DNA from: Calothrix anomala FACHB-343
Lineage (GTDB): Bacteria; Cyanobacteriota; Cyanobacteriia; Cyanobacteriales; Nostocaceae
Reading direction: 5' to 3'
NCBI RefSeq assembly: GCF_014696435.1
Contig: NZ_JACJQG010000011.1
Location: 62,001-126,000 of the forward strand
Length of the DNA stretch: 64,000 nt
Shown: one piece after another, positions 1-64,000 of the stretch
How positions within the stretch are numbered: the stretch's first letter is position 1
Layout: each line of letters begins with the position of its first letter
The notes under the pieces: model-generated
What the model was told of the DNA's origin: nothing
Databases searched by the model: none
What the model saw: only the letters and a program-made list of their open reading frames with translations
Made by a program: the position numbers and the translations under genes

Positions 1-93
1 AACGTCTCAGCGCTGGAATCATTGCTTGGTTGCGCATTACCTAAAAACATTTGAGAGAAAATAGAGCTTGATTGACCAAAATTTACGATCAAT

Positions 94-633
94 TTATCCG
101 TTCTGATAATGTGGATGTTTCTCCCAATCAAAGATGTCTTCGTCTGTATCACCAGACTGACGCCAAGTAATTCTCCCTCGCAATGTATCTAATAAAGTTT
201 GCTCAACCACATCATTTAAGTTATCCCAAGATAGATCTTCACGTTGCAGCAAAACTTTGAGTTTTTGCAAAGCCGTCATTGCTGCATTCTCCTCCTCAAA
301 AGAGAGAGGCCCGTCACCCCGCAAGGGATCTCGCTGTACAGCCATGATTCCCTGCCTCACAGCTGTGACAATTTGTGGGCGCAACTCAGTTTTCCCCCGA
401 TGCCATTGCCTTTGCCAGCCTCGCTTGCTAGTCGCATACAGCGCAGGTAGGCGATTTAATGCATAGGCAATTACCTCTGATGGATTAGTGTATTTGGCAG
501 TTTTCGCAGGTAAAGCTTGAAATTGTTGCTCTACTTCCTCTACAACTAGTACTTCCATCACATTTCGAGAGTTTTTGGTAAATGCACGCTGCTCTTTAGA
601 CTGCTGGACTGAAGCATGACCCTGATAAACCAT
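94..633 (-). CDS. ComFB-family protein (late competence development ComFB domain)
   Basis: 179-residue soluble protein. The central segment NPSEVIAYALNRLPALYATS followed by GWxRQW is the signature of cyanobacterial ComFB-family proteins. From recalled literature, ComFB-domain proteins of cyanobacteria include cyclic-di-nucleotide receptors linked to cell size or competence; which ligand this one binds cannot be read from sequence. The N-terminal 25 residues are polar and poorly conserved-looking, so an internal start at Met26 is possible, but the ATG at the listed end is plausible. No membrane segment. It stands alone, and about 680 bp of AT-rich spacer separates it from the next gene. The family call is firm; the role is inference. 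Confidence 0.85.
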   Translation of the reverse strand: MVYQGHASVQQSKEQRAFTKNSRNVMEVLVVEEVEQQFQALPAKTAKYTNPSEVIAYALNRLPALYATSKRGWQRQWHRGKTELRPQIVTAVRQGIMAVQRDPLRGDGPLSFEEENAAMTALQKLKVLLQREDLSWDNLNDVVEQTLLDTLRGRITWRQSGDTDEDIFDWEKHPHYQNG

Positions 634-1317
634 ACAAACAACTCCGTATACAGAAATACAATTTTCACTTCTACTTACGGCTTTATATTTCCCGGAGATT
701 GAGTCTAACTAACATGTTGTTTCACGCTTGCATATGTATGTAAAATAACTAAGTACAAGGCAATGATGAACAACTCTTGCTGGATGCATTAACGTTTAAA
801 GATAGTAATATTTGCGTGGTAAAAATTTAAATTTTAGTTATGGATATATATTTACCGAACACAATTAATTCCTATTATGAAGTTAAAGTAAAGCATTATG
901 TGTGATGAAAAAGACATATAACCGAGTATGTATTACTGTGTAACTATTGACATAACAAGAATTAAACAGATTTAATCTAAAATTAATGTATAAAATAATA
1001 CTCTTTGTCTATAGTTTTAATTAATTTTGATAAAACTGTAGTGAAGTCTTCTGATTATCACCTCAGAGAAATTGCTCTGTTATATATTTTGCAACTGATA
1101 TAAAGTTAAGTTACAGATGTGCATAAGTAAGTATTCTGATTCCTTAACTCAAAAAATTAGTAAGCATCATACTTTTTAATTGCTTCATTGCACAAGATTT
1201 GAGCATTAAGGCTATTTTCAGATGTTCTGATTGAGCATCTCTAATATCGAATATGAGCCAATACCTCGAGCAAAATGTTCAAAAAAACTTGTTTACTTGC
1301 AATCTAAAAAGAAAATC
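634..1317. other. Long AT-rich intergenic region, no gene seen
   Basis: Divergent spacer between the minus-strand ComFB gene and the plus-strand metalloprotease, so it must hold both promoters. It is strongly AT-rich, and every frame is broken by stops. I see no hairpin with a T-run and no repeat family member. An in-frame TTG at 1231 would extend the downstream protease by 29 residues without adding signal-peptide character. Confidence 0.5.
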
Positions 1318-2919
1318 ATGAAACCTAAACTCAAGTACAAAGCAAATCTGTTTACGCAACTTACACTAACCTTAGTTTCATTAAGTATTATTGCTCCAGC
1401 CCAAGCGATACAATTCAACTTTACCTATGCTGCAAATACTCCTCAAGAAATCAGAGATGGGTTTGATAAAGCTGGTGATATTTGGACTTCTAAACTAAAG
1501 GACAAATATTTTGATATTAATTGCTTTTGTAATCGTGATAGCACAGTCAATATTTATATCAATTTTCAAGAATTATCTAACAATCAAGCTTTAGCAGGAA
1601 CAATTCCAACTATGCTAAAGGTTGGGTATGATGATTATCTTACAAGCAGCTTTCAAAATATTACTTCTAATGATGATTTGCTAGCAATGAAAAATATGCA
1701 AATCAATAATACAGATAAAAGTGTTTTTGCTAACAAAACTTTAAGTGAACTGCAATATATTAACAGAAAATCTATTAATTTTTTTGGCTCAGAATTCAGC
1801 ATGGTAATGGATAACTTGGGAGCCGTGAATGTCCTTAATTCTCAACCGATAACACCATCTGGTAATCGGATCTTAGATAATAACGATAATTATAACAATA
1901 AAACTATTTGGCTGAGTACTGCTAATGCCAAAGCCTTAAATCTGATTGCTGGTAATGAGAGTGGATTTGATGCCCAAATTTTTCTGGGGAAATCAATGCT
2001 AAATAATAATGGAGAATTAATTAACTATTCCCAATGGTTAGCGCAGCAATCAGGAGTAGATAATTTTGTTCAAGATTCTATTTGGGACTTCTCAAGAGTT
2101 TATTCTCCAGAGGCTACTGTTGCTAGTAACAAATTTGACTTTCTTAGCATAGCTCAACATGAAATAGGCCATGCATTAGGTGTAGTTAGCGGTGTTGATG
2201 TTTTGGAATCATTGGTTGCTACAGTTACTCCAGATAATAGTCTACCTTTACAAGATAACGATCTAACATTTGTCTCGCCAATAGACTTGTTTCGCTATTC
2301 TGACATTAGCAAGAATCAAGGATTGTTTGATTGGTCGTATGGAAATGGCAAGTACTTTTCTCTTGATGGTGGTAAAACTCGTATAGCTAATTTTGATGGT
2401 GGAGATTATCAAACAAGCCACTGGAGTGCTAGTGAAGGTAAAATTTTAGGAATTATGCACCCAGTGCTGAAAAAAGGTGAAAAATTAGAAATATCAAATC
2501 TTGATTTACAATTACTAGATGTCATCGGCTGGGATATCAACTCACAATCTCTGGATACGATTGCAGTAGATGTTAATACCAACCTAGCAAAAAAACTTTT
2601 AGTTAATACTAGTATTAGCAGTGTTCTGGAAAATTATATTTTTAGGGGTGGTAGAAATTCTACAGTTAGTGGAATGACTTACTTAGAAGCATTCGCTATG
2701 AATTATTTATCATTAGATGAATATGAAGCAACCCAAACACAATCTAGTATAGATGACATGATCCAAAATGCAGACTTAAATCAAGACTTTATTAGTCATA
2801 GTCATGATATTACCTCTGTTCCAGAGCCAAGCACTAACTCTGGTCTGGGAATATTAGGATTAATGGGCTTGGGCTGGTTATTTAAGCGTTGTAGACGATT
2901 AAATAGTCTAAATGATTAG
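1318..2919 (+). CDS. PEP-CTERM-anchored zincin-type metalloprotease
   Basis: 533 residues from the ATG at 1318. That start is chosen over an upstream in-frame TTG (1231) because it places a typical signal peptide at the N-terminus (basic KPKLKYK, hydrophobic core, cleavage near APAQA). The catalytic HEIGHALG motif lies at residues 281-288, giving two His ligands and the Glu; a canonical third His three residues after the Gly is absent (the stretch continues VVSGVD). The C-terminus has the sorting signal VPEPS, a hydrophobic segment (GLGILGLMGLGWLF) and a basic tail (KRCRR), the PEP-CTERM layout processed by exosortase-type systems. It is likely exported and held at the cell surface. The substrate is unknown. 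It matches the PEP-CTERM NF038122-like metalloprotease group as I recall it. Confidence 0.82.
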   Translation: MKPKLKYKANLFTQLTLTLVSLSIIAPAQAIQFNFTYAANTPQEIRDGFDKAGDIWTSKLKDKYFDINCFCNRDSTVNIYINFQELSNNQALAGTIPTMLKVGYDDYLTSSFQNITSNDDLLAMKNMQINNTDKSVFANKTLSELQYINRKSINFFGSEFSMVMDNLGAVNVLNSQPITPSGNRILDNNDNYNNKTIWLSTANAKALNLIAGNESGFDAQIFLGKSMLNNNGELINYSQWLAQQSGVDNFVQDSIWDFSRVYSPEATVASNKFDFLSIAQHEIGHALGVVSGVDVLESLVATVTPDNSLPLQDNDLTFVSPIDLFRYSDISKNQGLFDWSYGNGKYFSLDGGKTRIANFDGGDYQTSHWSASEGKILGIMHPVLKKGEKLEISNLDLQLLDVIGWDINSQSLDTIAVDVNTNLAKKLLVNTSISSVLENYIFRGGRNSTVSGMTYLEAFAMNYLSLDEYEATQTQSSIDDMIQNADLNQDFISHSHDITSVPEPSTNSGLGILGLMGLGWLFKRCRRLNSLND

Positions 2920-3157
2920 CATCATAGACTTAGTAATTAGCTAATAAAATATTAAATTAAAAAATTATTTATTAAAAAATTTTAGTTGTGATTTTTTACT
3001 TAAGTAGCATTGCGGAATATACTTAGATATAAAAAGTCATTGTTAACATAAAGTCAGTAATTTAATTATAGTAAATTGCTAACCAATAGAGTATTTATGG
3101 AATAGGTATAACTCAGAGAAAAAAATTAAATCAAGCTTTAGGCTGGTGAAGATAATT

Positions 3158-3889
3158 ATGAATCGCAAAGCATTGACTGCTCTCTGTTTGACATCTCTAC
3201 TTACCCTTTCTTGTGCTATTCCTAATCAGGTAATGGCTGATGACACTCAACCAAAAGAGGGCTTACCTGGACGCCGAATGGGAGGCGGAACCCGTGGAGA
3301 ATGCTACAGTAATGCAGGCAAATTAATGGCGTTGGTTCCAGAAAATAATCTGGTTTTAACCCAACAAGCTTATCCAAATATCCTATTTTATATACCTCAA
3401 ACTTCTAAGCCAACATCAATAGAGTTTGTGCTTAAAGACGATAAGCGTCAATTAGTTTATGAAAAAACTTTCACCAAAGATGCTGCGGAAACTAAAACCG
3501 ATTCTGGAGAAGTGATTAATCTCAGATCTCTGGATTCTCAATCTCTACCTGAACTGACAATTAATCAGAAATACCATTGGTATTTATCGATTATTTGCGA
3601 TCCGGAAAATAGAGCTAACGACATTGTTGTACATGGATGGATTAAACGAGTAGCTGTTGACAAAAACCTGGCGCAAAAGCTAGAGCGAGCATCTGTGTTA
3701 GAGCGCACTCATCTTTATGCTCAAGCTGGCTTGTGGCAAGATGCGCTAGCTACATTAGCAGAACTCCGGTACGATCAACCTCGCGATACAAAGTTGGCTA
3801 CTAGTTGGACACAGTTATTAAACTCAGAGAATTTAAATGCGATCGCTCAAGAGCCACTATTGAGTATCAAAATTTACAAACAACCTTAA
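3158..3889 (+). CDS. DUF928 domain protein, exported
   Basis: 243 residues from the ATG at 3158; a GTG four codons upstream is in frame, but GGTGAA sits at a good distance before this ATG. There is an N-terminal signal peptide with a likely cleavage after VMA (VMADD). The mature part begins with the GRRxGGGTRGEC element and continues with ALVPENNLVLT and FYIPQTS, which are the DUF928 hallmarks. The C-terminal region (YAQAGLWQDALATLAELR) is helical and TPR-like. DUF928 proteins are largely cyanobacterial, of unknown function, and often lie next to CHASE2-containing proteins, as here. It is probably periplasmic. A 20-bp perfect hairpin follows about 60 bp after the stop. Confidence 0.85.
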   Translation: MNRKALTALCLTSLLTLSCAIPNQVMADDTQPKEGLPGRRMGGGTRGECYSNAGKLMALVPENNLVLTQQAYPNILFYIPQTSKPTSIEFVLKDDKRQLVYEKTFTKDAAETKTDSGEVINLRSLDSQSLPELTINQKYHWYLSIICDPENRANDIVVHGWIKRVAVDKNLAQKLERASVLERTHLYAQAGLWQDALATLAELRYDQPRDTKLATSWTQLLNSENLNAIAQEPLLSIKIYKQP

Positions 3890-3950
3890 TTACTAACACA
3901 GTTATATTTTCATTAAGCAATTCACTCATACTAGTGTCAATACCGGGAAT

Positions 3951-3996
3951 AATCATCATAGGCTGCGTTAGCAACATAACGCAGCCTATGATGATT
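3951..3996 (+). terminator. Perfect 20-bp hairpin downstream of the DUF928 gene
   Basis: Bases 3951-3970 are exactly complementary to 3977-3996 with a 6-nt loop (GCAACA). It is placed 62 bp after the DUF928 stop. It has no T-run, so it may be a processing or mRNA-stability hairpin, or a repeat relic, rather than a standard intrinsic terminator. Confidence 0.55.
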
Positions 3997-4218
3997 TGAA
4001 AGTACTTTCTCGGAAAATCTAACCAGCAACTTTTGCACTCAAAAAAACCATCAAACCAAGTACAAGATTACTTTTAGATGAGTTTTCTGTAGATTCTTAG
4101 GGAACAATCTTATACAAGGAAAGCATCAGTTTGTAGAAGTTTTTGCCGCAATTGATACGGTAGACATCACTTCATCTGAGCATTCACTGATTAAAGTCCA
4201 CTCTATCAATCTAGTATT

Positions 4219-6786
4219 GTGGTGATTGCTAAATACTCCAGAAAATTTTTGTCTTTAGTATCCGTTGTTACTAAAAATTGCCAACGCCAAGTGAATCGGT
4301 CTATCTTTAAACTGAGTTTGGGGCAATCGGTTTTAGTAACTAGCATTCTGATTACTGGATTAGTGCTGGGTGTCAGACAACTCGGCTGGTTAGAGTTCTT
4401 GGAATTGGTCTGTTTTGATAATATGGTGCGTCTTGTAGGCGATGCAGGCCCCGATCCACGATTGTTAGTCGTGACAATTACAGAAGCAGATCTTCAAGCA
4501 CAGAAACAGTGGCCTCTTAGCGATCGCACTCTGGCTGAAGTATTAACAAAGCTGCAACAGTCCCAGCCTACAGCGATTGGCTTAGACCTTTACCGCAATC
4601 TCCCACAACCACCGGGACATGAAAGTCTGATGCAGCAACTTCAAGCGCCTAATGTTATTACTATTACTAATCTTGGTGATACTAATGCAGAAGGAGTTTC
4701 TCCGATTCCTGGCTTATCTCCAGAACATATTGGTTTCAATGATTTTGTGATTGACCCAGATGGAGTTGTACGCAGGAATTTGATATACGCCTACCAAGGT
4801 CAGGAACAATACTATTCTTTTTCGCTGCGTTTAACCTTGAAGTACCTCGATCAACAGGGTGTAACTGCTAAAGTTCATCCAAATGTACAGTTAGGCAATA
4901 TTATATTCCCTCCATTAAATTCTAATTCTGGTGGATATCACAATATTGATAGTGCAGGCAATCAAATCATGATTTCCTATCGATCGCCTAAGCAAATTGC
5001 TCGTCAGGTGTCATTAACACAAGTGCTGCGGGGTGAGTTTCAGCCAGAATGGGTGAAGGATAAAGTAGTATTAATTGGTACAACTGCCTCTAGCTTAAAG
5101 GATTTGTTCTTCACTCCCTACAGTGCTAGCAAATCTGCAAACCCAGCTATGCCTGGGGTATTAATTCATGCTCAACTTGTCAGTCAACTTCTCAGTACTA
5201 CTTTAGATAGACAGCCTATTTTCTGGTTTTGGCCGGAGTGGGCAGAATATTTATGGGTATGGACTTGGGCATTGATTGGGGGTGTTATAGTCTGGCGAAT
5301 TCGTCAGCCCTTAATCCTGGGAGTCATGGAAGTAATTTCTTTAGGCGTTCTATGTATTATTTGCTTTAGTATATTTACACAAGCTGGCTGGATACCTATA
5401 ATACCAGCAATGTTAGGGTTTGTAGTTACAGGCGGAAGTGTTTTGGCTTATAAGCTGAGGTACAATTCGCTGCATGATGCCTTAACTAATCTGCCAAATC
5501 GCGATCTGTTTTTGAAACAATTAGAATGGGCGATCGCGGATACAAAACTCAGTCAAAATGCTCGCTTTGCTCTACTATTTTTAGACATCGACCGCTTTAA
5601 GGTAATTAATGAGAGCCTTGGTCATCAGGTTGGCGACCAGTTATTAATTAAGGCCACTCAAAGATTAAAAGCTGGTTTAGGACGCAGAGCGAAAATAGCA
5701 AGAGTTGGTGGAGATGAGTTCGCTATTTTGCTAGAAAATATTACCGATAGTCAAGAGGTAAACTGCATAGCCGATCAAATACACAAGGCGATGAGCTTGC
5801 CATTTTACAATAATGGCCAAGAAATATTCACTAGTATTAGTATTGGTATCGCTTTTAGTCAAACCGAACTGGAATCTGAACCAGTGACTTTGTTACGCGA
5901 TGCTCATACTGCTATGTATCGAGCTAAAGACCAAGGTAAAGGGCGTTATGAGGTCTTTGCCACAGGGATGCATACACAAATTTTTAAGCGTTTTCAGTTA
6001 GAAATAGATTTGCGTCGAGCCATCGAAAAGGAAGAATTATATCTCCAATATCAGCCAATAGTCTCTCTAGAAACAGATAAGATTATTGGCTTTGAAGCAC
6101 TTGTCAGATGGCAACATCCTGTGCATGGATTTGTCTCGCCAGCTGAGTTTATTCCGGTTGCAGAAGAAACAGGGTTAATTATCCCTTTAGGTAAGTGGAT
6201 TTTACTGTCAGCTTGCGATCAATTATCAATTTGGCAGGCTCAATTTCCTTTAGATCCACCATTGATGATGAGTATTAACATTTCTGGACATCAGTTGAGT
6301 CACCCAGATTTGGTGGAATACATTGAAAAAATCCTACATCAAAAAAGCATAGATGGAGAAAATTTAAAATTAGAAATTACTGAAACTGTAGCAATGAATG
6401 ATGTTGAAGCTGCAATTAGTATATTGCTAAAACTGAGAACTTTAAATTTACGGCTAAGTATTGATGATTTCGGTACAGGATACTCTTCTTTAAGTTATTT
6501 ACATCGCTTTCCGGTCAATACTTTAAAGATAGACCGAGCTTTTGTTAGCCGAATGGAGGATACAAACGAAGATGCAGCAATAGTTGAAACAGTAATTATG
6601 TTAAGCCATGCATTAGGAATGGATGTAGTCGCCGAAGGTGTAGAGACAGCTGAACAAAAAGCAAAGCTTAAAAAGTTAGGTTGTGAGTATGGTCAAGGTT
6701 ATTTCTTTTCTAAACCCTTAGATAGTGAGAGTGCAACTGTATTACTCAAGCAACAGTTTGAAAATATTACCGATCCTAATTCATAA
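4219..6786 (+). CDS. CHASE2 sensor with GGDEF and EAL domains
   Basis: 855 residues, GTG start (a second GTG is adjacent; no ATG is suitable). Order: a transmembrane helix near residues 35-50, an extracytoplasmic CHASE2 domain (about 55-340), a cluster of three membrane helices (about 340-410), then GGDEF (about 415-580) and EAL (about 595-845). The cyclase motif RVGGDEF is intact with GGDEF at 497-501. The EAL motif is intact (FEAL, E626), as are DDFGTGYSS and the LKIDRAFV segment. Both c-di-GMP synthesis and hydrolysis are therefore possible; often one domain dominates. It follows the DUF928 gene on the same strand with a 329-bp spacer, a pairing common in cyanobacteria. The sensed signal is unknown. 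Confidence 0.92.
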   Translation: MVIAKYSRKFLSLVSVVTKNCQRQVNRSIFKLSLGQSVLVTSILITGLVLGVRQLGWLEFLELVCFDNMVRLVGDAGPDPRLLVVTITEADLQAQKQWPLSDRTLAEVLTKLQQSQPTAIGLDLYRNLPQPPGHESLMQQLQAPNVITITNLGDTNAEGVSPIPGLSPEHIGFNDFVIDPDGVVRRNLIYAYQGQEQYYSFSLRLTLKYLDQQGVTAKVHPNVQLGNIIFPPLNSNSGGYHNIDSAGNQIMISYRSPKQIARQVSLTQVLRGEFQPEWVKDKVVLIGTTASSLKDLFFTPYSASKSANPAMPGVLIHAQLVSQLLSTTLDRQPIFWFWPEWAEYLWVWTWALIGGVIVWRIRQPLILGVMEVISLGVLCIICFSIFTQAGWIPIIPAMLGFVVTGGSVLAYKLRYNSLHDALTNLPNRDLFLKQLEWAIADTKLSQNARFALLFLDIDRFKVINESLGHQVGDQLLIKATQRLKAGLGRRAKIARVGGDEFAILLENITDSQEVNCIADQIHKAMSLPFYNNGQEIFTSISIGIAFSQTELESEPVTLLRDAHTAMYRAKDQGKGRYEVFATGMHTQIFKRFQLEIDLRRAIEKEELYLQYQPIVSLETDKIIGFEALVRWQHPVHGFVSPAEFIPVAEETGLIIPLGKWILLSACDQLSIWQAQFPLDPPLMMSINISGHQLSHPDLVEYIEKILHQKSIDGENLKLEITETVAMNDVEAAISILLKLRTLNLRLSIDDFGTGYSSLSYLHRFPVNTLKIDRAFVSRMEDTNEDAAIVETVIMLSHALGMDVVAEGVETAEQKAKLKKLGCEYGQGYFFSKPLDSESATVLLKQQFENITDPNS

Positions 6787-6804
6787 GCGTAAAAATAAAC
6801 AACC

Positions 6805-6842
6805 TAAAAAGCGCCCCCATTTCTGGAAGGCGCTTTTTTTAT
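6805..6842. terminator. Bidirectional intrinsic terminator between the GGDEF-EAL gene and psbA
   Basis: The stem AAAAAGCGCC / GGCGCTTTTT with a short loop has a T-run on both strands, so it can end both the plus-strand GGDEF-EAL transcript and the convergent minus-strand psbA transcript. Confidence 0.85.
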
Positions 6843-6860
6843 TTTGCTAAGACTTTAAGA

Positions 6861-7943
6861 TTAGCCGTTGATAGCAGGAGCGCTCATTGCAACAGGAGCA
6901 ACTTCAGCAGCAGCTAAGTCTAAGGGGAAGTTGTGAGCGTTACGCTCGTGCATTACTTCCATACCCAAGTTAGCGCGGTTGATTACGTCTGCCCAAGTAG
7001 CAATAACGCGACCTTGAGAATCAATTACGGATTGGTTGAAGTTGAAACCGTTCAGGTTGAACGCCATTGTGCTGATACCTAAAGCGGTAAACCAGATACC
7101 GACTACAGGCCATGCAGCCAAGAAGAAGTGCAGAGAACGGCTGTTGTTGAAAGAAGCGTATTGGAAGATCAAACGACCGAAGTAGCCGTGAGCCGCAACG
7201 ATGTTGTAGGTTTCTTCCTCTTGACCGAACTTGTAACCGTAGTTTTGAGATTCGGTTTCGGTTGTTTCACGAACCAAGGAGGAGGTTACCAAAGAACCGT
7301 GCATTGCGGAGAACAAGGAACCACCGAATACACCAGCTACACCCAACATGTGGAAGGGGTGTAACAGAATGTTGTGTTCAGCTTGGAACACAATCATGAA
7401 GTTGAATGTACCGGAGATACCCAAGGGCATACCGTCGGAGAAGGAACCTTGACCAATGGGGTAGATCAAGAATACTGCGGTAGCAGAAGCCAAAGGAGCA
7501 GAGTAAGCTACGCAGATCCAAGGACGCATACCCAAGCGGTAAGACAATTCCCACTGACGACCCAGGTAGCAAGCGCAACCTAGTAAGAAGTGGAAAATTA
7601 CCAATTGGTAAGGGCCACCGTTGTACAACCACTCATCTAAGGAAGCAGCTTCCCAAATGGGGTAGAAGTGTAAACCAATAGCGTTAGAAGAAGGAACAAC
7701 TGCACCGGAGATGATGTTGTTTCCGTAAATCAAAGAACCTGCAACTGGTTCGCGGATACCATCGATGTCTACAGGAGGAGCAGCGATGAAAGCGATTACG
7801 AAGCAAGCGGTAGCGGCTAGCAAGGTGGGGATCATTAATACACCGAACCAACCGATGTAGATACGGTTTTCAGTGCTGGTGATCCACTCGCAAAACCGAT
7901 CCCATACACTGGTGCCAGAGCGCCGTTGTAAGGTTGTTGTCAT
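6861..7943 (-). CDS. psbA: Photosystem II D1 reaction-centre protein, Gln130 form
   Basis: 360 residues, the standard cyanobacterial D1 length, with five membrane helices. All key residues are in place: Tyr161 (YZ), Asp170, Glu189, His190, His198 (P680 ligand), His215 and His272 (iron/quinone), Ser264 (QB/herbicide site), His332, Glu333, Asp342 and Ala344. The last 16 residues form the extension removed by CtpA. Residue 130 is Gln, which in cyanobacteria marks the standard-light D1:1-type isoform rather than the high-light Glu130 type. Codon use looks highly expressed. No strong Shine-Dalgarno sequence precedes the ATG; the long AT-rich leader is typical for psbA. Other psbA copies are expected elsewhere in the genome. 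Confidence 0.98.
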
Positions 7944-8284
7944 TGTTTTATGAGTGCAATTTTTGAGTAAATAATTTTCGGTGAAAATTGATTCACCGAT
8001 ACTTAATAACTTTACATGAATTTAGGTTAAAAATGTAATTTATTTTTTTATAAAATTCTTCACAATACATTAAGAATGCTTATGTAAATTTATGTAAATA
8101 ACTAATATTAATTTAAGTAAAGTTATATTTATTTTCATGTATTTATTAAACAATAATTTTCTGTTTTTTACAAGTTTTTTACAAATAAAATGGGTTTGTT
8201 TGATTCCAAAATCCCCACACTTAAAGGGTTAGGAGTCTGTCATCCGAATTTAAATAGTGTTTGCAGCGCATCAATATATTGAGC
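7944..8284. other. AT-rich psbA upstream region
   Basis: This spacer should contain the psbA promoter and 5' leader on the minus strand. It is very AT-rich with several AT-only stretches. I see no unambiguous -35/-10 pair and do not assign one. No coding frame is supported. Confidence 0.5.
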
Positions 8285-8493
8285 GCATAGCATTGCTCAC
8301 CTGTATCAACTTAAGCTAAAAACCTTTCTCTATCTCGTTTCCAGCCTCTGGCTGGAAATGCATATTGCGAGGCTCTGCCTCGAAAGCTGATAAATTGAGG
8401 CGGAGCCTCAAGATAATCGCTCCCACGCAGAGCATGGGAGCCAGTTAGGATAAGGGTTTTGCGTTAAGTTGACACCAATGAGCAATGCTATGC
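8285..8493. repeat. MITE-like element with about 43-bp terminal inverted repeats and internal hairpins
   Basis: The left end starts GCATAGCATTGCTCA (8285) and the right end is its complement TGAGCAATGCTATGC (ending 8493). The arms continue inward through CAACTTAA and AAAACC motifs with a few mismatches. Inside lie four compact palindromes in a row: TTCCAGCC/GGCTGGAA, CGAGGC/GCCTCG, TTGAGGC/GCCTCAA and GCTCCCA/TGGGAGC. It has no coding capacity. This is the structure of a non-autonomous, foldable intergenic element. Confidence 0.75.
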
Positions 8494-8581
8494 CCCTACC
8501 ATCTGTGGCATTGTTTTTTCAAATTGGTATCAAGGGTCTAAGCAGATTCTTGATTTCCGATATTGATTTAGAAGCAAGTAA

Positions 8582-10081
8582 TTAAAAATCGAAATAGATA
8601 TATGGCAAGCTACCTTCAGGAGCTAATAGCCATACTGCGTAGAAGCAAAGCGGTACAAATACAAGCTTCACAGGCCAGTTGAATTCTATCTTCAGGCGAT
8701 TCTTAAACCCGTAAACTATTGCCATTAGCAGAGCTAAAAATATTAATCTGCCACTCAGTTGAGATTGGCTGAGATTTAAGGCTTCTACATAGACTTTTTG
8801 GGCAAACTGTACGTCGCCTGGATAACCCCAGAGATGACGAAATACTAAAGTAGATTCTTGGAGATTGGGTAGTCGGAACCAAATCCAAGATGTGAACACC
8901 ATCACTTGAGTCAAGAACCAAGCGGAAAATATGCCGAGAGGCTTTTGCCAAAAATGCTCTAAACTTTCATAGCGATCGCTTAATGCATCGGTAAGGCGAT
9001 GAATAATCAAAGCTATCCCATGATAAGTGCCCCAGACGATAAAACCCCAGGTTGAACCATGCCAAATACCAGCAATTAACATAACGATGAGTAAATTCCC
9101 ACAGGTGCGCGTCAAGCCTTTGCGGGAACCACCCAAGGGAAAGTAAACATAGTTACGCAGCCAATCGCCCAAAGTCATGTGCCAGCGTCGCCAAAAGTCT
9201 GCAATACTGGTGCTGAAGTAAGGAAAATCAAAATTTTCGGGTAAGACAAAGCCGAATAACATAGCACTGCCGCGAGCAATGTCTACGTAACCATTAAAAT
9301 CGAAATATAACTGTAAGCCATAGGCAAAGGTAGCCAACCACAAATCTGTACTACCTGCTCGTTGTAAGTTGCCAAAACACAAATCTACAAAAATTCCTAA
9401 ATGATCTGCTAATATCCCTTTTTTAACTGCGCCTCTAGCAATTAACCACAGTCCTTCACTGACTTGGGCAGCAGCAGGTAATTGTAGTGTATTAATTTGA
9501 GTTGCTAAGTTGTGATAGCGCGTAATTGGGCCAGAGATGAGTTTAGCAAAGAATAATTTATAGGCAGCAAATTTGATAAATTGATTTGTGGCTGGCGCAC
9601 CGCGATAAACATCAATTAAATAGGCGATACATTCAAAGGTAAAAAATGAAATTCCTAAAGGGGCAATAAATTTAAAAGCTCCATCTGGGGATGTTGTTGG
9701 TAATGTAAAAACAGCTTTTAAAATTCCCGGTAAATATTTAAATCCGAGTAATAGTAAAACATTTAAAACTATTCCTAACCACAAAAGCTTTAAACGATTG
9801 AGGTTCCAGTCAGCTTGGACAAATAGCCATTCTTCATTAGAAATTTTGCTATTTTGGGAACGTTGACTAGGTGAACTATTTTTGCTAATCTCCAATCCCA
9901 GACGGAAATTAATAAAGGTCAGGGCTAATAATAGCGGTATGTACTGAGCATTAAGAGAGGCATAAAATATCAGACTGGCGATTAATAGAGTCCACAATCG
10001 TAATTTCTGCTCTGGCAAAGTCCAGTAAATTCCCAGGACACTGAGCAAAAATAGTCCGTAGAAAATAGAGATGAAATTCAT
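8582..10081 (-). CDS. MBOAT-family membrane-bound O-acyltransferase (AlgI-like)
   Basis: 499 residues with about ten hydrophobic segments. Conserved MBOAT features are visible: FFTFECIAYLIDVYRG (about 146-161), LYFDFNGYVDIARG (258-271), DFWRRWHMTL with His301, and AGIWHG with the essential His341. AlgI-like MBOATs move acyl groups, often acetyl, across the inner membrane onto exopolysaccharide through an SGNH-type partner. The gene directly upstream on the same strand encodes such a partner (DUF1574), 106 bp away across an STRR array, so the two probably form an operon for modification of an extracellular glycan. The acceptor polymer is not identified. Confidence 0.92.
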   Translation of the reverse strand: MNFISIFYGLFLLSVLGIYWTLPEQKLRLWTLLIASLIFYASLNAQYIPLLLALTFINFRLGLEISKNSSPSQRSQNSKISNEEWLFVQADWNLNRLKLLWLGIVLNVLLLLGFKYLPGILKAVFTLPTTSPDGAFKFIAPLGISFFTFECIAYLIDVYRGAPATNQFIKFAAYKLFFAKLISGPITRYHNLATQINTLQLPAAAQVSEGLWLIARGAVKKGILADHLGIFVDLCFGNLQRAGSTDLWLATFAYGLQLYFDFNGYVDIARGSAMLFGFVLPENFDFPYFSTSIADFWRRWHMTLGDWLRNYVYFPLGGSRKGLTRTCGNLLIVMLIAGIWHGSTWGFIVWGTYHGIALIIHRLTDALSDRYESLEHFWQKPLGIFSAWFLTQVMVFTSWIWFRLPNLQESTLVFRHLWGYPGDVQFAQKVYVEALNLSQSQLSGRLIFLALLMAIVYGFKNRLKIEFNWPVKLVFVPLCFYAVWLLAPEGSLPYIYFDF

Positions 10082-10086
10082 TTTTT

Positions 10087-10141
10087 AGTCAATGGTCAAT
10101 GGTCAATAGTCATTTGTTATTTGTCATTTGTCATTTGTCAA
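10087..10141. repeat. STRR heptanucleotide array
   Basis: Tandem 7-mers of the GTCAATG and GTCATTT types between the DUF1574 gene and the MBOAT gene. Such short tandemly repeated sequences are typical of heterocystous cyanobacteria. Confidence 0.85.
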
Positions 10142-10187
10142 GAAGGTGATGGGCAATAATGATTTTTCTTTTGCGTTATCACCATTT

Positions 10188-13100
10188 CTATTTTGCTGAC
10201 CAAGGAATCATAGGATCGCGAGCTAGCTTTTTCGAGACTTCGTAGGCTCCAAATCGGTTGAGGTGACTGGGATCGGAAAAGTAGTCATTGACTTTAGGCC
10301 AGAGTTTACTGATATCTCGATAAATAAAGTTGGGATTGTTAGACATCTGTAACATGTATTGTTGAAATTGCTGCTCGTATTTTTGCCGGATTGGGTCTAA
10401 ATAATCGGCAGTTAAGGGCATGTTGACAAATACTAAAGGAATTTTCCGCGCCTGAGTAAACTCAAGTAGGGCGTTGAAAGCTGCGTCTTGTTCGCCTTCT
10501 ATTTGAAATGATTGATAGTCGTTATCGTAATTCCCTGTAACTTTGGGGTGTTTTTGATAATATCTGGCGGGATGGAAGCGGACTGATAAAGCGAGGAAAC
10601 CATCAAAATCAACGGATTGCTGAGAGGCTTCTTCTTCGGGCGCATCGTTACTTAACTGTATAGATGCTTTACCTTGGCGGGGGCGATCGCTCATTAAGGG
10701 TAAGGAGTTAAGTTGTTTTTGTAATAACTCTTTAATGCGATCGCGGTTGGGATAGCTAGCCGAAACAGCCGCAACAGCTTGATTGAGCCAGTGATTAGCT
10801 ATTTGATAGCTAGTCATTTCTGGTTTTGGGATTTTGGTTTTTTCGGCTTCGGATGACTTGGCGGGATCTTTGAGCAAGTCATCAGTCGTACCGGTAGCGA
10901 TCGCTTTTTCTAACGCTTTTTTATAGCCAGGTGATGAAGCGATCGCGGCAAAGGTGATATCTTTGCGCCCGCTATTAAATGCACGGGAACCATCCGCCCA
11001 GAGAATGAGTTTTGGTAGTTCTTCTGGTTCTAGTACCCGGCGCACAATAAAGTCTACAACTTGGGCTGTGGCTCCATTGACACCAAAGTTAAATACATCA
11101 ATGTTAGGGTAACCCTGTGTTGCCAAAGTTTGCGACAGGGCGGCGGGATCTACGCCTCTGAGGGCGCGGGATGAACCAATAATCAACACGTGGGGAGGAT
11201 TACCAGTTTTCGCCAACCGCTCTTTATATAGGGCGATTTGCTCATCTAATTGCCGAGCATTATAACTAGGCATTTGCGATCGCGCTGCTAACAAAATTGC
11301 TGTGGCTGTAGCTTTTTCTTTTAATGGTGCAGCTTCTAAATTCTGGGTTTCAATATCCTCATTTTGAGTAAAGCTCGAAGAATTAAATACAGAAGTTTTA
11401 CTCTGACGGGTTTTATTGTTATCGGTATTCGCCAAAAATGCTGTTCTCTGACTATTATTAACAGTTGGCTTGGGGGATGGTTTTTTCGCCGTAGATGATG
11501 GACTGGGAACAGTAGTAACTGTTGCTGGTGAACTGGGTAAATTCCGGGTAATGATTTGCCCCAATACCCAATCAGTTTGCATAGTTAGCAATAATCCCAA
11601 AGTCCCCCATACCAGGGCGATTTTAATTCCTTGTCCATCAGAGTTATCGTCTGTGGGCTGACCAATTTCGGAAAATAGCTGAGTTTGTAAAAGTAACTTT
11701 TTAACTTTGGTAGTGGTTGTTGTCCACCAATCCCGCGTCACTTCTTGAATAAAGGTTTGTACTTCCTCTGTTGTCAAGTCGGGACGTAAGATGGGTTCAG
11801 TTGATTGGGAATGTACCAAATCTTTAATGTAAATTGCTGTGGCAGCAAATTCGGGAGTCGCTTCGGGAACTAAACGTTGGCGGGGCTGGAAATCTTCACC
11901 GTGATGCCATGCTGGTTCTTTATCACCTGCACGCCGCCCATATACACGTACTCCCAAAATTCCCGGCACTTTTAACTGCCTGATTAACTGTACAACTTTG
12001 GTCGCTACTTTTTTCCGGGCTGGACATACAGGCGCATCACACATCACATGTAATAAATCACCTTTCACTAGGGGCATGACACGCATCCCGCCTGTTTTCA
12101 GCCGCCAATCTAAGTCAGGATTTAATAACCTTTCTAGTAAAAAATCGATCGCCGGTTGATCGCCAGCAGTAGCTAATTCCAAAGCCGATGGGGCTAGGGC
12201 TGGATGCTGGGTAGCGGGTAAAGAAATCCAATCAATCCAAGCTGGTTGCTTGTCGGTGGTTTTTTTACCATATATAGTAGCGGCTTTGATGCCTTGGGGG
12301 GCGATCGCTTCGAGTTGAGAAACAATGAGCGGCAAGCATAAATGTTTCTCTGGTGCTGGGGCGGTTTCTAAGGGATCGACAGCCGGGGTACAAAAAATAT
12401 GTAATGTTGATTCTTGCAACGAAGCTTGGACAGCCACTTTTAACTCTGATAACATCTCAGTTAACAGTCTGGCGATCGCTTGCACATCTCCCCACCGCGC
12501 CCATTCCTTGAGCATCACCTCTGGTGGCGTTAAATCCACCCGCAGCAACCAATCAGGGGTAGTTTCACCATTTACTTGCGAAACAATAATCGCATCTTCA
12601 TAACCCGATAGCTTGAGATGTCTTAACTTCTTAGCTACTGGTTCCGCTAGCAATGTGGCATCGGGACTATAACCCGATTGACAAAAAATCCACAACCGTT
12701 GTCCCTGTTGCGGCTTGACTTTTACCTCTACAGCCACACCCAAGGTACTCAGAGTTTCGCTGAGATAGCGGGCAATGCCATCTGGATGTCCTTGTTTGGC
12801 TAGGCTTTCGTTAGAAAGAATCAGCGCCCCGCCCGTTGATTGGGATTTTCTCTCATCTTCTAACAGAGCTTGTTTCACCTGTTCCAAGTGTTTTTCGAGT
12901 TGATTTAAGTAAACTCGATGACACCATTGCGCTCGCGATTCGCCTTTTTTTCTACCGTAGACAAATACTTGGTATATTGAGGTTTGTTCGCTGTTTGTGA
13001 GGATATCTAAATCTGTTTGTTGGAGTGCTTGCAACAAGTCAGATAAAATGCGCCAACGTCGCGGGCACTCTGTCCCTTCACAAAGGATATGTAGGTCATT

Positions 13101-13199
13101 TCCCTGCAACCGGACTTTCACCCCAAAAGTGTTAATTCCAGTTGCTTGGCTTACCCATTGCACTATGGATTGCTGGCGATCTAGTGATGCTGTTTTCAT
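10188..13199 (-). CDS. DUF1574 SGNH-like protein with four N-terminal cytosolic repeats
   Basis: 1003 residues from the ATG at 13199 (a TTG two codons upstream is in frame). The N-terminal half holds four divergent repeats at about 10-95, 140-220, 240-325 and 350-435. Each has a strand such as LHIxC, a helix, and an ending like VYGRKxGxxxPxW. One membrane helix follows (about 525-547), then a Ser/Thr/Pro-rich linker, then the DUF1574 domain. That domain carries SGNH-hydrolase-like elements: GSSRALRG with Ser677 as block I, and DPSHLN with Asp976 and His979 as the terminal catalytic pair. It resembles AlgJ/AlgX-type partners that receive acyl groups from an MBOAT protein, and the MBOAT gene is the next gene downstream. 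The repeat region is unexplained. Confidence 0.85.
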   Translation of the reverse strand: MKTASLDRQQSIVQWVSQATGINTFGVKVRLQGNDLHILCEGTECPRRWRILSDLLQALQQTDLDILTNSEQTSIYQVFVYGRKKGESRAQWCHRVYLNQLEKHLEQVKQALLEDERKSQSTGGALILSNESLAKQGHPDGIARYLSETLSTLGVAVEVKVKPQQGQRLWIFCQSGYSPDATLLAEPVAKKLRHLKLSGYEDAIIVSQVNGETTPDWLLRVDLTPPEVMLKEWARWGDVQAIARLLTEMLSELKVAVQASLQESTLHIFCTPAVDPLETAPAPEKHLCLPLIVSQLEAIAPQGIKAATIYGKKTTDKQPAWIDWISLPATQHPALAPSALELATAGDQPAIDFLLERLLNPDLDWRLKTGGMRVMPLVKGDLLHVMCDAPVCPARKKVATKVVQLIRQLKVPGILGVRVYGRRAGDKEPAWHHGEDFQPRQRLVPEATPEFAATAIYIKDLVHSQSTEPILRPDLTTEEVQTFIQEVTRDWWTTTTTKVKKLLLQTQLFSEIGQPTDDNSDGQGIKIALVWGTLGLLLTMQTDWVLGQIITRNLPSSPATVTTVPSPSSTAKKPSPKPTVNNSQRTAFLANTDNNKTRQSKTSVFNSSSFTQNEDIETQNLEAAPLKEKATATAILLAARSQMPSYNARQLDEQIALYKERLAKTGNPPHVLIIGSSRALRGVDPAALSQTLATQGYPNIDVFNFGVNGATAQVVDFIVRRVLEPEELPKLILWADGSRAFNSGRKDITFAAIASSPGYKKALEKAIATGTTDDLLKDPAKSSEAEKTKIPKPEMTSYQIANHWLNQAVAAVSASYPNRDRIKELLQKQLNSLPLMSDRPRQGKASIQLSNDAPEEEASQQSVDFDGFLALSVRFHPARYYQKHPKVTGNYDNDYQSFQIEGEQDAAFNALLEFTQARKIPLVFVNMPLTADYLDPIRQKYEQQFQQYMLQMSNNPNFIYRDISKLWPKVNDYFSDPSHLNRFGAYEVSKKLARDPMIPWSAK

Positions 13200-13418
13200 G
13201 GGCAATTAACTTGAGAGGAAGCGAGTATTGGGGTATAGTGCCTGCACTTGTAAACTAGAACCATACATTTATCACACCCTGACGTTTGGTTTTAACACTT
13301 TTGTTACCTTCTTGGCTGACAATATGGGCAAAGATAGATATTCATGAACATTTGTGATTTTCGCCTATGTTAAATTTTCCGTTGATTTTACAAATCTGCA
13401 AACTCCCAGGAATTAACA

Positions 13419-13655
13419 ATGTCTCCTGCTAACCACAAACCCTCAACTAATCCGGAATTAAATTTATTGCTATTTAGCATTCCCCAATCTTTGCTTGTAC
13501 AGCTAGGAACAGCTTCGATGCTGATGCTGTTGACAGCTAGCAAAGCTTCGACGACAGCCCTAGAAGCTATGGGACAAGCAAGTGTGGAATTATTTCGGGG
13601 CGATCGCCTACCCATACTCGACTTTCCAGAAGATAACGAAATAAACAACAGTTAA
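13419..13655 (+). CDS. Small conserved-looking protein upstream of ppc, unknown function
   Basis: 78 residues. AGGA lies 8 nt before the ATG, supporting the start. The sequence has a hydrophobic middle (LLLFSIPQSLLVQLG, MLMLLTASKA) and an acidic C-terminus ending FPEDNEINNS. One amphipathic or membrane-associated helix pair is likely. It lies about 100 bp upstream of ppc on the same strand. An open frame on the opposite strand over the same bases has no ribosome site and is treated as a shadow. I do not recognise a named family. Confidence 0.65.
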   Translation: MSPANHKPSTNPELNLLLFSIPQSLLVQLGTASMLMLLTASKASTTALEAMGQASVELFRGDRLPILDFPEDNEINNS

Positions 13656-13757
13656 ATATTTTACTCTTAGACATTAAGCCACTCTGGACTACTTCCTTGA
13701 GTGTTGATTACAGAACATAGCATTCAAAACAATAATTGTCTTGCAAAAATAGAGAAT

Positions 13758-16700
13758 ATGAGTTCCCTTTTATACTCTTTGTCTCAGGCGGCGAACATCT
13801 ACCCCGCATCGGAATTGTTTTTGCGTCACCGCCTCCAAATAGTGGAGGAGTTGTGGGAGTCAGTACTCCGGCAAGAATGTGGGCAACAAATGGTAGATTT
13901 ATTAGGTCAACTGCGCGATCTATGTTCGCCAGAAGGACAAGCTACTCATGACCAAGCTGCATCAGCTGTCAAGTTGATTGAACAACTCAACATCAACGAG
14001 GCCATTCGTGCTGCTCGTGCTTTTGCTCTGTATTTTCAGTTGATTAACATCATAGAGCAGGAATACGAACAACGGCAGCAGCTGACTCGTTATTCTGAAG
14101 CCGAGACGCAAATAGAAGATCCAGACATTCTCCCTAATATTACCTATTCCTCTAATCAACGGGAAAATGATGCTCCTGTAAATCGGGGAATAGGCGCAGA
14201 TTTATTAGCAAAGAGTTGGGTAGCCAAGCAAAAGGAGAAACAAAAAGGGACTTTTGCAGCTTTATTCCCCCATTTATTTAAATTGAATGTGCCACCCCAG
14301 CAAATTCAACGCCTAATCGCCCAATTAGATGTGCGTTTAGTGTTTACGGCTCATCCTACAGAAATTGTGCGCCATACAATTCGGGATAAGCAACGCCAGG
14401 TGGTAAACCTTCTACAACAGCTAGATATCATCGAACATCGCGCCGGGAATGCAACCGGGGGTTATCCTTGGGAAGCAGCAGAATTAAGAGAAAAATTACT
14501 CGAAGAAATTCGTCTGTGGTGGCGTACCGATGAACTTCATCAATTTAAGCCTACAGTCTTAGATGAAGTAGACTATGCTCTGCACTACTTCCAAGAAGTT
14601 TTATTTGATGGCATTCCCCAACTACATAAGCGGTTCAAATACGCTTTGAGCAAAACCTTTCCTTGGCTGGAACCACCGCAGAAAAACTTCTGTTCCTTTG
14701 GTTCTTGGGTAGGTTCAGATCGAGATGGGAATCCCTCAGTCACGCCAGAAATTACCTGGCAGACAGCTTGTTATCAGCGCAAAATGGTGTTAGGTAGATA
14801 TATTAACTCCGTCAAGCAGCTGGTGGAATTATTAAGCGTGTCGATGCACTGGAGTGATGTCTTACCAGATTTATTAGAATCCCTGGAGTTGGATCAGTCC
14901 CAGCTGAGTGATGTCTATGATGCCTTAGCGTTGCGTTATCGCCAAGAACCCTATCGCTTGAAACTGGCTTATATCCTCAGAAGGTTAGAAAATACCCGCG
15001 ATCGCAATTTGGCATTATATAACCGCGAAACACCCAAAAATGAAGACCACCCGATGTATCGTTCGGGGGCGGAATTTTTGACAGAATTGCGGTTAATTCA
15101 ACGTAACTTGACGGAAACAGGTTTAAGCTGCCGAGAATTGGATAATTTGATTTCTCAGGTAGAAATTTTCGGCTTTAACCTCACCCAATTAGATATTCGT
15201 CAAGAATCTTCCCGCCACTCCGATGCACTCAATGAAATTCTCGAATATTTACAAGTCTTACCGCAAGCGTATAATGACTTGACAGAAGAACAGCGAGTAG
15301 CTTGGCTAACAGGAGAATTACAAACCCGCAGACCGTTAATTCCCTCAGAATTGCCATTTTCTGAGAAAACTAACGATGTGATTCAAACATTCCGGGTAGT
15401 GCGATCGCTCCAGCAAGAGTTTGGTGCCAACATCTGCCAAACTTACATTATTAGTATGTGTCGCGAAGTCAGCGACGTACTAGAAGTTTTACTCTTAGCC
15501 AAAGAAGCGAGACTGTTCGATCCAGCGATCGCTGTCGGGACAATTCAAGTTGTACCTTTATTTGAAACGGTAGAAGACTTACAACGCTCTCGCAGCGTCA
15601 TGCGTCAGCTGTTTGAATTACCTTTATATCGTGCTTTATTAGCAGGAGGTTATCAACAGCTTGAAGATAAGGGAGAAACAGATCAAGCCAACATCACCAC
15701 CTGTCCGTTAACCCTGAATCTCCAAGAAGTCATGCTGGGGTATTCTGACAGTAATAAAGACTCTGGTTTTTTAAGCAGTAACTGGGAAATTCATAAAGCC
15801 CAAAAATCCCTGCAACAAATAGCCGAACAATATGGTGTTAACCTGCGGATTTTCCACGGACGCGGCGGTTCCGTCGGTCGGGGTGGAGGCCCTGCTTATG
15901 AAGCGATTTTAGCCCAACCAGGCCACAGTATTAACGGCAGAATCAAAATTACCGAACAAGGGGAAGTACTGGCTTCTAAATATTCCCTGCTAGATTTGGC
16001 ATTGTACAATCTAGAAACCATTACCACAGCGGTAATTCAAGCCAGCTTGCTGCGTACAGGCTTTGATGATATCGAACCTTGGAACGAGATCATGGAAGAA
16101 CTAGCAGCGCGATCGCGTGTTCATTATCGCTCCTTGATTTATGAGCAACCCGATTTTATCGACTTCTTCCACCAAGTAACCCCCATCGAAGAAATTAGCC
16201 AATTACAAATTAGCTCTCGTCCCGCGCGTCGTCCCTCTGGGAAGAAAGATTTAAGCAGCTTACGCGCTATTCCTTGGGTATTTAGTTGGACACAAACCAG
16301 ATTTTTACTACCTTCCTGGTATGGTGTAGGTACAGCATTGCAAGAATTTTTGCAAGAAGAACCAGAAGAACACTTAAAGCTATTGCAATACTTTTATGTG
16401 AAATGGCCATTCTTCAAAATGGTGATTTCTAAAGCCGAAATGACCTTGGCGAAAGTGGACATGCAAATGGCGCAACATTACGTCCAAGAACTCTCAAATC
16501 CTGAAGATAGACCGAGATTTGCCAAGGTATTTGAGCAAATTTCTAGCGAATACTACCTCACAAAAGATTTGGTCTTAAAAATTACTGGACACAACCGCCT
16601 ACTAGATGGTGACCCAGTATTACAGCGTTCAGTTCAGTTACGCAATGGCACAATTGTACCTTTAGGGTTTATCCAGGTTTCTCTACTCAAGCGCCTGCGA

Positions 16701-16820
16701 CAATCACGGAATGCAGCTCCCTCTGGCGTAATTCACTCCCGTTACAGTAAAGGCGAGTTACTGCGGGGAGCCTTGTTAACCATTAACGGAATTGCGGCGG
16801 GAATGAGAAATACGGGTTGA
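13758..16820 (+). CDS. ppc: Phosphoenolpyruvate carboxylase
   Basis: 1020 residues from the ATG at 13758; an upstream in-frame GTG at 13701 would add 19 residues without family similarity. It catalyses carboxylation of PEP by bicarbonate to oxaloacetate, the anaplerotic entry to the partial TCA cycle and aspartate synthesis. Catalytic signatures are present: [18 protein letters not shown] (active-site His), [20 protein letters not shown], the glycine-rich loop [14 protein letters not shown], and the C-terminal MRNTG that closes the active site. It is full length for cyanobacterial PEPC. It is a cytosolic homotetramer in the family. Confidence 0.97.
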
Positions 16821-16824
16821 TTTA

Positions 16825-16865
16825 ATAGTCAATAGTCAATAGTCAATAGTCAATGGTCAATGGTA
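16825..16865. repeat. STRR heptanucleotide array
   Basis: Tandem AGTCAAT/GGTCAAT heptamers immediately after ppc. Confidence 0.85.
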
Positions 16866-16930
16866 AAGAAACTATAAACTATGGACTTTTGACTCTTGAC
16901 TTAGAACTATGGACTCTTGAGAATTGACTA

Positions 16931-17185
16931 ATGAAAAATAGAACTTTAATATGCTCCCTAGTAGCGATCGCGTCAGGGATTATTGGTGCTTATATTTCTG
17001 GACAAACTACCCTCATGCTACATAGTCAAAAGTGCCAAAATCAAACTTGGGCTATGCAGCAGTTGTGCAACACTTGGGTAACGCCAGGAGCAATATGGCA
17101 AGGTAGCACTACAGGACTATGGATGGGTACAATTTTAGGCGCATTTGTCGCTGGTATGGCAACCAGCCAGAATCGAAATTATTGA
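16931..17185 (+). CDS. Small two-helix membrane protein, C-terminus possibly cut by an IS end
   Basis: 84 residues with two hydrophobic segments (about 7-30 and 58-80) separated by a loop holding two Cys (KCQNQ and LCNTW). The family is not recognised. The stop codon TGA at 17183-17185 is part of TTGACATCC, which is the outer end of an IS200/IS605-type terminal sequence. The original C-terminus may therefore have been replaced when the element inserted. The start ATG at 16931 follows an STRR-rich spacer with no clear ribosome site. Confidence 0.6.
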   Translation: MKNRTLICSLVAIASGIIGAYISGQTTLMLHSQKCQNQTWAMQQLCNTWVTPGAIWQGSTTGLWMGTILGAFVAGMATSQNRNY

Positions 17186-17547
17186 CATCCTCACCGCCGT
17201 AGAACGGCGATGATTCTTCGCCACGCCAGCAACCTACAGATGGTAGGAGAACTGGTCGCCGAGTGGGGTTGACGCTTCATTGCAACGTGCTACCGAAGTA
17301 GTCTTACAGTCGCTCCACGTCCGTTTAAAGTCCAGGATGTCCTCCCGCGACTAACCGACATTGAAATATGAAGTTTGACTTTTTCCTCTGGGATGGATTG
17401 ATGTTTCCTACCATTGCCCATTGGTTTTTCTCTACGCCTGCTCTCATCGTAGCTGTTTCAACGCGTCTTGAGCCTAGAGGGGGATTGTTAAGTCCAAGTA
17501 TATTATACCAGAAAGCCGTCCTAGAAGGACGGGGCTTGTATCCCATT
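17182..17547 (-). mobile_element. IS200/IS605-type remnant (tnpB 3' fragment and end hairpins)
   Basis: Read on the minus strand, the low-coordinate end shows a hairpin (CGCCGTTCTACGGCG) followed by GAGGATGTCAA, the usual right end of tnpB-only elements. Just upstream is a short frame ending GEESSPFYGGEDV, typical of the degenerate tnpB C-terminus. At the other side a second hairpin, GCCGTCC/GGACGGG (about 17513-17534), marks another element end. The tnpB body is missing. It is probably a deleted, non-autonomous copy; whether the two hairpins belong to one or two elements cannot be decided here. Confidence 0.6.
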
Positions 17548-17553
17548 CTTTTA

Positions 17554-17617
17554 GTCAACAGTCAACAGTCAACAGTCCATAATTCACTAACAAATGACCA
17601 ATGACAAATGACTAATG
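17554..17617. repeat. STRR heptanucleotide array
   Basis: AGTCAAC and AATGACA/AATGACT heptamers in tandem, lying at the 3' end of the next minus-strand gene. Confidence 0.8.
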
Positions 17618-17992
17618 ACTATTCGTAGGCATTTGCAAATGTTTCATAGCCTTCCAAGATTGCGTACTCGTATCGAAACAGTGCCATTCTCCGCTTTTAA
17701 CTTCTTGGTAGCAAAACAGAGTCCGCTCCTCTCCATCTAAATAATCAGTTAAATAATAGACAATGCCGCGAAAAGGATAGATTTTTCGGCTGAGTCGCTT
17801 GGCTACAGCTTGATTTGGACACTCAACGACGAAAACCGACTTTCCATCCAGGTGACCCAAAGAGAATATACACATGCGCAAGATGGCTCTGAGCCAACTT
17901 TCGGAGTTGTCAAAATAATCATTAATAATTTTGTTAGTCAGAGCTTGTTCGAGCTTACGATCCTGGTTTTGAGGAGTTTGGGCTTCAGACAT
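17612..17992 (-). CDS. Conserved-looking cyanobacterial protein of unknown function
   Basis: 126 residues, soluble, mixed alpha/beta composition with no membrane segment. Notable stretches: KLEQALTNKIINDYF, KSVFVVECPNQAVAKRL and GEWHCFDTSTQSWK. Two acidic/aromatic segments (YYLTDYLDGEER, EVKSGEWH) suggest a small globular fold. The ATG at the listed end is the only reasonable start. I do not recognise a family. The 3' end overlaps the STRR array, so the last residues are repeat-derived. Confidence 0.6.
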   Translation of the reverse strand: MSEAQTPQNQDRKLEQALTNKIINDYFDNSESWLRAILRMCIFSLGHLDGKSVFVVECPNQAVAKRLSRKIYPFRGIVYYLTDYLDGEERTLFCYQEVKSGEWHCFDTSTQSWKAMKHLQMPTNSH

Positions 17993-18568
17993 AGCGTCAC
18001 CTTTAGCTATACCGATGGTTTGAGATTAAACCAAAATCTTTAAAAGTGACAAGAGTATAGCCACCTTACTCCCCGACAGCCAGGAAATTTAGTCGGTAGT
18101 TTTTGGCGTCAGCATGGCTGGTACAATCTACTTATTTGTCGTCAGGAACCTCAGCCTAAAGGTATGAGGCTTGTAAGAGAAATCTAGCAAGCCATCCTGA
18201 CCAGACCACCCTTCACAGTCGTTGGGTAAACGTTATTTGAGTCACGACACCTTGGGAGAGTGCGAAGTCTCCCAAGGTGTCGCTTGTGACTAAACAGTTC
18301 TAAGGTAACTGGAACAGTGTTGCAAGCCTAAAAAGCTCTTGTAACAGGTCGTTCGCGCAGCGTCTCCCCTTGGGAGAAGCTAACATTACCCCGCAAGGGA
18401 GGCGCAAAAAAGCGCAAAACGCTATGTGTACAGGGTTGTCAAACTTGAGACGGTAACTGTCCTGTCGAAAGTGCATTACAAAAGTACACCAAGTCGAGCA
18501 ACCCTAAGGCAGTAGCGCTAAAACTGTAAAGCCGTCCTAAAAAGACGGGGTTTCTACCCATTTTTCTG
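17993..18568. other. 576-bp non-coding region with strong RNA-like structure and an IS-type end hairpin
   Basis: No supported frame. It contains a perfect 15-bp stem (CGACACCTTGGGAGA with its complement, 18244-18281), a cyanobacterial repeat block (GCGCAGCGTCTCCCC, about 18356), and a terminal hairpin AAAGCCGTCC...GGACGGGG-like at 18527-18552 that resembles the one at 17512-17536. The last hairpin ends 17 bp before the next ATG. The combination suggests the relic of an IS200/IS605 tnpB element including its overlapping guide-RNA scaffold, but no tnpB codons remain that I can align. Confidence 0.45.
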
Positions 18569-18874
18569 ATGACTGCTGAAACTAATCAAGTAAATCAAAC
18601 AACCACAGGTGCTGATGCTATTGACGAAGCGATCGCACGGGGAATTGATTTTGACGGTTCTCCTATACCAACCGCCAAATTAGACCTATATACCAAAGTC
18701 ATGGCATTAGAAGCAAACAGACAGCGTAGTGGTGTCTCAAATACCATGCGATCGCGCATTGTCCGCATTGGCGCAAAGCATATTCCTCAAACCGAACTAG
18801 ATACATTGCTAGTTGATGCTGGTTTTGCACCTTTAAAAGAAAAAGAAATCGCCTTTTTCTACGGTGGTAAATAG
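18569..18874 (+). CDS. Small soluble protein of unknown function
   Basis: 101 residues. It has a polar N-terminus, then AIDEAIARGIDFDGSPIPTAK, a helical segment VMALEANRQRSG, and a basic-to-hydrophobic C-terminal part (MRSRIVRIGAKHIPQTELD, AGFAPLKEKEIAFFYGGK). It looks like a compact conserved cyanobacterial protein, but I cannot name the family. The ATG lies just after an IS-type terminal hairpin and has no Shine-Dalgarno sequence, so its native upstream region may have been replaced. Confidence 0.7.
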   Translation: MTAETNQVNQTTTGADAIDEAIARGIDFDGSPIPTAKLDLYTKVMALEANRQRSGVSNTMRSRIVRIGAKHIPQTELDTLLVDAGFAPLKEKEIAFFYGGK

Positions 18875-18974
18875 CAATATCATTCGTAACTAATAATTTG
18901 TAATTTGTAGTTAAAATAAATCCGGTTACTCAGGTAAGCCCAATCAATTAACAATTAATTGTTAGTTATCTAAT

Positions 18975-19026
18975 ATTTTAATTACGAATTACGAATTACG
19001 AATTACGAATTACGAATTACGAATTA
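18975..19026. repeat. STRR array, ACGAATT type
   Basis: At least six tandem copies of the 7-mer ACGAATT precede the DUF427 gene. Confidence 0.9.
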
Positions 19027-19062
19027 GTAATTATTTCTGCAAGTTTATTGGTCACATTACTT

Positions 19063-19347
19063 ATGCCGAAAGCAATTTGGAATGGCGCTACTTTAGCCGA
19101 GAGTGATAAAACTGTAGTTGTAGAAGGTAACCATTACTTTCCACCGGATGCTATTAACAAAGAGTATTTTCAAGATAGCAACACTCACACCACTTGCCCT
19201 TGGAAAGGTGTAGCCAGTTACTATAGCATTGAAGTAGATGGGCAAGTTAATCAAGATGCAGCTTGGTACTACCCCAGCACCAAAGAGAGAGCAAAAAATA
19301 TTGAAGGCTATGTTGCTTTCTGGCGAGGTGTGAAAGTCGAAGCTTAA
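19063..19347 (+). CDS. DUF427 domain protein
   Basis: 94 residues from the ATG at 19063; an upstream TTG at 19048 is in frame, but family members begin near MPKAIWNG. The motifs AIWNGATLAESD, VEGNHYFPPD, TTCPWKGVASYY and AAWYYPS cover the whole DUF427 fold, a small beta-tent-like domain of unknown biochemical role common in cyanobacteria. The Cys-Pro-Trp-Lys-Gly segment is the most conserved part and is intact. It is cytosolic and monocistronic. Confidence 0.9.
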   Translation: MPKAIWNGATLAESDKTVVVEGNHYFPPDAINKEYFQDSNTHTTCPWKGVASYYSIEVDGQVNQDAAWYYPSTKERAKNIEGYVAFWRGVKVEA

Positions 19348-19404
19348 ATCAATATTTATTTCCGTTAATGATATGGTGGTTGATGCAATTCAACCACCAT
19401 ATTT

Positions 19405-19980
19405 TTAATTTGGCGATCGCAATATTATCTGGCGTTTGTGGCGAAATAATAGTCTTTCCTCTTCAAATTGCTGTAAAAGTCGTGTAACAGTCACTCTAGT
19501 TGTATTTAATACTTCTGACATTTCTTGATGAGTTGCATTCAAGTCAATCAGCGTTCCCTCTTCTACCTTACGACCAAATTTACGACTTAACCATAGTAAA
19601 AATTGCCATAACCGCACAGACATAGGTTTACAATGCACTATGCTTAACAGTTCCTCTGCTTGTTGAATGTGCGAGAGTAAAGCATTGACATCTTGATACC
19701 AAAGATGAGGCGGTACCACACTTACTTCTACATTAGTTAAACACTCAATTTGATACGGTTTGACTTTGGATAAAGGAGAACCAATCAAATCACCCGAACC
19801 CCAATAGCCTAATGTAATAAATGTTCCTTCTTCACTCCATGTTAAGGTACGCACTGCACCGCGTTCGATTCGCCACAATACATCATTACGTGGTGGTATA
19901 ATTTCGCGCCTGGTAAATAAACGATAGGGTATTTGTTCTTTAATATCAGAGTTATAGGAGACATTTGTAGAATACATCAT
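19405..19980 (-). CDS. Crp/Fnr-family transcriptional regulator
   Basis: 191 residues. The N-terminal half is a short cyclic-nucleotide-binding-like beta domain (RGAVRTLTWSEEGTFITLGYWGSGDLIG). The C-terminal half has a Crp-type helix-turn-helix (LIDLNATHQEMSEVLNTTRV, then TVTRLLQQFEEE). The cNMP pocket Arg-Thr/Ser pair typical of Crp is not evident, so it probably does not bind cAMP. It is shorter than NtcA and lacks its recognisable recognition helix. It is transcribed away from the tnpB element. Target genes are unknown. Confidence 0.88.
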   Translation of the reverse strand: MMYSTNVSYNSDIKEQIPYRLFTRREIIPPRNDVLWRIERGAVRTLTWSEEGTFITLGYWGSGDLIGSPLSKVKPYQIECLTNVEVSVVPPHLWYQDVNALLSHIQQAEELLSIVHCKPMSVRLWQFLLWLSRKFGRKVEEGTLIDLNATHQEMSEVLNTTRVTVTRLLQQFEEERLLFRHKRQIILRSPN

Positions 19981-20340
19981 AAAAACATTTGGGTAGAGAA
20001 TATTTGGGGCTTGCTAATGAAGGTATCGAAAGGATGGCAGTTATAAGCATGGGCTTAGAATAATTTAATACTTGCAATGACATTAGCCAAAGCAGATTTA
20101 ACACACAAAGAATCTATGTGTAAATATGGATTGCGAGACATAACCATAATTATTCTCTGGTTATGAATAGCACAGAAGTAAAGAAATAACCATACCTCTA
20201 ACTAGATATTTAGGGAAATTCACAGAATTATTTCCTGATTCTGCTCAGAAGCCTCCCATACCCAATGCCCAATGCCCCATTCCCAATGCCCAATACCCAT
20301 TTTTAAGACATATCTAATGATTAAGGTAGTTAGGCGCAGA

Positions 20341-21770
20341 TTGACACTCCCCTGGCTGATTAAGTATTGTTACGCTCACTTAATCGCAAAGCCAGGGGAT
20401 TCTACATTCACAGACTCGCCGTTAGACAGCAGAGTTACCCCAACTGCCCAAGAGGGCAAATCTCCTGTAGCGTAAGTTCCCGTGTGCCTCACGGTACTGA
20501 GTCCCAGTCTCAAAATGTTGATTGCTGCGTTGATATCCCTGTCTTCTACATATCCACAATGAGGGCAAACATGGGTTCTAGTCGATAGAGATTTTTTCAC
20601 CTTCTTACCACAGTTAGAGCAATTTTGGCTGGTGTTGTGGGGAGGAACTGCAACAGTCACCTTCCCATATTTATGACCAAAATATTCCAACCAACTGCGG
20701 AAAGTGTACCAACCAGCATCACTAATTGATTTAGCTAGATGTCGATTACGGAAGAGCCCTTTGACATTTAAATCTTCATAGGCTACCAAGTCGTTAGATT
20801 GGATGACGGAGTAAGCTAATCTCTTGCAATACTCTTTTCGTTGCCTACTTACTTTTAAATGTTTCCGAGCATATCTATTTCTAGCCTTGTGGTAATTGTT
20901 TGATTGCCTGATTTTGGCTTTTTTCTTCTGTTGACTGAATTTTTTGGACTTCTTGCGGTTGGCTCGTATAAGATGTTTTTCGGACTTACGGTAGAACTGG
21001 GGTGATGATTCTACATTACCTTTATTGTCAGCAATGAAGTATTTTAATCCCAAGTCAATACCAACAATTTGATTAGTAGGTTGACTTTCTACCCTGACAT
21101 CAATATCAATTGCGAATTGAGCGTAATACCCGTCAGCACGACGCACTAAGCGCACTCGCTTAATTTGCTTGATATCGTAATAGTTAAGGTCGTAGGTTCC
21201 CTTTAATTTCAGAGTTCCGATTCCTTTTTTATCCGAAAATGTTATGGCTTTTCTCGTGTCTGACAGTTTCCACCCAGTCGATTTATATTCAACAGAACGG
21301 CAGTTTTTCTTAAACTTTGGAAACCCTTTTTTGCCCTTAATTTTCTTCTTACAGTTATCGTAAAATCGAGCTATTGCAGACCAAGAACGTTCAGCAGCAG
21401 ATTGTCTAGCCATTGAGTTTAATTCATCAGCGAAAGGAAATTCAGATGCTAAAACAGCACAGTATTTATTAAGGTCATATCTGCCTATATCTTTGTTATC
21501 CATCCAATAGCGTAAGCATTTATTTTGGATAAACTGACTAGTACGAATTGCCTCATCTATAGCTTGATACTGTTTTTCTTTTCCCTTAACTTTGAACTCG
21601 TAAACAATCATGGGTATCGACCAATTAACCACATGTTTATGTTACCATAACTGACATAAATACATCAAGAAAAAGAAAATATCACAAAGGCGTTTACGCC
21701 TTAAACCGTTTTCATCCTTGGGCTAAAGCCGCAAGGTTTTCAACGAGTATCCTTATAAGAATCGGTAGTT
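20341..21770 (-). mobile_element. IS200/IS605-family element carrying tnpB only (IS891/IS1341 type)
   Basis: The right end on the minus strand is a long two-part hairpin, CCCCTGGCT...AGCCAGGGG enclosing GATTAAGT...ACTTAATC (20349-20398), finishing in GTGTCAA at 20341. The tnpB stop codon lies inside this hairpin, as in elements whose guide RNA overlaps the tnpB 3' end. The left-end region contains hairpins AAGGCG/CGCCTT (21687-21702) and CCTTG..CAAGG (21716-21736); the exact left boundary is approximate. No tnpA is present, so movement would need a transposase in trans. Confidence 0.8.
20376..21611 (-). CDS. tnpB: TnpB RNA-guided endonuclease of an IS200/IS605-type element
   Basis: 411 residues from the ATG at 21611; a further in-frame start seven codons upstream is less likely because the family begins near MIVYEFKVKGKEKQ. 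The RuvC-like nuclease residues are all present: Asp in GIDLGLKYF (residue 186), Glu in YEDLNVKGL (279) and Asp in DRDINAA (about 357-359). The zinc ribbon CSNC...CPHC is complete. The reading frame is intact, so the enzyme is probably active as an RNA-guided DNA nuclease. It would use the right-end RNA as scaffold, with the flanking DNA below 20341 as guide. No recombinase partner is nearby. Confidence 0.93.
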   Translation of the reverse strand: MIVYEFKVKGKEKQYQAIDEAIRTSQFIQNKCLRYWMDNKDIGRYDLNKYCAVLASEFPFADELNSMARQSAAERSWSAIARFYDNCKKKIKGKKGFPKFKKNCRSVEYKSTGWKLSDTRKAITFSDKKGIGTLKLKGTYDLNYYDIKQIKRVRLVRRADGYYAQFAIDIDVRVESQPTNQIVGIDLGLKYFIADNKGNVESSPQFYRKSEKHLIRANRKKSKKFSQQKKKAKIRQSNNYHKARNRYARKHLKVSRQRKEYCKRLAYSVIQSNDLVAYEDLNVKGLFRNRHLAKSISDAGWYTFRSWLEYFGHKYGKVTVAVPPHNTSQNCSNCGKKVKKSLSTRTHVCPHCGYVEDRDINAAINILRLGLSTVRHTGTYATGDLPSWAVGVTLLSNGESVNVESPGFAIK

Positions 21771-21960
21771 CTCAATGAAAAGGAGTTTGCGCCATAAACT
21801 ACTAAACCGTCAAATACAATAAAAAATGCCGAAAAATTGTTGTTTATTGAAAGCAGCGGGAAACTCCGATCCGTGGGTGCGCAGGGTGCGCGCCCCGCCA
21901 CTTGGGGCATTGGGCATTGGTAATTTCTTCGCTATGCCCTATGCCCCATTCCCTATGCCC

Positions 21961-21993
21961 AAAAACTCCATCCCCTTGTGGGTGGAGTTTTTC
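21961..21993. terminator. Intrinsic terminator after the RHH-Mop gene
   Basis: AAAAACTCCA and TGGAGTTTTT form a perfect 10-bp stem with a 12-nt loop. T-runs on both strands make it bidirectional. It overlaps the 3' end of the minus-strand Mop gene. Confidence 0.8.
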
Positions 21994-22417
21994 ATTCTCT
22001 AGCAATGACGATATCGTTGGATTTAATGACTGCGTAAGCTTCTGTTCCTTCCTTTAAATCCAACTCTTCTGCTGATACTCTAGTGATCATCGAAGTTAGC
22101 TCAACTTTGTGAACAATCTCTAAAGTCACTTCTGTATTTACTGCTCCTGTAATTACCCGTTTGACAACTCCTTTTAAAATATTGCGCGAACTAACTTTTA
22201 AAGGTTTTTTGATACTAGTAATTTCTACCTCAGGCGTATAAACAGATTTGGCGACTGGTGCGCTTACAGCTGGAGAAGGGTGATGACTCAACCCACGTAC
22301 CAACTCCCGCAGAATTTCTGTTTTAGTCCTTTGAGACTGATTGCAGAACTCTTCTAGTATTTTACGTTCCTCTTCTGAGGTTTGAAATGTTACCCATCCT
22401 TGTTCTTTTCTTGGCAT
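21992..22417 (-). CDS. Ribbon-helix-helix / Mop (TOBE) molybdate-binding protein
   Basis: 141 residues. The N-terminus (GWVTFQTSEEERKILEEFC then TKTEILRELVRGL) has the pattern of a ribbon-helix-helix DNA-binding motif. Residues about 75-141 form a Mop/TOBE domain: SSRNILKGVVKRVITGAVNT, EVTLEIV, SMITRVSAEELDLKEG and AYAVIKSNDIVIARE, typical of molybdate/tungstate-binding molbindins. The combination suggests a molybdate-responsive repressor rather than a storage molbindin. A perfect 6-bp inverted repeat lies 5 bp upstream of the start codon and could be its own operator. It matters in a nitrogen-fixing or nitrate-using organism. Domain calls are strong; the regulatory role is inference. Confidence 0.85.
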   Translation of the reverse strand: MPRKEQGWVTFQTSEEERKILEEFCNQSQRTKTEILRELVRGLSHHPSPAVSAPVAKSVYTPEVEITSIKKPLKVSSRNILKGVVKRVITGAVNTEVTLEIVHKVELTSMITRVSAEELDLKEGTEAYAVIKSNDIVIARE

Positions 22418-22422
22418 AGCTT

Positions 22423-22439
22423 TACCAATTTAGTTGGTA
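22423..22439 (-). promoter_or_regulatory. Candidate operator (TACCAA-N5-TTGGTA) upstream of the RHH-Mop gene
   Basis: Perfect inverted repeat TACCAA/TTGGTA with a 5-bp centre, 5 bp from the start codon of the RHH-Mop gene. Spacing and position fit autorepression by a dimeric RHH protein. No binding data exist here. Confidence 0.45.
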
Positions 22440-22881
22440 TATGATTCTCATCTTGCTATGATCTTACCAAGGGTGAATCATTTGAAACAGAACCAATCTG
22501 GTGTGCTATGGATAAGTTACAACTAAGATGTTTGTTTTAAGCGTGCTTCATTGATAGAAAATGTTGCACGCTCAATTTTGGGGATGGATAAATTTACCGT
22601 AAGCGATCGCTATCTGCTTTCCCTGATAACAGTATAAAAATAGTCTTATATCTATTAGAGAAAATACTGTTATTGATGCTGAATAATTGATTTAATTAAA
22701 ATGGTGGCATTTGCTAATTGTCAATCAACATTTGCACAAATTAATCCACAATTGATACCAACTTTAGAGATGATATTTGAGATTTTACCTGGGAAATATG
22801 GAACACAAAATAGTACATATTACCATTTGGTATCAAAGCTCAACATGGTAAAGAAAGTTTACTCATGACTAAATTTTGAAT
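22440..22881. other. Intergenic region, nothing further seen
   Basis: AT-rich spacer upstream of the RHH-Mop gene and downstream of the CheA gene (both minus strand). One HIP1 octamer is present. No coding frame and no clear hairpin terminator. Confidence 0.45.
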
Positions 22882-25800
22882 TTAATTATGAGATGTGACG
22901 CTACCATTAGCAGAACCAATAATTTCTTGTAGGGTACGCAGTAAATCTTGCTCATTATAAGGTTTAGAGAAGTAAGCACGTGCCCCTAATTGAATTGCCA
23001 GTTTGCGATGTTTATCGCTACTCCGAGAAGTTAACATGGCTACGGGAATATTTTTCATCTCATCGAGGGATTTCACCCGACCTAAAAAGCCATAACCATC
23101 AAGACGAGGCATTTCAATATCACAAATTACTGCTTGCACTTGCAGTCCGCTTTGCAGCTTTTCTAAAGCATCTTGACCATCTTTTGCTTGTTCTACCTGA
23201 TAGCCTCCTTTTTCTAAAGTTAAAGCTAAGAATCGCCGGACATTAATCGAATCATCGACGATTAAAATAGTATTTTTCTGATGGGAATTCGTAACTGGTT
23301 GTTTTTCTTCTTGAGGGAAGAGGAACGCTGTTTTTAAGCGAGTTGATGGTAATTGATTGTTGCGGGAATTTTGCTGATTGCTAGAAATTTTATAGAGTAA
23401 TTCATTGGTATTTACTAGTACTACTACTCGACCATCACCGAGAATAGTACAGTTGCTAAAGCCTTCGGGTAAAGGTATGTTACCTTCTACTTGACGGATC
23501 GCAACTTCTTGCTCACCCCAACAACGGTCAATTTGCAGCGCGACAAATTGATTGTTGCTTTTAACTATTAAAATACTGCTAGCATTAATCGCTGGGGGAG
23601 TTTCTAATTCTGGATTATCGTAACGGGGGCCATTAAACTCTAGGTAGTTACCCAGGCGAATAAATGGCAACATATTATTTTGCCAACTGATAAATTCGTT
23701 ACCCGCGATCGCAAATACCTGTTCAGTTTGGTGTAAAAATATTTCCGCCACCACATCCGTAGGAAAGGCTAAGAGCATTCGATTGCTTTCTACTAACAGC
23801 ACTCTAGCCACCGACAGGGTAAATGGTACTGATAAAGTAAAGGTAGTACCGACTCCTAACTCGGTATCAACTTTAATATCTCCCCGCACGGATTTGAGAT
23901 TATTACGCACTACATCCATACCCACGCCACGACCTGATAAAGTGGTTACTTGGTCGGAGGTGGTAAACCCTGGTTCAAAGATGAGTGATAACAATTCTTC
24001 ATCGCTAGCGCTAGCTAATAAAGAAGCATCTAACCCCATACCTAAAGCGCGATCGCGGATTTTCTCTAAAGAAATACCCCTACCATCATCGCGGATTGTA
24101 ATCACTGTGCGATCGCGTCTGTGAGTGGCTTTAATTTCAATTAAACCTTGCTCTGGTTTACCTATGTTGTAGCGAGTAGCAGGATCTTCAATTCCGTGAT
24201 CGAAAGCATTGCGCAACAGATGCATCAATGGTTCGTTTAAAGCCTCTAAGATGCTGCGTTCAATTAAGGTGTTACCACCATCAATTTTCAGCTGCACATT
24301 TTTGCCATACTCTACATTCAAGTCTCGTAAAGCACGGGGAAAACGTTCTACCAAATCTGATAACGGACGCATCCGTACCTGAGTTAACTTGGTTTGCAGC
24401 TGCTTTGATGTTTTATTTAACTTCCGCGCAATGTGATCGGTATCATCAACGCTCAGTTGTACGTCAGTGGTAACTTCTTGTACCTGAACAATAGTTTCCA
24501 TGACTTCCTGCGATAGCAGGTTTAACTCGTTATAGCGATCCATTTCCAAGACATCAAAACTCGTATCCATGTCTGGAGAATGGGGTTGTTCCTCGCTAAA
24601 AGACAGAACGCTAGATACGCCTACAGATTGAGTAGCAATTCTATCGTAAGCAGCACGCAATTCCTGATTTTCCCGATCCAGACTTTGGACGCGCTGGCTG
24701 AGATTGCGGACGAGTTTCCGTAATCTTTCTAGTTGTAAGTTTAGCCCATTGCGCTGAACGATCAATTCCCCAAATAAATCATTGATTTGCTCCAGCTGGC
24801 TGCTGGGAACCCTAACGGTATTTTCATGAATTTCCCGTTCTTTGCCATTACCAATAGGTTCGCCTTTGCGCTCCACCAATTTATAATCGGCGAGAGACAT
24901 TTCTCTAGCAGCGACTATACTAGTTTCTGCGAGTTTAACAGGCTCGGCAATTGGCTCGGCGAATTCTACATCCACAGTCGCAAAATGAGTGAATGCGATC
25001 GCCTCTTCTTCGTTCTCTAGTTCCTCTGTTTCCTCGGTGAAAATTTCTGGTGCAAATAAATTGGTTGCAGCTGTCTCGGTTGGAAGCAATTCTGCTGCTG
25101 GGAAGGATGACAGATCCAAATTCACCAAATCTCCCAGATAAATCGCTGTTGGCAGACTATCTAGTTGATTTGTCAGTACCAAAGCTTGCGATCGCCGCCA
25201 TGCTTGTAAAGCTAACTGAGCAATTTCTGGTACTTGTTGGGGTGGTGCTGTTTCTAAATACTGGGTTACCGATGCACACAGCTCAGTAAAAGCTGGTAAT
25301 TGTAGCATTTCCCCCAAACCGCCCAATTCAGCCGCCATAATTGCGACTTCTTCCTGCAAACAAGGCTGTCCTGCATCTGCCAATACCGCTTCTAAACGCT
25401 GTAAACAACCTTCTACCTCGGTTTCAAACAGCAACGGTATAATATCTTGTCCGTCCTCCGGCGAGAGCATGGTTGTCACATCTTCCGGCACCGGATCGCC
25501 CAAACGCTGATGCAGTTCATCAAACACTGGGTAACAAAAAGTTTCTAGCCACTGGTCTTCAATAGTACTGCCTTCAGAAAGCAATTCTACTATTTGCCGC
25601 AACCAGTCCACCCCAGATAACAGTAAACTTTGTAACTGAGTATCAATTTCTAAGGAATTTTTGCGCGTTTTTAAGACTTTAAAGGAATCTTCTAGACGGT
25701 GGGCTAAATCGCTCAACGTCCGGAATCCCATCATCCCCGCACCACCTTTAATTGAATGTGCTGCTCGGAGTGCCCCGTTGATTTTTTCGGAATCGATGCG

Positions 25801-25905
25801 ATTACTGGTATCAATTTCTAACAATACCCCTTCTAAGGTATTGAGATAATCAATTGCTTCTTCCAGAAATTGCATCTGGATTTCCAGTTCTTTGTCCTGT
25901 GACAT
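22882..25905 (-). CDS. CheA-like hybrid histidine kinase (Hpt-kinase-CheW-REC)
   Basis: 1007 residues from the ATG at 25905; a TTG five codons upstream lies in the STRR array. Order: N-terminal Hpt with AAHSIKGGAG (His50), a second degenerate Hpt-like region, a coiled coil (about 365-430), a dimerisation segment, an HATPase domain (NAFDHGIEDP, RDDGRGIS, SGRGVGMDVV), a CheW-like regulatory domain, and a C-terminal receiver (VICDIEMPRLDGYGF). This is the PilL/HmpE architecture used by cyanobacterial type IV pilus chemotaxis-like systems that steer gliding or twitching. It is the last gene of a five-gene minus-strand operon; the MCP is immediately upstream. Confidence 0.95.
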   Translation of the reverse strand: MSQDKELEIQMQFLEEAIDYLNTLEGVLLEIDTSNRIDSEKINGALRAAHSIKGGAGMMGFRTLSDLAHRLEDSFKVLKTRKNSLEIDTQLQSLLLSGVDWLRQIVELLSEGSTIEDQWLETFCYPVFDELHQRLGDPVPEDVTTMLSPEDGQDIIPLLFETEVEGCLQRLEAVLADAGQPCLQEEVAIMAAELGGLGEMLQLPAFTELCASVTQYLETAPPQQVPEIAQLALQAWRRSQALVLTNQLDSLPTAIYLGDLVNLDLSSFPAAELLPTETAATNLFAPEIFTEETEELENEEEAIAFTHFATVDVEFAEPIAEPVKLAETSIVAAREMSLADYKLVERKGEPIGNGKEREIHENTVRVPSSQLEQINDLFGELIVQRNGLNLQLERLRKLVRNLSQRVQSLDRENQELRAAYDRIATQSVGVSSVLSFSEEQPHSPDMDTSFDVLEMDRYNELNLLSQEVMETIVQVQEVTTDVQLSVDDTDHIARKLNKTSKQLQTKLTQVRMRPLSDLVERFPRALRDLNVEYGKNVQLKIDGGNTLIERSILEALNEPLMHLLRNAFDHGIEDPATRYNIGKPEQGLIEIKATHRRDRTVITIRDDGRGISLEKIRDRALGMGLDASLLASASDEELLSLIFEPGFTTSDQVTTLSGRGVGMDVVRNNLKSVRGDIKVDTELGVGTTFTLSVPFTLSVARVLLVESNRMLLAFPTDVVAEIFLHQTEQVFAIAGNEFISWQNNMLPFIRLGNYLEFNGPRYDNPELETPPAINASSILIVKSNNQFVALQIDRCWGEQEVAIRQVEGNIPLPEGFSNCTILGDGRVVVLVNTNELLYKISSNQQNSRNNQLPSTRLKTAFLFPQEEKQPVTNSHQKNTILIVDDSINVRRFLALTLEKGGYQVEQAKDGQDALEKLQSGLQVQAVICDIEMPRLDGYGFLGRVKSLDEMKNIPVAMLTSRSSDKHRKLAIQLGARAYFSKPYNEQDLLRTLQEIIGSANGSVTSHN

Positions 25906-25911
25906 AAATTT

Positions 25912-25962
25912 TTTAGTCAATAGTCATTAGTCATTAATCATTGGTCAATGTCAAGGGTCATT
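25912..25962. repeat. STRR array between MCP and CheA genes
   Basis: AGTCAAT/AGTCATT heptamers in the 88-bp spacer of the chemotaxis operon. Confidence 0.8.
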
Positions 25963-25993
25963 AGTCATGAAACTGGAGACTGTTGACAATTAC

Positions 25994-28822
25994 TTAACTG
26001 ACCTTAAATGTACCCACAGTCTGTTGCAACTCTTGGGAAATTTCCACAGTTTGTTGCAAAGATTCGGAAACTAAGCGCGATGAATCGCTAGTCCGTTGTG
26101 AGACAGCCACAATTGCTTTCATTAAATTGCTAACCGTGTGGGAAGTTTCGACCTGCGATGTAGTCGCTACTGAGATTGACTGTACCAGATTGTCAATTTG
26201 CCGCGATACATCCAAAATTTGATTGAGACTGCGTTTAGCATCTTCAACAATTCGCGTACCTTCAACTACCTGGGTAGTACCAATTTCCATTGCTTGGACT
26301 ACATCGCTGGTTTCCCGTTGGATGTTCTCAACAATTTGTTCAATTTCTTGGGTAGCGGCGGCGCTTCTAACTGCTAATTCGCCTACTTCTTCCGCCACTA
26401 CGGCAAAACCTTGTCCTTCTTCCCCAGCGCGAGCGGCTTCAATTCCCGCATTAATCGCTAACAAGTTAGTTTGGACGGCGATTTGATTAATCAAGGACAC
26501 CACACGGGAAATTTGCTGAGAAGATTCTCCTAAACGTTTCACCTTCTTGGCGGTTTCCCCAACAGTTTCTCGTAAAGAGAGAATGTTTTGTACTGTCAAA
26601 TCCATTGCTTGTCCGCTCTTGGTAGCAGTTTGGGCAGCTTGATTGGCAATTACCGCCGCTTGCTGGGCATTTTTGGCTACCGCTTGGATGGAATGAGTCA
26701 TTTGATCCACCGCATCCAAAGTGCGGTTAATTTCCGCCGCTTGACTCATTGCTTCCTCTGCTAGCTGACGGATGGCTGATTCATTGGAGCCAATCGCCGT
26801 ATTTACTTGAGAAGCTGCATTTTGCACTTGGGTGACAATATCCCGGAGACTTTCGACAATGGAGTTGAAAAAGTCGGCTACAGTGCCAATTTCTCCTGCT
26901 GTTACGTCCGCCCGCACTGTGAGATCGCCACTAGCAGCCCCTTCAACATTACTCAGTAATTCTAATAGTTGGGTTTGTAGCGCTTCTTTTTGTTGGCGTT
27001 CTTCTTGAGTATCTTGTTGGGCAGCAGATTTAGCTTGTTCTAATTCTTCTAAGAGCCTAGCTTGTTCTAGAGCATAGCCAATTTGGATGGCTGTTTGTTT
27101 AAATAAATCAATATCTGTAGGTTGCCACAATCGCGGACTTTCACAATGATGGGCAATTAACAGACCAAAGAGTTGATTTTGGCTGATAATGGGGGCGATT
27201 AAATTGCCTTGAACTGCGTATTTCTCGAGGCTTTGAATGTAACAATTGGCATTATTGAGATGCGGCTCTTGATAAATGTTAGCGATCGCTCTAACTTTGC
27301 CTTGTTGATACAGTTCTACATGGCGTTCGCGAAAACAGGGATCGTCAATCCGCGCGCCGAGCATTTTCGGCCAGCCATCGGCTACAGATTCTGCCACCAC
27401 TACCCCATCCCAAGTACCTGGATTGAGCTGATAAACAATTACCCGGTCTGTTTTTAAGGCTGGGCGCACTGCGTTGACTGCTGTGCTGTAAATATCTTCA
27501 CTTAGCAGCTTTTTGCGAATTTCTAGGGTTATATCTGCAATAAATTTGATTCTCTGTGCTTCTTGCTCTTTTTCTCCTAGCAGTACTTGTAATTGCTCTG
27601 CCATTCTGTTAATATTGACACCGAGAATGCCTAACTCGTCTGTTCTGTCTACCTCTAAACGAGTATTCAGTTGACCGTCGCCAAGTTTGCTCACCGCTTC
27701 AGCTGCAATCAAAATTGGCTGGGTAGCGCGTTTTGCTAACCAAGCCGCGATCGCTGCGACAATGACTGCGGTTAAAGCTGTGCCTAAGGCGATCGTCAAC
27801 AATAATTGTCTTTGGGGCGCAAATGTAATATCTGTATCTGTCGCAATAATGGCTCCCCATTTTAAATCAGGTAAACCGTCAATTGTCCTTGAGGGTACAT
27901 AGCTGATAAATTGCTGTTTGCGGTTCAGATTGTTAACTGTAACAAAATTACCAATTTTATTGTTTTCTTTCAGTTGGCTCAACCCTGGAAAATCCGCTTT
28001 AGCGTCTCTACCTTCTTGATTATTTTGTGTAGCTATAAAAATTTTGCCTGCTGGATCGACTAAATTATAATCATGTCCTTTACTAGCATAATTTTTAATA
28101 ATCTCTTCTATAGAACTTACTGGCATTCTGGCTCTAATTACGCCAATATATTCCCCACTGACTACATCTTTCAAAGGTGCGGCGATATGAATGCTTACTA
28201 AACCAGTAGTTTCTGACTTTTCTGGCTGACTAACAATCACCGTATTTTGTTTGAGCGCATCTTGAAAATACTGACGATCTTTGTGATTTTCTAAAGGTGC
28301 GCCTGTAGATTGCGCAATGACGTTACCTTCCATATCAAAAATCGCAATACTATCATAAGCTTTATCAGCTTTGATGATGCGGTCTAAAATCTCTTGCTTA
28401 CCTTGAGCAGTAATAATTGCTCTTACTTGCGGATTTGTTAAAGATGGGAGATTCGCCAGTACTTGAATATCCCCATATCTCGCCAACACGTAACGGTTGA
28501 CTTTATCTAGCAAGCTCACAGTTTCCGCTTGTTGAGACTGGGTAATCTGCTGATTAATTGAGTGATTAGCAAAGCTATAAGCGATCGCGCCAATTACCAA
28601 TGTCGGTAAAGTCCCAATGGCGATCGCCAATACTGTCGTTTTAGTATTTAAACTAAGTCTTTGAAAATAACCGATTATCTGGTTCAAGGGAGAGGAATGG
28701 GATGGTGAATAAATAGGCTTTATTGATTGTTTAATTGTCGGTTCAAATACTCTTTGTGATGCCATCAATGATGAGCGATTTTGCCCATCATTACCCTTAG
28801 CCGTGTCAGTTTTATGAAACAT
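25994..28822 (-). CDS. Methyl-accepting chemotaxis protein with Cache, HAMP and phytochrome-type GAF domains
   Basis: 942 residues. TM1 lies near 58-80, followed by an extracytoplasmic double-Cache-like sensor (about 85-330), TM2 near 338-362, HAMP (about 360-412), GAF (about 430-590), and the signalling coiled coil. The hairpin tip is canonical ([20 protein letters not shown]). The GAF contains DPCF with Cys496 and NCYIQSL with Cys527, the positions used by DXCF-type cyanobacteriochromes, although the 31-residue spacing is slightly long. The protein may therefore combine a small-molecule sensor with a possible bilin photosensor. It is the PilJ/HmpD-position gene between cheW and cheA in the operon. 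Chromophore binding is not proven. Confidence 0.93.
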
Positions 28823-28882
28823 ACATTAATTCTCCTAAATATGTGAATAAGAACACTATTATTTGTGAATTACTAGTACACC

Positions 28883-29380
28883 CTAATCACTGCGGAGAAT
28901 AGAAGAATGCACAATAGATTGTGCATCTAATACCAGTAAGGTCTCAGATTGTTGAATAATACATCCATTAAGATAAGGTACTAAACTAGATGCAACTTGT
29001 CCTATCGGAGAACAAATCTCATCGGACAAAAACTTAGCTGTACCTTTTATCTCTTGTACAACTAAGCCCAACAGCATTGATTCTACTCGCACAACGATTA
29101 CATTATATTGCCGCAGCCTACTGCTTAAAGATTCTAAATTTAGCATTCTTGGCAAATCTACTATCCAAATTATGCGACTCCGCCAATTCATTAATCCGAC
29201 GATGCAAGCAGGCATATTTGGCATTGAAGTCACAGACTCAACAGGTACAATAATTGCTTCTTGGGTATGCTTCATTGATAAAATAGCAGCAGTCTGTTGA
29301 TTAAGTTGAAACTTAATGTAGCCATCTCCTAAATTTTGTGGGCTAGACTGTGCATTTAAAGTATTATTTGAACTATTCAT
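28883..29380 (-). CDS. CheW-like adaptor protein
   Basis: 165 residues. CheW fold elements are visible: YIKFQLNQQTAAILSMKHTQ, VTSMPNMPACIVGLMNWRSR, IIWIVDLPRMLNL and VIVVRVESMLLGLVV. It couples the MCP to the CheA kinase. The ATG overlaps the upstream cheY stop by 4 bp (29377-29380), so translation is coupled. It corresponds to pilI/hmpC in related loci. No odd features. Confidence 0.93.
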   Translation of the reverse strand: MNSSNNTLNAQSSPQNLGDGYIKFQLNQQTAAILSMKHTQEAIIVPVESVTSMPNMPACIVGLMNWRSRIIWIVDLPRMLNLESLSSRLRQYNVIVVRVESMLLGLVVQEIKGTAKFLSDEICSPIGQVASSLVPYLNGCIIQQSETLLVLDAQSIVHSSILRSD

Positions 29381-29760
29381 GGATTAATTGCTACTGATTT
29401 AATAGCACGTATAAGTTGATCCCTGGTGTATGGTTTGGTGAGGTAGGCATTAGCACCTTGCTTCATTGCCCACAAACGATCGATTTCTTGATTTTTAGAA
29501 CTACAAATTACAATTGGTACGTTCTTTGTCACTGGATGTTTTTTCAAATACCGACATAATTCAAAGCCACTCATTCCTGGCATGACTACATCAGTGACAA
29601 TGACATCCGGCTGTTGTAACACAGCTTGCTCTAAAGCCTGTTTTGCCTCTGTAGTTGGGATCACATTGTAGCCACTTTCTGTCAGAAAATAACTCATTAA
29701 TTGCAATTCGCTGGGGGAATCTTCAACAATTAGAATTGTGCTAATCAAAGTCAGACTCAT
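29377..29760 (-). CDS. CheY-like single-domain response regulator
   Basis: 127 residues covering one receiver domain. It has the acidic pair in ILIVEDSPSELQ, the phosphoacceptor Asp in VIVTDVVMPGMSG, the Ser/Thr switch in VPIVICSS, and Lys in YLTKPYT. It is the PilH/HmpB-position regulator of the operon, likely phosphorylated by the CheA-like kinase. It is preceded by the PATAN-REC gene and overlaps cheW. Confidence 0.94.
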   Translation of the reverse strand: MSLTLISTILIVEDSPSELQLMSYFLTESGYNVIPTTEAKQALEQAVLQQPDVIVTDVVMPGMSGFELCRYLKKHPVTKNVPIVICSSKNQEIDRLWAMKQGANAYLTKPYTRDQLIRAIKSVAINP

Positions 29761-29840
29761 TGCTAAATCTCCGAATAATTCTCATTGTTTTCTGATTTCT
29801 TTGATAGATAGTTAGTGGAAATTAACTATCTATGAGAAAA

Positions 29841-30899
29841 TTAATTGATATGTTTAAAGACCATTTTTAGCAAATCTGATTGTGTAAATGGTTTGGTTAA
29901 ATAACCAGAAGACCTTACCATTTTTGCCTTAGCTCTATCAATAAAGCCTGTTTTTCCCGTCACCATAATAATTGGCGTGTCCTTAAATTGCGAATGTCGG
30001 CGCAATAAAGAACATAGTTCATAGCCATCTAAATTTGGCATTTCAATGTCGAGTAAAATTAAATCTGGTTTACTCCGAAGTATTTGCATTAACGCTTTGA
30101 CTGGATCGTTAATTAACACTACATGAAATGTTTCTTCATCTAAAAAATGTTTGATCGAATTCAAAACAGTCTGGCTATCATCAATACAAGCTATTGTATA
30201 CATGCCTTTACCAGCATGTTTTTGGGAGAATGTATTATTTTTCTCCCCAGTCTGAGAAAAATTTGTGGGTTTAGAACTAGGTTTTGCTAATGGAGTTTGA
30301 GATAGCTTGTTTGTCGGTGGATTTAAAGTACTCCCCGCCGCAGGTAGGGGTGATTGGATTGGTAATTGACGATTTCTCAACTGTTTTTGACAGTGTTCAA
30401 CAATTACCCGCAAATCTAAATTACAAAACTTAGGTAAGCCATCTAGAGTAATTTCTGAATTAAATTCATAGCTTCCTTCTTTTAAAGCTAGGAATGACTC
30501 CAATACTTCTTTTGCCAATTCTTCAATTAAATCTGCTGCTTGCATAGGGTTAATATAATCCTGAGCAGCTAGCCAACAGATAGCATGATAATCAGCATTT
30601 GATGTGGACTGATTTTCATTATTTGTTTCAAACATCAGCCGCATTTGCACTCTCGCAGCGCTGTTGAGTGTGGGAATTTGCTGACTCAAACGCCGTAAGT
30701 GGTTATCCAGCCTTTCAAACACTTTATCTGAATTAGAGGCATAAGTTAGTTTACCGTCCTCTAAATATATCGACCAAGAAGTCGTCTCTGTATATACCTT
30801 TAAGCATCCTGTAGCACGCCGACTTGTGAGTTGTGCCAACAGGGATAATGGATGTAATTTCTGGAACAACTTGTAGCTACCTATAGGAGTTGTACTCAT
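29841..30899 (-). CDS. PatA-like response regulator (DUF4388/PATAN + receiver)
   Basis: 352 residues. The N-terminal PATAN/DUF4388 domain begins LLAQLTSRRATGCLKV and includes WSIYLEDGKLTYASN. A Ser/Pro/Thr-rich linker lies at about 190-225. The C-terminal receiver (about 232-352) has CIDDSQTVLN, LILLDIEMPNLDGYELC and GYLTKPFTQ, so all phosphorylation residues are present. This is the PilG/HmpA-type first gene of cyanobacterial pilus-chemotaxis operons; Anabaena PatA has the same layout. It is the promoter-proximal gene of the five-gene operon, so the promoter should lie just above 30899. Confidence 0.93.
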   Translation of the reverse strand: MSTTPIGSYKLFQKLHPLSLLAQLTSRRATGCLKVYTETTSWSIYLEDGKLTYASNSDKVFERLDNHLRRLSQQIPTLNSAARVQMRLMFETNNENQSTSNADYHAICWLAAQDYINPMQAADLIEELAKEVLESFLALKEGSYEFNSEITLDGLPKFCNLDLRVIVEHCQKQLRNRQLPIQSPLPAAGSTLNPPTNKLSQTPLAKPSSKPTNFSQTGEKNNTFSQKHAGKGMYTIACIDDSQTVLNSIKHFLDEETFHVVLINDPVKALMQILRSKPDLILLDIEMPNLDGYELCSLLRRHSQFKDTPIIMVTGKTGFIDRAKAKMVRSSGYLTKPFTQSDLLKMVFKHIN

Positions 30900-31395
30900 T
30901 GTGCTTTTACTTCAGCTAAATTCAATACTTGTAGACTAAACTTGTACAGGAATTTCGATACAATCCCCACCAAGCAAAAAAATCTTAGTGCCATGTAGCA
31001 TAACATACATAAATATTTATCCTCGTTTGTAAATAAAGTTAACCCTAGCTTTGTTTTTAGATTATAAAGTCTTAGTCAATTATGAAGTTATTGTCAATTT
31101 ACTTACTTATACTGAGATTATCAGACATGCTTGGATAAAGATTAAATCAAATTTAAAGACTGGATGAAGTCGATGGCATTTTAGTAGCCTTTTGTAAACT
31201 TTTGAAAGTAATATTACTACCTCCCAAAACAGCAGTTACTGAGGAGTATCAGCATTATTACTGAAAAAACTGGACGTGAATTCAGATCGCTATTGACATC
31301 ACATTCAGTATGTTTACTTAAATGTGATGTAAATTACTCCTGCTCTTAATCTACTATCATTAACAGCAGTCTGCTAACGATAGCAATCAAAATCA
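30900..31395. other. Upstream region of the chemotaxis operon
   Basis: AT-rich, with no coding frame. It should hold the minus-strand operon promoter. I see no confident hormogonium-type sigma-factor promoter by eye. Confidence 0.4.
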
Positions 31396-31396
31396 G

Positions 31397-31505
31397 CTTT
31401 TGATACCAATAGTAATCTAATGATTGCTGTTTATAGATTGTTGTCATAGCCAGGGAAACCCCAAGCCAAAAAATGCATCTGTGGCATTTTTGGGAAATTG
31501 GTATG
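31397..31505. repeat. Intergenic element with GATACCAAT / ATTGGTAT ends
   Basis: It begins TGATACCAAT and ends AAATTGGTAT. It contains the hairpin AAAAATGC-N7-GCATTTTT (31470-31492). The tail ATCTGTGGCATT...AAATTGGTAT recurs almost unchanged at 8501-8530. A non-autonomous cyanobacterial repeat is likely. Confidence 0.6.
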
Positions 31506-31548
31506 AGATTTGATGATGCGCACCCCGATGACAACTACTCTATGACAT

Positions 31549-31610
31549 AAAGCCCCATACTTAATATTAATTTTCACATCAGGTGATGAAAATTTTTACT
31601 TGGGGCTGTC
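31549..31610. terminator. Nested inverted repeat downstream of tRNA-Leu
   Basis: Outer arms AGCCCCA / TGGGGCT enclose an inner stem TTTTCA...TGAAAA. On the minus strand it lies directly 3' of the tRNA gene and may end or process its transcript. Confidence 0.5.
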
Positions 31611-31624
31611 TTTTTAATTATAAG

Positions 31625-31706
31625 TGCGGATGAAAGGACTTGAACCTTCACTCCTCTCGGAACTAGAACCTAAATCTAGCGCGTCTGCCAATTCCGCCAC
31701 ATCCGC
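31625..31706 (-). tRNA. tRNA-Leu (anticodon UAG)
   Basis: 82 nt on the minus strand. The acceptor arms GCGGATG / CATCCGC plus discriminator A fold the cloverleaf. The anticodon stem CTAGA/TCTAG encloses loop TTTAGGT, giving UAG. The type II variable arm (TTCCGAGAGGAG) is that of a leucine tRNA, and the T-arm GGTTCAAGTCC is canonical. The 3' CCA is not encoded. Confidence 0.97.
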
Positions 31707-31737
31707 ATCAGTTATTGATTCTAACAGACAAATTCTT

Positions 31738-31798
31738 AATGGTCAATAGTCTATTGAGTCAAGATTGATGACTGTGGACTATTGACTCTTAACTACGG
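31738..31798. repeat. STRR-like heptamer array
   Basis: Degenerate GGTCAAT/GACTATT heptamers between the tRNA and the alanine racemase 3' end. Confidence 0.65.
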
Positions 31799-31817
31799 AC
31801 ATCCTCATGCTTTACGG

Positions 31818-33005
31818 CTACATCATCGCTACTCTAGGTAATCGATGCTTGAAACCACAAAGAATTTCCCAAGAAATAGTATTTAGTTTCTCTGCCCATT
31901 CGTCAGCAGAAATTTTTTCTTTGCCTTGTTCCCCTAGTAAGGTAACTATTTCTCCTTCTTGGATATCTTCTATAGCGCTCACATCTACCATCAACTGATC
32001 CATTGTAATTGTGCCAATTTGTGGCACTCGCTGACCGCGAATCATCACTTGCATATTGTTAGAGAGATGACGGGGAACGCCATCAGCATAACCAATCCCA
32101 ACAACAGCTAGCCGGAGTTCTTGGGGGGCGATAAATTGATGTCCGTAGCTAACACCAGTTCCAGCAGCAATTGTTTTTACTTGGGTGACACGGGCTTTAA
32201 CTTGTAACACAGGTTTGAGCTTAATTGTTGCTTGTAAATGTGGTGATGGATAAAGTCCGTAAACTGCTAATCCGACACGCACAATGTCGTAATGTAAGCT
32301 GGAATTTGCCAAGGTGGCGGCGGAATTAGCTAAGTGTAAGCATGGCGTTTTTATCCCCATTGCTTGAATTTGGGCGATCGCTTCCTCAAATCGTCTATGC
32401 TGTTCTTCCATTACCGTAGTATCGGGACTATCAGCTGTCGCCAAATGAGAGTAAATACTGGCAATCTGCAAATGCGGTAAGCTTTGCACTAATTTGACAA
32501 ATTCTCCCGCTTGTTGCCAATTAGTTCCTAACCTGGACATACCTGTATCTAATTTGATATGTACGGCTAAGGGTGAACGCTCGTTCATCGCTTCTAAGGT
32601 GTTAGAAAATACCAAAGCTTGTTTGGGGCTGCAAACTGTGGGTTGTAATTGCCAATGAGCGATCGCCTGAATTTGTTCTGCTGTGTGGGTTGCCCCTAAA
32701 ATTAAAATTGGTGCTTGAATACCCGCTTCTCTTAGCTGAATACCTTCGGGAATTGTCGCTACACCTAACCAGCTAGCTCCTGATTCTAAGGCTGTTTGCG
32801 CCACCGCTACCGCTCCATGTCCATAGGCGTCGGCTTTGACTACCGCCATCAGTTGAGTGCGCGCTGAGAGTAACCCAACTAACTGTCTGACATTATGAGA
32901 CAAAGCTGCTAAGTCAATTTCTATCCAAGCGCGTTGCGAGAACCAAGCATAACTATCACAATCTTGCCCGGAAACTATCCCAGGAATTTGCTTGCTACTT
33001 AACAT
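31818..33005 (-). CDS. alr: Alanine racemase
   Basis: 395 residues. This PLP enzyme interconverts L- and D-alanine for peptidoglycan. The PLP lysine is Lys57 in VVKADAYGHG, and the second catalytic base is Tyr287 in GTGVSYGHQF. The TIM-barrel N-domain and beta C-domain are both complete (GIGYADGVPRHLS, GTITMDQLMVDVS). The N-terminal 20 residues are variable and hydrophilic. It is monocistronic, on the minus strand, with an AT-rich 430-bp upstream region. Confidence 0.96.
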   Translation of the reverse strand: MLSSKQIPGIVSGQDCDSYAWFSQRAWIEIDLAALSHNVRQLVGLLSARTQLMAVVKADAYGHGAVAVAQTALESGASWLGVATIPEGIQLREAGIQAPILILGATHTAEQIQAIAHWQLQPTVCSPKQALVFSNTLEAMNERSPLAVHIKLDTGMSRLGTNWQQAGEFVKLVQSLPHLQIASIYSHLATADSPDTTVMEEQHRRFEEAIAQIQAMGIKTPCLHLANSAATLANSSLHYDIVRVGLAVYGLYPSPHLQATIKLKPVLQVKARVTQVKTIAAGTGVSYGHQFIAPQELRLAVVGIGYADGVPRHLSNNMQVMIRGQRVPQIGTITMDQLMVDVSAIEDIQEGEIVTLLGEQGKEKISADEWAEKLNTISWEILCGFKHRLPRVAMM

Positions 33006-33436
33006 TTTCCTTCACTCCTATCACACCAATAATTTGGCTGCTAGACAATCTATCTATTCCATTGCCAACAATGGCATCAGATTAATCTGGCAGTTTACAT
33101 TCGATTCGGGAATTCTCACAAGATTCCTACATAGTTAATTTGTACTTTTTCTCAAGATATATTGCTAAAAGTAGATTTTTCTATGCTGTTTTTGAGTAGA
33201 AAATTATTTTTTAGTATTTTTTATTACTAAGTAAAATATTCTCTAGAGGCAAGCATCCTCAGATTTCTAGAAAATAATTCCCCCATTTAGGTTACTTGTA
33301 AAGCATTAGATAAATTTCTTACCATCAACAGAAGATAGAGTTGGTAAATTATGGCGAAAGTATAATTTATTCTCATCCCCCAACTAGGGTATATATGTGT
33401 TAATATATGTAAAACTAATACCTTGAGCGTTTACCA
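33006..33436. other. Divergent promoter region between alr and an HNH gene
   Basis: 431 bp, very AT-rich, with no gene. It must drive alr (minus) and the HNH gene (plus). No repeat family is recognised. Confidence 0.45.
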
Positions 33437-33934
33437 ATGGGTAAGGTTTTAGTCCTAAACGCCTCTTATGAACCGCTCAATATCACGAGTTGGCGTCGTG
33501 CTGCGGTTTTGTTAATTAAAGGTAAGGCAGAACGGGTCGAACATAACGGTAAATTCTTATACTCGGATTTCCCATTGCCAACTGTAATCCGGTTGCGACA
33601 TTATGTGCGCGTTCCCTATAAAGAGATTCCCTTAACTCGCCGAAATATCTTGCACCGTGACGGACACACCTGTCAGTACTGCGGTTACACTGGGGATGAA
33701 TTGACTTTAGATCATGTCATTCCGCGATCGCGTGGCGGTGGAGATAGTTGGGAAAACATGGTTACAGCCTGCGTGCGTTGTAATGTCAAAAAAGGAAGTC
33801 GCACGCCCCACGAAGCACACATGCTTTTACGTCATCCGCCTCGCCAACCTTACAGCAGCCTTTATTTTGAGGTTAGTAAACACCTGAAGAGTGGCTTACA
33901 TAAAGAGTGGAAAAAATATGTTATAGGTCTTTGA
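33437..33934 (+). CDS. HNH endonuclease-family protein
   Basis: 165 residues. The N-terminal beta-rich part (KVLVLNASYEPLNITSWRRA) and the HNH core with zinc-binding cysteines (CQYCGY...CVRC) match a widespread cyanobacterial HNH family. Catalytic residues are LDHVIPRSRGGGDSWENMV with the following CxxC pair. Such proteins are single-copy housekeeping-like genes, probably nicking or structure-specific nucleases, but the true substrate is not established. The ATG at 33437 is well placed. There are no transposon or intron signs nearby. Confidence 0.92.
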   Translation: MGKVLVLNASYEPLNITSWRRAAVLLIKGKAERVEHNGKFLYSDFPLPTVIRLRHYVRVPYKEIPLTRRNILHRDGHTCQYCGYTGDELTLDHVIPRSRGGGDSWENMVTACVRCNVKKGSRTPHEAHMLLRHPPRQPYSSLYFEVSKHLKSGLHKEWKKYVIGL

Positions 33935-34011
33935 GCCAACTGAATCAATTGATGTTTGTCTGATGCTGGTCATTTTTCTTGGGTAACTAAAAATTAGTCA
34001 TTGGTAAACCC

Positions 34012-34156
34012 AAATGACTAGCGATAGCTCATGGCTAAACGATGTTATTGCTGGGTTTGGCGTCTAAATTCACAAGCCCTGGCAATGCAGCAATTACATC
34101 TGGTAGCTACGCTTTGGCTTGGGTACAGACATTGCTGCTAAGTCATTCGGCTGCTA
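34012..34156. other. Candidate structured RNA or cis element
   Basis: AATGACTAGC near the left side and GCTAAGTCATT at the right can form a long closing stem around about 120 nt, which also has internal complementarity (GCAATG/CATTGC). It is GC-richer than its surroundings and has no supported frame. It is followed within 50 bp by a T-run (CACCTTTTTTC). It could be a terminator complex of the HNH gene or an independent small RNA. Confidence 0.3.
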
Positions 34157-34814
34157 CATTTAATTGCCAGCCCCTTATTATACACCTTTTTTCACCAATT
34201 TGTATGTATAGATGCTAAATTAGCAATAATCTTAATTTAGTTAAGAAAATGACATTTTTAGTTAACAATAAAAATAATTGTTAATCGTTGAGGATTCACT
34301 AGTATAAAACTATCAGCGATGAAATTTGACTAACAATCTATTGCCTGTGAAATATGAAGTTAAAAGCCTGCTGAGAGGACATCAGTCTCAAAATGTGAAA
34401 ACCAAATCGACGCGATCCGATTGGTAGCATAATTGTGTAAATAACACTGGCTAAAAGCAAGCCTTTAAATTCACAATTTTTGTGCTGTTAATGGGCAAAA
34501 ATTAGTCCAGTTAACCGAAGCAGTACCGCTTTATTTTCTTTATAAAAAAGAAAAAACCAAAAAATGAAAAAAATTCTCTTAATTTAACCTGTATTAGGAA
34601 ACACTAAGTACACTGGTTACCAAAACCGATTTGAATACACTAGTGGAATTTGGTAAATGCTAGCTATTTTCACTGATAAAAAATAGACCGAGATATATAG
34701 TGCCACCATTCTCTATTTTTGCGAAGATCGTAATGTGTGGCCCGATCAGTGCAACACTGATTTTAATATTTCTTAACTAAACAATGGAGCCTCACGCTTA
34801 CAAAAACCTTCCAT
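34157..34814. other. Long leader or intergenic region upstream of the DHH gene
   Basis: About 660 bp, AT-rich, with no gene. A TTTTCTTTATAAAAAAGAAAA palindromic stretch is present near 34540. Promoter position is not assignable by eye. Confidence 0.4.
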
Positions 34815-36101
34815 ATGCAATTGAATCCATCTTTGATGCAGTTTGAGAGTTTGTCATTGACCACAGAGCCGAACCAAGAGGATGCTGAAATAGACGCAGT
34901 CCCGATAGTGGAAGTCCCAGTTAGCAAAACCTCCGTACCGCCATCGACAAGTGAAGGAGGTATGTATCTAGTTCAGCGTGGTAATTCCTTGGTGTCTCAG
35001 AAGTCAGAGGAACTGCAAAAGACACTTTTAGCGCACCGCCACGAGCGTCAACTCATAATTCTGCAAGATTTTCCCGATCCAGATGCCCTATCTTGCGCTT
35101 GGGCATACCAGCTCATTGCCCAGCAGTATGATATCAAATGTGAAATCATCTATGCTGGCACCTTAAGCCACCAAGAGAACATTGCTTTAGTCAAGCTGAC
35201 TAATTTACCTGCCCAGCGCTGGACATTACAAAGCATTAAAAGTAAAGACTTGTCATCTTACCAAGGCTTCATCTTAATTGATAACCAAGGAACCACAAGT
35301 CAGCTATTATCGGCGATACAGCAAGCAGGTGTACCCCTAGTTGCCGTGATCGATCATCACAGCATCCAATCGGATCTCAAGCCAGAATTTGTCGATGTCC
35401 GTCCTTATGTGCGCGCCACGGCAACGATTTTTACCCAGTACCTCCAAGCAGGGTTACTCACCTTAGATAGCAGCATTAACCAGCATGTCAAGTGTGCTAC
35501 TGCCTTGATGCATGGCTTGCGATCGGATACAAATCGACTGATGCAAGCACAAGAAGAGGACTTTATGGCTGCTGCGTATCTCAGTCGATTTTATGATGCC
35601 CAACTACTGAACGCTATTTTACAAGCGAATCGTTCTAAACGGGTAATGGATGTGATTGAGCGCGCGCTCAAAAATCGCATCGTCCAAAATAACTTTTCTA
35701 TTGCTGGTGTGGGTTACATTCGTTATGATGACCGCGATGCTATTCCTCAAGCTGCGGATTTCCTCGTGACAGAAGAAAACGTTCATACGGCTGTAGTTTA
35801 CGGTATTGTTCACGATGAGGATGACGAACTAGAAGTAGTGATTGGCTCCTTAAGAACCACCAAACTCACCCTAGATCCTGATGAATTCATTAAAGAAGCG
35901 TTCGGACAAGATAATAACGGGCGCTTTTTTGGTGGAGGACGCACAGGCGCAGGCGGATTTGAAATTCCGATGGGTTTCTTATCTGGCGGCAACGAAAACT
36001 CAGCTTATGCAAAAATGAAATGGGAAGTATTCGATACTCAAATCAAGCAAAAGCTGTTGAAGTTAGTCAATCCCAGAGACAACCCAATTCAGTCAGAGTA
36101 A
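34815..36101 (+). CDS. DHH/DHHA1-family phosphoesterase (NrnA-like)
   Basis: 428 residues. Catalytic-metal motifs of the DHH superfamily are present: FPDPDALSCAWAYQL, LIDNQG, VIDHHS (the DHH motif itself), and HGLRSDTNRL. The DHHA1 substrate-binding domain ends with GRFFGGGRTGAGGFEIPMGFL. The relatives I recall degrade nanoRNA, pAp or cyclic-dinucleotide products. The first 70 residues are a low-complexity acidic extension not needed for the fold. It is cytosolic, with a hairpin (36129-36149) shortly after the stop. Confidence 0.9.
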   Translation: MQLNPSLMQFESLSLTTEPNQEDAEIDAVPIVEVPVSKTSVPPSTSEGGMYLVQRGNSLVSQKSEELQKTLLAHRHERQLIILQDFPDPDALSCAWAYQLIAQQYDIKCEIIYAGTLSHQENIALVKLTNLPAQRWTLQSIKSKDLSSYQGFILIDNQGTTSQLLSAIQQAGVPLVAVIDHHSIQSDLKPEFVDVRPYVRATATIFTQYLQAGLLTLDSSINQHVKCATALMHGLRSDTNRLMQAQEEDFMAAAYLSRFYDAQLLNAILQANRSKRVMDVIERALKNRIVQNNFSIAGVGYIRYDDRDAIPQAADFLVTEENVHTAVVYGIVHDEDDELEVVIGSLRTTKLTLDPDEFIKEAFGQDNNGRFFGGGRTGAGGFEIPMGFLSGGNENSAYAKMKWEVFDTQIKQKLLKLVNPRDNPIQSE

Positions 36102-36128
36102 GCCTGGAAATAAAAGACAAGAAATCTA

Positions 36129-36149
36129 TAGGTTGAGTCCCTCAACCTA
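36129..36149 (+). terminator. Hairpin after the DHH gene
   Basis: TAGGTTGAG / CTCAACCTA forms a perfect 9-bp stem with a 3-nt loop 28 bp after the stop. There is no clear T-run. Confidence 0.5.
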
Positions 36150-36401
36150 GACTGAAAGATGATAATTATTCATCTTTAACTTAATATAGCTTTGATCCCA
36201 GAAATAAATCTCTGGGCGTGGCGTTGCTGATTGATGGGATGAATTTTATTTTGTGCCTTTGTGCGAAGAGTCAATCTTTAGCTTTGGTCGAAAATATCAA
36301 TTCATCCCACATTTATGTAACGCCTTATTCATAAATTAGTTAAATATACTCAAACTTTTTATTTGCTAAATAGCTAATATCATGATATTAATGATTACTT
36401 G

Positions 36402-37637
36402 ATGTTGTATCTGATGGAAACTATAGTTTTTCTGTGCAATGGCGATGCAGAATATTACATTGAAAAAGGAATTATTAAAAATAGGGAGCTTCCTAACTTA
36501 ATAAAGTCAGTAATTTCATCAGGTGATTACTATAAAACATCTTGGAGTTGTGGCAATTCCAAATTTATACAAGTTGGTGATAGAGCATATCTTCAGAGAA
36601 GTGGTAATATTGGCAATCAACCGAGTGGCTTTATAGCTGCTGGTTATGTCATAGCTGCACCAGAAGATGAGCAATTAAGACTTTTAGACAGCAAATATTC
36701 AGATTTAAGTGCAGCATATATATCTGATTATGATAGATATTTTGCTGTTAACATACAGATAGATTCAGTTGTAGACTTTGATTTTCCTTTGGAACAAAAA
36801 TTTTTAAAAAACTTACCTATATTTCAAGGAATAAATTTCAACTTTGGGGGAAGCGGCTGTAGATTCAATAGCAAATCTACTTCCTTTTTAGATTCAGAAT
36901 GGGAGAAGCATTCACTAATACAGCAAAGGCAAGGAAGAGGACGTAGACTTGTTGATATTTTCTTTGAGCAGGGAGAATATTTTAAGCAAAACAAGGACTA
37001 CCAAGCTGCAATAGATGCTTATAAATTAGCTTTAAAAGTTGATTCAAAATATAGTAAGGCAATTAATAGAATTAAAAATTGTGAATCAATTATTGGAAGA
37101 GAAAGCAAAAATTATAAGTCCCCAGAACCAACATTTAAGCCGACATACCCAGAATTATCACAAGAGAAGAATGAACTATTACTTGCTAGAGAAGAACTTG
37201 ATAAAGAAAATTTCTTCAGTGTTAGAAGTGATGCTGATGCCAGACAAAAAATTACAGTATCAATAGCGAGGAGGCAGGGACAATCTAAATTTCGGCAGTC
37301 TTTGTTAGATGCCTATTATTGTAAATGTGCAATTACAAATTTTGATGCTGAGGCAGCGCTTGAAGCTGCTCACATAATTCCTTACATTGAAACAGAAAAT
37401 AATCATCCATCGAATGGGTTATTATTACGTGCAGATTTACATACTTTATTTGACTTAAACCTTATTGTCATTCATCCAGAAACAATGAAGGTATATATTG
37501 CACCAACTCTCCACAAAACTCAATATCGAGGAATTAATGGGATAGAGCTACGTATTCCTAAAAATGAAGTTTTCCGTCCCAAAAAACAGTATTTAAAACA
37601 ACGCTTTGAGCAGTGTAAATGGTTTCAAAGTATGTAA
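36402..37637 (+). CDS. Candidate EVE-TPR-HNH modification-dependent endonuclease
   Basis: 411 residues from the ATG at 36402 (Met at 36414 is an alternative). The N-terminal 170 residues contain WSCGNSKFIQVGDRAYLQRS and GFIAAGYVIAAP, the GDRxYL/GxxAxGxV pattern of EVE/PUA-like modified-base reader domains. A TPR-like helical pair follows (EYFKQNKDYQAAIDAYKLAL). The C-terminus is an HNH_2-type nuclease (FRQSLLDAYYCKCAITNF, ALEAAHIIPY, HPSNGLLLRADLHTLFDL). The EVE plus HNH order is known from type IV restriction enzymes that cut DNA with modified cytosine. Base composition is more AT-rich than the neighbours, consistent with a transferred defence gene. No methylase partner is present. Confidence 0.8.
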   Translation: MLYLMETIVFLCNGDAEYYIEKGIIKNRELPNLIKSVISSGDYYKTSWSCGNSKFIQVGDRAYLQRSGNIGNQPSGFIAAGYVIAAPEDEQLRLLDSKYSDLSAAYISDYDRYFAVNIQIDSVVDFDFPLEQKFLKNLPIFQGINFNFGGSGCRFNSKSTSFLDSEWEKHSLIQQRQGRGRRLVDIFFEQGEYFKQNKDYQAAIDAYKLALKVDSKYSKAINRIKNCESIIGRESKNYKSPEPTFKPTYPELSQEKNELLLAREELDKENFFSVRSDADARQKITVSIARRQGQSKFRQSLLDAYYCKCAITNFDAEAALEAAHIIPYIETENNHPSNGLLLRADLHTLFDLNLIVIHPETMKVYIAPTLHKTQYRGINGIELRIPKNEVFRPKKQYLKQRFEQCKWFQSM

Positions 37638-37678
37638 TTATTTAAACTTGATTCTATTTAATTGGAAAAGGTCAAAGA

Positions 37679-37918
37679 ATGACACAGCAAGAGATGTTGA
37701 ATGAGTTTTTATCCCTTCCTGCAGAAGCACAAAATTAAGTAATGGATTTTATTGCTTTTTTGCGACAAAAATATACAGTAGTTAAACCTGCTTCTGAGAA
37801 AGCAAATGTTGATTTGGTAGATGATAGTTTTATTGGTATGTGGCGCGTAGGCGTAGCCCGTCGTAGACATCGCCAAGATTTAGCTGATAGTACTGCTTGG
37901 GTGCGTAGTCTTCGTTGA
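37679..37918 (+). pseudogene. Broken antitoxin-like gene (DUF2281/VapB-like)
   Basis: The frame MTQQEMLNEFLSLPAEAQN is followed by an in-frame TAA and continues VMDFIAFLRQKYT to SFIGMWR, then QDLADSTAWVRSLR and a stop. The layout matches small cyanobacterial antitoxins, where the stop position normally carries Lys or Gln before VIDFIAFL. A block encoding VGVARRRH (GCGTAGGCGTAGCCCGTCG..., 37845-37872) is a common cyanobacterial repeat that has entered the frame without shifting it. No toxin gene follows; sixA starts 38 bp downstream. Confidence 0.7.
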
Positions 37919-37955
37919 TAATGTATCCCTAAAGTAGAAAACCCTAAAATATACG

Positions 37956-38450
37956 ATGGAATTATATTTAATTCGTCATGGGATAGCCGAAGAGAGAACC
38001 GCTAGCATTAAAGATGAGGAGCGAGTACTCACTAAAGAAGGTAGACAAAAAACCGAAAAAGTAGCTCAAAGACTAGTTAAGCTAGATTTACACTTTAATT
38101 TAATCCTGACAAGTCCCTTAGCTAGGGCGCAGCAAACCGCAGAAATACTCATTCAAGCAGGACTAAGCGAGGATCTGGAAGAATCTCATCACCTTGCACC
38201 TGAGGGAAATATTCATAATTGGCTTAAAGACTGGCTAGAACCGAGAAATTATCCCCAAAATACCCAAATTGCCCTGGTTGGACATGAGCCTTGTTTAAGC
38301 CAATGGGCGGAAATTCTTCTTTGGGGAGAAGCCAAAGCCAGCTTAGTCTTGAAAAAAGCAGGTATGATCGGGATAAAACTACCAGAAATAGGCTCTCCTT
38401 TGGGTCGTAGTCAGATGTATTGGTTGACACCACCCAAGTACTTGCTATAA
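37956..38450 (+). CDS. sixA: SixA-type phosphohistidine phosphatase
   Basis: 164 residues, histidine-phosphatase superfamily. The nucleophile His8 lies in LIRHGIAEE, the second Arg in LTSPLARAQQTAEIL, and the terminal catalytic His in LVGHEPCLSQW. The short length and the GxPxGR-type end match SixA, which dephosphorylates phosphohistidine in HPt or PTS-like proteins. The cellular target in cyanobacteria is not established. It is co-oriented with gltA, 113 bp downstream. Confidence 0.93.
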   Translation: MELYLIRHGIAEERTASIKDEERVLTKEGRQKTEKVAQRLVKLDLHFNLILTSPLARAQQTAEILIQAGLSEDLEESHHLAPEGNIHNWLKDWLEPRNYPQNTQIALVGHEPCLSQWAEILLWGEAKASLVLKKAGMIGIKLPEIGSPLGRSQMYWLTPPKYLL

Positions 38451-38563
38451 CTGTTTTCTAACGGTTATGAAAAGACTTAAGGTTATAACTGTCACTGTTA
38501 TTGCAATAACGATTTCTGGTAAGTTAGCCTGAGCAAATCTTTCACAAAGCAGATGGTGTTGCC

Positions 38564-39700
38564 ATGTCGGTGTGCGAATATAAACCCGGTTTGGAAGGCA
38601 TTCCGGCTGCCCAATCCAGTATCAGTTATGTTGACGGGCAGAAGGGAATACTAGAATATCGTGGTATCCGGATTGAGGAACTAGCAGCAAAAAGTACATT
38701 TTTGGAAACTGCTTATCTTTTAATCTGGGGTGAACTGCCCAGCAAGGAAGAATTGAAAGCATTCGAGGATGAAGTTCGTCTCCACAGGCGGATTAAATAT
38801 CGCATCCGCGATATGATGAAATGTTTTCCAGAAAGCGGTCACCCAATGGATGCGCTACAAGCCTCAGCAGCAGCCTTAGGCTTGTTTTACTCGCGCCGAG
38901 ATTTACATAATCCCGTCTACATTCGGGATGCAGTTGTTCGCTTGATAGCAACCATTCCCACAATGGTGGCGGCCTTTCAGTTAATGCGCAAGGGTAATGA
39001 CCCAGTGCGGCCAAGAGATGACTTAGACTACTCAGGTAACTTTCTCTACATGCTCAACGAGAAAGAACCTGATGAGTTAGCAGCACGTATTTTTGATGTC
39101 TGCTTGATATTGCATGTCGAGCATACAATGAATGCTTCTACCTTTAGTGCCAGGGTAACAGCTTCGACCCTCACAGACCCTTATGCTGTAGTTGCTAGTG
39201 CAGTGGGTACCTTAGGCGGGCCGTTGCATGGTGGAGCCAATGAAGAAGTCATTCAAATGTTGGAAGAAATTGGCTCAGTGGCAAATGTCCGTCCCTATGT
39301 AGAAGACTTGCTGCAACGTAAAGCCAAGATTATGGGTTTTGGGCATCGCGTCTATAAGGTAAAAGACCCCAGAGCCACGATTTTGCAAAACTTGGCGGAG
39401 CAGTTGTTTTCCAAATTTGGGGAAGACAAGTACTATGAAATTGCCCAAGAGATGGAACGGGTAGTAGCAGAAAAACTGGGTCACAAAGGCATTTATCCTA
39501 ATGTTGACTTTTACTCCGGTTTGGTGTATAGGAAAATGGGAATTCCCACAGACTTATTTACACCAATTTTTGCGATCGCTCGTGTTGCTGGTTGGCTAGC
39601 TCACTGGAAAGAACAGCTAGAAGAAAACCGCATTTTCCGTCCGACTCAGGTTTATAACGGTCGTCACGAAGTTGCCTATACTCCGATTGACCAACGCTAA
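38564..39700 (+). CDS. gltA: Citrate synthase
   Basis: 378 residues, the short bacterial type. It condenses oxaloacetate and acetyl-CoA into citrate. Key segments: GHPMDALQASAAAL, LHVEHTMNASTFSARV (His), GGPLHGGANEEV (catalytic His) and FGHRVYKVKDPRA (catalytic Asp/Arg region nearby), plus VDFYSGLVYRKMGIPTDLFTPIFAI. In nitrogen-assimilating cyanobacteria it feeds 2-oxoglutarate production. It starts at the ATG at 38564 and is followed by a GC-rich hairpin. Confidence 0.96.
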   Translation: MSVCEYKPGLEGIPAAQSSISYVDGQKGILEYRGIRIEELAAKSTFLETAYLLIWGELPSKEELKAFEDEVRLHRRIKYRIRDMMKCFPESGHPMDALQASAAALGLFYSRRDLHNPVYIRDAVVRLIATIPTMVAAFQLMRKGNDPVRPRDDLDYSGNFLYMLNEKEPDELAARIFDVCLILHVEHTMNASTFSARVTASTLTDPYAVVASAVGTLGGPLHGGANEEVIQMLEEIGSVANVRPYVEDLLQRKAKIMGFGHRVYKVKDPRATILQNLAEQLFSKFGEDKYYEIAQEMERVVAEKLGHKGIYPNVDFYSGLVYRKMGIPTDLFTPIFAIARVAGWLAHWKEQLEENRIFRPTQVYNGRHEVAYTPIDQR

Positions 39701-39769
39701 TGAGCAGATGGACTGCTTATTATAGCAGCTTTCGACCAAAGGGAATCAAAAACATTGAAGAAAGCAGAA

Positions 39770-39814
39770 ACCGTTGCCACAATGGAAGCGGTAACTTTGT
39801 CCTGCGGCAACGGT
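39770..39814 (+). terminator. Hairpin downstream of gltA
   Basis: ACCGTTGCC and GGCAACGGT form a perfect 9-bp stem, with an internal second pairing possible (AGCGGTAAC). It lies 70 bp after the gltA stop. No T-run follows. Confidence 0.5.
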
Positions 39815-40037
39815 ATTAGGGGGTTAGCTGCGTGAATCCCAATCATTGCTATAAGTAGAACTTGTGGTTGATTTACGAGGGGCTAAAACCATCCAACGGT
39901 ATACTAGGCATGGGAAATAGCAATCAAAATTCAATCAGGCGTCGTCTCGGTAGAGATATTAATGGGTGAACTTACAGATATTAATTTAACTAATATTTTG
40001 TAACTCGCCATCACAAGATGACTTAAAGAGCGGAAAC

Positions 40038-41156
40038 ATGAACTCAGGAATTGACCTTCAAGGAACTTTTATTAAATCCCTGACGGATTTAGGACTACCA
40101 CCAGACGCAGCCAAAGCTATTTGGATGCCTCTGCCAATGATACTGATGCTCATTGGAGCCACAGTAGGGGTATTAGTAGCCACTTGGTTAGAGCGGAAAA
40201 TTTCCGCCGCCGCCCAACAGCGAATTGGCCCGGAATACATGGGGCCTTTTGGCTTGCTGGTGCCGGTTGCCGATGGTATCAAGCTGGTATTTAAAGAAGA
40301 TATCGTCCCAGCCAAATCTGACCCCTGGTTATTTACCCTGGGGCCAATTATTGTTGTAATTCCGGTGTTTCTGTCTTTTCTGATTGTGCCCTTTGGGCAG
40401 AATATCGTAATTACGAATGTAGGGATGGGGGTATTTTTGTGGATTGCCCTGTCTAGCATTCAACCAATTGGCTTGTTGATGGCTGGTTATGCATCAAATA
40501 ATAAATACTCCCTCTTAGGGGGCTTACGGGCAGCCGCGCAATCAATTAGTTATGAAATTCCCTTGGCGTTGAGCGTACTCGCGATCGCGATGATGTCTAA
40601 CAGCCTCAGCACCGTTGATATTGTTAACCAGCAATCTGGTTACGGTATCTTAGGCTGGAACATTTGGCGTCAACCAGTTGGGTTTCTGATTTTCTGGATT
40701 GCAGCTCTAGCAGAATGCGAACGCTTACCCTTCGACTTACCAGAAGCGGAAGAAGAACTAGTAGCAGGTTATCAAACCGAATATGCCGGGATGAAATTCG
40801 GTTTATTCTACCTGGGTTCCTACGTTAACTTAATTCTTTCTAGCTTACTGGTTGCTATTTTATACTTGGGCGGTTGGGATTTCCCCATTCCCATTAGTGC
40901 GATCGCTAATTGGGTAGGAGTCAGCGAAGCCAACCCAGTCTTGCAGGTAGTAACTGCTTCTTTGGGTATCATTATGACCGTACTCAAAGCCTACTTGCTA
41001 GTATTCGTCGCCATCTTATTGCGCTGGACAGTACCACGGGTACGGATTGACCAATTGTTAGATTTAGGATGGAAATTCTTACTACCAGTTGGTTTAGTTA
41101 ATCTCCTATTAACCGCAGCCCTGAAACTAGCTTTTCCTGTAGCCTTCGGTGGTTAG
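40038..41156 (+). CDS. ndhA: NDH-1 subunit 1 (NdhA)
   Basis: 372 residues with about eight membrane helices. Part of the proton-pumping membrane arm of the thylakoid NAD(P)H/ferredoxin-plastoquinone oxidoreductase; this subunit forms the quinone-tunnel entry. Hallmarks: [48 protein letters not shown] and [24 protein letters not shown]. First gene of the conserved ndhA-I-G-E cluster. The spacer to ndhI contains an STRR array. Confidence 0.98.
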
Positions 41157-41222
41157 TCATAAGTCATCAGTCATACGTTATTTCACAAATGACAAATGAC
41201 TAATGACCAATGACAACTGACA
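41153..41222. repeat. STRR array between ndhA and ndhI
   Basis: AGTCATA/AATGACA/AATGACT heptamers within the ndh operon spacer. Confidence 0.8.
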
Positions 41223-41241
41223 AAAGAGAGAGTAAAACACG

Positions 41242-41826
41242 ATGCTAAAGTTCCTCAAACAAGTTGGCGATTACGCCAAAGAAGCAGTGCAAGCTGGTCG
41301 TTATATCGGTCAAGGCTTATCTGTTACCTTCGACCACATGCGGCGGCGGCCTATTACTGTCCAATATCCCTACGAAAAATTGATTCCTGGCGAACGTTTT
41401 CGCGGCAGAATTCACTTTGAGTTTGATAAATGTATCGCTTGTGAAGTTTGCGTGCGCGTATGTCCCATCAACTTACCTGTTGTTGATTGGGAATTTGACA
41501 AAGCCAGCAAAAAGAAAAAGCTCAATCACTACAGTATTGACTTTGGAGTTTGTATTTTCTGCGGTAACTGTGTGGAATATTGCCCTACTAACTGTCTGTC
41601 TATGACAGAAGATTACGAGCTTTCCACCTACGATCGCCATGAGTTGAACTATGACAACGTCGCCTTGGGACGCTTACCCTACAAGGTAACCAATGACCCA
41701 ATGGTGACACCATTACGCGAACTAGTTTACCTGCCTAAAGGCGTAATGGAACCCCACGATCTACCTGCTGATGCTCCCCGTGCTGGCGCGCTTCCCCAAG
41801 ACTTGGTAGAAAAAGCAGAAAAATAA
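41242..41826 (+). CDS. ndhI: NDH-1 subunit I (NdhI), 2x[4Fe-4S] ferredoxin-like
   Basis: 194 residues. Two CxxCxxCxxxCP clusters, [13 protein letters not shown] and [15 protein letters not shown], carry the N6a/N6b iron-sulfur centres that pass electrons to plastoquinone. The N-terminal amphipathic helix ([19 protein letters not shown]) docks to the membrane arm. Full length, with a variable acidic C-terminal tail. Second gene of the ndh cluster. Confidence 0.98.
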
Positions 41827-41827
41827 A

Positions 41828-41925
41828 TGTCAAAAGTCCCCAGTTAATAGTCCATAGTTAAAACATAACTATTGACTATTGACTATTGACTATTGACCCT
41901 TGACCCTTGACTCTTGACAACTGAA
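41828..41925. repeat. STRR array between ndhI and ndhG
   Basis: GACTATT/GACCCTT/AGTTAAA-type heptamers in a 115-bp spacer. Confidence 0.75.
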
Positions 41926-41941
41926 TTGAGGACGAAAAACA

Positions 41942-42592
41942 GTGAATCTAGCAGAAGGAGTACAGGTTGTTTCCTTTGGTATACTGGCTGTGATGATGAT
42001 TGGGGCAGCTTTAGGCGTGGTGTTGTCTTCGAGCATCGTCTATTCTGCCTTTTTGCTTGGTGGCGTATTCATCAGCATCGCTGGCATGTACCTGTTACTC
42101 AACGGTGATTTTGTCGCCGCAGCACAAATACTGATTTATGTTGGTGCAGTTAACGTGCTGATTTTGTTTGCGATTATGTTGGTGAACAAGCGGCAGAATT
42201 TTGCACCCTTTCCTAGTGCTGGGCTGCGGAAAATATTTACAGCTGTGGTGAGTCTGGGATTATTTGCGCTTTTAAGCACAATGATTTTAGCAACTCCTTG
42301 GGCTTATGCAACCGCTCCGGTAACTAATGAAAGTTCCATAGTGTTAATTGGGGAGCATTTCTTTAGCGATTTTCTCCTACCTTTTGAATTGGCTTCCGTT
42401 TTGTTGTTGATGGCAATGGTGGGAGCGATTATTTTGGCGCGTCGCGAATACTTACCAGAACCAACTAGTTCCGAACTGCCACAAACAGTGTTAACTTTGC
42501 CAGAACGTCCTAGAGAAATGGCAGCAATCGGTAACATTAGTAATGAATCTGGTGAAAATCCTGTCTATCGTGGCGGTTCTCGGCGCGAATAA
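41942..42592 (+). CDS. ndhG: NDH-1 subunit 6 (NdhG)
   Basis: 216 residues with five membrane helices, starting at GTG (GAGG at 41928-41931 upstream). Motifs LSSSIVYSAFLLGGVFISIAG, DFVAAAQILIYVGAVNVLILFAIMLVN and FELASVLLLMAMVGAIILARR are those of NdhG/NuoJ. The C-terminal 35 residues are a soluble, poorly conserved tail. Third gene of the cluster. Confidence 0.97.
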   Translation: MNLAEGVQVVSFGILAVMMIGAALGVVLSSSIVYSAFLLGGVFISIAGMYLLLNGDFVAAAQILIYVGAVNVLILFAIMLVNKRQNFAPFPSAGLRKIFTAVVSLGLFALLSTMILATPWAYATAPVTNESSIVLIGEHFFSDFLLPFELASVLLLMAMVGAIILARREYLPEPTSSELPQTVLTLPERPREMAAIGNISNESGENPVYRGGSRRE

Positions 42593-42643
42593 TTAGCTAA
42601 CCCCAACTCACAACTAAATTCTGAATAAAAACTCAAAAGATTC

Positions 42644-42949
42644 ATGGAACTCCAGTACTTTTTGTTACTCGCAGCCGCTTTATTTTGTATTGGCATCTAT
42701 GGTTTAATTACTAGTCGCAACGCTGTGCGCGTGCTGATGTCAATTGAGTTACTGCTTAATGCTGTTAATTTGAATTTAATGGCATTTTCCAACTTTCTTG
42801 ACTCAACATTAATTAAGGGTCAGGTTTTCACCGTATTTGTGATTACCGTGGCCGCAGCCGAAGCGGCGGTAGGTTTGGCGATCGTGCTTGCCATTTATCG
42901 CAACCGCGATACCGTCGATATGGAGCAGTTTAATCTCCTCAAGTGGTAA
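42644..42949 (+). CDS. ndhE: NDH-1 subunit 4L (NdhE)
   Basis: 101 residues with three membrane helices. [19 protein letters not shown] and [23 protein letters not shown] contain the conserved membrane glutamates of the NuoK-type proton path. Last gene of the ndh cluster. The NAD kinase gene begins within 6 bp of its stop, so the two are translated from one transcript. Confidence 0.98.
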
Positions 42950-42955
42950 TTGTGC

Positions 42956-43876
42956 GTGCAACTAAAGCAGGTAATCATTGCTTATAAAGCGCGAGATGCC
43001 CAGAGTAAACGCTGGGCAGAAGTCTGTGCTAAACAACTAGAAAATCGCCAATGTCAGGTGTTGATGGGGCCTAGCGGCCCAAAAGATAACCCTTATCCGG
43101 TGTTTTTGGCTTCGGTGGGTCAACCAATCGATCTGGCATTGGTACTTGGCGGTGACGGTACGGTTTTAACCGGTGCCAGACATTTAGCTCCAGCTGGCAT
43201 CCCCATTTTGGGAGTGAATGTGGGAGGTCATCTGGGGTTCTTAACCGAGTCAGTGGAAGAATTTCAAGATACAGAGAAAGTTTGGGATCGGCTGTTTGAA
43301 GACCGCTATGCAATTCAACGGCGGATGATGTTACAAGCAGCAGTGTTTGAAGGTCAAGGATCGCATTTAGAACCAGTAAGCGATCGCTATTTGGCTTTGA
43401 ATGAATTCTGTATTAAGCCAGCCTCCGCCGATCGCATGATCACCTCAATTTTAGAAATGGAAATTGACGGGGAAATTGTCGATCAATATGTTGGCGATGG
43501 TTTAATTGTTTCCACTCCCACTGGTTCTACTGGTTACACCGTTTCTGCTAACGGCCCAATTATGCATGATGGTATGGAAGCAGTTACCATCACTCCCATC
43601 TGTCCCATGAGTCTTTCCAACCGTCCCCTAGTCTTACCCCCTGGTTCTGTGGTCAGCGTTTGGCCTTTGGGGGATTACGATTTAAGTACCAAGCTGTGGA
43701 CAGATGGTGTTTTAGCTACTTCAATTTGGCCAGGACACCGCGTTGATGTGCGAATGGCTGATTGTCGAGCCAAATTTATTATTTTGCGGGAAAATAACTC
43801 CTACTACCAGACACTACGCGAAAAATTGTTGTGGGCAGGTACGAGGGTTCGCTACAGTAATAATCACCGCAATTAA
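42956..43876 (+). CDS. nadK: NAD kinase
   Basis: 306 residues from the GTG at 42956, which gives the family N-terminus QLKQVIIAYKARD; a TTG two codons earlier is in frame. The diphosphate-binding GGDGT motif (LVLGGDGTVL) and the NAD-binding NEFCIKPAS and GDGLIVSTPTGSTGY segments are intact. It phosphorylates NAD to NADP. It lies 6 bp after ndhE on the same transcript, linking NADP supply to the NDH-1 complex. Cyanobacteria usually have two NAD kinases; this is the ndh-linked copy. Confidence 0.96.
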   Translation: MQLKQVIIAYKARDAQSKRWAEVCAKQLENRQCQVLMGPSGPKDNPYPVFLASVGQPIDLALVLGGDGTVLTGARHLAPAGIPILGVNVGGHLGFLTESVEEFQDTEKVWDRLFEDRYAIQRRMMLQAAVFEGQGSHLEPVSDRYLALNEFCIKPASADRMITSILEMEIDGEIVDQYVGDGLIVSTPTGSTGYTVSANGPIMHDGMEAVTITPICPMSLSNRPLVLPPGSVVSVWPLGDYDLSTKLWTDGVLATSIWPGHRVDVRMADCRAKFIILRENNSYYQTLREKLLWAGTRVRYSNNHRN

Positions 43877-44500
43877 TAGTAAATTCATCAGTAAGTTCAT
43901 GTTTTTTGGGATCTGCGTTTCTTGACTTTCCCAAGTGATAATGTAATACCAATTCATAATTACGAGATTCGGAGAGAAGGTAAGTTTTTAGGTTATGAGT
44001 TTTCCTGAATCTTAGAGAATTGGTCAAAATTAACTTGTCAAAACAGCAAGTCTACAGAGAAATTTGTAGGCTTGCTCAATTTATGGATATAACTAGGCTT
44101 ATAAATTGCCCAAGGAAAAAATTCTGTATCTTATTGCCAGATTTTTGAGGCAATTATGCTCATAATAATAACACCCATTCCTCACACTTTAAATTATTTA
44201 GTTGTTTGAAAATAAGGAGAAATTGTCAAATCGGCTACTTAAAATCAGTTCGTCAGTCTACCATCAGTTAAAAGACAATTTATCTAAATTCCCATATATC
44301 CAGATGTTTCTGGACAATCATCAAATATTCGCATATTTCAAACATCAAAAACTATAACATTTCTCAATTATTCGTGAGATGTAAGACACCCGAATTCTTT
44401 GAGAATTTGGATACTTAGTATCGATAATTTTCTCAACTTCACTATCTCCGCAGAGACTCAATTATAGTAAAGTATTTTCCCATTTCCAGTAATCAGACAG
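43877..44500. other. AT-rich intergenic region with a weak inverted-repeat element
   Basis: A segment 43946-44025 begins ACCAATTC and ends GAATTGGT with partial inner complementarity, similar in style to other ACCAAT-ended repeats in the window. Otherwise no gene or clear terminator is seen. Confidence 0.4.
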
Positions 44501-45292
44501 ATGGAAATTTCTTGTCCCAACACTGATAATCAACGGAATTCTGCGTTAGCCTTAAAAGATTTTCCTGTACTTCAAAACAAAAAATATATTTTAAAACTAG
44601 CTACGACTGAAGCAGAATTAGAATCAATATATCGCTTACGCTTTGAAGTATTTAATCTAGAATTAGGTCTGGGTTTCTCTAATTCTAATATTAACCAAAT
44701 GGATCGAGATAGGTTTGATGAGGTTTGCCATCATTTGCTGCTGATTTCGCAAGTGACTGGTAAAACTATCGGTACTTATCGGATGCAAACTTATAAAATG
44801 GCTTCTCAAGGATTAGGTTTTGATGCTGCGGATATTTTTAATTTGAGTAGTATTCCAGAGAGTATTCTGCAAATGTCTGTAGAGGTTGGGCGTGCATGTA
44901 TCGCTAAAGAATATCGCAATATTCAAGCACTTTTACTACTTTGGGAAGGACTAGCAAATTATTTAATTTACAGTCAAAGTAAATATTTTTTTGGCTGTGC
45001 ATCTTTACTGACACAAAATCCTTGGGAAGCTGTTTGTGCTTATCATTATTTTCAATGTAATAATTGGATGCATCCCCAGATTCTTGTTTATCCTCATCCA
45101 GAATATTCCCTAGAAATATCACAAAATTGTCCTGAATTATGTAATGTTTCTCTTCCCAATATTATGCAGGCTTACTTAACTATTGGTGCTAAAATATGTA
45201 GTCTTCCAGCTATTGATAGGCAGTTTCAAACTATTGATTTTTTAACTATATCAAATATAGAAGAGTTTACTAAATGGCATTCTCGAAAATGA
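44501..45292 (+). CDS. GNAT-fold acyltransferase (OlsB/FeeM-like, COG3176 type)
   Basis: 263 residues. Residues about 28-190 match the N-acyl amino acid synthase/OlsB type of GNAT fold: LKLATTEAELESIYRLRFEVF, DEVCHHLLLIS, GTYRMQT, VEVGRACIAKEYRNIQALLLLWEGL and FFGCASL. These enzymes transfer a fatty acyl chain from ACP to an amine such as ornithine or another amino acid. The substrate here is unknown, and no OlsA-like partner is adjacent. The gene is monocistronic with a 620-bp upstream spacer. Confidence 0.82.
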   Translation: MEISCPNTDNQRNSALALKDFPVLQNKKYILKLATTEAELESIYRLRFEVFNLELGLGFSNSNINQMDRDRFDEVCHHLLLISQVTGKTIGTYRMQTYKMASQGLGFDAADIFNLSSIPESILQMSVEVGRACIAKEYRNIQALLLLWEGLANYLIYSQSKYFFGCASLLTQNPWEAVCAYHYFQCNNWMHPQILVYPHPEYSLEISQNCPELCNVSLPNIMQAYLTIGAKICSLPAIDRQFQTIDFLTISNIEEFTKWHSRK

Positions 45293-45590
45293 ATGAGTTT
45301 TCAACCGCAGAGGCGCAGAGAACACAGAGAGAAACTCACCAAGTACGCCAAGAATGCCAAGACAAGAGAAAGCAGAAGACTCTCACAAGAAACCATCTTC
45401 TCTAGTCCCTAGCCCATATTGTGGGAAAATTGGGATGCTCTGATTGAGTTTCTATAGTAGCTAAGGGAATTTTGAAATTAACCTAAGAATAGACAGCCTA
45501 AATTTTTAATAAATTCTCAGCTTAAATTAATTTTGTGGCTAGTGCAAAGCTTTACATTGTTATTAGAGCAGAATTTACAGAGATAAAATT

Positions 45591-46058
45591 ATGAAGTTTA
45601 AGCATTTAGCTATTGTGGGTATGATTGCTGTTATCACTGTAGGCTGTGCGAATGAGAGTAATACCCCTAATACTAAGCAAACAGAAACCCCAACAACTCC
45701 TAAATCAACTATAGTCAGTTCTGGTGGAGGAGCGGGAGCTTTTAAAGCTGGGGAACATCCGACTCAGGGAAGGGTACAAGTTATTAGCGAACAAGGAAAA
45801 CGTTATTTAGAGTTTGATAAAGATTTTAAAACTGATAAAGGCCCGGATTTATATGTGATTTTGCATCGTTCTGATGCACCACCACAATCGGGGATTAAAG
45901 AAAAGGATTATGTGAGTGTTGCGCAGTTACAAAAAATTAGCGGTACTCAACGTTATGCTGTACCGGAAACAGTGAATTTAGCTGAATTTAAATCAGTAGC
46001 AATCTGGTGTCGCAAATTTAATGCTACTTTTGGTTATGCTCCTTTAGCTAGTAGTTAA
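45591..46058 (+). CDS. DM13-domain lipoprotein
   Basis: 155 residues. A lipoprotein signal peptide with lipobox TVGC (Cys19) is followed by a Thr/Pro-rich linker and a DM13 domain (residues about 48-155): GRVQVI, RYLEFDKDFKTDKGPDLYVILHRS and the terminal AIWCRKFNATFGYAPL. The conserved Cys in AIWCRKFN is proposed in the family to have a redox role. It is probably tethered in the periplasm or outer membrane. It precedes a DUF4079/kinase pair on the same strand, 169 bp away. Confidence 0.92.
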   Translation: MKFKHLAIVGMIAVITVGCANESNTPNTKQTETPTTPKSTIVSSGGGAGAFKAGEHPTQGRVQVISEQGKRYLEFDKDFKTDKGPDLYVILHRSDAPPQSGIKEKDYVSVAQLQKISGTQRYAVPETVNLAEFKSVAIWCRKFNATFGYAPLASS

Positions 46059-46227
46059 AGCTCGATTCAATCAGTAAAAATAGTTTTTTAAAAAGTGTGA
46101 GCGCAAAATAATCAACACTTTTGATTTCTCTTAGGCGGCTATATTGAAAGTAGCGGTATGAGTTAGCTTGTCTAGTTTTGACTACTAACTACTTAAAGAT
46201 TGTGGATGTTCTGTCAATAGGTATTAT

Positions 46228-46947
46228 ATGCAATTAGCTGATTTTTTGGTGCTGATTCATCCAGCGATCGCGGTTGTTATTTTCTTCCCACTTTTGGGTA
46301 ATGTTGTCAATCTAGCATGGCAAACGCGCCAACGCCGTTTACAGACTTTGGCGAAGGCTAAAAGCAAAATACCACCACTGGTGGGGCCGGAACATAAACA
46401 GTTAGGTGATTGGCTGGCTAGTACAGTTGTTGGTATAACTTTAATTGGTTTAGCTTATGCAATTGGTAAAAATATTATTAAGCATCAATTGTGGGTTACT
46501 GCAACTAGTCAAGTTGTATTGATTGGCTTAATTTTTGCTGCTACTATTGCATTTTTTATCTTACTATTTCGAGCCAAGCAGCGATTATGGCGGGGAATTT
46601 TTGCGACTTTAACAGGGATAAATTTAGTAATTATTGGTTGTCAAGATGGAGTTTTTCGTCGGACAGATGAGTGGTATTGGTCGCATTATTATATTGGGAT
46701 TACGGCTGCTTTACTAATGATTTTTTCTGTGGCTATTGTCCAAGATATTTATCAAGATAGATCCCATCGCTGGCGAATTGCCCATACAATCTTAAATTGC
46801 TTTGCTCTATTACTATTTATTGGGCAAGGCTTGACTGGAACTAGAGATTTATTAGAAATTTCTCTGAGTTGGCAAGAACCCTATATTTATCAGTGTGATT
46901 TTGTGAATAAAACCTGTTTACCACCAAATACGCAAATAACAAAGTGA
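46228..46947 (+). CDS. DUF4079 membrane protein
   Basis: 239 residues with about five or six membrane helices. LVLIHPAIAVVIFFPLLGNVV and GPEHKQLGDWLASTVVGI are typical of DUF4079, a cyanobacterial and plastid family resembling cytochrome-b-like membrane proteins. Histidines in helices (IHPAI, YWSHYYIG, IAHTIL) could be haem ligands, which is inference. Its stop overlaps the GTG start of the downstream histidine kinase by 4 bp, so the two are translationally coupled and probably work together. Confidence 0.85.
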   Translation: MQLADFLVLIHPAIAVVIFFPLLGNVVNLAWQTRQRRLQTLAKAKSKIPPLVGPEHKQLGDWLASTVVGITLIGLAYAIGKNIIKHQLWVTATSQVVLIGLIFAATIAFFILLFRAKQRLWRGIFATLTGINLVIIGCQDGVFRRTDEWYWSHYYIGITAALLMIFSVAIVQDIYQDRSHRWRIAHTILNCFALLLFIGQGLTGTRDLLEISLSWQEPYIYQCDFVNKTCLPPNTQITK

Positions 46948-48401
46948 ATCAAATTCAAAAATTTAGGCAAGTAATCGATCCGGGTTCATTAAGGGTACGC
47001 TTAACGATTGGTATTGCTGCATTCTCAACCTTGGGATTAGGAAGTCTGGCTATTTGGACTAGTTTGAAAATGCAGCAAATTTTAATTAATAGCCATAAAT
47101 ATAATATTGAAAGAATTGCCGATCGCCTACCCCGTGATGTAAAAATTTATAGCGAAATGATGCCTCCTGAGCAAGGGTTACAAAAATCTGTCGATAGTTT
47201 AACGAATAACGACATATTTATTTGGGTTAAAGGCTCAGAAAATAAAATTATCGCTAAATCGCAAAATTGGAATCAGTTATCGGATACAGCAGCATCGGAA
47301 TTAATGTCGCTGACGGAGATGTCTGTAAAACCACAAGTCACCCAAGTGAAACAGCGCTATTTTGTTTTGTGCGGTGGTTCCTTACCAGTTAAGGGTAATG
47401 TATTGGGTAAATTATTTGTGGTACAAGATGTTACTCGCGAACAGAAGATGTATTTGGCAATGGTGCAAAGTTTAGGAATTGCTAGTAGTTTAGTTATTTT
47501 AGTAATTTCTGTGGCGATCGCATTTTATATTCAGCGTTCTCTTCAGCCACTACGCCAACTCAGCCAAATGACAGAAGTAATTTCGGCTGCGGATTTATCA
47601 GAAGCACAATTATCTATCGATCGCGCACCTAGCGAAGTTAAAGAATTAGCGCAAACTTTTAATATGTTATTATCGCGTCTCTCCCTAGCTTGGGAGCAAG
47701 AACGACAATTTGTCAGTAATGTTTCCCACGAGTTACGCACGCCATTAACAATTGTTCATGGATATTTACAAAGTGTATTAAGACGAAAAAATAATTTAAC
47801 AACTACGCAAATAGAAGCCTTAGAAACTGCTGCAACAGAAGCAGAACATACAATTCGCCTGTTACAAGACTTACTAGATTTAGCTAGAGCAGATAGCGGT
47901 TATTTACATTTTTCTTTAAATCCTTGCGTACTGAATGATTTAGTTGTAGAAGTTGTGGGGATGGCACAGAAATTTAGCGATCGCCAAATTATCATTGAAG
48001 CTACACATCAAACAATTGAGGTGAAAGCAGATTATAATCGCCTCAAACAAGTATTTTTAAATTTAATTGATAATGCTGTCAAATATTCTGAAGCTGATAC
48101 CCCAGTCATTGTAAAATTATATCAGCAAGAAGATGCGGCTGTAATTCAAGTTTGTGACGAAGGTTATGGAATACCGCTTAAACATCAATCGCGGATTTTT
48201 GAGAGATTTTATCGCGTTGATGAAACCCGTAACCGCGCTACAGGTGGTACTGGGTTAGGATTGTCGATAGTCAAAACCTTGGTAGAAAGTATGGGTGGAA
48301 ATGTGACTGTGCGATCGCGTTTAGGTGAAGGTAGTATATTCACAGTCACCTTACCCACTTCATCATCACTCGAAAATCGTTATAGTCACCAAATAAGTTA
48401 A
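46944..48401 (+). CDS. Membrane sensor histidine kinase (HAMP-HisKA-HATPase)
   Basis: 485 residues, GTG start overlapping the DUF4079 stop. TM1 lies at about 20-42, a periplasmic loop at about 43-170, TM2 at about 175-197, then HAMP, HisKA (FVSNVSHELRTPLTIVHGYL) and HATPase (NLIDNAVKYS, DEGYGIP, GGTGLGLSIVKTLV). All catalytic boxes are intact. No response regulator lies next to it; the nearest is the OmpR-type gene at 54263. The overlapping DUF4079 gene suggests the membrane protein supplies or relays the signal. Confidence 0.94.
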   Translation: MNQIQKFRQVIDPGSLRVRLTIGIAAFSTLGLGSLAIWTSLKMQQILINSHKYNIERIADRLPRDVKIYSEMMPPEQGLQKSVDSLTNNDIFIWVKGSENKIIAKSQNWNQLSDTAASELMSLTEMSVKPQVTQVKQRYFVLCGGSLPVKGNVLGKLFVVQDVTREQKMYLAMVQSLGIASSLVILVISVAIAFYIQRSLQPLRQLSQMTEVISAADLSEAQLSIDRAPSEVKELAQTFNMLLSRLSLAWEQERQFVSNVSHELRTPLTIVHGYLQSVLRRKNNLTTTQIEALETAATEAEHTIRLLQDLLDLARADSGYLHFSLNPCVLNDLVVEVVGMAQKFSDRQIIIEATHQTIEVKADYNRLKQVFLNLIDNAVKYSEADTPVIVKLYQQEDAAVIQVCDEGYGIPLKHQSRIFERFYRVDETRNRATGGTGLGLSIVKTLVESMGGNVTVRSRLGEGSIFTVTLPTSSSLENRYSHQIS

Positions 48402-48623
48402 AATATCCCGGAAATTTTATCCGAAATATTATGTGATAAATTTCCCAAAAGTTAATTTATTCCCTAGTCATAAGATTTGCTGGTGAGAAACTTATACCGA
48501 ATTTTTTTCTAATTAAATACGAGTTATATAAGTTTTACTCGTTTTACTAATATTGATATTCATCTAACCATGTTGAGCTTGAGCAGCTTTACGTAAAATA
48601 TAACTATTGGCGATAAAAAGTAA

Positions 48624-48659
48624 ACCCGCAAATCTGGTTTAAAAGCTGAGTTTGCGGGT
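48624..48659. terminator. Hairpin in the kinase-MHYT spacer
   Basis: ACCCGCAAA / TTTGCGGGT forms a perfect 9-bp stem, 223 bp after the kinase stop. There is no T-run. The rest of the 540-bp spacer is AT-rich and empty. Confidence 0.45.
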
Positions 48660-48943
48660 GAATTGCCATGAATATGTGCTTAACGATATAACTGTTATAC
48701 AATTGAGATATATTTTTATTGTAATGCTTGTTACATTAAATATTGGTCAACTAAATACAAATGTATAATGCAGCAAGCAAGGTGAAACTAAATTTTATTG
48801 TTCATATAAAATAAAAGATAACCATAATTATACTGTGAGTAATATCACGGATTATGCAATTAAACAAAAATATGGTTGCCAGTAGTCAATCAATGTTTGA
48901 TTTCTGGTTTTTGCTATAAACAGCTTATTATTTGGTAAATAAA

Positions 48944-51289
48944 ATGATATTTGGAAATTATGAAATACTCCTGGTAGTAATCTCATTTGTCATCGCTACA
49001 ATTGCCTCATATACGGCATTAGAGTTAGCAGGTAGAGTTACCCCAGATTTACCACTCAAAGTCAGATTGAGTTGGATTATAGCAGGTGCGATGGCAATGG
49101 GAACGGGTATTTGGTCAATGCATTTCATTGCGATGTTAGCCTTAAAACTACCAATTTTCGTGGAATACGATCTGCAAATTACCCTGCTTTCTTGGGGGGA
49201 TGCAATTGTTGCTTCGGGATTAGCATTATTGTTATTCAGCCGCGCCAAATTAAGTATGAAAATGCTGTTTGGCGGTAGTGTGGTGATGGGATTAGCGATC
49301 GCTTCCATGCACTACTTAGGTATGGCAGGGATGCGCATGTCTCAAGCGACGATCCATTACAATCAATGGCTGGTGGCTTTATCAGTCGTAATTGCCATAT
49401 TAGCTTCTGGTGCGGCTTTGTGGTTGGCTTTCTACTTTCGGAATTTGCAAAAGTCAAAATTTGACTGGCTGAAATTAACTAGCGCTTTAGTGATGGGAAT
49501 CGCTATTAGCGGTATGCACTACACGGGAATGTGGGCGACTAACTTTATTAAGTTAGCGGATTTTGTCTTAGATAGCAATGAGCGATCGCCTAATTCTTGG
49601 TTAGCAATTCAAATCGGGATTGCGACTTTTTTAATTCTCGTTGCAACTTTGATTATTTCCTTACTCGATCGGCGCTACACAGAACAGTTAATGTGGCAAA
49701 CTGCTTTACAAGAAAGTGCGGAACGAGAACAAGCTTTAAGTATGGCAATTCAAAGAATGCGGCAAACATTAGATATAGATACTATATTTGCGGCAACAAC
49801 TTCTGAATTGCGTCAGGTAATTGGATGCGATCGCGTTGTTGTTTATCGCTTTAATCCAGATTGGAGTGGAGAGTTTGTTGCGGAATCTGTTGCAGAGGGA
49901 TGGATTGCTTTAAATCAAGCAAAAACGCAAAATCCCGACATTCAAGAAAATGTGATTCAAGACAATCAATGTATTTTTAACAATGACAGCCTCAAATCAA
50001 ATAATGTAAATCAAGATAATTTTTTGGTTCAAGATACCTACTTACAATCTACACAGGGAGGTATTTACAGCCAAGGGGTAAATTATCGCGTTGTAGAAGA
50101 TATTTATCATGCTAATTTTAACAGTTGTTATATTGAGCTTTTAGAAAAACTGCAAGCTAAATCTTATGTAATTGTTCCAATTTATGCTCATAGCAAACTT
50201 TGGGGATTATTGGCAGTTTATCAAAATTCTGCACCTCGCCATTGGCAAGAAACAGAAATCAATATTATTGTGCAAATTAGTAGCCAGTTAGGAATTGCTT
50301 TAGAACATGTGGAATTACTAGAACAAACCAAACAACAATCTATCCTCCTCGAACAAGAAATTCAAGTTCGTTTAGATGCGGAAGCACAACTAAGTTTACA
50401 AAAACAGCAGCTAGAACAAGCTTTAAGCGAACGCAAACAGTTACAAACCCAATTAATTCAAAATGAAAAAATGGTAGCTTTAGGGCAATTAGTCGCAGGT
50501 ATTGCCCATGAAATAAATAATCCACTTAACTTTATTTCGGGAAATTTAAATTACCTCAATCAAGATATAGAAGATTTACTAACAGTAATCAAATGCTATC
50601 AACAGGAATATCCAGAGCCTAGCGATAAAATTAGGAATAATATCGAAAATGTAGATTTAGATTATCTCAACCAAGACATGCAAAAAAGTATAGATAGTAT
50701 GTCTAGAGGAATTGATAGAATCCAAAATATTGTTAGTGGGTTGCGTAATTTTTCGCGGTTAGATGAAGCAGAATTTAAGCTTGTAAACATTCATGAAGGT
50801 ATTGAAAGTACTTTAATAATTTTACAGCATCGGTTACAAGCAAAACCCGAACGTCCAGCAATTACAGTTAGCAAAAACTATGGTGTCTTACCTTTAATTA
50901 ATTGTTATCCCAGTCAACTCAATCAAGTATTTATGAATATATTAGTCAATGCCATTGATGCTTTAGAAGATAAAATGCAAAATTACCCTTTATTAGATGA
51001 TTATCAAATCTTTATCGAGACTAAGCTATTGGATAATTTTATAGAAATTCGGATTGGTGATAATGGCTTAGGCATAGATGAAAAGTATGCGAGCAAGATT
51101 TTCGATCCTTTTTTCACGACTAAACCAGTAGGTAAAGGTACAGGATTAGGTTTATCTATCAGCTACCAAATAATTACTCAACTGCATCGAGGAACATTAA
51201 CTTGTAATTCTGTAAAAGGAGAAAAATCGGAATTTATTATTAATATTCCCATTATAAATCAAAACTGCGGTAATAAAATAATCCAGTAA
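48944..51289 (+). CDS. MHYT-GAF sensor histidine kinase
   Basis: 781 residues from the ATG at 48944 (TTG at 48932 is in frame but extends before the first helix). The N-terminal MHYT domain has seven membrane helices and three signature repeats (MHFIAML, MHYLGMA, MHYTGMW), proposed to bind copper and sense a diatomic gas. A GAF of phytochrome type follows (about 285-455), with an unusual 50-60-residue polar insertion and a Cys in NSCYIELL at the canonical bilin position. A coiled coil leads to HisKA (LVAGIAHEINNPLNFISGNL) and HATPase (NILVNAIDALED, GTGLGLSISYQII). It has no adjacent regulator. Confidence 0.93.
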   Translation: MIFGNYEILLVVISFVIATIASYTALELAGRVTPDLPLKVRLSWIIAGAMAMGTGIWSMHFIAMLALKLPIFVEYDLQITLLSWGDAIVASGLALLLFSRAKLSMKMLFGGSVVMGLAIASMHYLGMAGMRMSQATIHYNQWLVALSVVIAILASGAALWLAFYFRNLQKSKFDWLKLTSALVMGIAISGMHYTGMWATNFIKLADFVLDSNERSPNSWLAIQIGIATFLILVATLIISLLDRRYTEQLMWQTALQESAEREQALSMAIQRMRQTLDIDTIFAATTSELRQVIGCDRVVVYRFNPDWSGEFVAESVAEGWIALNQAKTQNPDIQENVIQDNQCIFNNDSLKSNNVNQDNFLVQDTYLQSTQGGIYSQGVNYRVVEDIYHANFNSCYIELLEKLQAKSYVIVPIYAHSKLWGLLAVYQNSAPRHWQETEINIIVQISSQLGIALEHVELLEQTKQQSILLEQEIQVRLDAEAQLSLQKQQLEQALSERKQLQTQLIQNEKMVALGQLVAGIAHEINNPLNFISGNLNYLNQDIEDLLTVIKCYQQEYPEPSDKIRNNIENVDLDYLNQDMQKSIDSMSRGIDRIQNIVSGLRNFSRLDEAEFKLVNIHEGIESTLIILQHRLQAKPERPAITVSKNYGVLPLINCYPSQLNQVFMNILVNAIDALEDKMQNYPLLDDYQIFIETKLLDNFIEIRIGDNGLGIDEKYASKIFDPFFTTKPVGKGTGLGLSISYQIITQLHRGTLTCNSVKGEKSEFIINIPIINQNCGNKIIQ

Positions 51290-51497
51290 GTTTGTTGATA
51301 AAAAATAGCTAATATTTCCATGCTAAAGCGCAATCATAAATTTGCCTAAATAAATTTATTTTCAGTCGTTATTTAAAGAATATTCAATTAATTTTATTTT
51401 TGATCGCCATAAATTATTTAATTTATTTTAGGTTAAATTGGGTGCATATAAGTTAATAATAAAAATTTTAATATCCATGAAAATGAGCCTAACCTGC
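51290..51497. other. AT-rich spacer after the MHYT kinase
   Basis: No gene or hairpin terminator is evident; it leads into a repeat element. Confidence 0.4.
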
Positions 51498-51617
51498 GTA
51501 GGTTGGGTATAAAGTCGTGAAACCCAGCAAATCGAAAATGTTGGGTTACCCTACGGGAAGCCGCTCCGCGTCTACGTCCCTCAACCCAACCTACAATTAT
51601 TCTTAATTGAACCGTAT
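51498..51617. repeat. Intergenic repeat, copy 1 (GTAGGTTGGGTT family)
   Basis: It begins GTAGGTTGGGT and the body ends CAACCCAACCTAC. The last 61 bp of the body (51534-51594) are identical to 60944-61004. The outer TTGAACCGTAT after the body also recurs after copy 2. Contains the common sub-repeat AAGCCGCTCCGCGTCTACG. Confidence 0.8.
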
Positions 51618-51746
51618 TGGTATATGAAAATGAAAATGAGTGGATAATTGCACTCATATAGGCAATTTCCACCCGAATTTTGGTGACTTATGGTTAAGAG
51701 AACAAAACTGTGTTGAATTAGGCAAATTTTCCCCTAAGGAGATGAA

Positions 51747-51947
51747 TTAGCGGGATTCAGTTCCTTGATTTGGACTACCTGCTACATTATCTTCACCAGG
51801 TGCTTCTGGCTTGGCTGTTTCTTTAGCATCACTTTTTTCAGCATCACCTGTTTTGCGAATACTATCTTCCAAAGGGGTTTGATAGCCACCAGAAGCACTA
51901 GGGGTATTAGCTTCACTATTGGATTTTTGCTTTTGTTGTTCAGACAT
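51747..51947 (-). CDS. Small disordered hydrophilic protein
   Basis: 66 residues, rich in Glu, Lys, Ser, Asn, Ala and Pro, with no hydrophobic core (SEQQKQKSNSEANTPSASGG...). AGGAT precedes the ATG at a usable distance. It resembles short hydrophilic stress-type proteins found in many cyanobacteria, but I cannot name the family. It is likely intrinsically disordered. It is monocistronic on the minus strand. An opposite-strand frame over the same bases is hydrophobic and rejected. Confidence 0.65.
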   Translation of the reverse strand: MSEQQKQKSNSEANTPSASGGYQTPLEDSIRKTGDAEKSDAKETAKPEAPGEDNVAGSPNQGTESR

Positions 51948-52116
51948 AATGAGAATCCTGTGATTAATTATGGCTACATTTTAAGAATTACAGGAGTGTA
52001 ATTTTATCTATCTAGAATATGGTTCTGTCTGCTTCATCTCTCTATCGGAAGTAATGTTTAATTAGGTTGTTACAGTTAAATGTAACTAGCAAAAAATCCT
52101 GATATTTGCATCGATA

Positions 52117-52608
52117 ATGCTACAAAATAATTTAGCTTTACCCTCTGGATGTATTGTCCGCCAAGCAATAGCTGAAGATAATTGGCAGATTCGATTGTTG
52201 GTTTTATCGGCTAAACTAGACCCAACGCAGTTACGCTGGCAGCAATTTTGGGTGGTGGAATGCGATCGCCAATTAGTAGCTTGCGGCCAGTTACGAAATT
52301 TTGCTGATATTCAAGAACTCGGTAGTTTAGTCGTGGCTAAGGCTTGGCGCGATCGCGGTTTGGGTAGTTTTCTCACCCAGCATTTAATTAATTCAGCCAC
52401 TCAGCCGTTATATTTAGAATGTCTCGGTCAGCGCTTGGCAGAATTTTACCAGGGATTTGGTTTTGTTCAGGTGGCTTTTGAAGATTTACCGCGATCGCTT
52501 AAACCAAAATTTCGCTGGTCGGAATTGGGTAGAAAGTTGATTCGAGTTCCTGTAGTCTTCATGCATTATCAAGGAACAGAGGCGGAGAATCTCACCAAAC
52601 CCCGCTAA
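52117..52608 (+). CDS. GNAT-family N-acetyltransferase
   Basis: 163 residues. The acetyl-CoA-binding segment is visible as LGSLVVAKAWRDRGLGSFLTQHLI (Q/RxxGxG/A-like RDRGLG), with a C-terminal YQGFGFVQVAFEDLP element. The family transfers acetyl to an amine; the substrate is not predictable. The ATG at 52117 opens the fold directly with CIVRQAIAEDNWQIRLLV. It is convergent with the methyltransferase gene, with only 9 bp between the stops. Confidence 0.9.
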   Translation: MLQNNLALPSGCIVRQAIAEDNWQIRLLVLSAKLDPTQLRWQQFWVVECDRQLVACGQLRNFADIQELGSLVVAKAWRDRGLGSFLTQHLINSATQPLYLECLGQRLAEFYQGFGFVQVAFEDLPRSLKPKFRWSELGRKLIRVPVVFMHYQGTEAENLTKPR

Positions 52609-52617
52609 AATCATCAA

Positions 52618-53232
52618 TTAGCCTGGTTTAGCAAAAATCGTCAGCAACACAGGCCCTAATAAATAGTAATGACCGACACAGCTTAATCCAGCAGCAGCAC
52701 CCATTAATTCTCGTTGATTGGGACTATAAAATTTCACTTTCCCCAAAGCACCCAAATTTACATTGAGTTCTGGCTGACTTTTAACCGTAGTATCAACTAG
52801 ATAAAACCTTCCACCAGGCGATAACACCCGCGCAACTTCGCTAAAAATCTGCTTTGGCTCTAAATAATGTAAAAAACTGATAGTGTTAAACACCGCATGA
52901 AACTGACCATCAGCAAAGGGAAGAGACTCAGCTTTACCTTCAACAAAAATCAACCGGGGACGATGGCGGTTACGCTGTCTCGCTACACGCACCATTTCTG
53001 GCGATAAATCTAATCCCGTACCGCGCAAATCGGGAAATTTAGCCGCCAGACGATCCAGCAAGCGACCAGTACCGCAGCCTAAATCTAGGACATGAGGTTG
53101 GGGTGGTAAATCAACATTTTCTAGCAAGCGCTTGTGGATACTTTGGTAAAACACTGAAGGTAAAAGCCTGTCATAGCTTGGGGCCCAAAGGTCAAAAGCT
53201 TGCTTTTTGTTAGTTATGAAGTCATTGGTCAT
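52618..53232 (-). CDS. Class I SAM-dependent methyltransferase
   Basis: 204 residues. Motif I VLDLGCGTGRLLDRLA, motif II GLDLSPEMV, a motif III region FADGQFHAVFNTISFLHYLEP and VLSPGGRFYLVDTT make a complete Methyltransf_11-type fold. The C-terminus ends with a short hydrophobic segment (HYYLLGPVLLTIFAKPG). The substrate is unknown; small-molecule or quinone-type acceptors are common. The start codon and first few codons (MTNDFITN) lie inside the STRR array, so the N-terminus has been shaped by the repeat. Confidence 0.9.
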   Translation of the reverse strand: MTNDFITNKKQAFDLWAPSYDRLLPSVFYQSIHKRLLENVDLPPQPHVLDLGCGTGRLLDRLAAKFPDLRGTGLDLSPEMVRVARQRNRHRPRLIFVEGKAESLPFADGQFHAVFNTISFLHYLEPKQIFSEVARVLSPGGRFYLVDTTVKSQPELNVNLGALGKVKFYSPNQRELMGAAAGLSCVGHYYLLGPVLLTIFAKPG

Positions 53233-53308
53233 TTGTCATTTGTCATTGGTCATTTGTCATTTGTCATTGGTCATTTGTCATTGGTCATTTGTCATTTGTC
53301 ATTTGTCA
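53221..53308. repeat. Long STRR array (GTCATTT/GTCATTG)
   Basis: About twelve heptamers with T/G variation, overlapping the methyltransferase start codon. It is the longest STRR array in the window. Confidence 0.92.
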
Positions 53309-53410
53309 TACCAATTCGCGTTTTTATACGTAATTAAGATTTCGGTAGGGGCGGGGTTTCCCCGCCCTTGTGCGAGTTTCAATGTTACGTTTTAGATTGC
53401 AGTTTGGTAT
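53309..53410. repeat. Intergenic element with ATACCAATT / GTTTGGTAT ends and a GC hairpin
   Basis: It has the same type of ends as the 31.4-kb element. Inside is the stem GGGCGGGG-TTT-CCCCGCCC (53349-53367). It lies directly between two STRR arrays. Confidence 0.65.
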
Positions 53411-53450
53411 CAACAGTCAACCGTCAACCGTCAACCGTCAACCGTCAAGA
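53411..53450. repeat. STRR array, CCGTCAA type
   Basis: Five tandem AGTCAAC/CGTCAAC heptamers. The following 340 bp up to the Mo-nitro_C gene show no gene. Confidence 0.85.
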
Positions 53451-53787
53451 ATATCCTGTTTGTAATCTAGCGTAAAGCTGAAAGTCTTGCATTTAGGTAT
53501 AGACGAACGATCGCGTTCGGGTAAGCCTACTGAAAAATCGCCAATTTGGCGTGGCAATTTTATCTTCAGACGTTAGGATAAGAGCGACAACAGACAAATT
53601 ATCCGGAATACAGGTACTTAAGTGCGTAGTTGGATTTATCGCTAACAGCAAAATGCACCAACTAAATAACTAACTAAAACTGCAAAGCCCGTGCATAAGT
53701 CTCAACTAACTAAACCTATATATCTTTAGGGAATTAAATCCACTAACTAAGCAGGCTTTGCAATTATAAAATATTAGGAGAAAAATT

Positions 53788-54075
53788 ATGTCATGCTTTA
53801 CTCAAATTCTCTTACATCACGACCTTCTCTACCCAGTACGTCAATGGTTAGAAGGTATAGAAATTCATAACCGCAAACTAGCTCATTTCTTATGTAAAGC
53901 TATTCCCGCCCAATGTCCATTTGAAAGAGATATTACACTTTTCGGTCGCACCTTAATGCACATTCCACCGATGTGTAAGTTAAATCCTCTTTATGAACAA
54001 GTGGTAACTTTGCGTTTTAAAGCTCTCTGTTATCTTGCGGATGAGTGTGGTGAAGATATTGCAGTATACTGCTAA
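53788..54075 (+). CDS. Mo-dependent nitrogenase C-terminal domain protein
   Basis: 95 residues, all Mo-nitro_C domain: LYPVRQWLEGIEIHNRKLAHFLCKAIPAQCPFERD (in parts), LFGRTLMHIPPMCKLNPLYEQ and LRFKALCYLADECGED. A GGAG ribosome site lies 7 nt before the ATG. The domain is named for a nitrogenase-related segment, but the stand-alone protein is widespread in cyanobacteria, including non-fixers, and its role is unknown. The conserved Cys residues could bind a metal. No nif genes are nearby. Confidence 0.9.
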   Translation: MSCFTQILLHHDLLYPVRQWLEGIEIHNRKLAHFLCKAIPAQCPFERDITLFGRTLMHIPPMCKLNPLYEQVVTLRFKALCYLADECGEDIAVYC

Positions 54076-54262
54076 ATTGTGATGATTTGGTGATGTAGCA
54101 GTCATCGGTAACCGCAGATTTACGGTTGTTACTGAATCCGAACTATACTAAGCTGACGGAGTACTAATTAGATGTCTAACTATTTAATAGTTAGTACCTC
54201 TCTAAACTGGGCGAGTCTGTATCTGTGCTAACCGTATTCTGCTGAAATTATCAACATCATCT

Positions 54263-54937
54263 ATGACGCACATCTTACTGGTTGAAGATGAAGTCAAGCT
54301 AGCTCGATTTTTAGAATTAGAACTAAATTATCAGGGTTATCAAGTCAGTGTTGCTTACGATGGACTAACTGCCGTTACCGCAGCACAGAAGTTACATCCA
54401 GATTTAGTAATTGTAGACTGGACTTTACAAGGTTTATCCGGACACGAAACCTGTCATCGCCTGCGAAGTATTGACAAAGGACTACCAATAATTTTATTAA
54501 CTGTCAAGGATGAAACAAGCGATCGCATTGCAGGCTTAGATGCTGATGTTGACGATCGGCTAGTGAAACCTGTTTGTATCGAAGACTTAGTTACCATCAT
54601 CCGGACTCATCTGCGAAAAAGCCAAGTAAAACATGGTGCAGATATTTTAGAATTTGAAGACCTGAGTTTAAATCGTCTGACGCGCAAAGTATATCGAGGC
54701 CAGAGGTTGATTGATTTAACCGAACAGGAATTTGAGTTACTAGAATATTTACTGATACATCCGCGACAGATTATCACAAGCGATCGCATTTTAGCAGAAG
54801 TTTGGAGTCACAACTTTATCGCCGACTCTCAAATCGTGGAAATGTCTATTCGCTACCTCCGCCAAAAACTCGAAGCTAATAACGAAAAGCCTTTACTGCA
54901 AACCTTACATGGTATCGGCTACGTATTATACAATTAA
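54263..54937 (+). CDS. OmpR/PhoB-family response regulator
   Basis: 224 residues. The receiver domain has LLVEDEVKLARFLE, phosphoacceptor Asp in LVIVDWTLQGLSG, and Lys in DDRLVKPV. The C-terminal winged helix contains LTEQEFELLEYLLIHPRQIITSD and QIVEMSIRYLRQKLE, ending TLHGIGYVLY. No kinase gene is adjacent, so it is an orphan regulator. It lies about 180 bp upstream of arsM on the same strand; whether it controls the arsenic genes is untested. Confidence 0.95.
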   Translation: MTHILLVEDEVKLARFLELELNYQGYQVSVAYDGLTAVTAAQKLHPDLVIVDWTLQGLSGHETCHRLRSIDKGLPIILLTVKDETSDRIAGLDADVDDRLVKPVCIEDLVTIIRTHLRKSQVKHGADILEFEDLSLNRLTRKVYRGQRLIDLTEQEFELLEYLLIHPRQIITSDRILAEVWSHNFIADSQIVEMSIRYLRQKLEANNEKPLLQTLHGIGYVLYN

Positions 54938-55118
54938 TCCTGACTCTCGCAAATCCCCTAAACTCCCTATTCTCTGGTTGTTTGGGGGATGCTTGTTGGC
55001 GGCAAAACCGTTAAAACCAGTAGTTTAGAGGTTGCTTGGATTCTTATCTCAGATTCATATAATTGAAAGTTAATTGTATTAGGATGCGTAAAGTTAAAGT
55101 TGATTTTACGCGATCACA

Positions 55119-56087
55119 ATGACCTATTTAGAAACAGCAGCAGAATTTTATCGTGAAGTTGCACAAACACCACAAGTCGGACTTTGTTGTGTCCAAAGTA
55201 CACCTCTGCAACTACCAGGATTGAAAGTACCTTTGGCGATGCAAGAAATGAACTATGGTTGTGGTACCACTGTTCACCCAACTGAACTAGCTAATCAACC
55301 TACCGTTTTGTATGTTGGTGTGGGTGGTGGCTTAGAAGCCTTACAATTTGCTTATTTTTCCCGTCGTCCCGGTGCTGTAATTGCCGTGGAACCAGTAGAA
55401 GCCATGCGAGAAGCCGCTACACGCAATTTAGAAATTGCTGCTCAAGAAAATCCTTGGTTTGATCCCAGTTTTGTCCAAATTTACGCAGGAGACGCCTTTA
55501 ACTTACCAGTTGCTGATGCGGCTGTAGATGTCGTAGCGCAAAACTGTCTTTTCAACATCTTTGAACCAGAAGATTTAACCCGCGCTTTAAAAGAAGCATA
55601 TCGCGTTTTAAAACCAGGCGGACGTTTACAGATGAGCGATCCCATCGCTACTCGTTCCATACCAGCACATCTACAACAAGATGAACGCCTCAGAGCCATG
55701 TGCTTATCAGGCGCACTAACATATCAAGATTATACACAATTGATTGTTAATGCTGGCTTTGGTCAAGTAGAAATTCGTGCCCGTCGTCCTTACCGATTAC
55801 TAGATACTTTAACTTATAACCTAGAAGAAAATTTACTCCTAGAAAGTCTAGATTCTGTATCTTTTAAAGTTTCTATACCTGAAGATGGAGCCTGTATTTT
55901 TACAGGTAAAACCGCAATTTATGCAGGTACAGAATCTTTATTTGATGACGGAGCAGGACATTTATTGCAGCGTGGTATTCCCGCAGCCGTGTGCGATAAA
56001 ACTGCTGCTAAACTTGCAGCTTTAAAGCCAACAGAAATCATAGTTACCGATTCCACATGGCATTATGACGGTGGTGGTTGCTGCTAA
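55119..56087 (+). CDS. arsM: Arsenite methyltransferase ArsM (arsenosugar type)
   Basis: 322 residues. The SAM motif VLYVGVGGGLEALQFAY, acidic VIAVEP and the YRVLKPGGRLQMSD segment form the methyltransferase core. Cys residues in GLCCVQS, NYGCGTT, QNCLFN and RAMCLSGAL are candidates for As(III) thiolate binding. The C-terminus ends DGGGCC, the usual Cys-rich end of this subfamily. With the neighbouring radical SAM ArsS it makes dimethylarsenicals that become arsenosugars. It is the first gene of the arsM-arsS pair, separated from arsS by a MITE-like element. Confidence 0.93.
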   Translation: MTYLETAAEFYREVAQTPQVGLCCVQSTPLQLPGLKVPLAMQEMNYGCGTTVHPTELANQPTVLYVGVGGGLEALQFAYFSRRPGAVIAVEPVEAMREAATRNLEIAAQENPWFDPSFVQIYAGDAFNLPVADAAVDVVAQNCLFNIFEPEDLTRALKEAYRVLKPGGRLQMSDPIATRSIPAHLQQDERLRAMCLSGALTYQDYTQLIVNAGFGQVEIRARRPYRLLDTLTYNLEENLLLESLDSVSFKVSIPEDGACIFTGKTAIYAGTESLFDDGAGHLLQRGIPAAVCDKTAAKLAALKPTEIIVTDSTWHYDGGGCC

Positions 56088-56141
56088 TTTTTAACCACAA
56101 ATTACTATCTATATTAGTAGGGTTTTTTATGCCAACGGCTA

Positions 56142-56337
56142 ATATCAATTCTTTATGAAGCTGCATAGAATTTGATCCCCCCTAGCCCCCCTTAATAAGG
56201 GGAGAACCGGAATAAATCTATCAAAGTCCACGGCAGTTGCTTCAAGTCGGGAAACCCGCCCAACGCACTGCCTCCCCTTTTTTTAAGGGGGATTTAGGGG
56301 GATCTAAATATGTGCAACTTCACATAAAATTGATATA
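56142..56337. mobile_element. MITE-like element between arsM and arsS
   Basis: The ends ATATCAATT / AATTGATAT open inverted repeats of about 50-60 bp that run through ATGAAGCTGCAT-like and GATCCCCC blocks. The inner arms are CCCCCCTTA..AAGGGG and CCCCTTTT..AAGGGGGATT. It is 196 bp with no coding capacity, and sits inside what would otherwise be a short arsM-arsS spacer. Confidence 0.75.
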
Positions 56338-56428
56338 ACTCACCACCTGAATATTGTGGTGCGTTGCGCTACGCGACAACACACCCTACAAAGATTAAGA
56401 GTGAATCTTATTGGAGAAAAAATCAACA

Positions 56429-57436
56429 ATGCAAACTCAATCTTTAAATTCACAAGATATAAAAGTAACACCATTTAAACAGAAACTCAGTCAACCGTTA
56501 ACTAAAACCGCTATATCTGTATTACAAATTAATTTAGGTAAACGCTGTAACTTAGCCTGCACACACTGTCATGTAGAAGCTAGTCCAAAACGCACAGAAG
56601 AATTATCTCCAGAGATTTGCGCACAGTTAATTGAGTTAATTGACAAGTTTCCCCAAATTCAAACTGTCGATTTAACTGGTGGTGCGCCAGAAATGAATTA
56701 TGGCTTTAAGCCATTAGTAGCCGCCGCAAAAAAAACAGGTAAACAGGTAATTGTTCGTTCTAATTTAACTATTTATTTTGCTGATGGGTTTGGCGATTTA
56801 CCCGAATACTTTGCAGAAAACAAATTAAGAATAGTCGCTTCCCTACCCTGTTACCTAGCAGATAATGTAGATAAAATGCGCGGTGCTGGTGTTTTTGATG
56901 ATTCTATAAAAGCTTTGCAATGGCTAAATCGTCTTGGCTATGGAAAAGAATCAGATTTAATTTTGGATTTAGTTTATAATCCCCAATTACCCAAAGCAGA
57001 AAAATTTTCTTTAGCTCCTGAACAAACAAACCTAGAGAAAGCTTATAAAATGTTCTTACAAGAACATTTCGATATAGTATTTAACAACCTCTTCACCATC
57101 ACTAATCTACCAGTCGGTAGAACAAAAATGTATTTAGAAAGGCAGAAATTGTCCGCCAGCTATTTGCAGTTTTTAGAATCTAATTTTAATGCTGGTACAG
57201 TTGAGCATTTAATGTGTCGCAATCAATTATCAATTGACTATTTAGGTAACGTCTATGATTGCGACTTTAACCAAATGATGAATTTACCAGCAAAAAGCCA
57301 TAATGGTGAAACTTTGACAATTGCTAGCTTGTTAGCGGCTGGTAGTTTAGACTTGATTGATGAGATTCAAACCGCAGCTTATTGCTATGGTTGTACAGCT
57401 GGTTGTGGTTCTAGTTGCGGTGGTGCTTTAGTCTAA
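56429..57436 (+). CDS. arsS: Arsenosugar biosynthesis radical SAM protein ArsS
   Basis: 335 residues from the ATG at 56429, preceded by GGAG; a TTG six codons earlier is in frame. The radical SAM cluster motif is RCNLACTHCHVEASP (CxxxCxxC). DLTGGAPEMN is the SAM-binding GGxP equivalent. The C-terminal DUF3641 region ends with CYGCTAGCGSSCGGALV, a Cys-rich SPASM-like terminus. ArsS is proposed to transfer the SAM 5'-deoxyadenosyl group to dimethylarsinite, starting arsenosugar synthesis. It forms a pair with arsM, 340 bp upstream. Confidence 0.94.
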   Translation: MQTQSLNSQDIKVTPFKQKLSQPLTKTAISVLQINLGKRCNLACTHCHVEASPKRTEELSPEICAQLIELIDKFPQIQTVDLTGGAPEMNYGFKPLVAAAKKTGKQVIVRSNLTIYFADGFGDLPEYFAENKLRIVASLPCYLADNVDKMRGAGVFDDSIKALQWLNRLGYGKESDLILDLVYNPQLPKAEKFSLAPEQTNLEKAYKMFLQEHFDIVFNNLFTITNLPVGRTKMYLERQKLSASYLQFLESNFNAGTVEHLMCRNQLSIDYLGNVYDCDFNQMMNLPAKSHNGETLTIASLLAAGSLDLIDEIQTAAYCYGCTAGCGSSCGGALV

Positions 57437-57559
57437 ATTTTAATTGATTTTTAATTTGCTTATTTGTAAGCACCAAAATTTTTTGTCAGCAAAAGACTAT
57501 TTTGTTACAAACCTGTTAAGCTTGCGTTACATAGCGTGAGATCGGTTTATCATGGCATT

Positions 57560-57618
57560 AATTAAGTCTCCTCACACCACACCAAAGCCGTGGACTTGTT
57601 ATAAGTCTCACGGTTTTT
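57560..57618 (+). ncRNA. Yfr1-like small RNA
   Basis: It contains the conserved unpaired cyanobacterial Yfr1 core CTCCTCACACCAC (57568-57580), followed by a terminator hairpin (CCGTGGACTT / AAGTCTCACGG) and a T-run (57613-57617). A plausible promoter precedes it: GTTACA at 57526 and TATCAT at 57548. Yfr1 in other cyanobacteria is a highly expressed 55-65-nt sRNA that blocks translation of outer-membrane and other mRNAs by pairing at GGUGUGAGGAG-like sites. The 5' end is estimated, not mapped, and the short 5' hairpin is not clear. Confidence 0.75.
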
Positions 57619-57659
57619 ATTTTAGGGGCTAGGAGCTAGGGAAGGGAGACAAATGACAA

Positions 57660-57720
57660 TTGTAGAGACGCGATTCATCGCGTCTTTGCCCAATGCCCAA
57701 TGCCCAATGCCCAATGCCCA
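57660..57720. repeat. GAGACGCGATTCATCGCGTCT palindrome followed by a CCCAATG STRR array
   Basis: The palindrome (57664-57683) recurs at 59344-59366. Next to it are five CCCAATG heptamers (57688-57720). The remaining 340 bp to the copper protein gene contain no gene that I can support. Confidence 0.8.
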
Positions 57721-58063
57721 ACTTTTTATAGATATTTGTTAAGAGAAACTGACATAAATCTATCGTTAGACTTAAGCCGAATTAGCGATCGCATATTAAC
57801 AAATTTAGTGATTTGCGAAAACTCCGATTTTTTACGGTAGTTTCCGAGGCTTTATTTTACAATAATTCTCGTGCAAATAACCAGATAAATATCACTAAAC
57901 TATGTGCAATTAAGACAAATTAGCGGTAAGCATATCGAGATAGTGAGCATATAAATACCCTCGTAAAAACACTATTGACTCCCTAAAAAACTCAGTCTAA
58001 ATTGATAGTTAAGTCCTCCACAGGACGAGTCAAAAACGCATCAGTTATTTAGGAGGTTTTCCT

Positions 58064-58438
58064 ATGATGATGATGATGATGAACGAATCCATGACAACTG
58101 AAATGCAAACCTGCATGGACGCTTGCATGGAATGTCACAAGATGTGTATGGAAACCATGACTCACTGCATGTCTATGTCTCAAGGCAAGCAGATGGACAT
58201 GAAAATGATGAGCATGATGAGCATGATGCGCGACTGCGCGGAAATGTGCATGATGTGCATGAACATGATGATGAGTGGTTCCGAATTCATGGGACGTACT
58301 TGTATGCTGTGTGCAGAAATGTGCGATCGCTGTGCAATGGCTTGTGACGAAATGGGCGGTGATAAAATGATGGAATGTGCCGCAGCTTGCCGCAAATGTG
58401 CAGAAACTTGCCGGATGATGCAAATGATGCCTGCTTAA
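58064..58438 (+). CDS. Csp-type four-helix-bundle copper-binding protein (DUF326)
   Basis: 124 residues with 17 Cys and about 41 Met. Cys fall in CxxxC and CxxC spacings along predicted helices (TCMDACMECHKMC, DCAEMCMMC, RTCMLCAEMCDRCAMAC, ECAAACRKCAETC), as in copper-storage proteins that line a bundle core with thiolates. AGGAGG at 58051-58056 lies 7 nt before the first ATG. The gene opens with six consecutive ATG codons; family members normally begin near MTTEMQTC, so the Met run is an extension. There is no signal peptide, so it is cytosolic. Its likely role is to buffer Cu(I). Confidence 0.93.
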   Translation: MMMMMMNESMTTEMQTCMDACMECHKMCMETMTHCMSMSQGKQMDMKMMSMMSMMRDCAEMCMMCMNMMMSGSEFMGRTCMLCAEMCDRCAMACDEMGGDKMMECAAACRKCAETCRMMQMMPA

Positions 58439-58478
58439 ATTCCATAACCAGCAGAAGTTTCTCTGCAACCTAATATTC

Positions 58479-58511
58479 AAGCGCTCAGGCTCAACAAGTC
58501 TGGGCGCTTGA
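58479..58511 (+). terminator. Imperfect hairpin after the copper protein gene
   Basis: AAGCGCTCAG and CTGGGCGCTT can pair with one mismatch around AGGCTCAACAAGT. It lies between the copper protein and the CBS gene and has no T-run. Confidence 0.4.
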
Positions 58512-58525
58512 AGTATATTTATAGG

Positions 58526-59326
58526 ATGAAGCACCTTAAATCCCGTTCTCAAGATTTGCGGAGTTTATTTGAGAACAACATCACCATTGAATACGTAGCA
58601 GAACCCCTCAAAGCAGTGTCGGCGGAAGCTGAGGTAACAGAGGTGCTGCAATGGATGCAAGCACGCGACTTTGATGTCGTTGGTGTTGAGTCAGGTGATA
58701 CCATCACCGGCTATGTAGAACGCGCCAACTTACACAAAGCAACATCGGGAAAAGTATGCAGCGATTATCAGCGCGTATTTCATCCCAGAGAACTCATCGC
58801 TATTTCTACCCCACTGATGAAACTGCTACCAATTCTGCAACAAACTCCCCGATTATTTGTGCTGGATTGCAATCAAGTCACGGGAATTGTTACCTGTGGC
58901 GATTTGCAAAAAGCACCTGCAAGAATGCTGTTATTTGGCTTAGTCACGCTGTTAGAAATGAATTTGCTGCGACTCGTGCGGCTTTATTATGTAGATAATA
59001 GTTGGCAGAAAGTTTTAAAACCAGAACGTTTACAAGTCGCACAAAGATTATGGCGCGAAAGCCAAGAAAGAAATGAAGCCACAGATTTATTAGATTATCT
59101 ACAATTTTGCGATAAGCGCGAGTTAGTTTTAAATCAACCAGAACTGCTAGAACAACTAGGATTAAAATCCAAGCGATTTGGCGAAAGGTTTCTTAAATCA
59201 GCCGAACAGCTACGCAACCGATTAGCACATGCACAAAATTTAGTTAGCGGCTCCTCTTGGACAGATTTAATTTCTTTAGCGGAAGCGATGGAAAAATTAT
59301 TGATTCTGTGTGAGGAAATTGAGTGA
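58526..59326 (+). CDS. CBS-domain protein with C-terminal HEPN-like domain
   Basis: 266 residues from the ATG at 58526 with AGG just upstream. The N-terminal 125 residues form a CBS pair (ITIEYVAEPLKAVSAEAEV, DFDVVGVESGDTITGYV, RLFVLDCNQVTGIVTCGDL), likely an adenine-nucleotide sensor. The all-helical C-terminus ends with RFLKSAEQLRNRLAHAQNLV; Arg230 or Arg232 and His235 fit the R-x(4-6)-H signature of HEPN ribonucleases. No nucleotidyltransferase antitoxin (MNT) is adjacent. It may be an energy-sensing RNase or a non-catalytic HEPN. It is co-oriented with the copper gene. Confidence 0.82.
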   Translation: MKHLKSRSQDLRSLFENNITIEYVAEPLKAVSAEAEVTEVLQWMQARDFDVVGVESGDTITGYVERANLHKATSGKVCSDYQRVFHPRELIAISTPLMKLLPILQQTPRLFVLDCNQVTGIVTCGDLQKAPARMLLFGLVTLLEMNLLRLVRLYYVDNSWQKVLKPERLQVAQRLWRESQERNEATDLLDYLQFCDKRELVLNQPELLEQLGLKSKRFGERFLKSAEQLRNRLAHAQNLVSGSSWTDLISLAEAMEKLLILCEEIE

Positions 59327-59339
59327 TCATTACATAAAA

Positions 59340-59488
59340 TTGTAGAGACGCGATTCATCGCGTCTCTGACAAATAACAATGACAACCCAGATTGAACCAC
59401 ATCTATCGTAGGGGCACGGCACCGACAATCTTTTGGTACATACAATAATTTTACTGATGCCGTGCCCCTACAGCGTGGTCTATTTACC
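59340..59488. repeat. Palindrome plus MITE-like repeat, copy 1
   Basis: GAGACGCGATTCATCGCGTCTC (59345-59366) is followed by a 94-bp element (59395-59488) with arms GTAGGGGCACGGCA / TGCCGTGCCCCTAC. The element is nearly identical to 61875-61968. No gene in the flanking 370 bp. Confidence 0.85.
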
Positions 59489-59857
59489 TAAAAATAGCTG
59501 TAAGTAGCGGGTAATTTTTTCGTCTGCAATAATCGCATCAGGGGGAATTTTCATTTCTCATAACACCACAGATTTCCGTAACACTTTATCTCTCATCATG
59601 CTACAGTCTCTCGATTCACCGAATGCCCATGAGCTTGCGCTCGTTGTGCGATCGCCTGATACAATTCCAGGCAATGTCACTTGAGTATCAATGTCTCTGA
59701 GAATATACAGCAGATTGCAAGCCAATGAAGTACAGTTTATCGTTAATTGTAGGGGCACTGGCACTGCCATGCCCTAATAATTATCTGTACCTTACCAAAT
59801 TGCAATTTGCTGTATGAGACGATGTGAATAACGAATATCACGATAATTTATGATAAA

Positions 59858-60078
59858 AATTGTGATATTCATAATAAAAATTGCAATATTTACGAAAAAA
59901 TCGTGATGTTTTCTATGGAGAATACGATATTTATAATAAAAATTGCAATATTTACGAAAAAATCGTGATGTTTTCTATGGAGAATACGATATTTATAATA
60001 AACATCGCAATATTTACGAAAAAATCGTGATGTTTTCTATGGAAAATACAATCTTTATAACAAACATTACGATATTTA
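59858..60078. repeat. 62-bp tandem repeat, about 3.5 copies
   Basis: The block TTGCAATATTTACGAAAAAA starts at 59881 and 59943, with the variant TCGCAATATTTACG at 60005, giving a 62-bp period. Each unit also holds TCGTGATGTTTTCTATGG and a TATTTATAATAAA segment. It is AT-rich, with ACGAAAAAATCGT palindromes in each unit. It lies directly 3' of the minus-strand TPR gene. Confidence 0.9.
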
Positions 60079-60110
60079 TGATAAAAGTCGATTTTTTATT
60101 ACTTTCTTAA

Positions 60111-60833
60111 TTACGAATCACGATTTTCATCAAAACTCTGCCGCACTTCCTCAACCGACACCCCCAAAATTTCGGATACGGTGGCTAATAAACTCTCATC
60201 CTGAGTAACTTGGTAGAAACGGGCAAGATTACGCCGAGAAATTCCTAAACCATACTCATCATTAAACTCAGCCGTAATCTGTAAATCTTGCAGATAATAA
60301 GCTTTCGCTGATTCCAGTTCCCCTAATTCTTCTGCAAGTTTACCAAGGTGAAAATATGTGCCTGCACAATTATAGCGATCGCCATATTCGATATCAATAT
60401 CCAAAGCCTGTTGATAATTGCGCCTAGCTTCTTCAAATTCCCGCAATTGTTGGGCAACAATTCCCAACTGGTGGTAGGTGCTAGCACAACTATAGCGATC
60501 GCCATATTCGATTTTAATATCCAAAGCCTGTTGATAATTGCGCCTGGCTTGTTCAAATTCTCGCAACTCTTGGGCAACTATTCCCAAATTGTGGTAGGTG
60601 CTGGCACAACTATAGCCATCGCCATATTCGATATAAATATCCAAAGCCTGTTGATAATAATCCCGTGCTTGGTGGAACTGTCGCATATCCACAGAGACAT
60701 TACCTAAATAAAACCAGGAATTTGCAACAGCACGATGATTTTGCTGCTTTTTGGCAATTTCTAAAATTCTTCGCGAATAGCGATCATTGGCATGGTGCAG
60801 TCTGCTTGATGCTAAAGGCGATCGCATAATCAT
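60111..60833 (-). CDS. Tetratricopeptide-repeat protein with near-identical 40-residue units
   Basis: 240 residues. Five TPR-like units of 40 residues, longer than the standard 34, with consensus YYQQALDIxIEYGDxYxCA, TYHxLGIVAQELREFEQA, RRNYQ. The two middle units are almost identical in DNA as well (period 120 bp), pointing to recent duplication. The C-terminal 35 residues (YQVTQDESLLATVSEILGVSVEEVRQSF) are a separate helical cap. It resembles the TPR regions normally fused to NB-ARC or CHAT domains in cyanobacteria, but no such domain is present here. It may be a fragment of a larger scaffold protein. Confidence 0.85.
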   Translation of the reverse strand: MIMRSPLASSRLHHANDRYSRRILEIAKKQQNHRAVANSWFYLGNVSVDMRQFHQARDYYQQALDIYIEYGDGYSCASTYHNLGIVAQELREFEQARRNYQQALDIKIEYGDRYSCASTYHQLGIVAQQLREFEEARRNYQQALDIDIEYGDRYNCAGTYFHLGKLAEELGELESAKAYYLQDLQITAEFNDEYGLGISRRNLARFYQVTQDESLLATVSEILGVSVEEVRQSFDENRDS

Positions 60834-60881
60834 ATACTACACAACAGATTTAGCGATCGCCTTTGAGTACTTTGTAGAACG

Positions 60882-61035
60882 ATACCGTTCAGTTAAGGAT
60901 AAATGTAGGTTGGGTTGAACGAAGTGAAACCCAACAAAGCGCTGAAAATGTTGGGTTACCCTACGGGAAGCCGCTCCGCGTCTACGTCCCTCAACCCAAC
61001 CTACGCCAAATCAGTTAACGCTAACTGAACCGTAT
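60882..61035. repeat. Intergenic repeat, copy 2 (GTAGGTTGGGTT family)
   Basis: The outer inverted ends ATACCGTTCAGTTA and TAACTGAACCGTAT enclose GTAGGTTGGGTTGAA...CAACCCAACCTAC. The inner 61 bp (60944-61004) are identical to copy 1 at 51534-51594. Confidence 0.85.
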
Positions 61036-61094
61036 TGCTTTATTTATGTTTAACTACTTATTAATACAACTTGAGACTTTATAAATTACAAATT

Positions 61095-61838
61095 ATGTTG
61101 ACTTTCCCTGTTTATATCGGGATAGGTTCCTTACGAATTCATCCGCATATTTTATTTGAATCTTTAGCTTATGCTACTGCTTTTCGTTTATTAATAAAGC
61201 GTGTCCGTAAAGATTCAATTACACCTAGTCAACGTACTTCTGTAATTGTTGGGGGGATGATAGGTGCTTTAATTGGTGCCAAAATGTTGGTGTGGCTGCA
61301 ACATATTGATTTAATTTGGCAAAATCAACAGCAATTACTTTTACTCTTATTGCAAGGTAAAACAGTAGTCGGCGCACTTTTGGGGGGATTAATTGGTGTA
61401 GAAATTACCAAAAAAATTCTGGGAATTCATCAGTCTACAGGCGATGTATTTGTATTTCCCTTAACTGTGGGTACAGCCATCGGGAGAATTGGCTGCTTTC
61501 TCACCGGTTTGAGCGATCGCACTTATGGAATCGCCACCACATTACCTTGGGGTGTAGATTTTGGCGATGGTGTTCCCCGACATCCCACACAATTGTATGA
61601 AATCTTATTTTTATTATTGTTAATTATATTCTTAAGCTGGCGCAGCCGTTTTCAATATGAAAATGGCGAATTATTTAAATTTTATTTAATTTCTTATTTT
61701 GCGTTCCGTTTCCTGATAGATTTCATTAAACCAGATTTTCACCCATTTTTGGGCTTGAGTGCGATTCAAATTGCTTGCTTACTCACTATTCTGTATTACC
61801 GTCGCAGTATTCCTCAGATGGTTCAACTCAAAAACTAA
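61095..61838 (+). CDS. Lgt-like prolipoprotein diacylglyceryl transferase-family protein, divergent
   Basis: 247 residues from the ATG at 61095. About seven membrane helices. It resembles Lgt in overall layout and keeps GRIG (as in the Lgt signature) and RHPTQLYE. However, the Lgt signature GRxGNFxNGExxG reads GRIGCFLTGLSDRTYG, so the Asn and Glu of the NGE part are missing. It is therefore probably a paralogue acting on a different acceptor or using the diacylglyceryl-binding fold for another reaction. It is followed on the same strand by a Tes-like radical SAM enzyme and a small membrane protein, suggesting a shared lipid-related pathway. Confidence 0.85.
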   Translation: MLTFPVYIGIGSLRIHPHILFESLAYATAFRLLIKRVRKDSITPSQRTSVIVGGMIGALIGAKMLVWLQHIDLIWQNQQQLLLLLLQGKTVVGALLGGLIGVEITKKILGIHQSTGDVFVFPLTVGTAIGRIGCFLTGLSDRTYGIATTLPWGVDFGDGVPRHPTQLYEILFLLLLIIFLSWRSRFQYENGELFKFYLISYFAFRFLIDFIKPDFHPFLGLSAIQIACLLTILYYRRSIPQMVQLKN

Positions 61839-61874
61839 TTTTAAATTGCATTTACAGCAGTTTTCACCTATTTA

Positions 61875-61968
61875 AACCACATCTGTCGTAGGGGCACGGC
61901 ATCGACAATCTTTTGGCACATAAAATAATTTTACTGGTGCCGTGCCCCTACAGTGTGGTCTATTTACA
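61875..61968. repeat. MITE-like repeat, copy 2
   Basis: 94 bp, the same length as copy 1 at 59395-59488 and with few differences. Outer arms extend to about 61853-61981 (CAGCAGTTTTCACC / GGAAGATGCTGT). Confidence 0.85.
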
Positions 61969-62010
61969 GGAAGATGCTGTAACTGACATATTGCAACATT
62001 TTTAATCAGC

Positions 62011-62035
62011 GTAAGGTGGGCATTGCCCACCTTAC
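62011..62035. repeat. GTAAGGTGGGCA palindrome
   Basis: GTAAGGTGGGCA-T-TGCCCACCTTAC, a perfect 12-bp inverted repeat with a 1-bp centre, 34 bp upstream of the radical SAM start. It is a known style of cyanobacterial intergenic palindrome. Confidence 0.8.
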
Positions 62036-62068
62036 AAAAACTGCCCTCTGCGTTATTAAAAAATTACC

Positions 62069-63487
62069 ATGCCTACCCGCGATTATTTATTTTACGCCTT
62101 AACTAATAGTGTTTGCTCAAAATGCTTAGTTAAGGTAGAAGCAAAAATCATTTTTCAAGACGATTGTGTTTATTTAGTTAAACATTGTCCTACCCACGGA
62201 AAAGAAGAAGTTTTAATTGCTGATGATATTGAATATTATAAAAAATCTCTAGAATTTATTAAGCCTGGGGATATGCCCCTCAAATTTAATACGCCAATTA
62301 AATATGGTTGTCCTTATGATTGTGGACTTTGCCCCGATCACGAACAGCATAGTTGTTTAACATTAATTGAAGTCACCGATAAATGCAATCTTTCCTGCCC
62401 AATTTGTTATGCTGATTCGGGAGCAGAAGAAGTTTCTCAATTATCCCAGCAACCAAGACTGCATCGCAGTTTAGCACAAATTGAAAGTATGATTGATGCG
62501 GTAGTCGCTAATGAAGGCGAACCGCAAATAGTACAACTCAGTGGTGGCGAACCTACTACTCATCCTGAGTTTTTTCAAATCTTGGATATTGTCAAAACCA
62601 AGCCGATTAAGCATTTAATGATAAATACCAATGGCGTAACGATCGCTAAGGATAAATCTTTTTGCGATCGCTTGAGTCAATACATGCCCGGAATTGAGAT
62701 ATATTTACAATTTGATAGCTTTGAAGCCGCAGCTTTAAAAGAGTTACGCGGTGCAGATTTACGCCATATACGCGAGCAAGCAATTGCTAATCTCAATGAA
62801 TATAATATTTCGACTACATTAGTTGTCACCCTCAAGAAAGGTTTAAATGATAGCGAAATTGGTAAAATCATCGAATATGCTTTACAGCAAAAATGTATCC
62901 GGGGTGTGACTTTTCAACCGATACAAGCAGCCGGAAGATTAGCAGGATTTAACCCCAAGCGAGACAGGTACACATTAACAGAAGTTCGTCGCTCAATTTT
63001 AGAACAAAGTCCTTATTTTAAACCGGAAGATATTCTTCCAGTTCCCTGTCATCCTGATTGCTTGGCGATGGCTTACGCATTGAAATTAAATGGTAAAGTT
63101 ATCCCGCTAACTGGGTTAATTAATCCAGATGTGTTTGTAAAAATTATGCCTAATAGTGTACTTTATGAACAAAATGAAGAACTAAAACAGCAAATTTTTC
63201 AACTATTTTCTACCAGCCATTCACCCAATTCTGCGGCTTTATCACTCAAGCAGCTTTTATGTTGTTTACCGATGATAGCCGTACCTGAAGGTATTAATTA
63301 CTCAAATGTATTTCGAGTAATGATAGTTCAATTTCTCGACCCTTTTAACTTTGATGTTCGCTCAGTCAAGCGCTCTTGTATTCATATTGTACATCCAGAT
63401 GGTAGGATAATTCCATTTGATACATTCAATATGTTTTATCGTGCAGGAAGTGCTGGATATCAGTTGGTTAATAACCGTACTGATTGA
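62069..63487 (+). CDS. Tes/MJ0619-like multi-cluster radical SAM enzyme
   Basis: 472 residues. N-terminal rubredoxin-like metal site with C16xxC19 and C33/C40 (VCSKC, DDC, KHCPTH). A second Cys group CPYDCGLCPDH (C81, C85, C88) plus C96. The canonical radical SAM motif KCNLSCPIC has C106, C110 and C113, and QLSGGEPTTHPEF binds SAM. More Cys occur in PCHPDC and LLCCLP near the C-terminus. This layout, a rubredoxin site plus several Fe-S clusters, is that of Tes (tetraether synthase, MJ0619 type), which couples lipid alkyl chains in archaea. The flanking genes encode an Lgt-like protein and a small membrane protein. The cyanobacterial substrate is unknown. Confidence 0.85.
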   Translation: MPTRDYLFYALTNSVCSKCLVKVEAKIIFQDDCVYLVKHCPTHGKEEVLIADDIEYYKKSLEFIKPGDMPLKFNTPIKYGCPYDCGLCPDHEQHSCLTLIEVTDKCNLSCPICYADSGAEEVSQLSQQPRLHRSLAQIESMIDAVVANEGEPQIVQLSGGEPTTHPEFFQILDIVKTKPIKHLMINTNGVTIAKDKSFCDRLSQYMPGIEIYLQFDSFEAAALKELRGADLRHIREQAIANLNEYNISTTLVVTLKKGLNDSEIGKIIEYALQQKCIRGVTFQPIQAAGRLAGFNPKRDRYTLTEVRRSILEQSPYFKPEDILPVPCHPDCLAMAYALKLNGKVIPLTGLINPDVFVKIMPNSVLYEQNEELKQQIFQLFSTSHSPNSAALSLKQLLCCLPMIAVPEGINYSNVFRVMIVQFLDPFNFDVRSVKRSCIHIVHPDGRIIPFDTFNMFYRAGSAGYQLVNNRTD

Positions 63488-63523
63488 ATTTAATTGATCG
63501 GTGTCATCTATAGGGTTAAATTA

Positions 63524-63844
63524 ATGTCTCAAAGAAATGAAATTTTCCAAATTTTATTAGGATTATTTCTGATAGTTGGCTTACATTCATTAGCAATACT
63601 GATCATATTTGGCTTGGGTTGGCTTTCTGTGCAGATATTTGGTTCTAATAATTATTACTATTTAGGTATATGGTTAGTAGGCGCTTGGGGATTTTTTATC
63701 TGGCAAATGTTATATGTAATTCCCGTTTGTATTTGGCTGAGAAGACAACAGCGCGTAGCAATGATGAAAGGCGTAATTATTGGTGCAGTAATTACTGCTT
63801 TATTAAATGGTAGTTGTTTTTTATTAATATTTACTAATCGTTAA
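63524..63844 (+). CDS. Small three-helix membrane protein after the radical SAM gene
   Basis: 106 residues from the ATG at 63524; a TTG ten codons upstream is in frame. Three hydrophobic segments (about 9-33, 42-66, 78-101) with a short basic loop WLRRQQRVAMMKG between helices 2 and 3. No known family is recognised. It begins 36 bp after the radical SAM stop on the same strand, so the two genes are almost certainly co-transcribed. It could anchor the radical SAM enzyme to the membrane; that is inference. Confidence 0.78.
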   Translation: MSQRNEIFQILLGLFLIVGLHSLAILIIFGLGWLSVQIFGSNNYYYLGIWLVGAWGFFIWQMLYVIPVCIWLRRQQRVAMMKGVIIGAVITALLNGSCFLLIFTNR

Positions 63845-63950
63845 CTAATCGTTAATCAAGGGTAGCAAATCTCAAATTATTAAAGGGAACAATAAGGGAA
63901 GCAGAATTTTTGAATTTGCTTGAGATTAACCACCTATGGAGCATCTACCC

Positions 63951-64000
63951 ATGAGTCAAGAGCAAGAAACAGCATTGCAAGAAGCTGCGAATGAAAATAC
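63951..64000 (+). CDS. Start of a gene running off the window
   Basis: An ATG at 63951 preceded by GGAG at 63938 opens a frame reading MSQEQETALQEAANENT to the window end. An in-frame ATG at 63936 is an alternative start. It is too short to identify. It is co-oriented with the radical SAM trio, 106 bp after the small membrane protein. Confidence 0.5.
   Translation, partial: MSQEQETALQEAANEN

Follow-up and report, generated by a model that had tools for sequence, protein, structure and literature searches.

The three co-oriented genes at positions 61,095 to 63,844 of the window (the whole stretch of 64,000 nt of Calothrix anomala DNA that was analysed) form a cassette that occurs across phyla and is not a cyanobacterial peculiarity. 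The genes encode a paralogue of the prolipoprotein diacylglyceryl transferase Lgt, a radical SAM protein of the type of the archaeal tetraether synthase Tes, and a small membrane protein, here called the companion. Our preferred reading, tentative at a probability of about 0.38, is that this is a protein-lipidation cassette, in which the Lgt paralogue lipidates a cysteine of the companion and the Tes paralogue modifies the lipid tails.

The arrangement of three genes on the same strand, as given in the preliminary description, was borne out by the coordinates of the open reading frames in the window. ORF1 (61,095 to 61,838, plus strand) encodes the Lgt-family paralogue, which belongs to a cysteine-bearing subgroup and comprises 247 aa from an ATG, or 255 aa if the alternative TTG start at 61,071 is used. 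ORF2 (62,069 to 63,487, plus strand) encodes the Tes-type radical SAM protein of 472 aa, and ORF3 (63,524 to 63,844, plus strand) encodes the companion of 106 aa, or of 116 aa from an alternative TTG start at 63,494. Scans for promoters and terminators returned about the same numbers of sites as in shuffled sequence. The genes arsM and arsS are located 4–6 kb upstream of the cassette within the window; because a cluster of this type does not reach five occurrences in the vicinity of the cassette, they were treated as chance neighbours, and a connection to arsenosugars was discarded.

Among 386 cyanobacterial genomes, 11 contained a relative of the radical SAM protein at 1e-20; in one of them (G050) the matches were 31–32% identical and belong elsewhere, which leaves 10 of 386, the window's genome included. 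A species-level genome collection was scanned with the aligned cyanobacterial radical SAM proteins, and the best 80 of at least 557 relatives were kept, so that these loci are the best-scoring ones and linkage among more distant relatives is hardly sampled. They stem from Cyanobacteria, Paenibacillus and other Bacillota, Bacteroidota, Acidobacteriota, Planctomycetota, Omnitrophota, Spirochaetia, and a few other groups. Three phyla were sampled evenly for radical SAM matches of more than 500 bits: that of Chitinophaga gave 14 of 198 genomes, that of Paenibacillus 2 of 199, and that of an acidobacterium 10 of 149, each count including the genome used as the centre. Thus, the distribution of the cassette is patchy yet wide.

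These 80 loci (the best of at least 557) had been retrieved by the radical SAM protein alone. In 74 of them, an Lgt-like gene is present on the same strand, no more than 3.5 kb before or 6 kb after the radical SAM gene. In 66 of the 74 linked loci the Lgt-like gene lies directly upstream of the radical SAM gene, and in eight it lies elsewhere. The six unlinked loci include two contig ends and one locus (L031) with an Lgt-like gene 3.9 kb upstream; in the other three (L032, L079, and L091) an Lgt-like gene is absent within reach, and the genome of L079 encodes an Lgt-like protein with a comparable motif, GRLGCHFEGL, on another contig. The tree distances of the Lgt-like and the radical SAM proteins are correlated (r = 0.83 for 70 loci, to which common species descent contributes; the best of 1000 permutations gave 0.12). 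In genomes reached later, an Lgt-like gene was found in 21 of 23, some of which may repeat genomes among the 80 loci (43 of the 80 were tied to genomes). The preliminary description had stated that lack of conserved co-occurrence in other genomes would speak against its proposal; obviously, the pair co-occurs in several phyla. The attribution to a cyanobacterial pathway had to be given up, because the same pair is present in Bacillota, Bacteroidota, Acidobacteriota, and others.

Various other genes recur in the vicinity of the pair, namely ABC transporters and response regulators (13 loci each) and a group of short-chain dehydrogenases (seven loci). They are found on both strands and were taken as members of common families. 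A peptidase-like ORF (by eye) and an ORF of 131 aa recur in five loci each, confined to a few Bacteroidota, and short membrane ORFs of Bacteroidota recur at the position of the companion. No further member of the cassette was seen among the recurring neighbours of the pair.

ORF1 matches the Pfam family LGT (PF01790) with 113.4 bits, well above the cut-off of 24.9, and its structural model predicts the Lgt fold. The altered signature that had been pointed out before is indeed present: GRIGCFLTGL (61,482 to 61,511, plus strand) takes the place of GRLGNFINGE in the E. coli enzyme, with R131 (E. coli R143) retained, C134 in place of N146, and L139 in place of E151. In E. coli numbering, the alignment of 72 Lgt-like family members has a cysteine at position 146 in all 72, a histidine at position 26 (E. 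coli Y26) in 70, and a glutamate at position 30 (Y30) as well as a lysine at position 100 (M100) in 69 each. The histidine at position 103 is absent from all 72 and replaced by V, M, I, or L, and the position of E151 is occupied by L, I, V, or T, mostly L, in 41 of 43 Lgt-like sequences. Four residues, R143, Y235, R239, and E202, are invariant in all 72 members, and R143, Y235, and R239 are residues of the phosphatidylglycerol site of canonical Lgt that the paralogue family has thus retained. The canonical signature (GRxGNFxNxE plus the histidine of HGGL) is absent from the family of ORF1, and ORF1 scores 59.7 bits with the NCBIfam lgt equivalog model TIGR00544, below its cut-off of 118.9. For the motif comparison, 26 canonical rows were chosen by the presence of GRxGN or GRxAN and 14 rows with neither motif were excluded, so that N146 is present in the 26 rows by construction.

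On a different contig, the same genome encodes another Lgt-family protein (283 bits), which has the canonical motif GRWGNFFNSE; therefore, the copy in the window is probably dispensable as a housekeeping enzyme. Degeneration of the Lgt was considered and dismissed, since the substituted residues are almost constant from phylum to phylum. A 2026 study calls Y26, H103, and N146 of E. coli Lgt absolutely required, reports N146C and Y26H for other Lgt homologues, one of which apparently restores an E. coli strain in part, and presumes a homologue with both Y26H and N146C to be of low activity (PMC13251419).

ORF2 matches Tes (GDGT-MAS, PDB 7tol) at 5.5e-60 and PF04055 with 74 bits. Its model predicts a full-length Tes fold with the N-terminal rubredoxin-like domain, comprising the rubredoxin, N-auxiliary, radical SAM, and C-auxiliary parts as in Tes; residues 351–407 have a pLDDT below 50. 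Structure prediction, which had been suggested as a check for both large proteins, thus confirmed both folds at the level of models. Three metal-site motifs on the plus strand are invariant in 42 sequences: the rubredoxin-like site C16-x2-C19-x20-C40-x2-H43 (62,114 to 62,197), with the spacing of C9/C12/C33/H36 in Tes; the N-terminal auxiliary Fe-S site C81-x3-C85-x2-C88 (62,309 to 62,332), with the spacing of C73/C77/C80; and the radical SAM motif C106-x3-C110-x2-C113 (62,384 to 62,407). Further toward the C-terminus, C327, C398, C399, and C437 (63,047 to 63,379, plus strand) are present in 42 of 42 sequences each, and we propose that they form an altered C-terminal cluster.

Other C-terminal residues of Tes are not conserved. 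Y459, reported to be strictly conserved in archaeal Tes, corresponds to I440, which is isoleucine in all 42 sequences, and C470 corresponds to D451 (D in 31, E in 11). Met439 is a labile ligand in Tes, and the M439A enzyme is still active; this position is M in 29, V in 10, I in two, and L in one of the 42 sequences, with V in the protein of the window. With the NCBIfam model for Tes (NF045702), ORF2 scores 274.6 bits at a cut-off of 450, which was exceeded in none of 53 genomes. The highest-scoring curated model is TrsS (NF045646), which aligns over nearly the whole length; here, too, the score of 308.1 bits is below the cut-off of 490, and so are those of eight of eight other family members (291 to 338 bits). 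Of the Tes-like cysteine layout described previously, the spacings, together with the modelled fold, stand, whereas a straightforward assignment as Tes does not. Identity with plain Tes was not accepted, because the NF045702 cut-off is missed and both Y459 and C470 are replaced; identity with Mss, the bacterial membrane-spanning lipid synthase, was not accepted either.

The companion had been described as a small membrane protein of three helices, and its sequence is indeed very hydrophobic, with about three helices by eye. It has no Pfam family at E ≤ 1. Companions similar to that of the window form a cluster of 29 loci; the genes found at this position in other phyla were not recognised as similar by the clustering. 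Of eight companions compared with Pfam, seven had no match, and that of L054 had one weak match below the cut-off. A search for other companion-like proteins in the genome returned the query alone, which says little, given how slight the sequence similarity among companions is. Across phyla, the only conserved residue of the third proteins (by eye) is a cysteine close to the exoplasmic end of a transmembrane helix. As a rule this is the final helix, and the cysteine lies 4–17 residues ahead of the stop codon. In the window, this is Cys98 (63,815 to 63,817, plus strand), located eight residues from the C-terminus in NGSCFLLIFTNR and found in the same place in the relatives. Conservation of this cysteine, which had gone unnoticed before, strengthens one of the two substrates that the preliminary description had left side by side, a lipid-anchored protein rather than membrane lipids.

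Without a charge filter, 65 of 87 loci contain an ORF with such a cysteine and transmembrane helix in the 700 bp that follow the radical SAM gene; the 87 comprise 76 scan loci and 11 loci of the initial cyanobacterial set, in which one genome is represented by two fragments. The N-terminal side of the helix is richer in K/R in 61 of the 65 ORFs, equal in four, and poorer in none. Given this excess, the positive-inside rule predicts an exoplasmic cysteine, on the side where Lgt acts. A C-terminal form of this ORF was present in 51 of 75 test windows, whereas the controls, taken from the same loci, gave 1 of 377 for windows following other long ORFs and 8 of 2196 for tiled windows. The 75 are those of the 80 scan loci that remain when L055, L065, L067, and L068, which were left out of the neighbour and companion counts, and one locus with fewer than 420 bases downstream are set aside; the test window of 480 bases misses longer companions, and the companion rule was drawn up after inspection of the same loci. 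Under a wider rule, which admits N-terminal helices and other positions and applies a charge filter, 75 of the 87 loci have a companion; the 12 without one include contig ends and cases lost to the strictness of the rule, and in others the companion is perhaps truly absent. In four Paenibacillus loci the companion lies upstream, and in the acidobacterial loci L075, L076, L077, and L098 the best candidates carry the cysteine at the outer end of a helix that is N-terminal. Of the 23 genomes reached later, 17 have a companion by a looser rule (any position within a flank of about 1.5 kb, N-terminal helices allowed; a figure without its own control), 12 have the strictly downstream C-terminal form, and six have none under the looser rule. 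At least eight loci (L018, L034, L054, L075, L077, L089, L094, and L101) contain companion copies in tandem, two or three in several of them, that look alike by eye, as would be expected of a substrate; the multi-copy set also includes ORFs judged spurious (L020, L052, L073, L080, and L084).

In a second, more distant branch (L184, L185, and L188), the radical SAM proteins are about 39% identical, and an Lgt-like gene of a type with the motif GCC follows downstream. In two of three cases (L219 and L220) a small protein whose last hydrophobic stretch ends with a cysteine (by eye) is encoded directly after the Lgt-like gene, and in L220 an ICMT-like gene and a DUF4395 gene lie between the Lgt-like and the radical SAM genes. 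Here the companion has moved to the Lgt-like gene, which is among the grounds for favouring it as the acceptor of the Lgt-like protein. For L223 to L225, with radical SAM proteins of 32–34% identity, an Lgt-like ORF was not found within 12–13 kb.

In the lipidation cassette that we favour, the Lgt paralogue would bind phosphatidylglycerol via the old Lgt core and would move the diacylglyceryl part to the cysteine at the exoplasmic end of the companion's transmembrane helix, without a lipobox. On the cytoplasmic side, the Tes-type enzyme would take acyl chains into a Tes-like pocket, and radical SAM chemistry involving the altered C-terminal Fe-S cluster would modify or couple the chain ends, either before or after transfer to the companion. 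The product would be a small membrane protein bearing a tail-modified lipid. We infer the acceptor, the group moved, and the effect of the radical step from three features that together suggest cysteine lipidation with a modified lipid, namely the retained phosphatidylglycerol-binding residues, a fold expected to act on lipid chains, and a rapidly diverging, in some loci duplicated companion with a constant cysteine predicted to be exoplasmic.

Several observations count against this proposal. The residues Y26, H103, and N146 required in E. coli are replaced by H, V/M, and C in the aligned paralogues; likewise, the predicted companions lack a lipobox, and Y459 and C470 of Tes are not kept. A companion is also missing by rule from 12 of the 87 loci and from six of the 23 later genomes. 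The companion may also be a partner of the radical SAM enzyme, because it follows the radical SAM gene in most loci. Topology is the weakest step: the two enzymes are expected to have their active sites on different sides of the membrane, the radical SAM protein being predicted in the cytoplasm and the cysteine outside, so that a membrane-spanning or membrane-crossing lipid would be needed to connect them. A more far-reaching version of the proposal, improbable in its detail, is a new class of protein lipidation, in which the Lgt paralogue would attach a diacylglyceryl group to a transmembrane-helix cysteine outside any lipobox and the Tes paralogue would then join the chain ends, either with one another or with a lipid from the other leaflet, to yield a membrane-spanning or macrocyclic lipid anchor of the protein.

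Among the alternatives, a pathway to membrane-spanning or tail-linked lipids that acts on free phospholipids is possible, if doubtful. The Tes-type enzyme would couple acyl chains, the Lgt paralogue would move or remove the head group, and the companion would serve as a subunit or anchor. However, we know of no membrane-spanning lipids in cyanobacteria or most of the other hosts, and a mere subunit would not be expected to be so divergent or to occur in tandem copies. In addition, three acidobacterial genomes encode, besides the ORF2-type protein, a separate member of the Tes family with a better score in the Tes model; the one aligned (L110) keeps the residues at M439, Y459, and C470.

It is unlikely that the radical SAM protein acts on something other than a lipid, such as the companion peptide or a metal centre, and that the Lgt paralogue just anchors the product. 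Many radical SAM proteins that are paired with small proteins are peptide maturases, and TrsS, not Tes, is the best curated match of ORF2. However, the modelled full-length Tes fold with its N-terminal rubredoxin-like domain argues against such a target, as does the fact that companions retain across phyla (by eye) a single residue that is predicted to lie outside.

Quite unlikely is the conversion of the Lgt fold into an acyltransferase, in which C134, with H18, E22, and K89 presumably nearby, would take an acyl group from phosphatidylglycerol as a thioester and pass it to the companion cysteine or another acceptor. The near-constancy of all four replacements is in line with this possibility, and for comparison Lnt has a Glu-Lys-Cys triad. 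Moreover, Y26, the main chain of M100, and R143 are reported to touch the glycerol or ester part of the lipid in E. coli Lgt (PMC4728403). However, the GCC-type paralogues share the cysteine, yet nine of ten keep Y26, and the family of ORF1 strictly retains R239 and Y235, on which diacylglyceryl transfer depends in E. coli. Finally, it is very improbable that the Lgt-like gene encodes a second Lgt of low activity whose linkage is old operon inertia without joint function. Genomes with two Lgt genes are frequent, numbering about 1,300 (PMC13251419), but the multi-phylum linkage, the shared replaced residues, and the correlated trees argue against this reading.

Judged by titles and the beginnings of abstracts, no description of the linked Lgt-like/Tes-like pair was found among the open-access papers listed. 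For bacterial Tes homologues, a role in membrane-spanning lipids is only hypothesised in one study (PMC8941075), and another calls their proposed activity unconfirmed (PMC11868695). For one large group of these homologues, the present analysis supplies two partner genes that recur, a suspected substrate, and a particular residue to examine, and for one group of cysteine-bearing Lgt paralogues it supplies a possible acceptor. If the lipidation reading is true, this protein lipid modification would occur in common soil and water bacteria, including Paenibacillus, Flavobacterium, Chitinophaga, and cyanobacteria.

Compared with known systems, the paralogue differs from canonical Lgt (E. coli, 5AZB/5AZC) by N146 to C, Y26 to H, M100 to K, R246 to K, and H103 to V/M/I/L, as well as by its linkage to partner genes and by scores below the NCBIfam lgt cut-offs. 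ORF2 shares the whole modelled fold and the rubredoxin, N-terminal auxiliary, and radical SAM sites with Tes (GDGT-MAS of M. jannaschii, 7TOL/7TOM), whereas its family has I for Y459, D/E for C470, and other invariant C-terminal cysteines. The radical SAM (seleno)protein TrsS (NF045646) provides the best model for ORF2, yet one whose cut-off is not reached. Models of bacterial Mss are reported to resemble Tes in structure, and the passages covered make no mention of an Lgt partner (PMC13274423). Unlike the lipoproteins with a type II signal peptide, the companions carry their cysteine mostly in the last helix, 4–17 residues from the C-terminus, and the strict lipobox [LVI][ASTVI][GAS]C is found in 0 of 90 candidates; as in lipoproteins, the cysteine is predicted to lie at the exoplasmic end of a hydrophobic helix.

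In loci of a second branch (L219, L220 and L221), whose Tes-like radical SAM protein is about 39% identical, the Tes-like gene is accompanied by a GCC-type Lgt paralogue. In L220, ICMT and DUF4395 genes are additionally present, and in L221 an ORF judged by eye to be permease-like lies immediately 3' of the Lgt-like gene. More distant Tes-family relatives, with 34% identity, were found in L223 and L224; no Lgt-like ORF was found within 12–13 kb of them, and the genes adjoin ORFs that by eye resemble SAM methyltransferases and flavoprotein disulfide reductases. Additional GCC-type Lgt paralogues, with the motif GRxGCxxxGCC, occur in six loci (L226, L227, L232, L234, L235 and L237); among the genome stretches examined, genomes G416 and G418 account for two of these each.

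The small membrane protein with a conserved cysteine near the end of its transmembrane helix is encoded upstream of the Lgt-like gene in four Paenibacillus loci (L059, L060, L063 and L066). The L059 protein has many Cys and His residues in its N-terminal half, in the manner of a small zinc domain.

In the window, the cassette is preceded, 4–6 kb upstream, by the arsenosugar genes ArsM and ArsS (55119–57436, + strand), whose products scored above the respective cut-offs (580 bits versus 400 for ArsM; 421 versus 300 for ArsS, a radical SAM protein). An ORF of 124 aa that is very rich in Met and Cys and begins with MMMMMM (58064–58438, + strand) had no NCBIfam match at 1e-10; it perhaps encodes a metal-binding protein. 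Over a stretch of about 200 residues, the product of the gene at 58508–59326 (+ strand) weakly matched the model for a CBS-domain anti-phage protein, NF053863 (29 bits; cut-off, 260).
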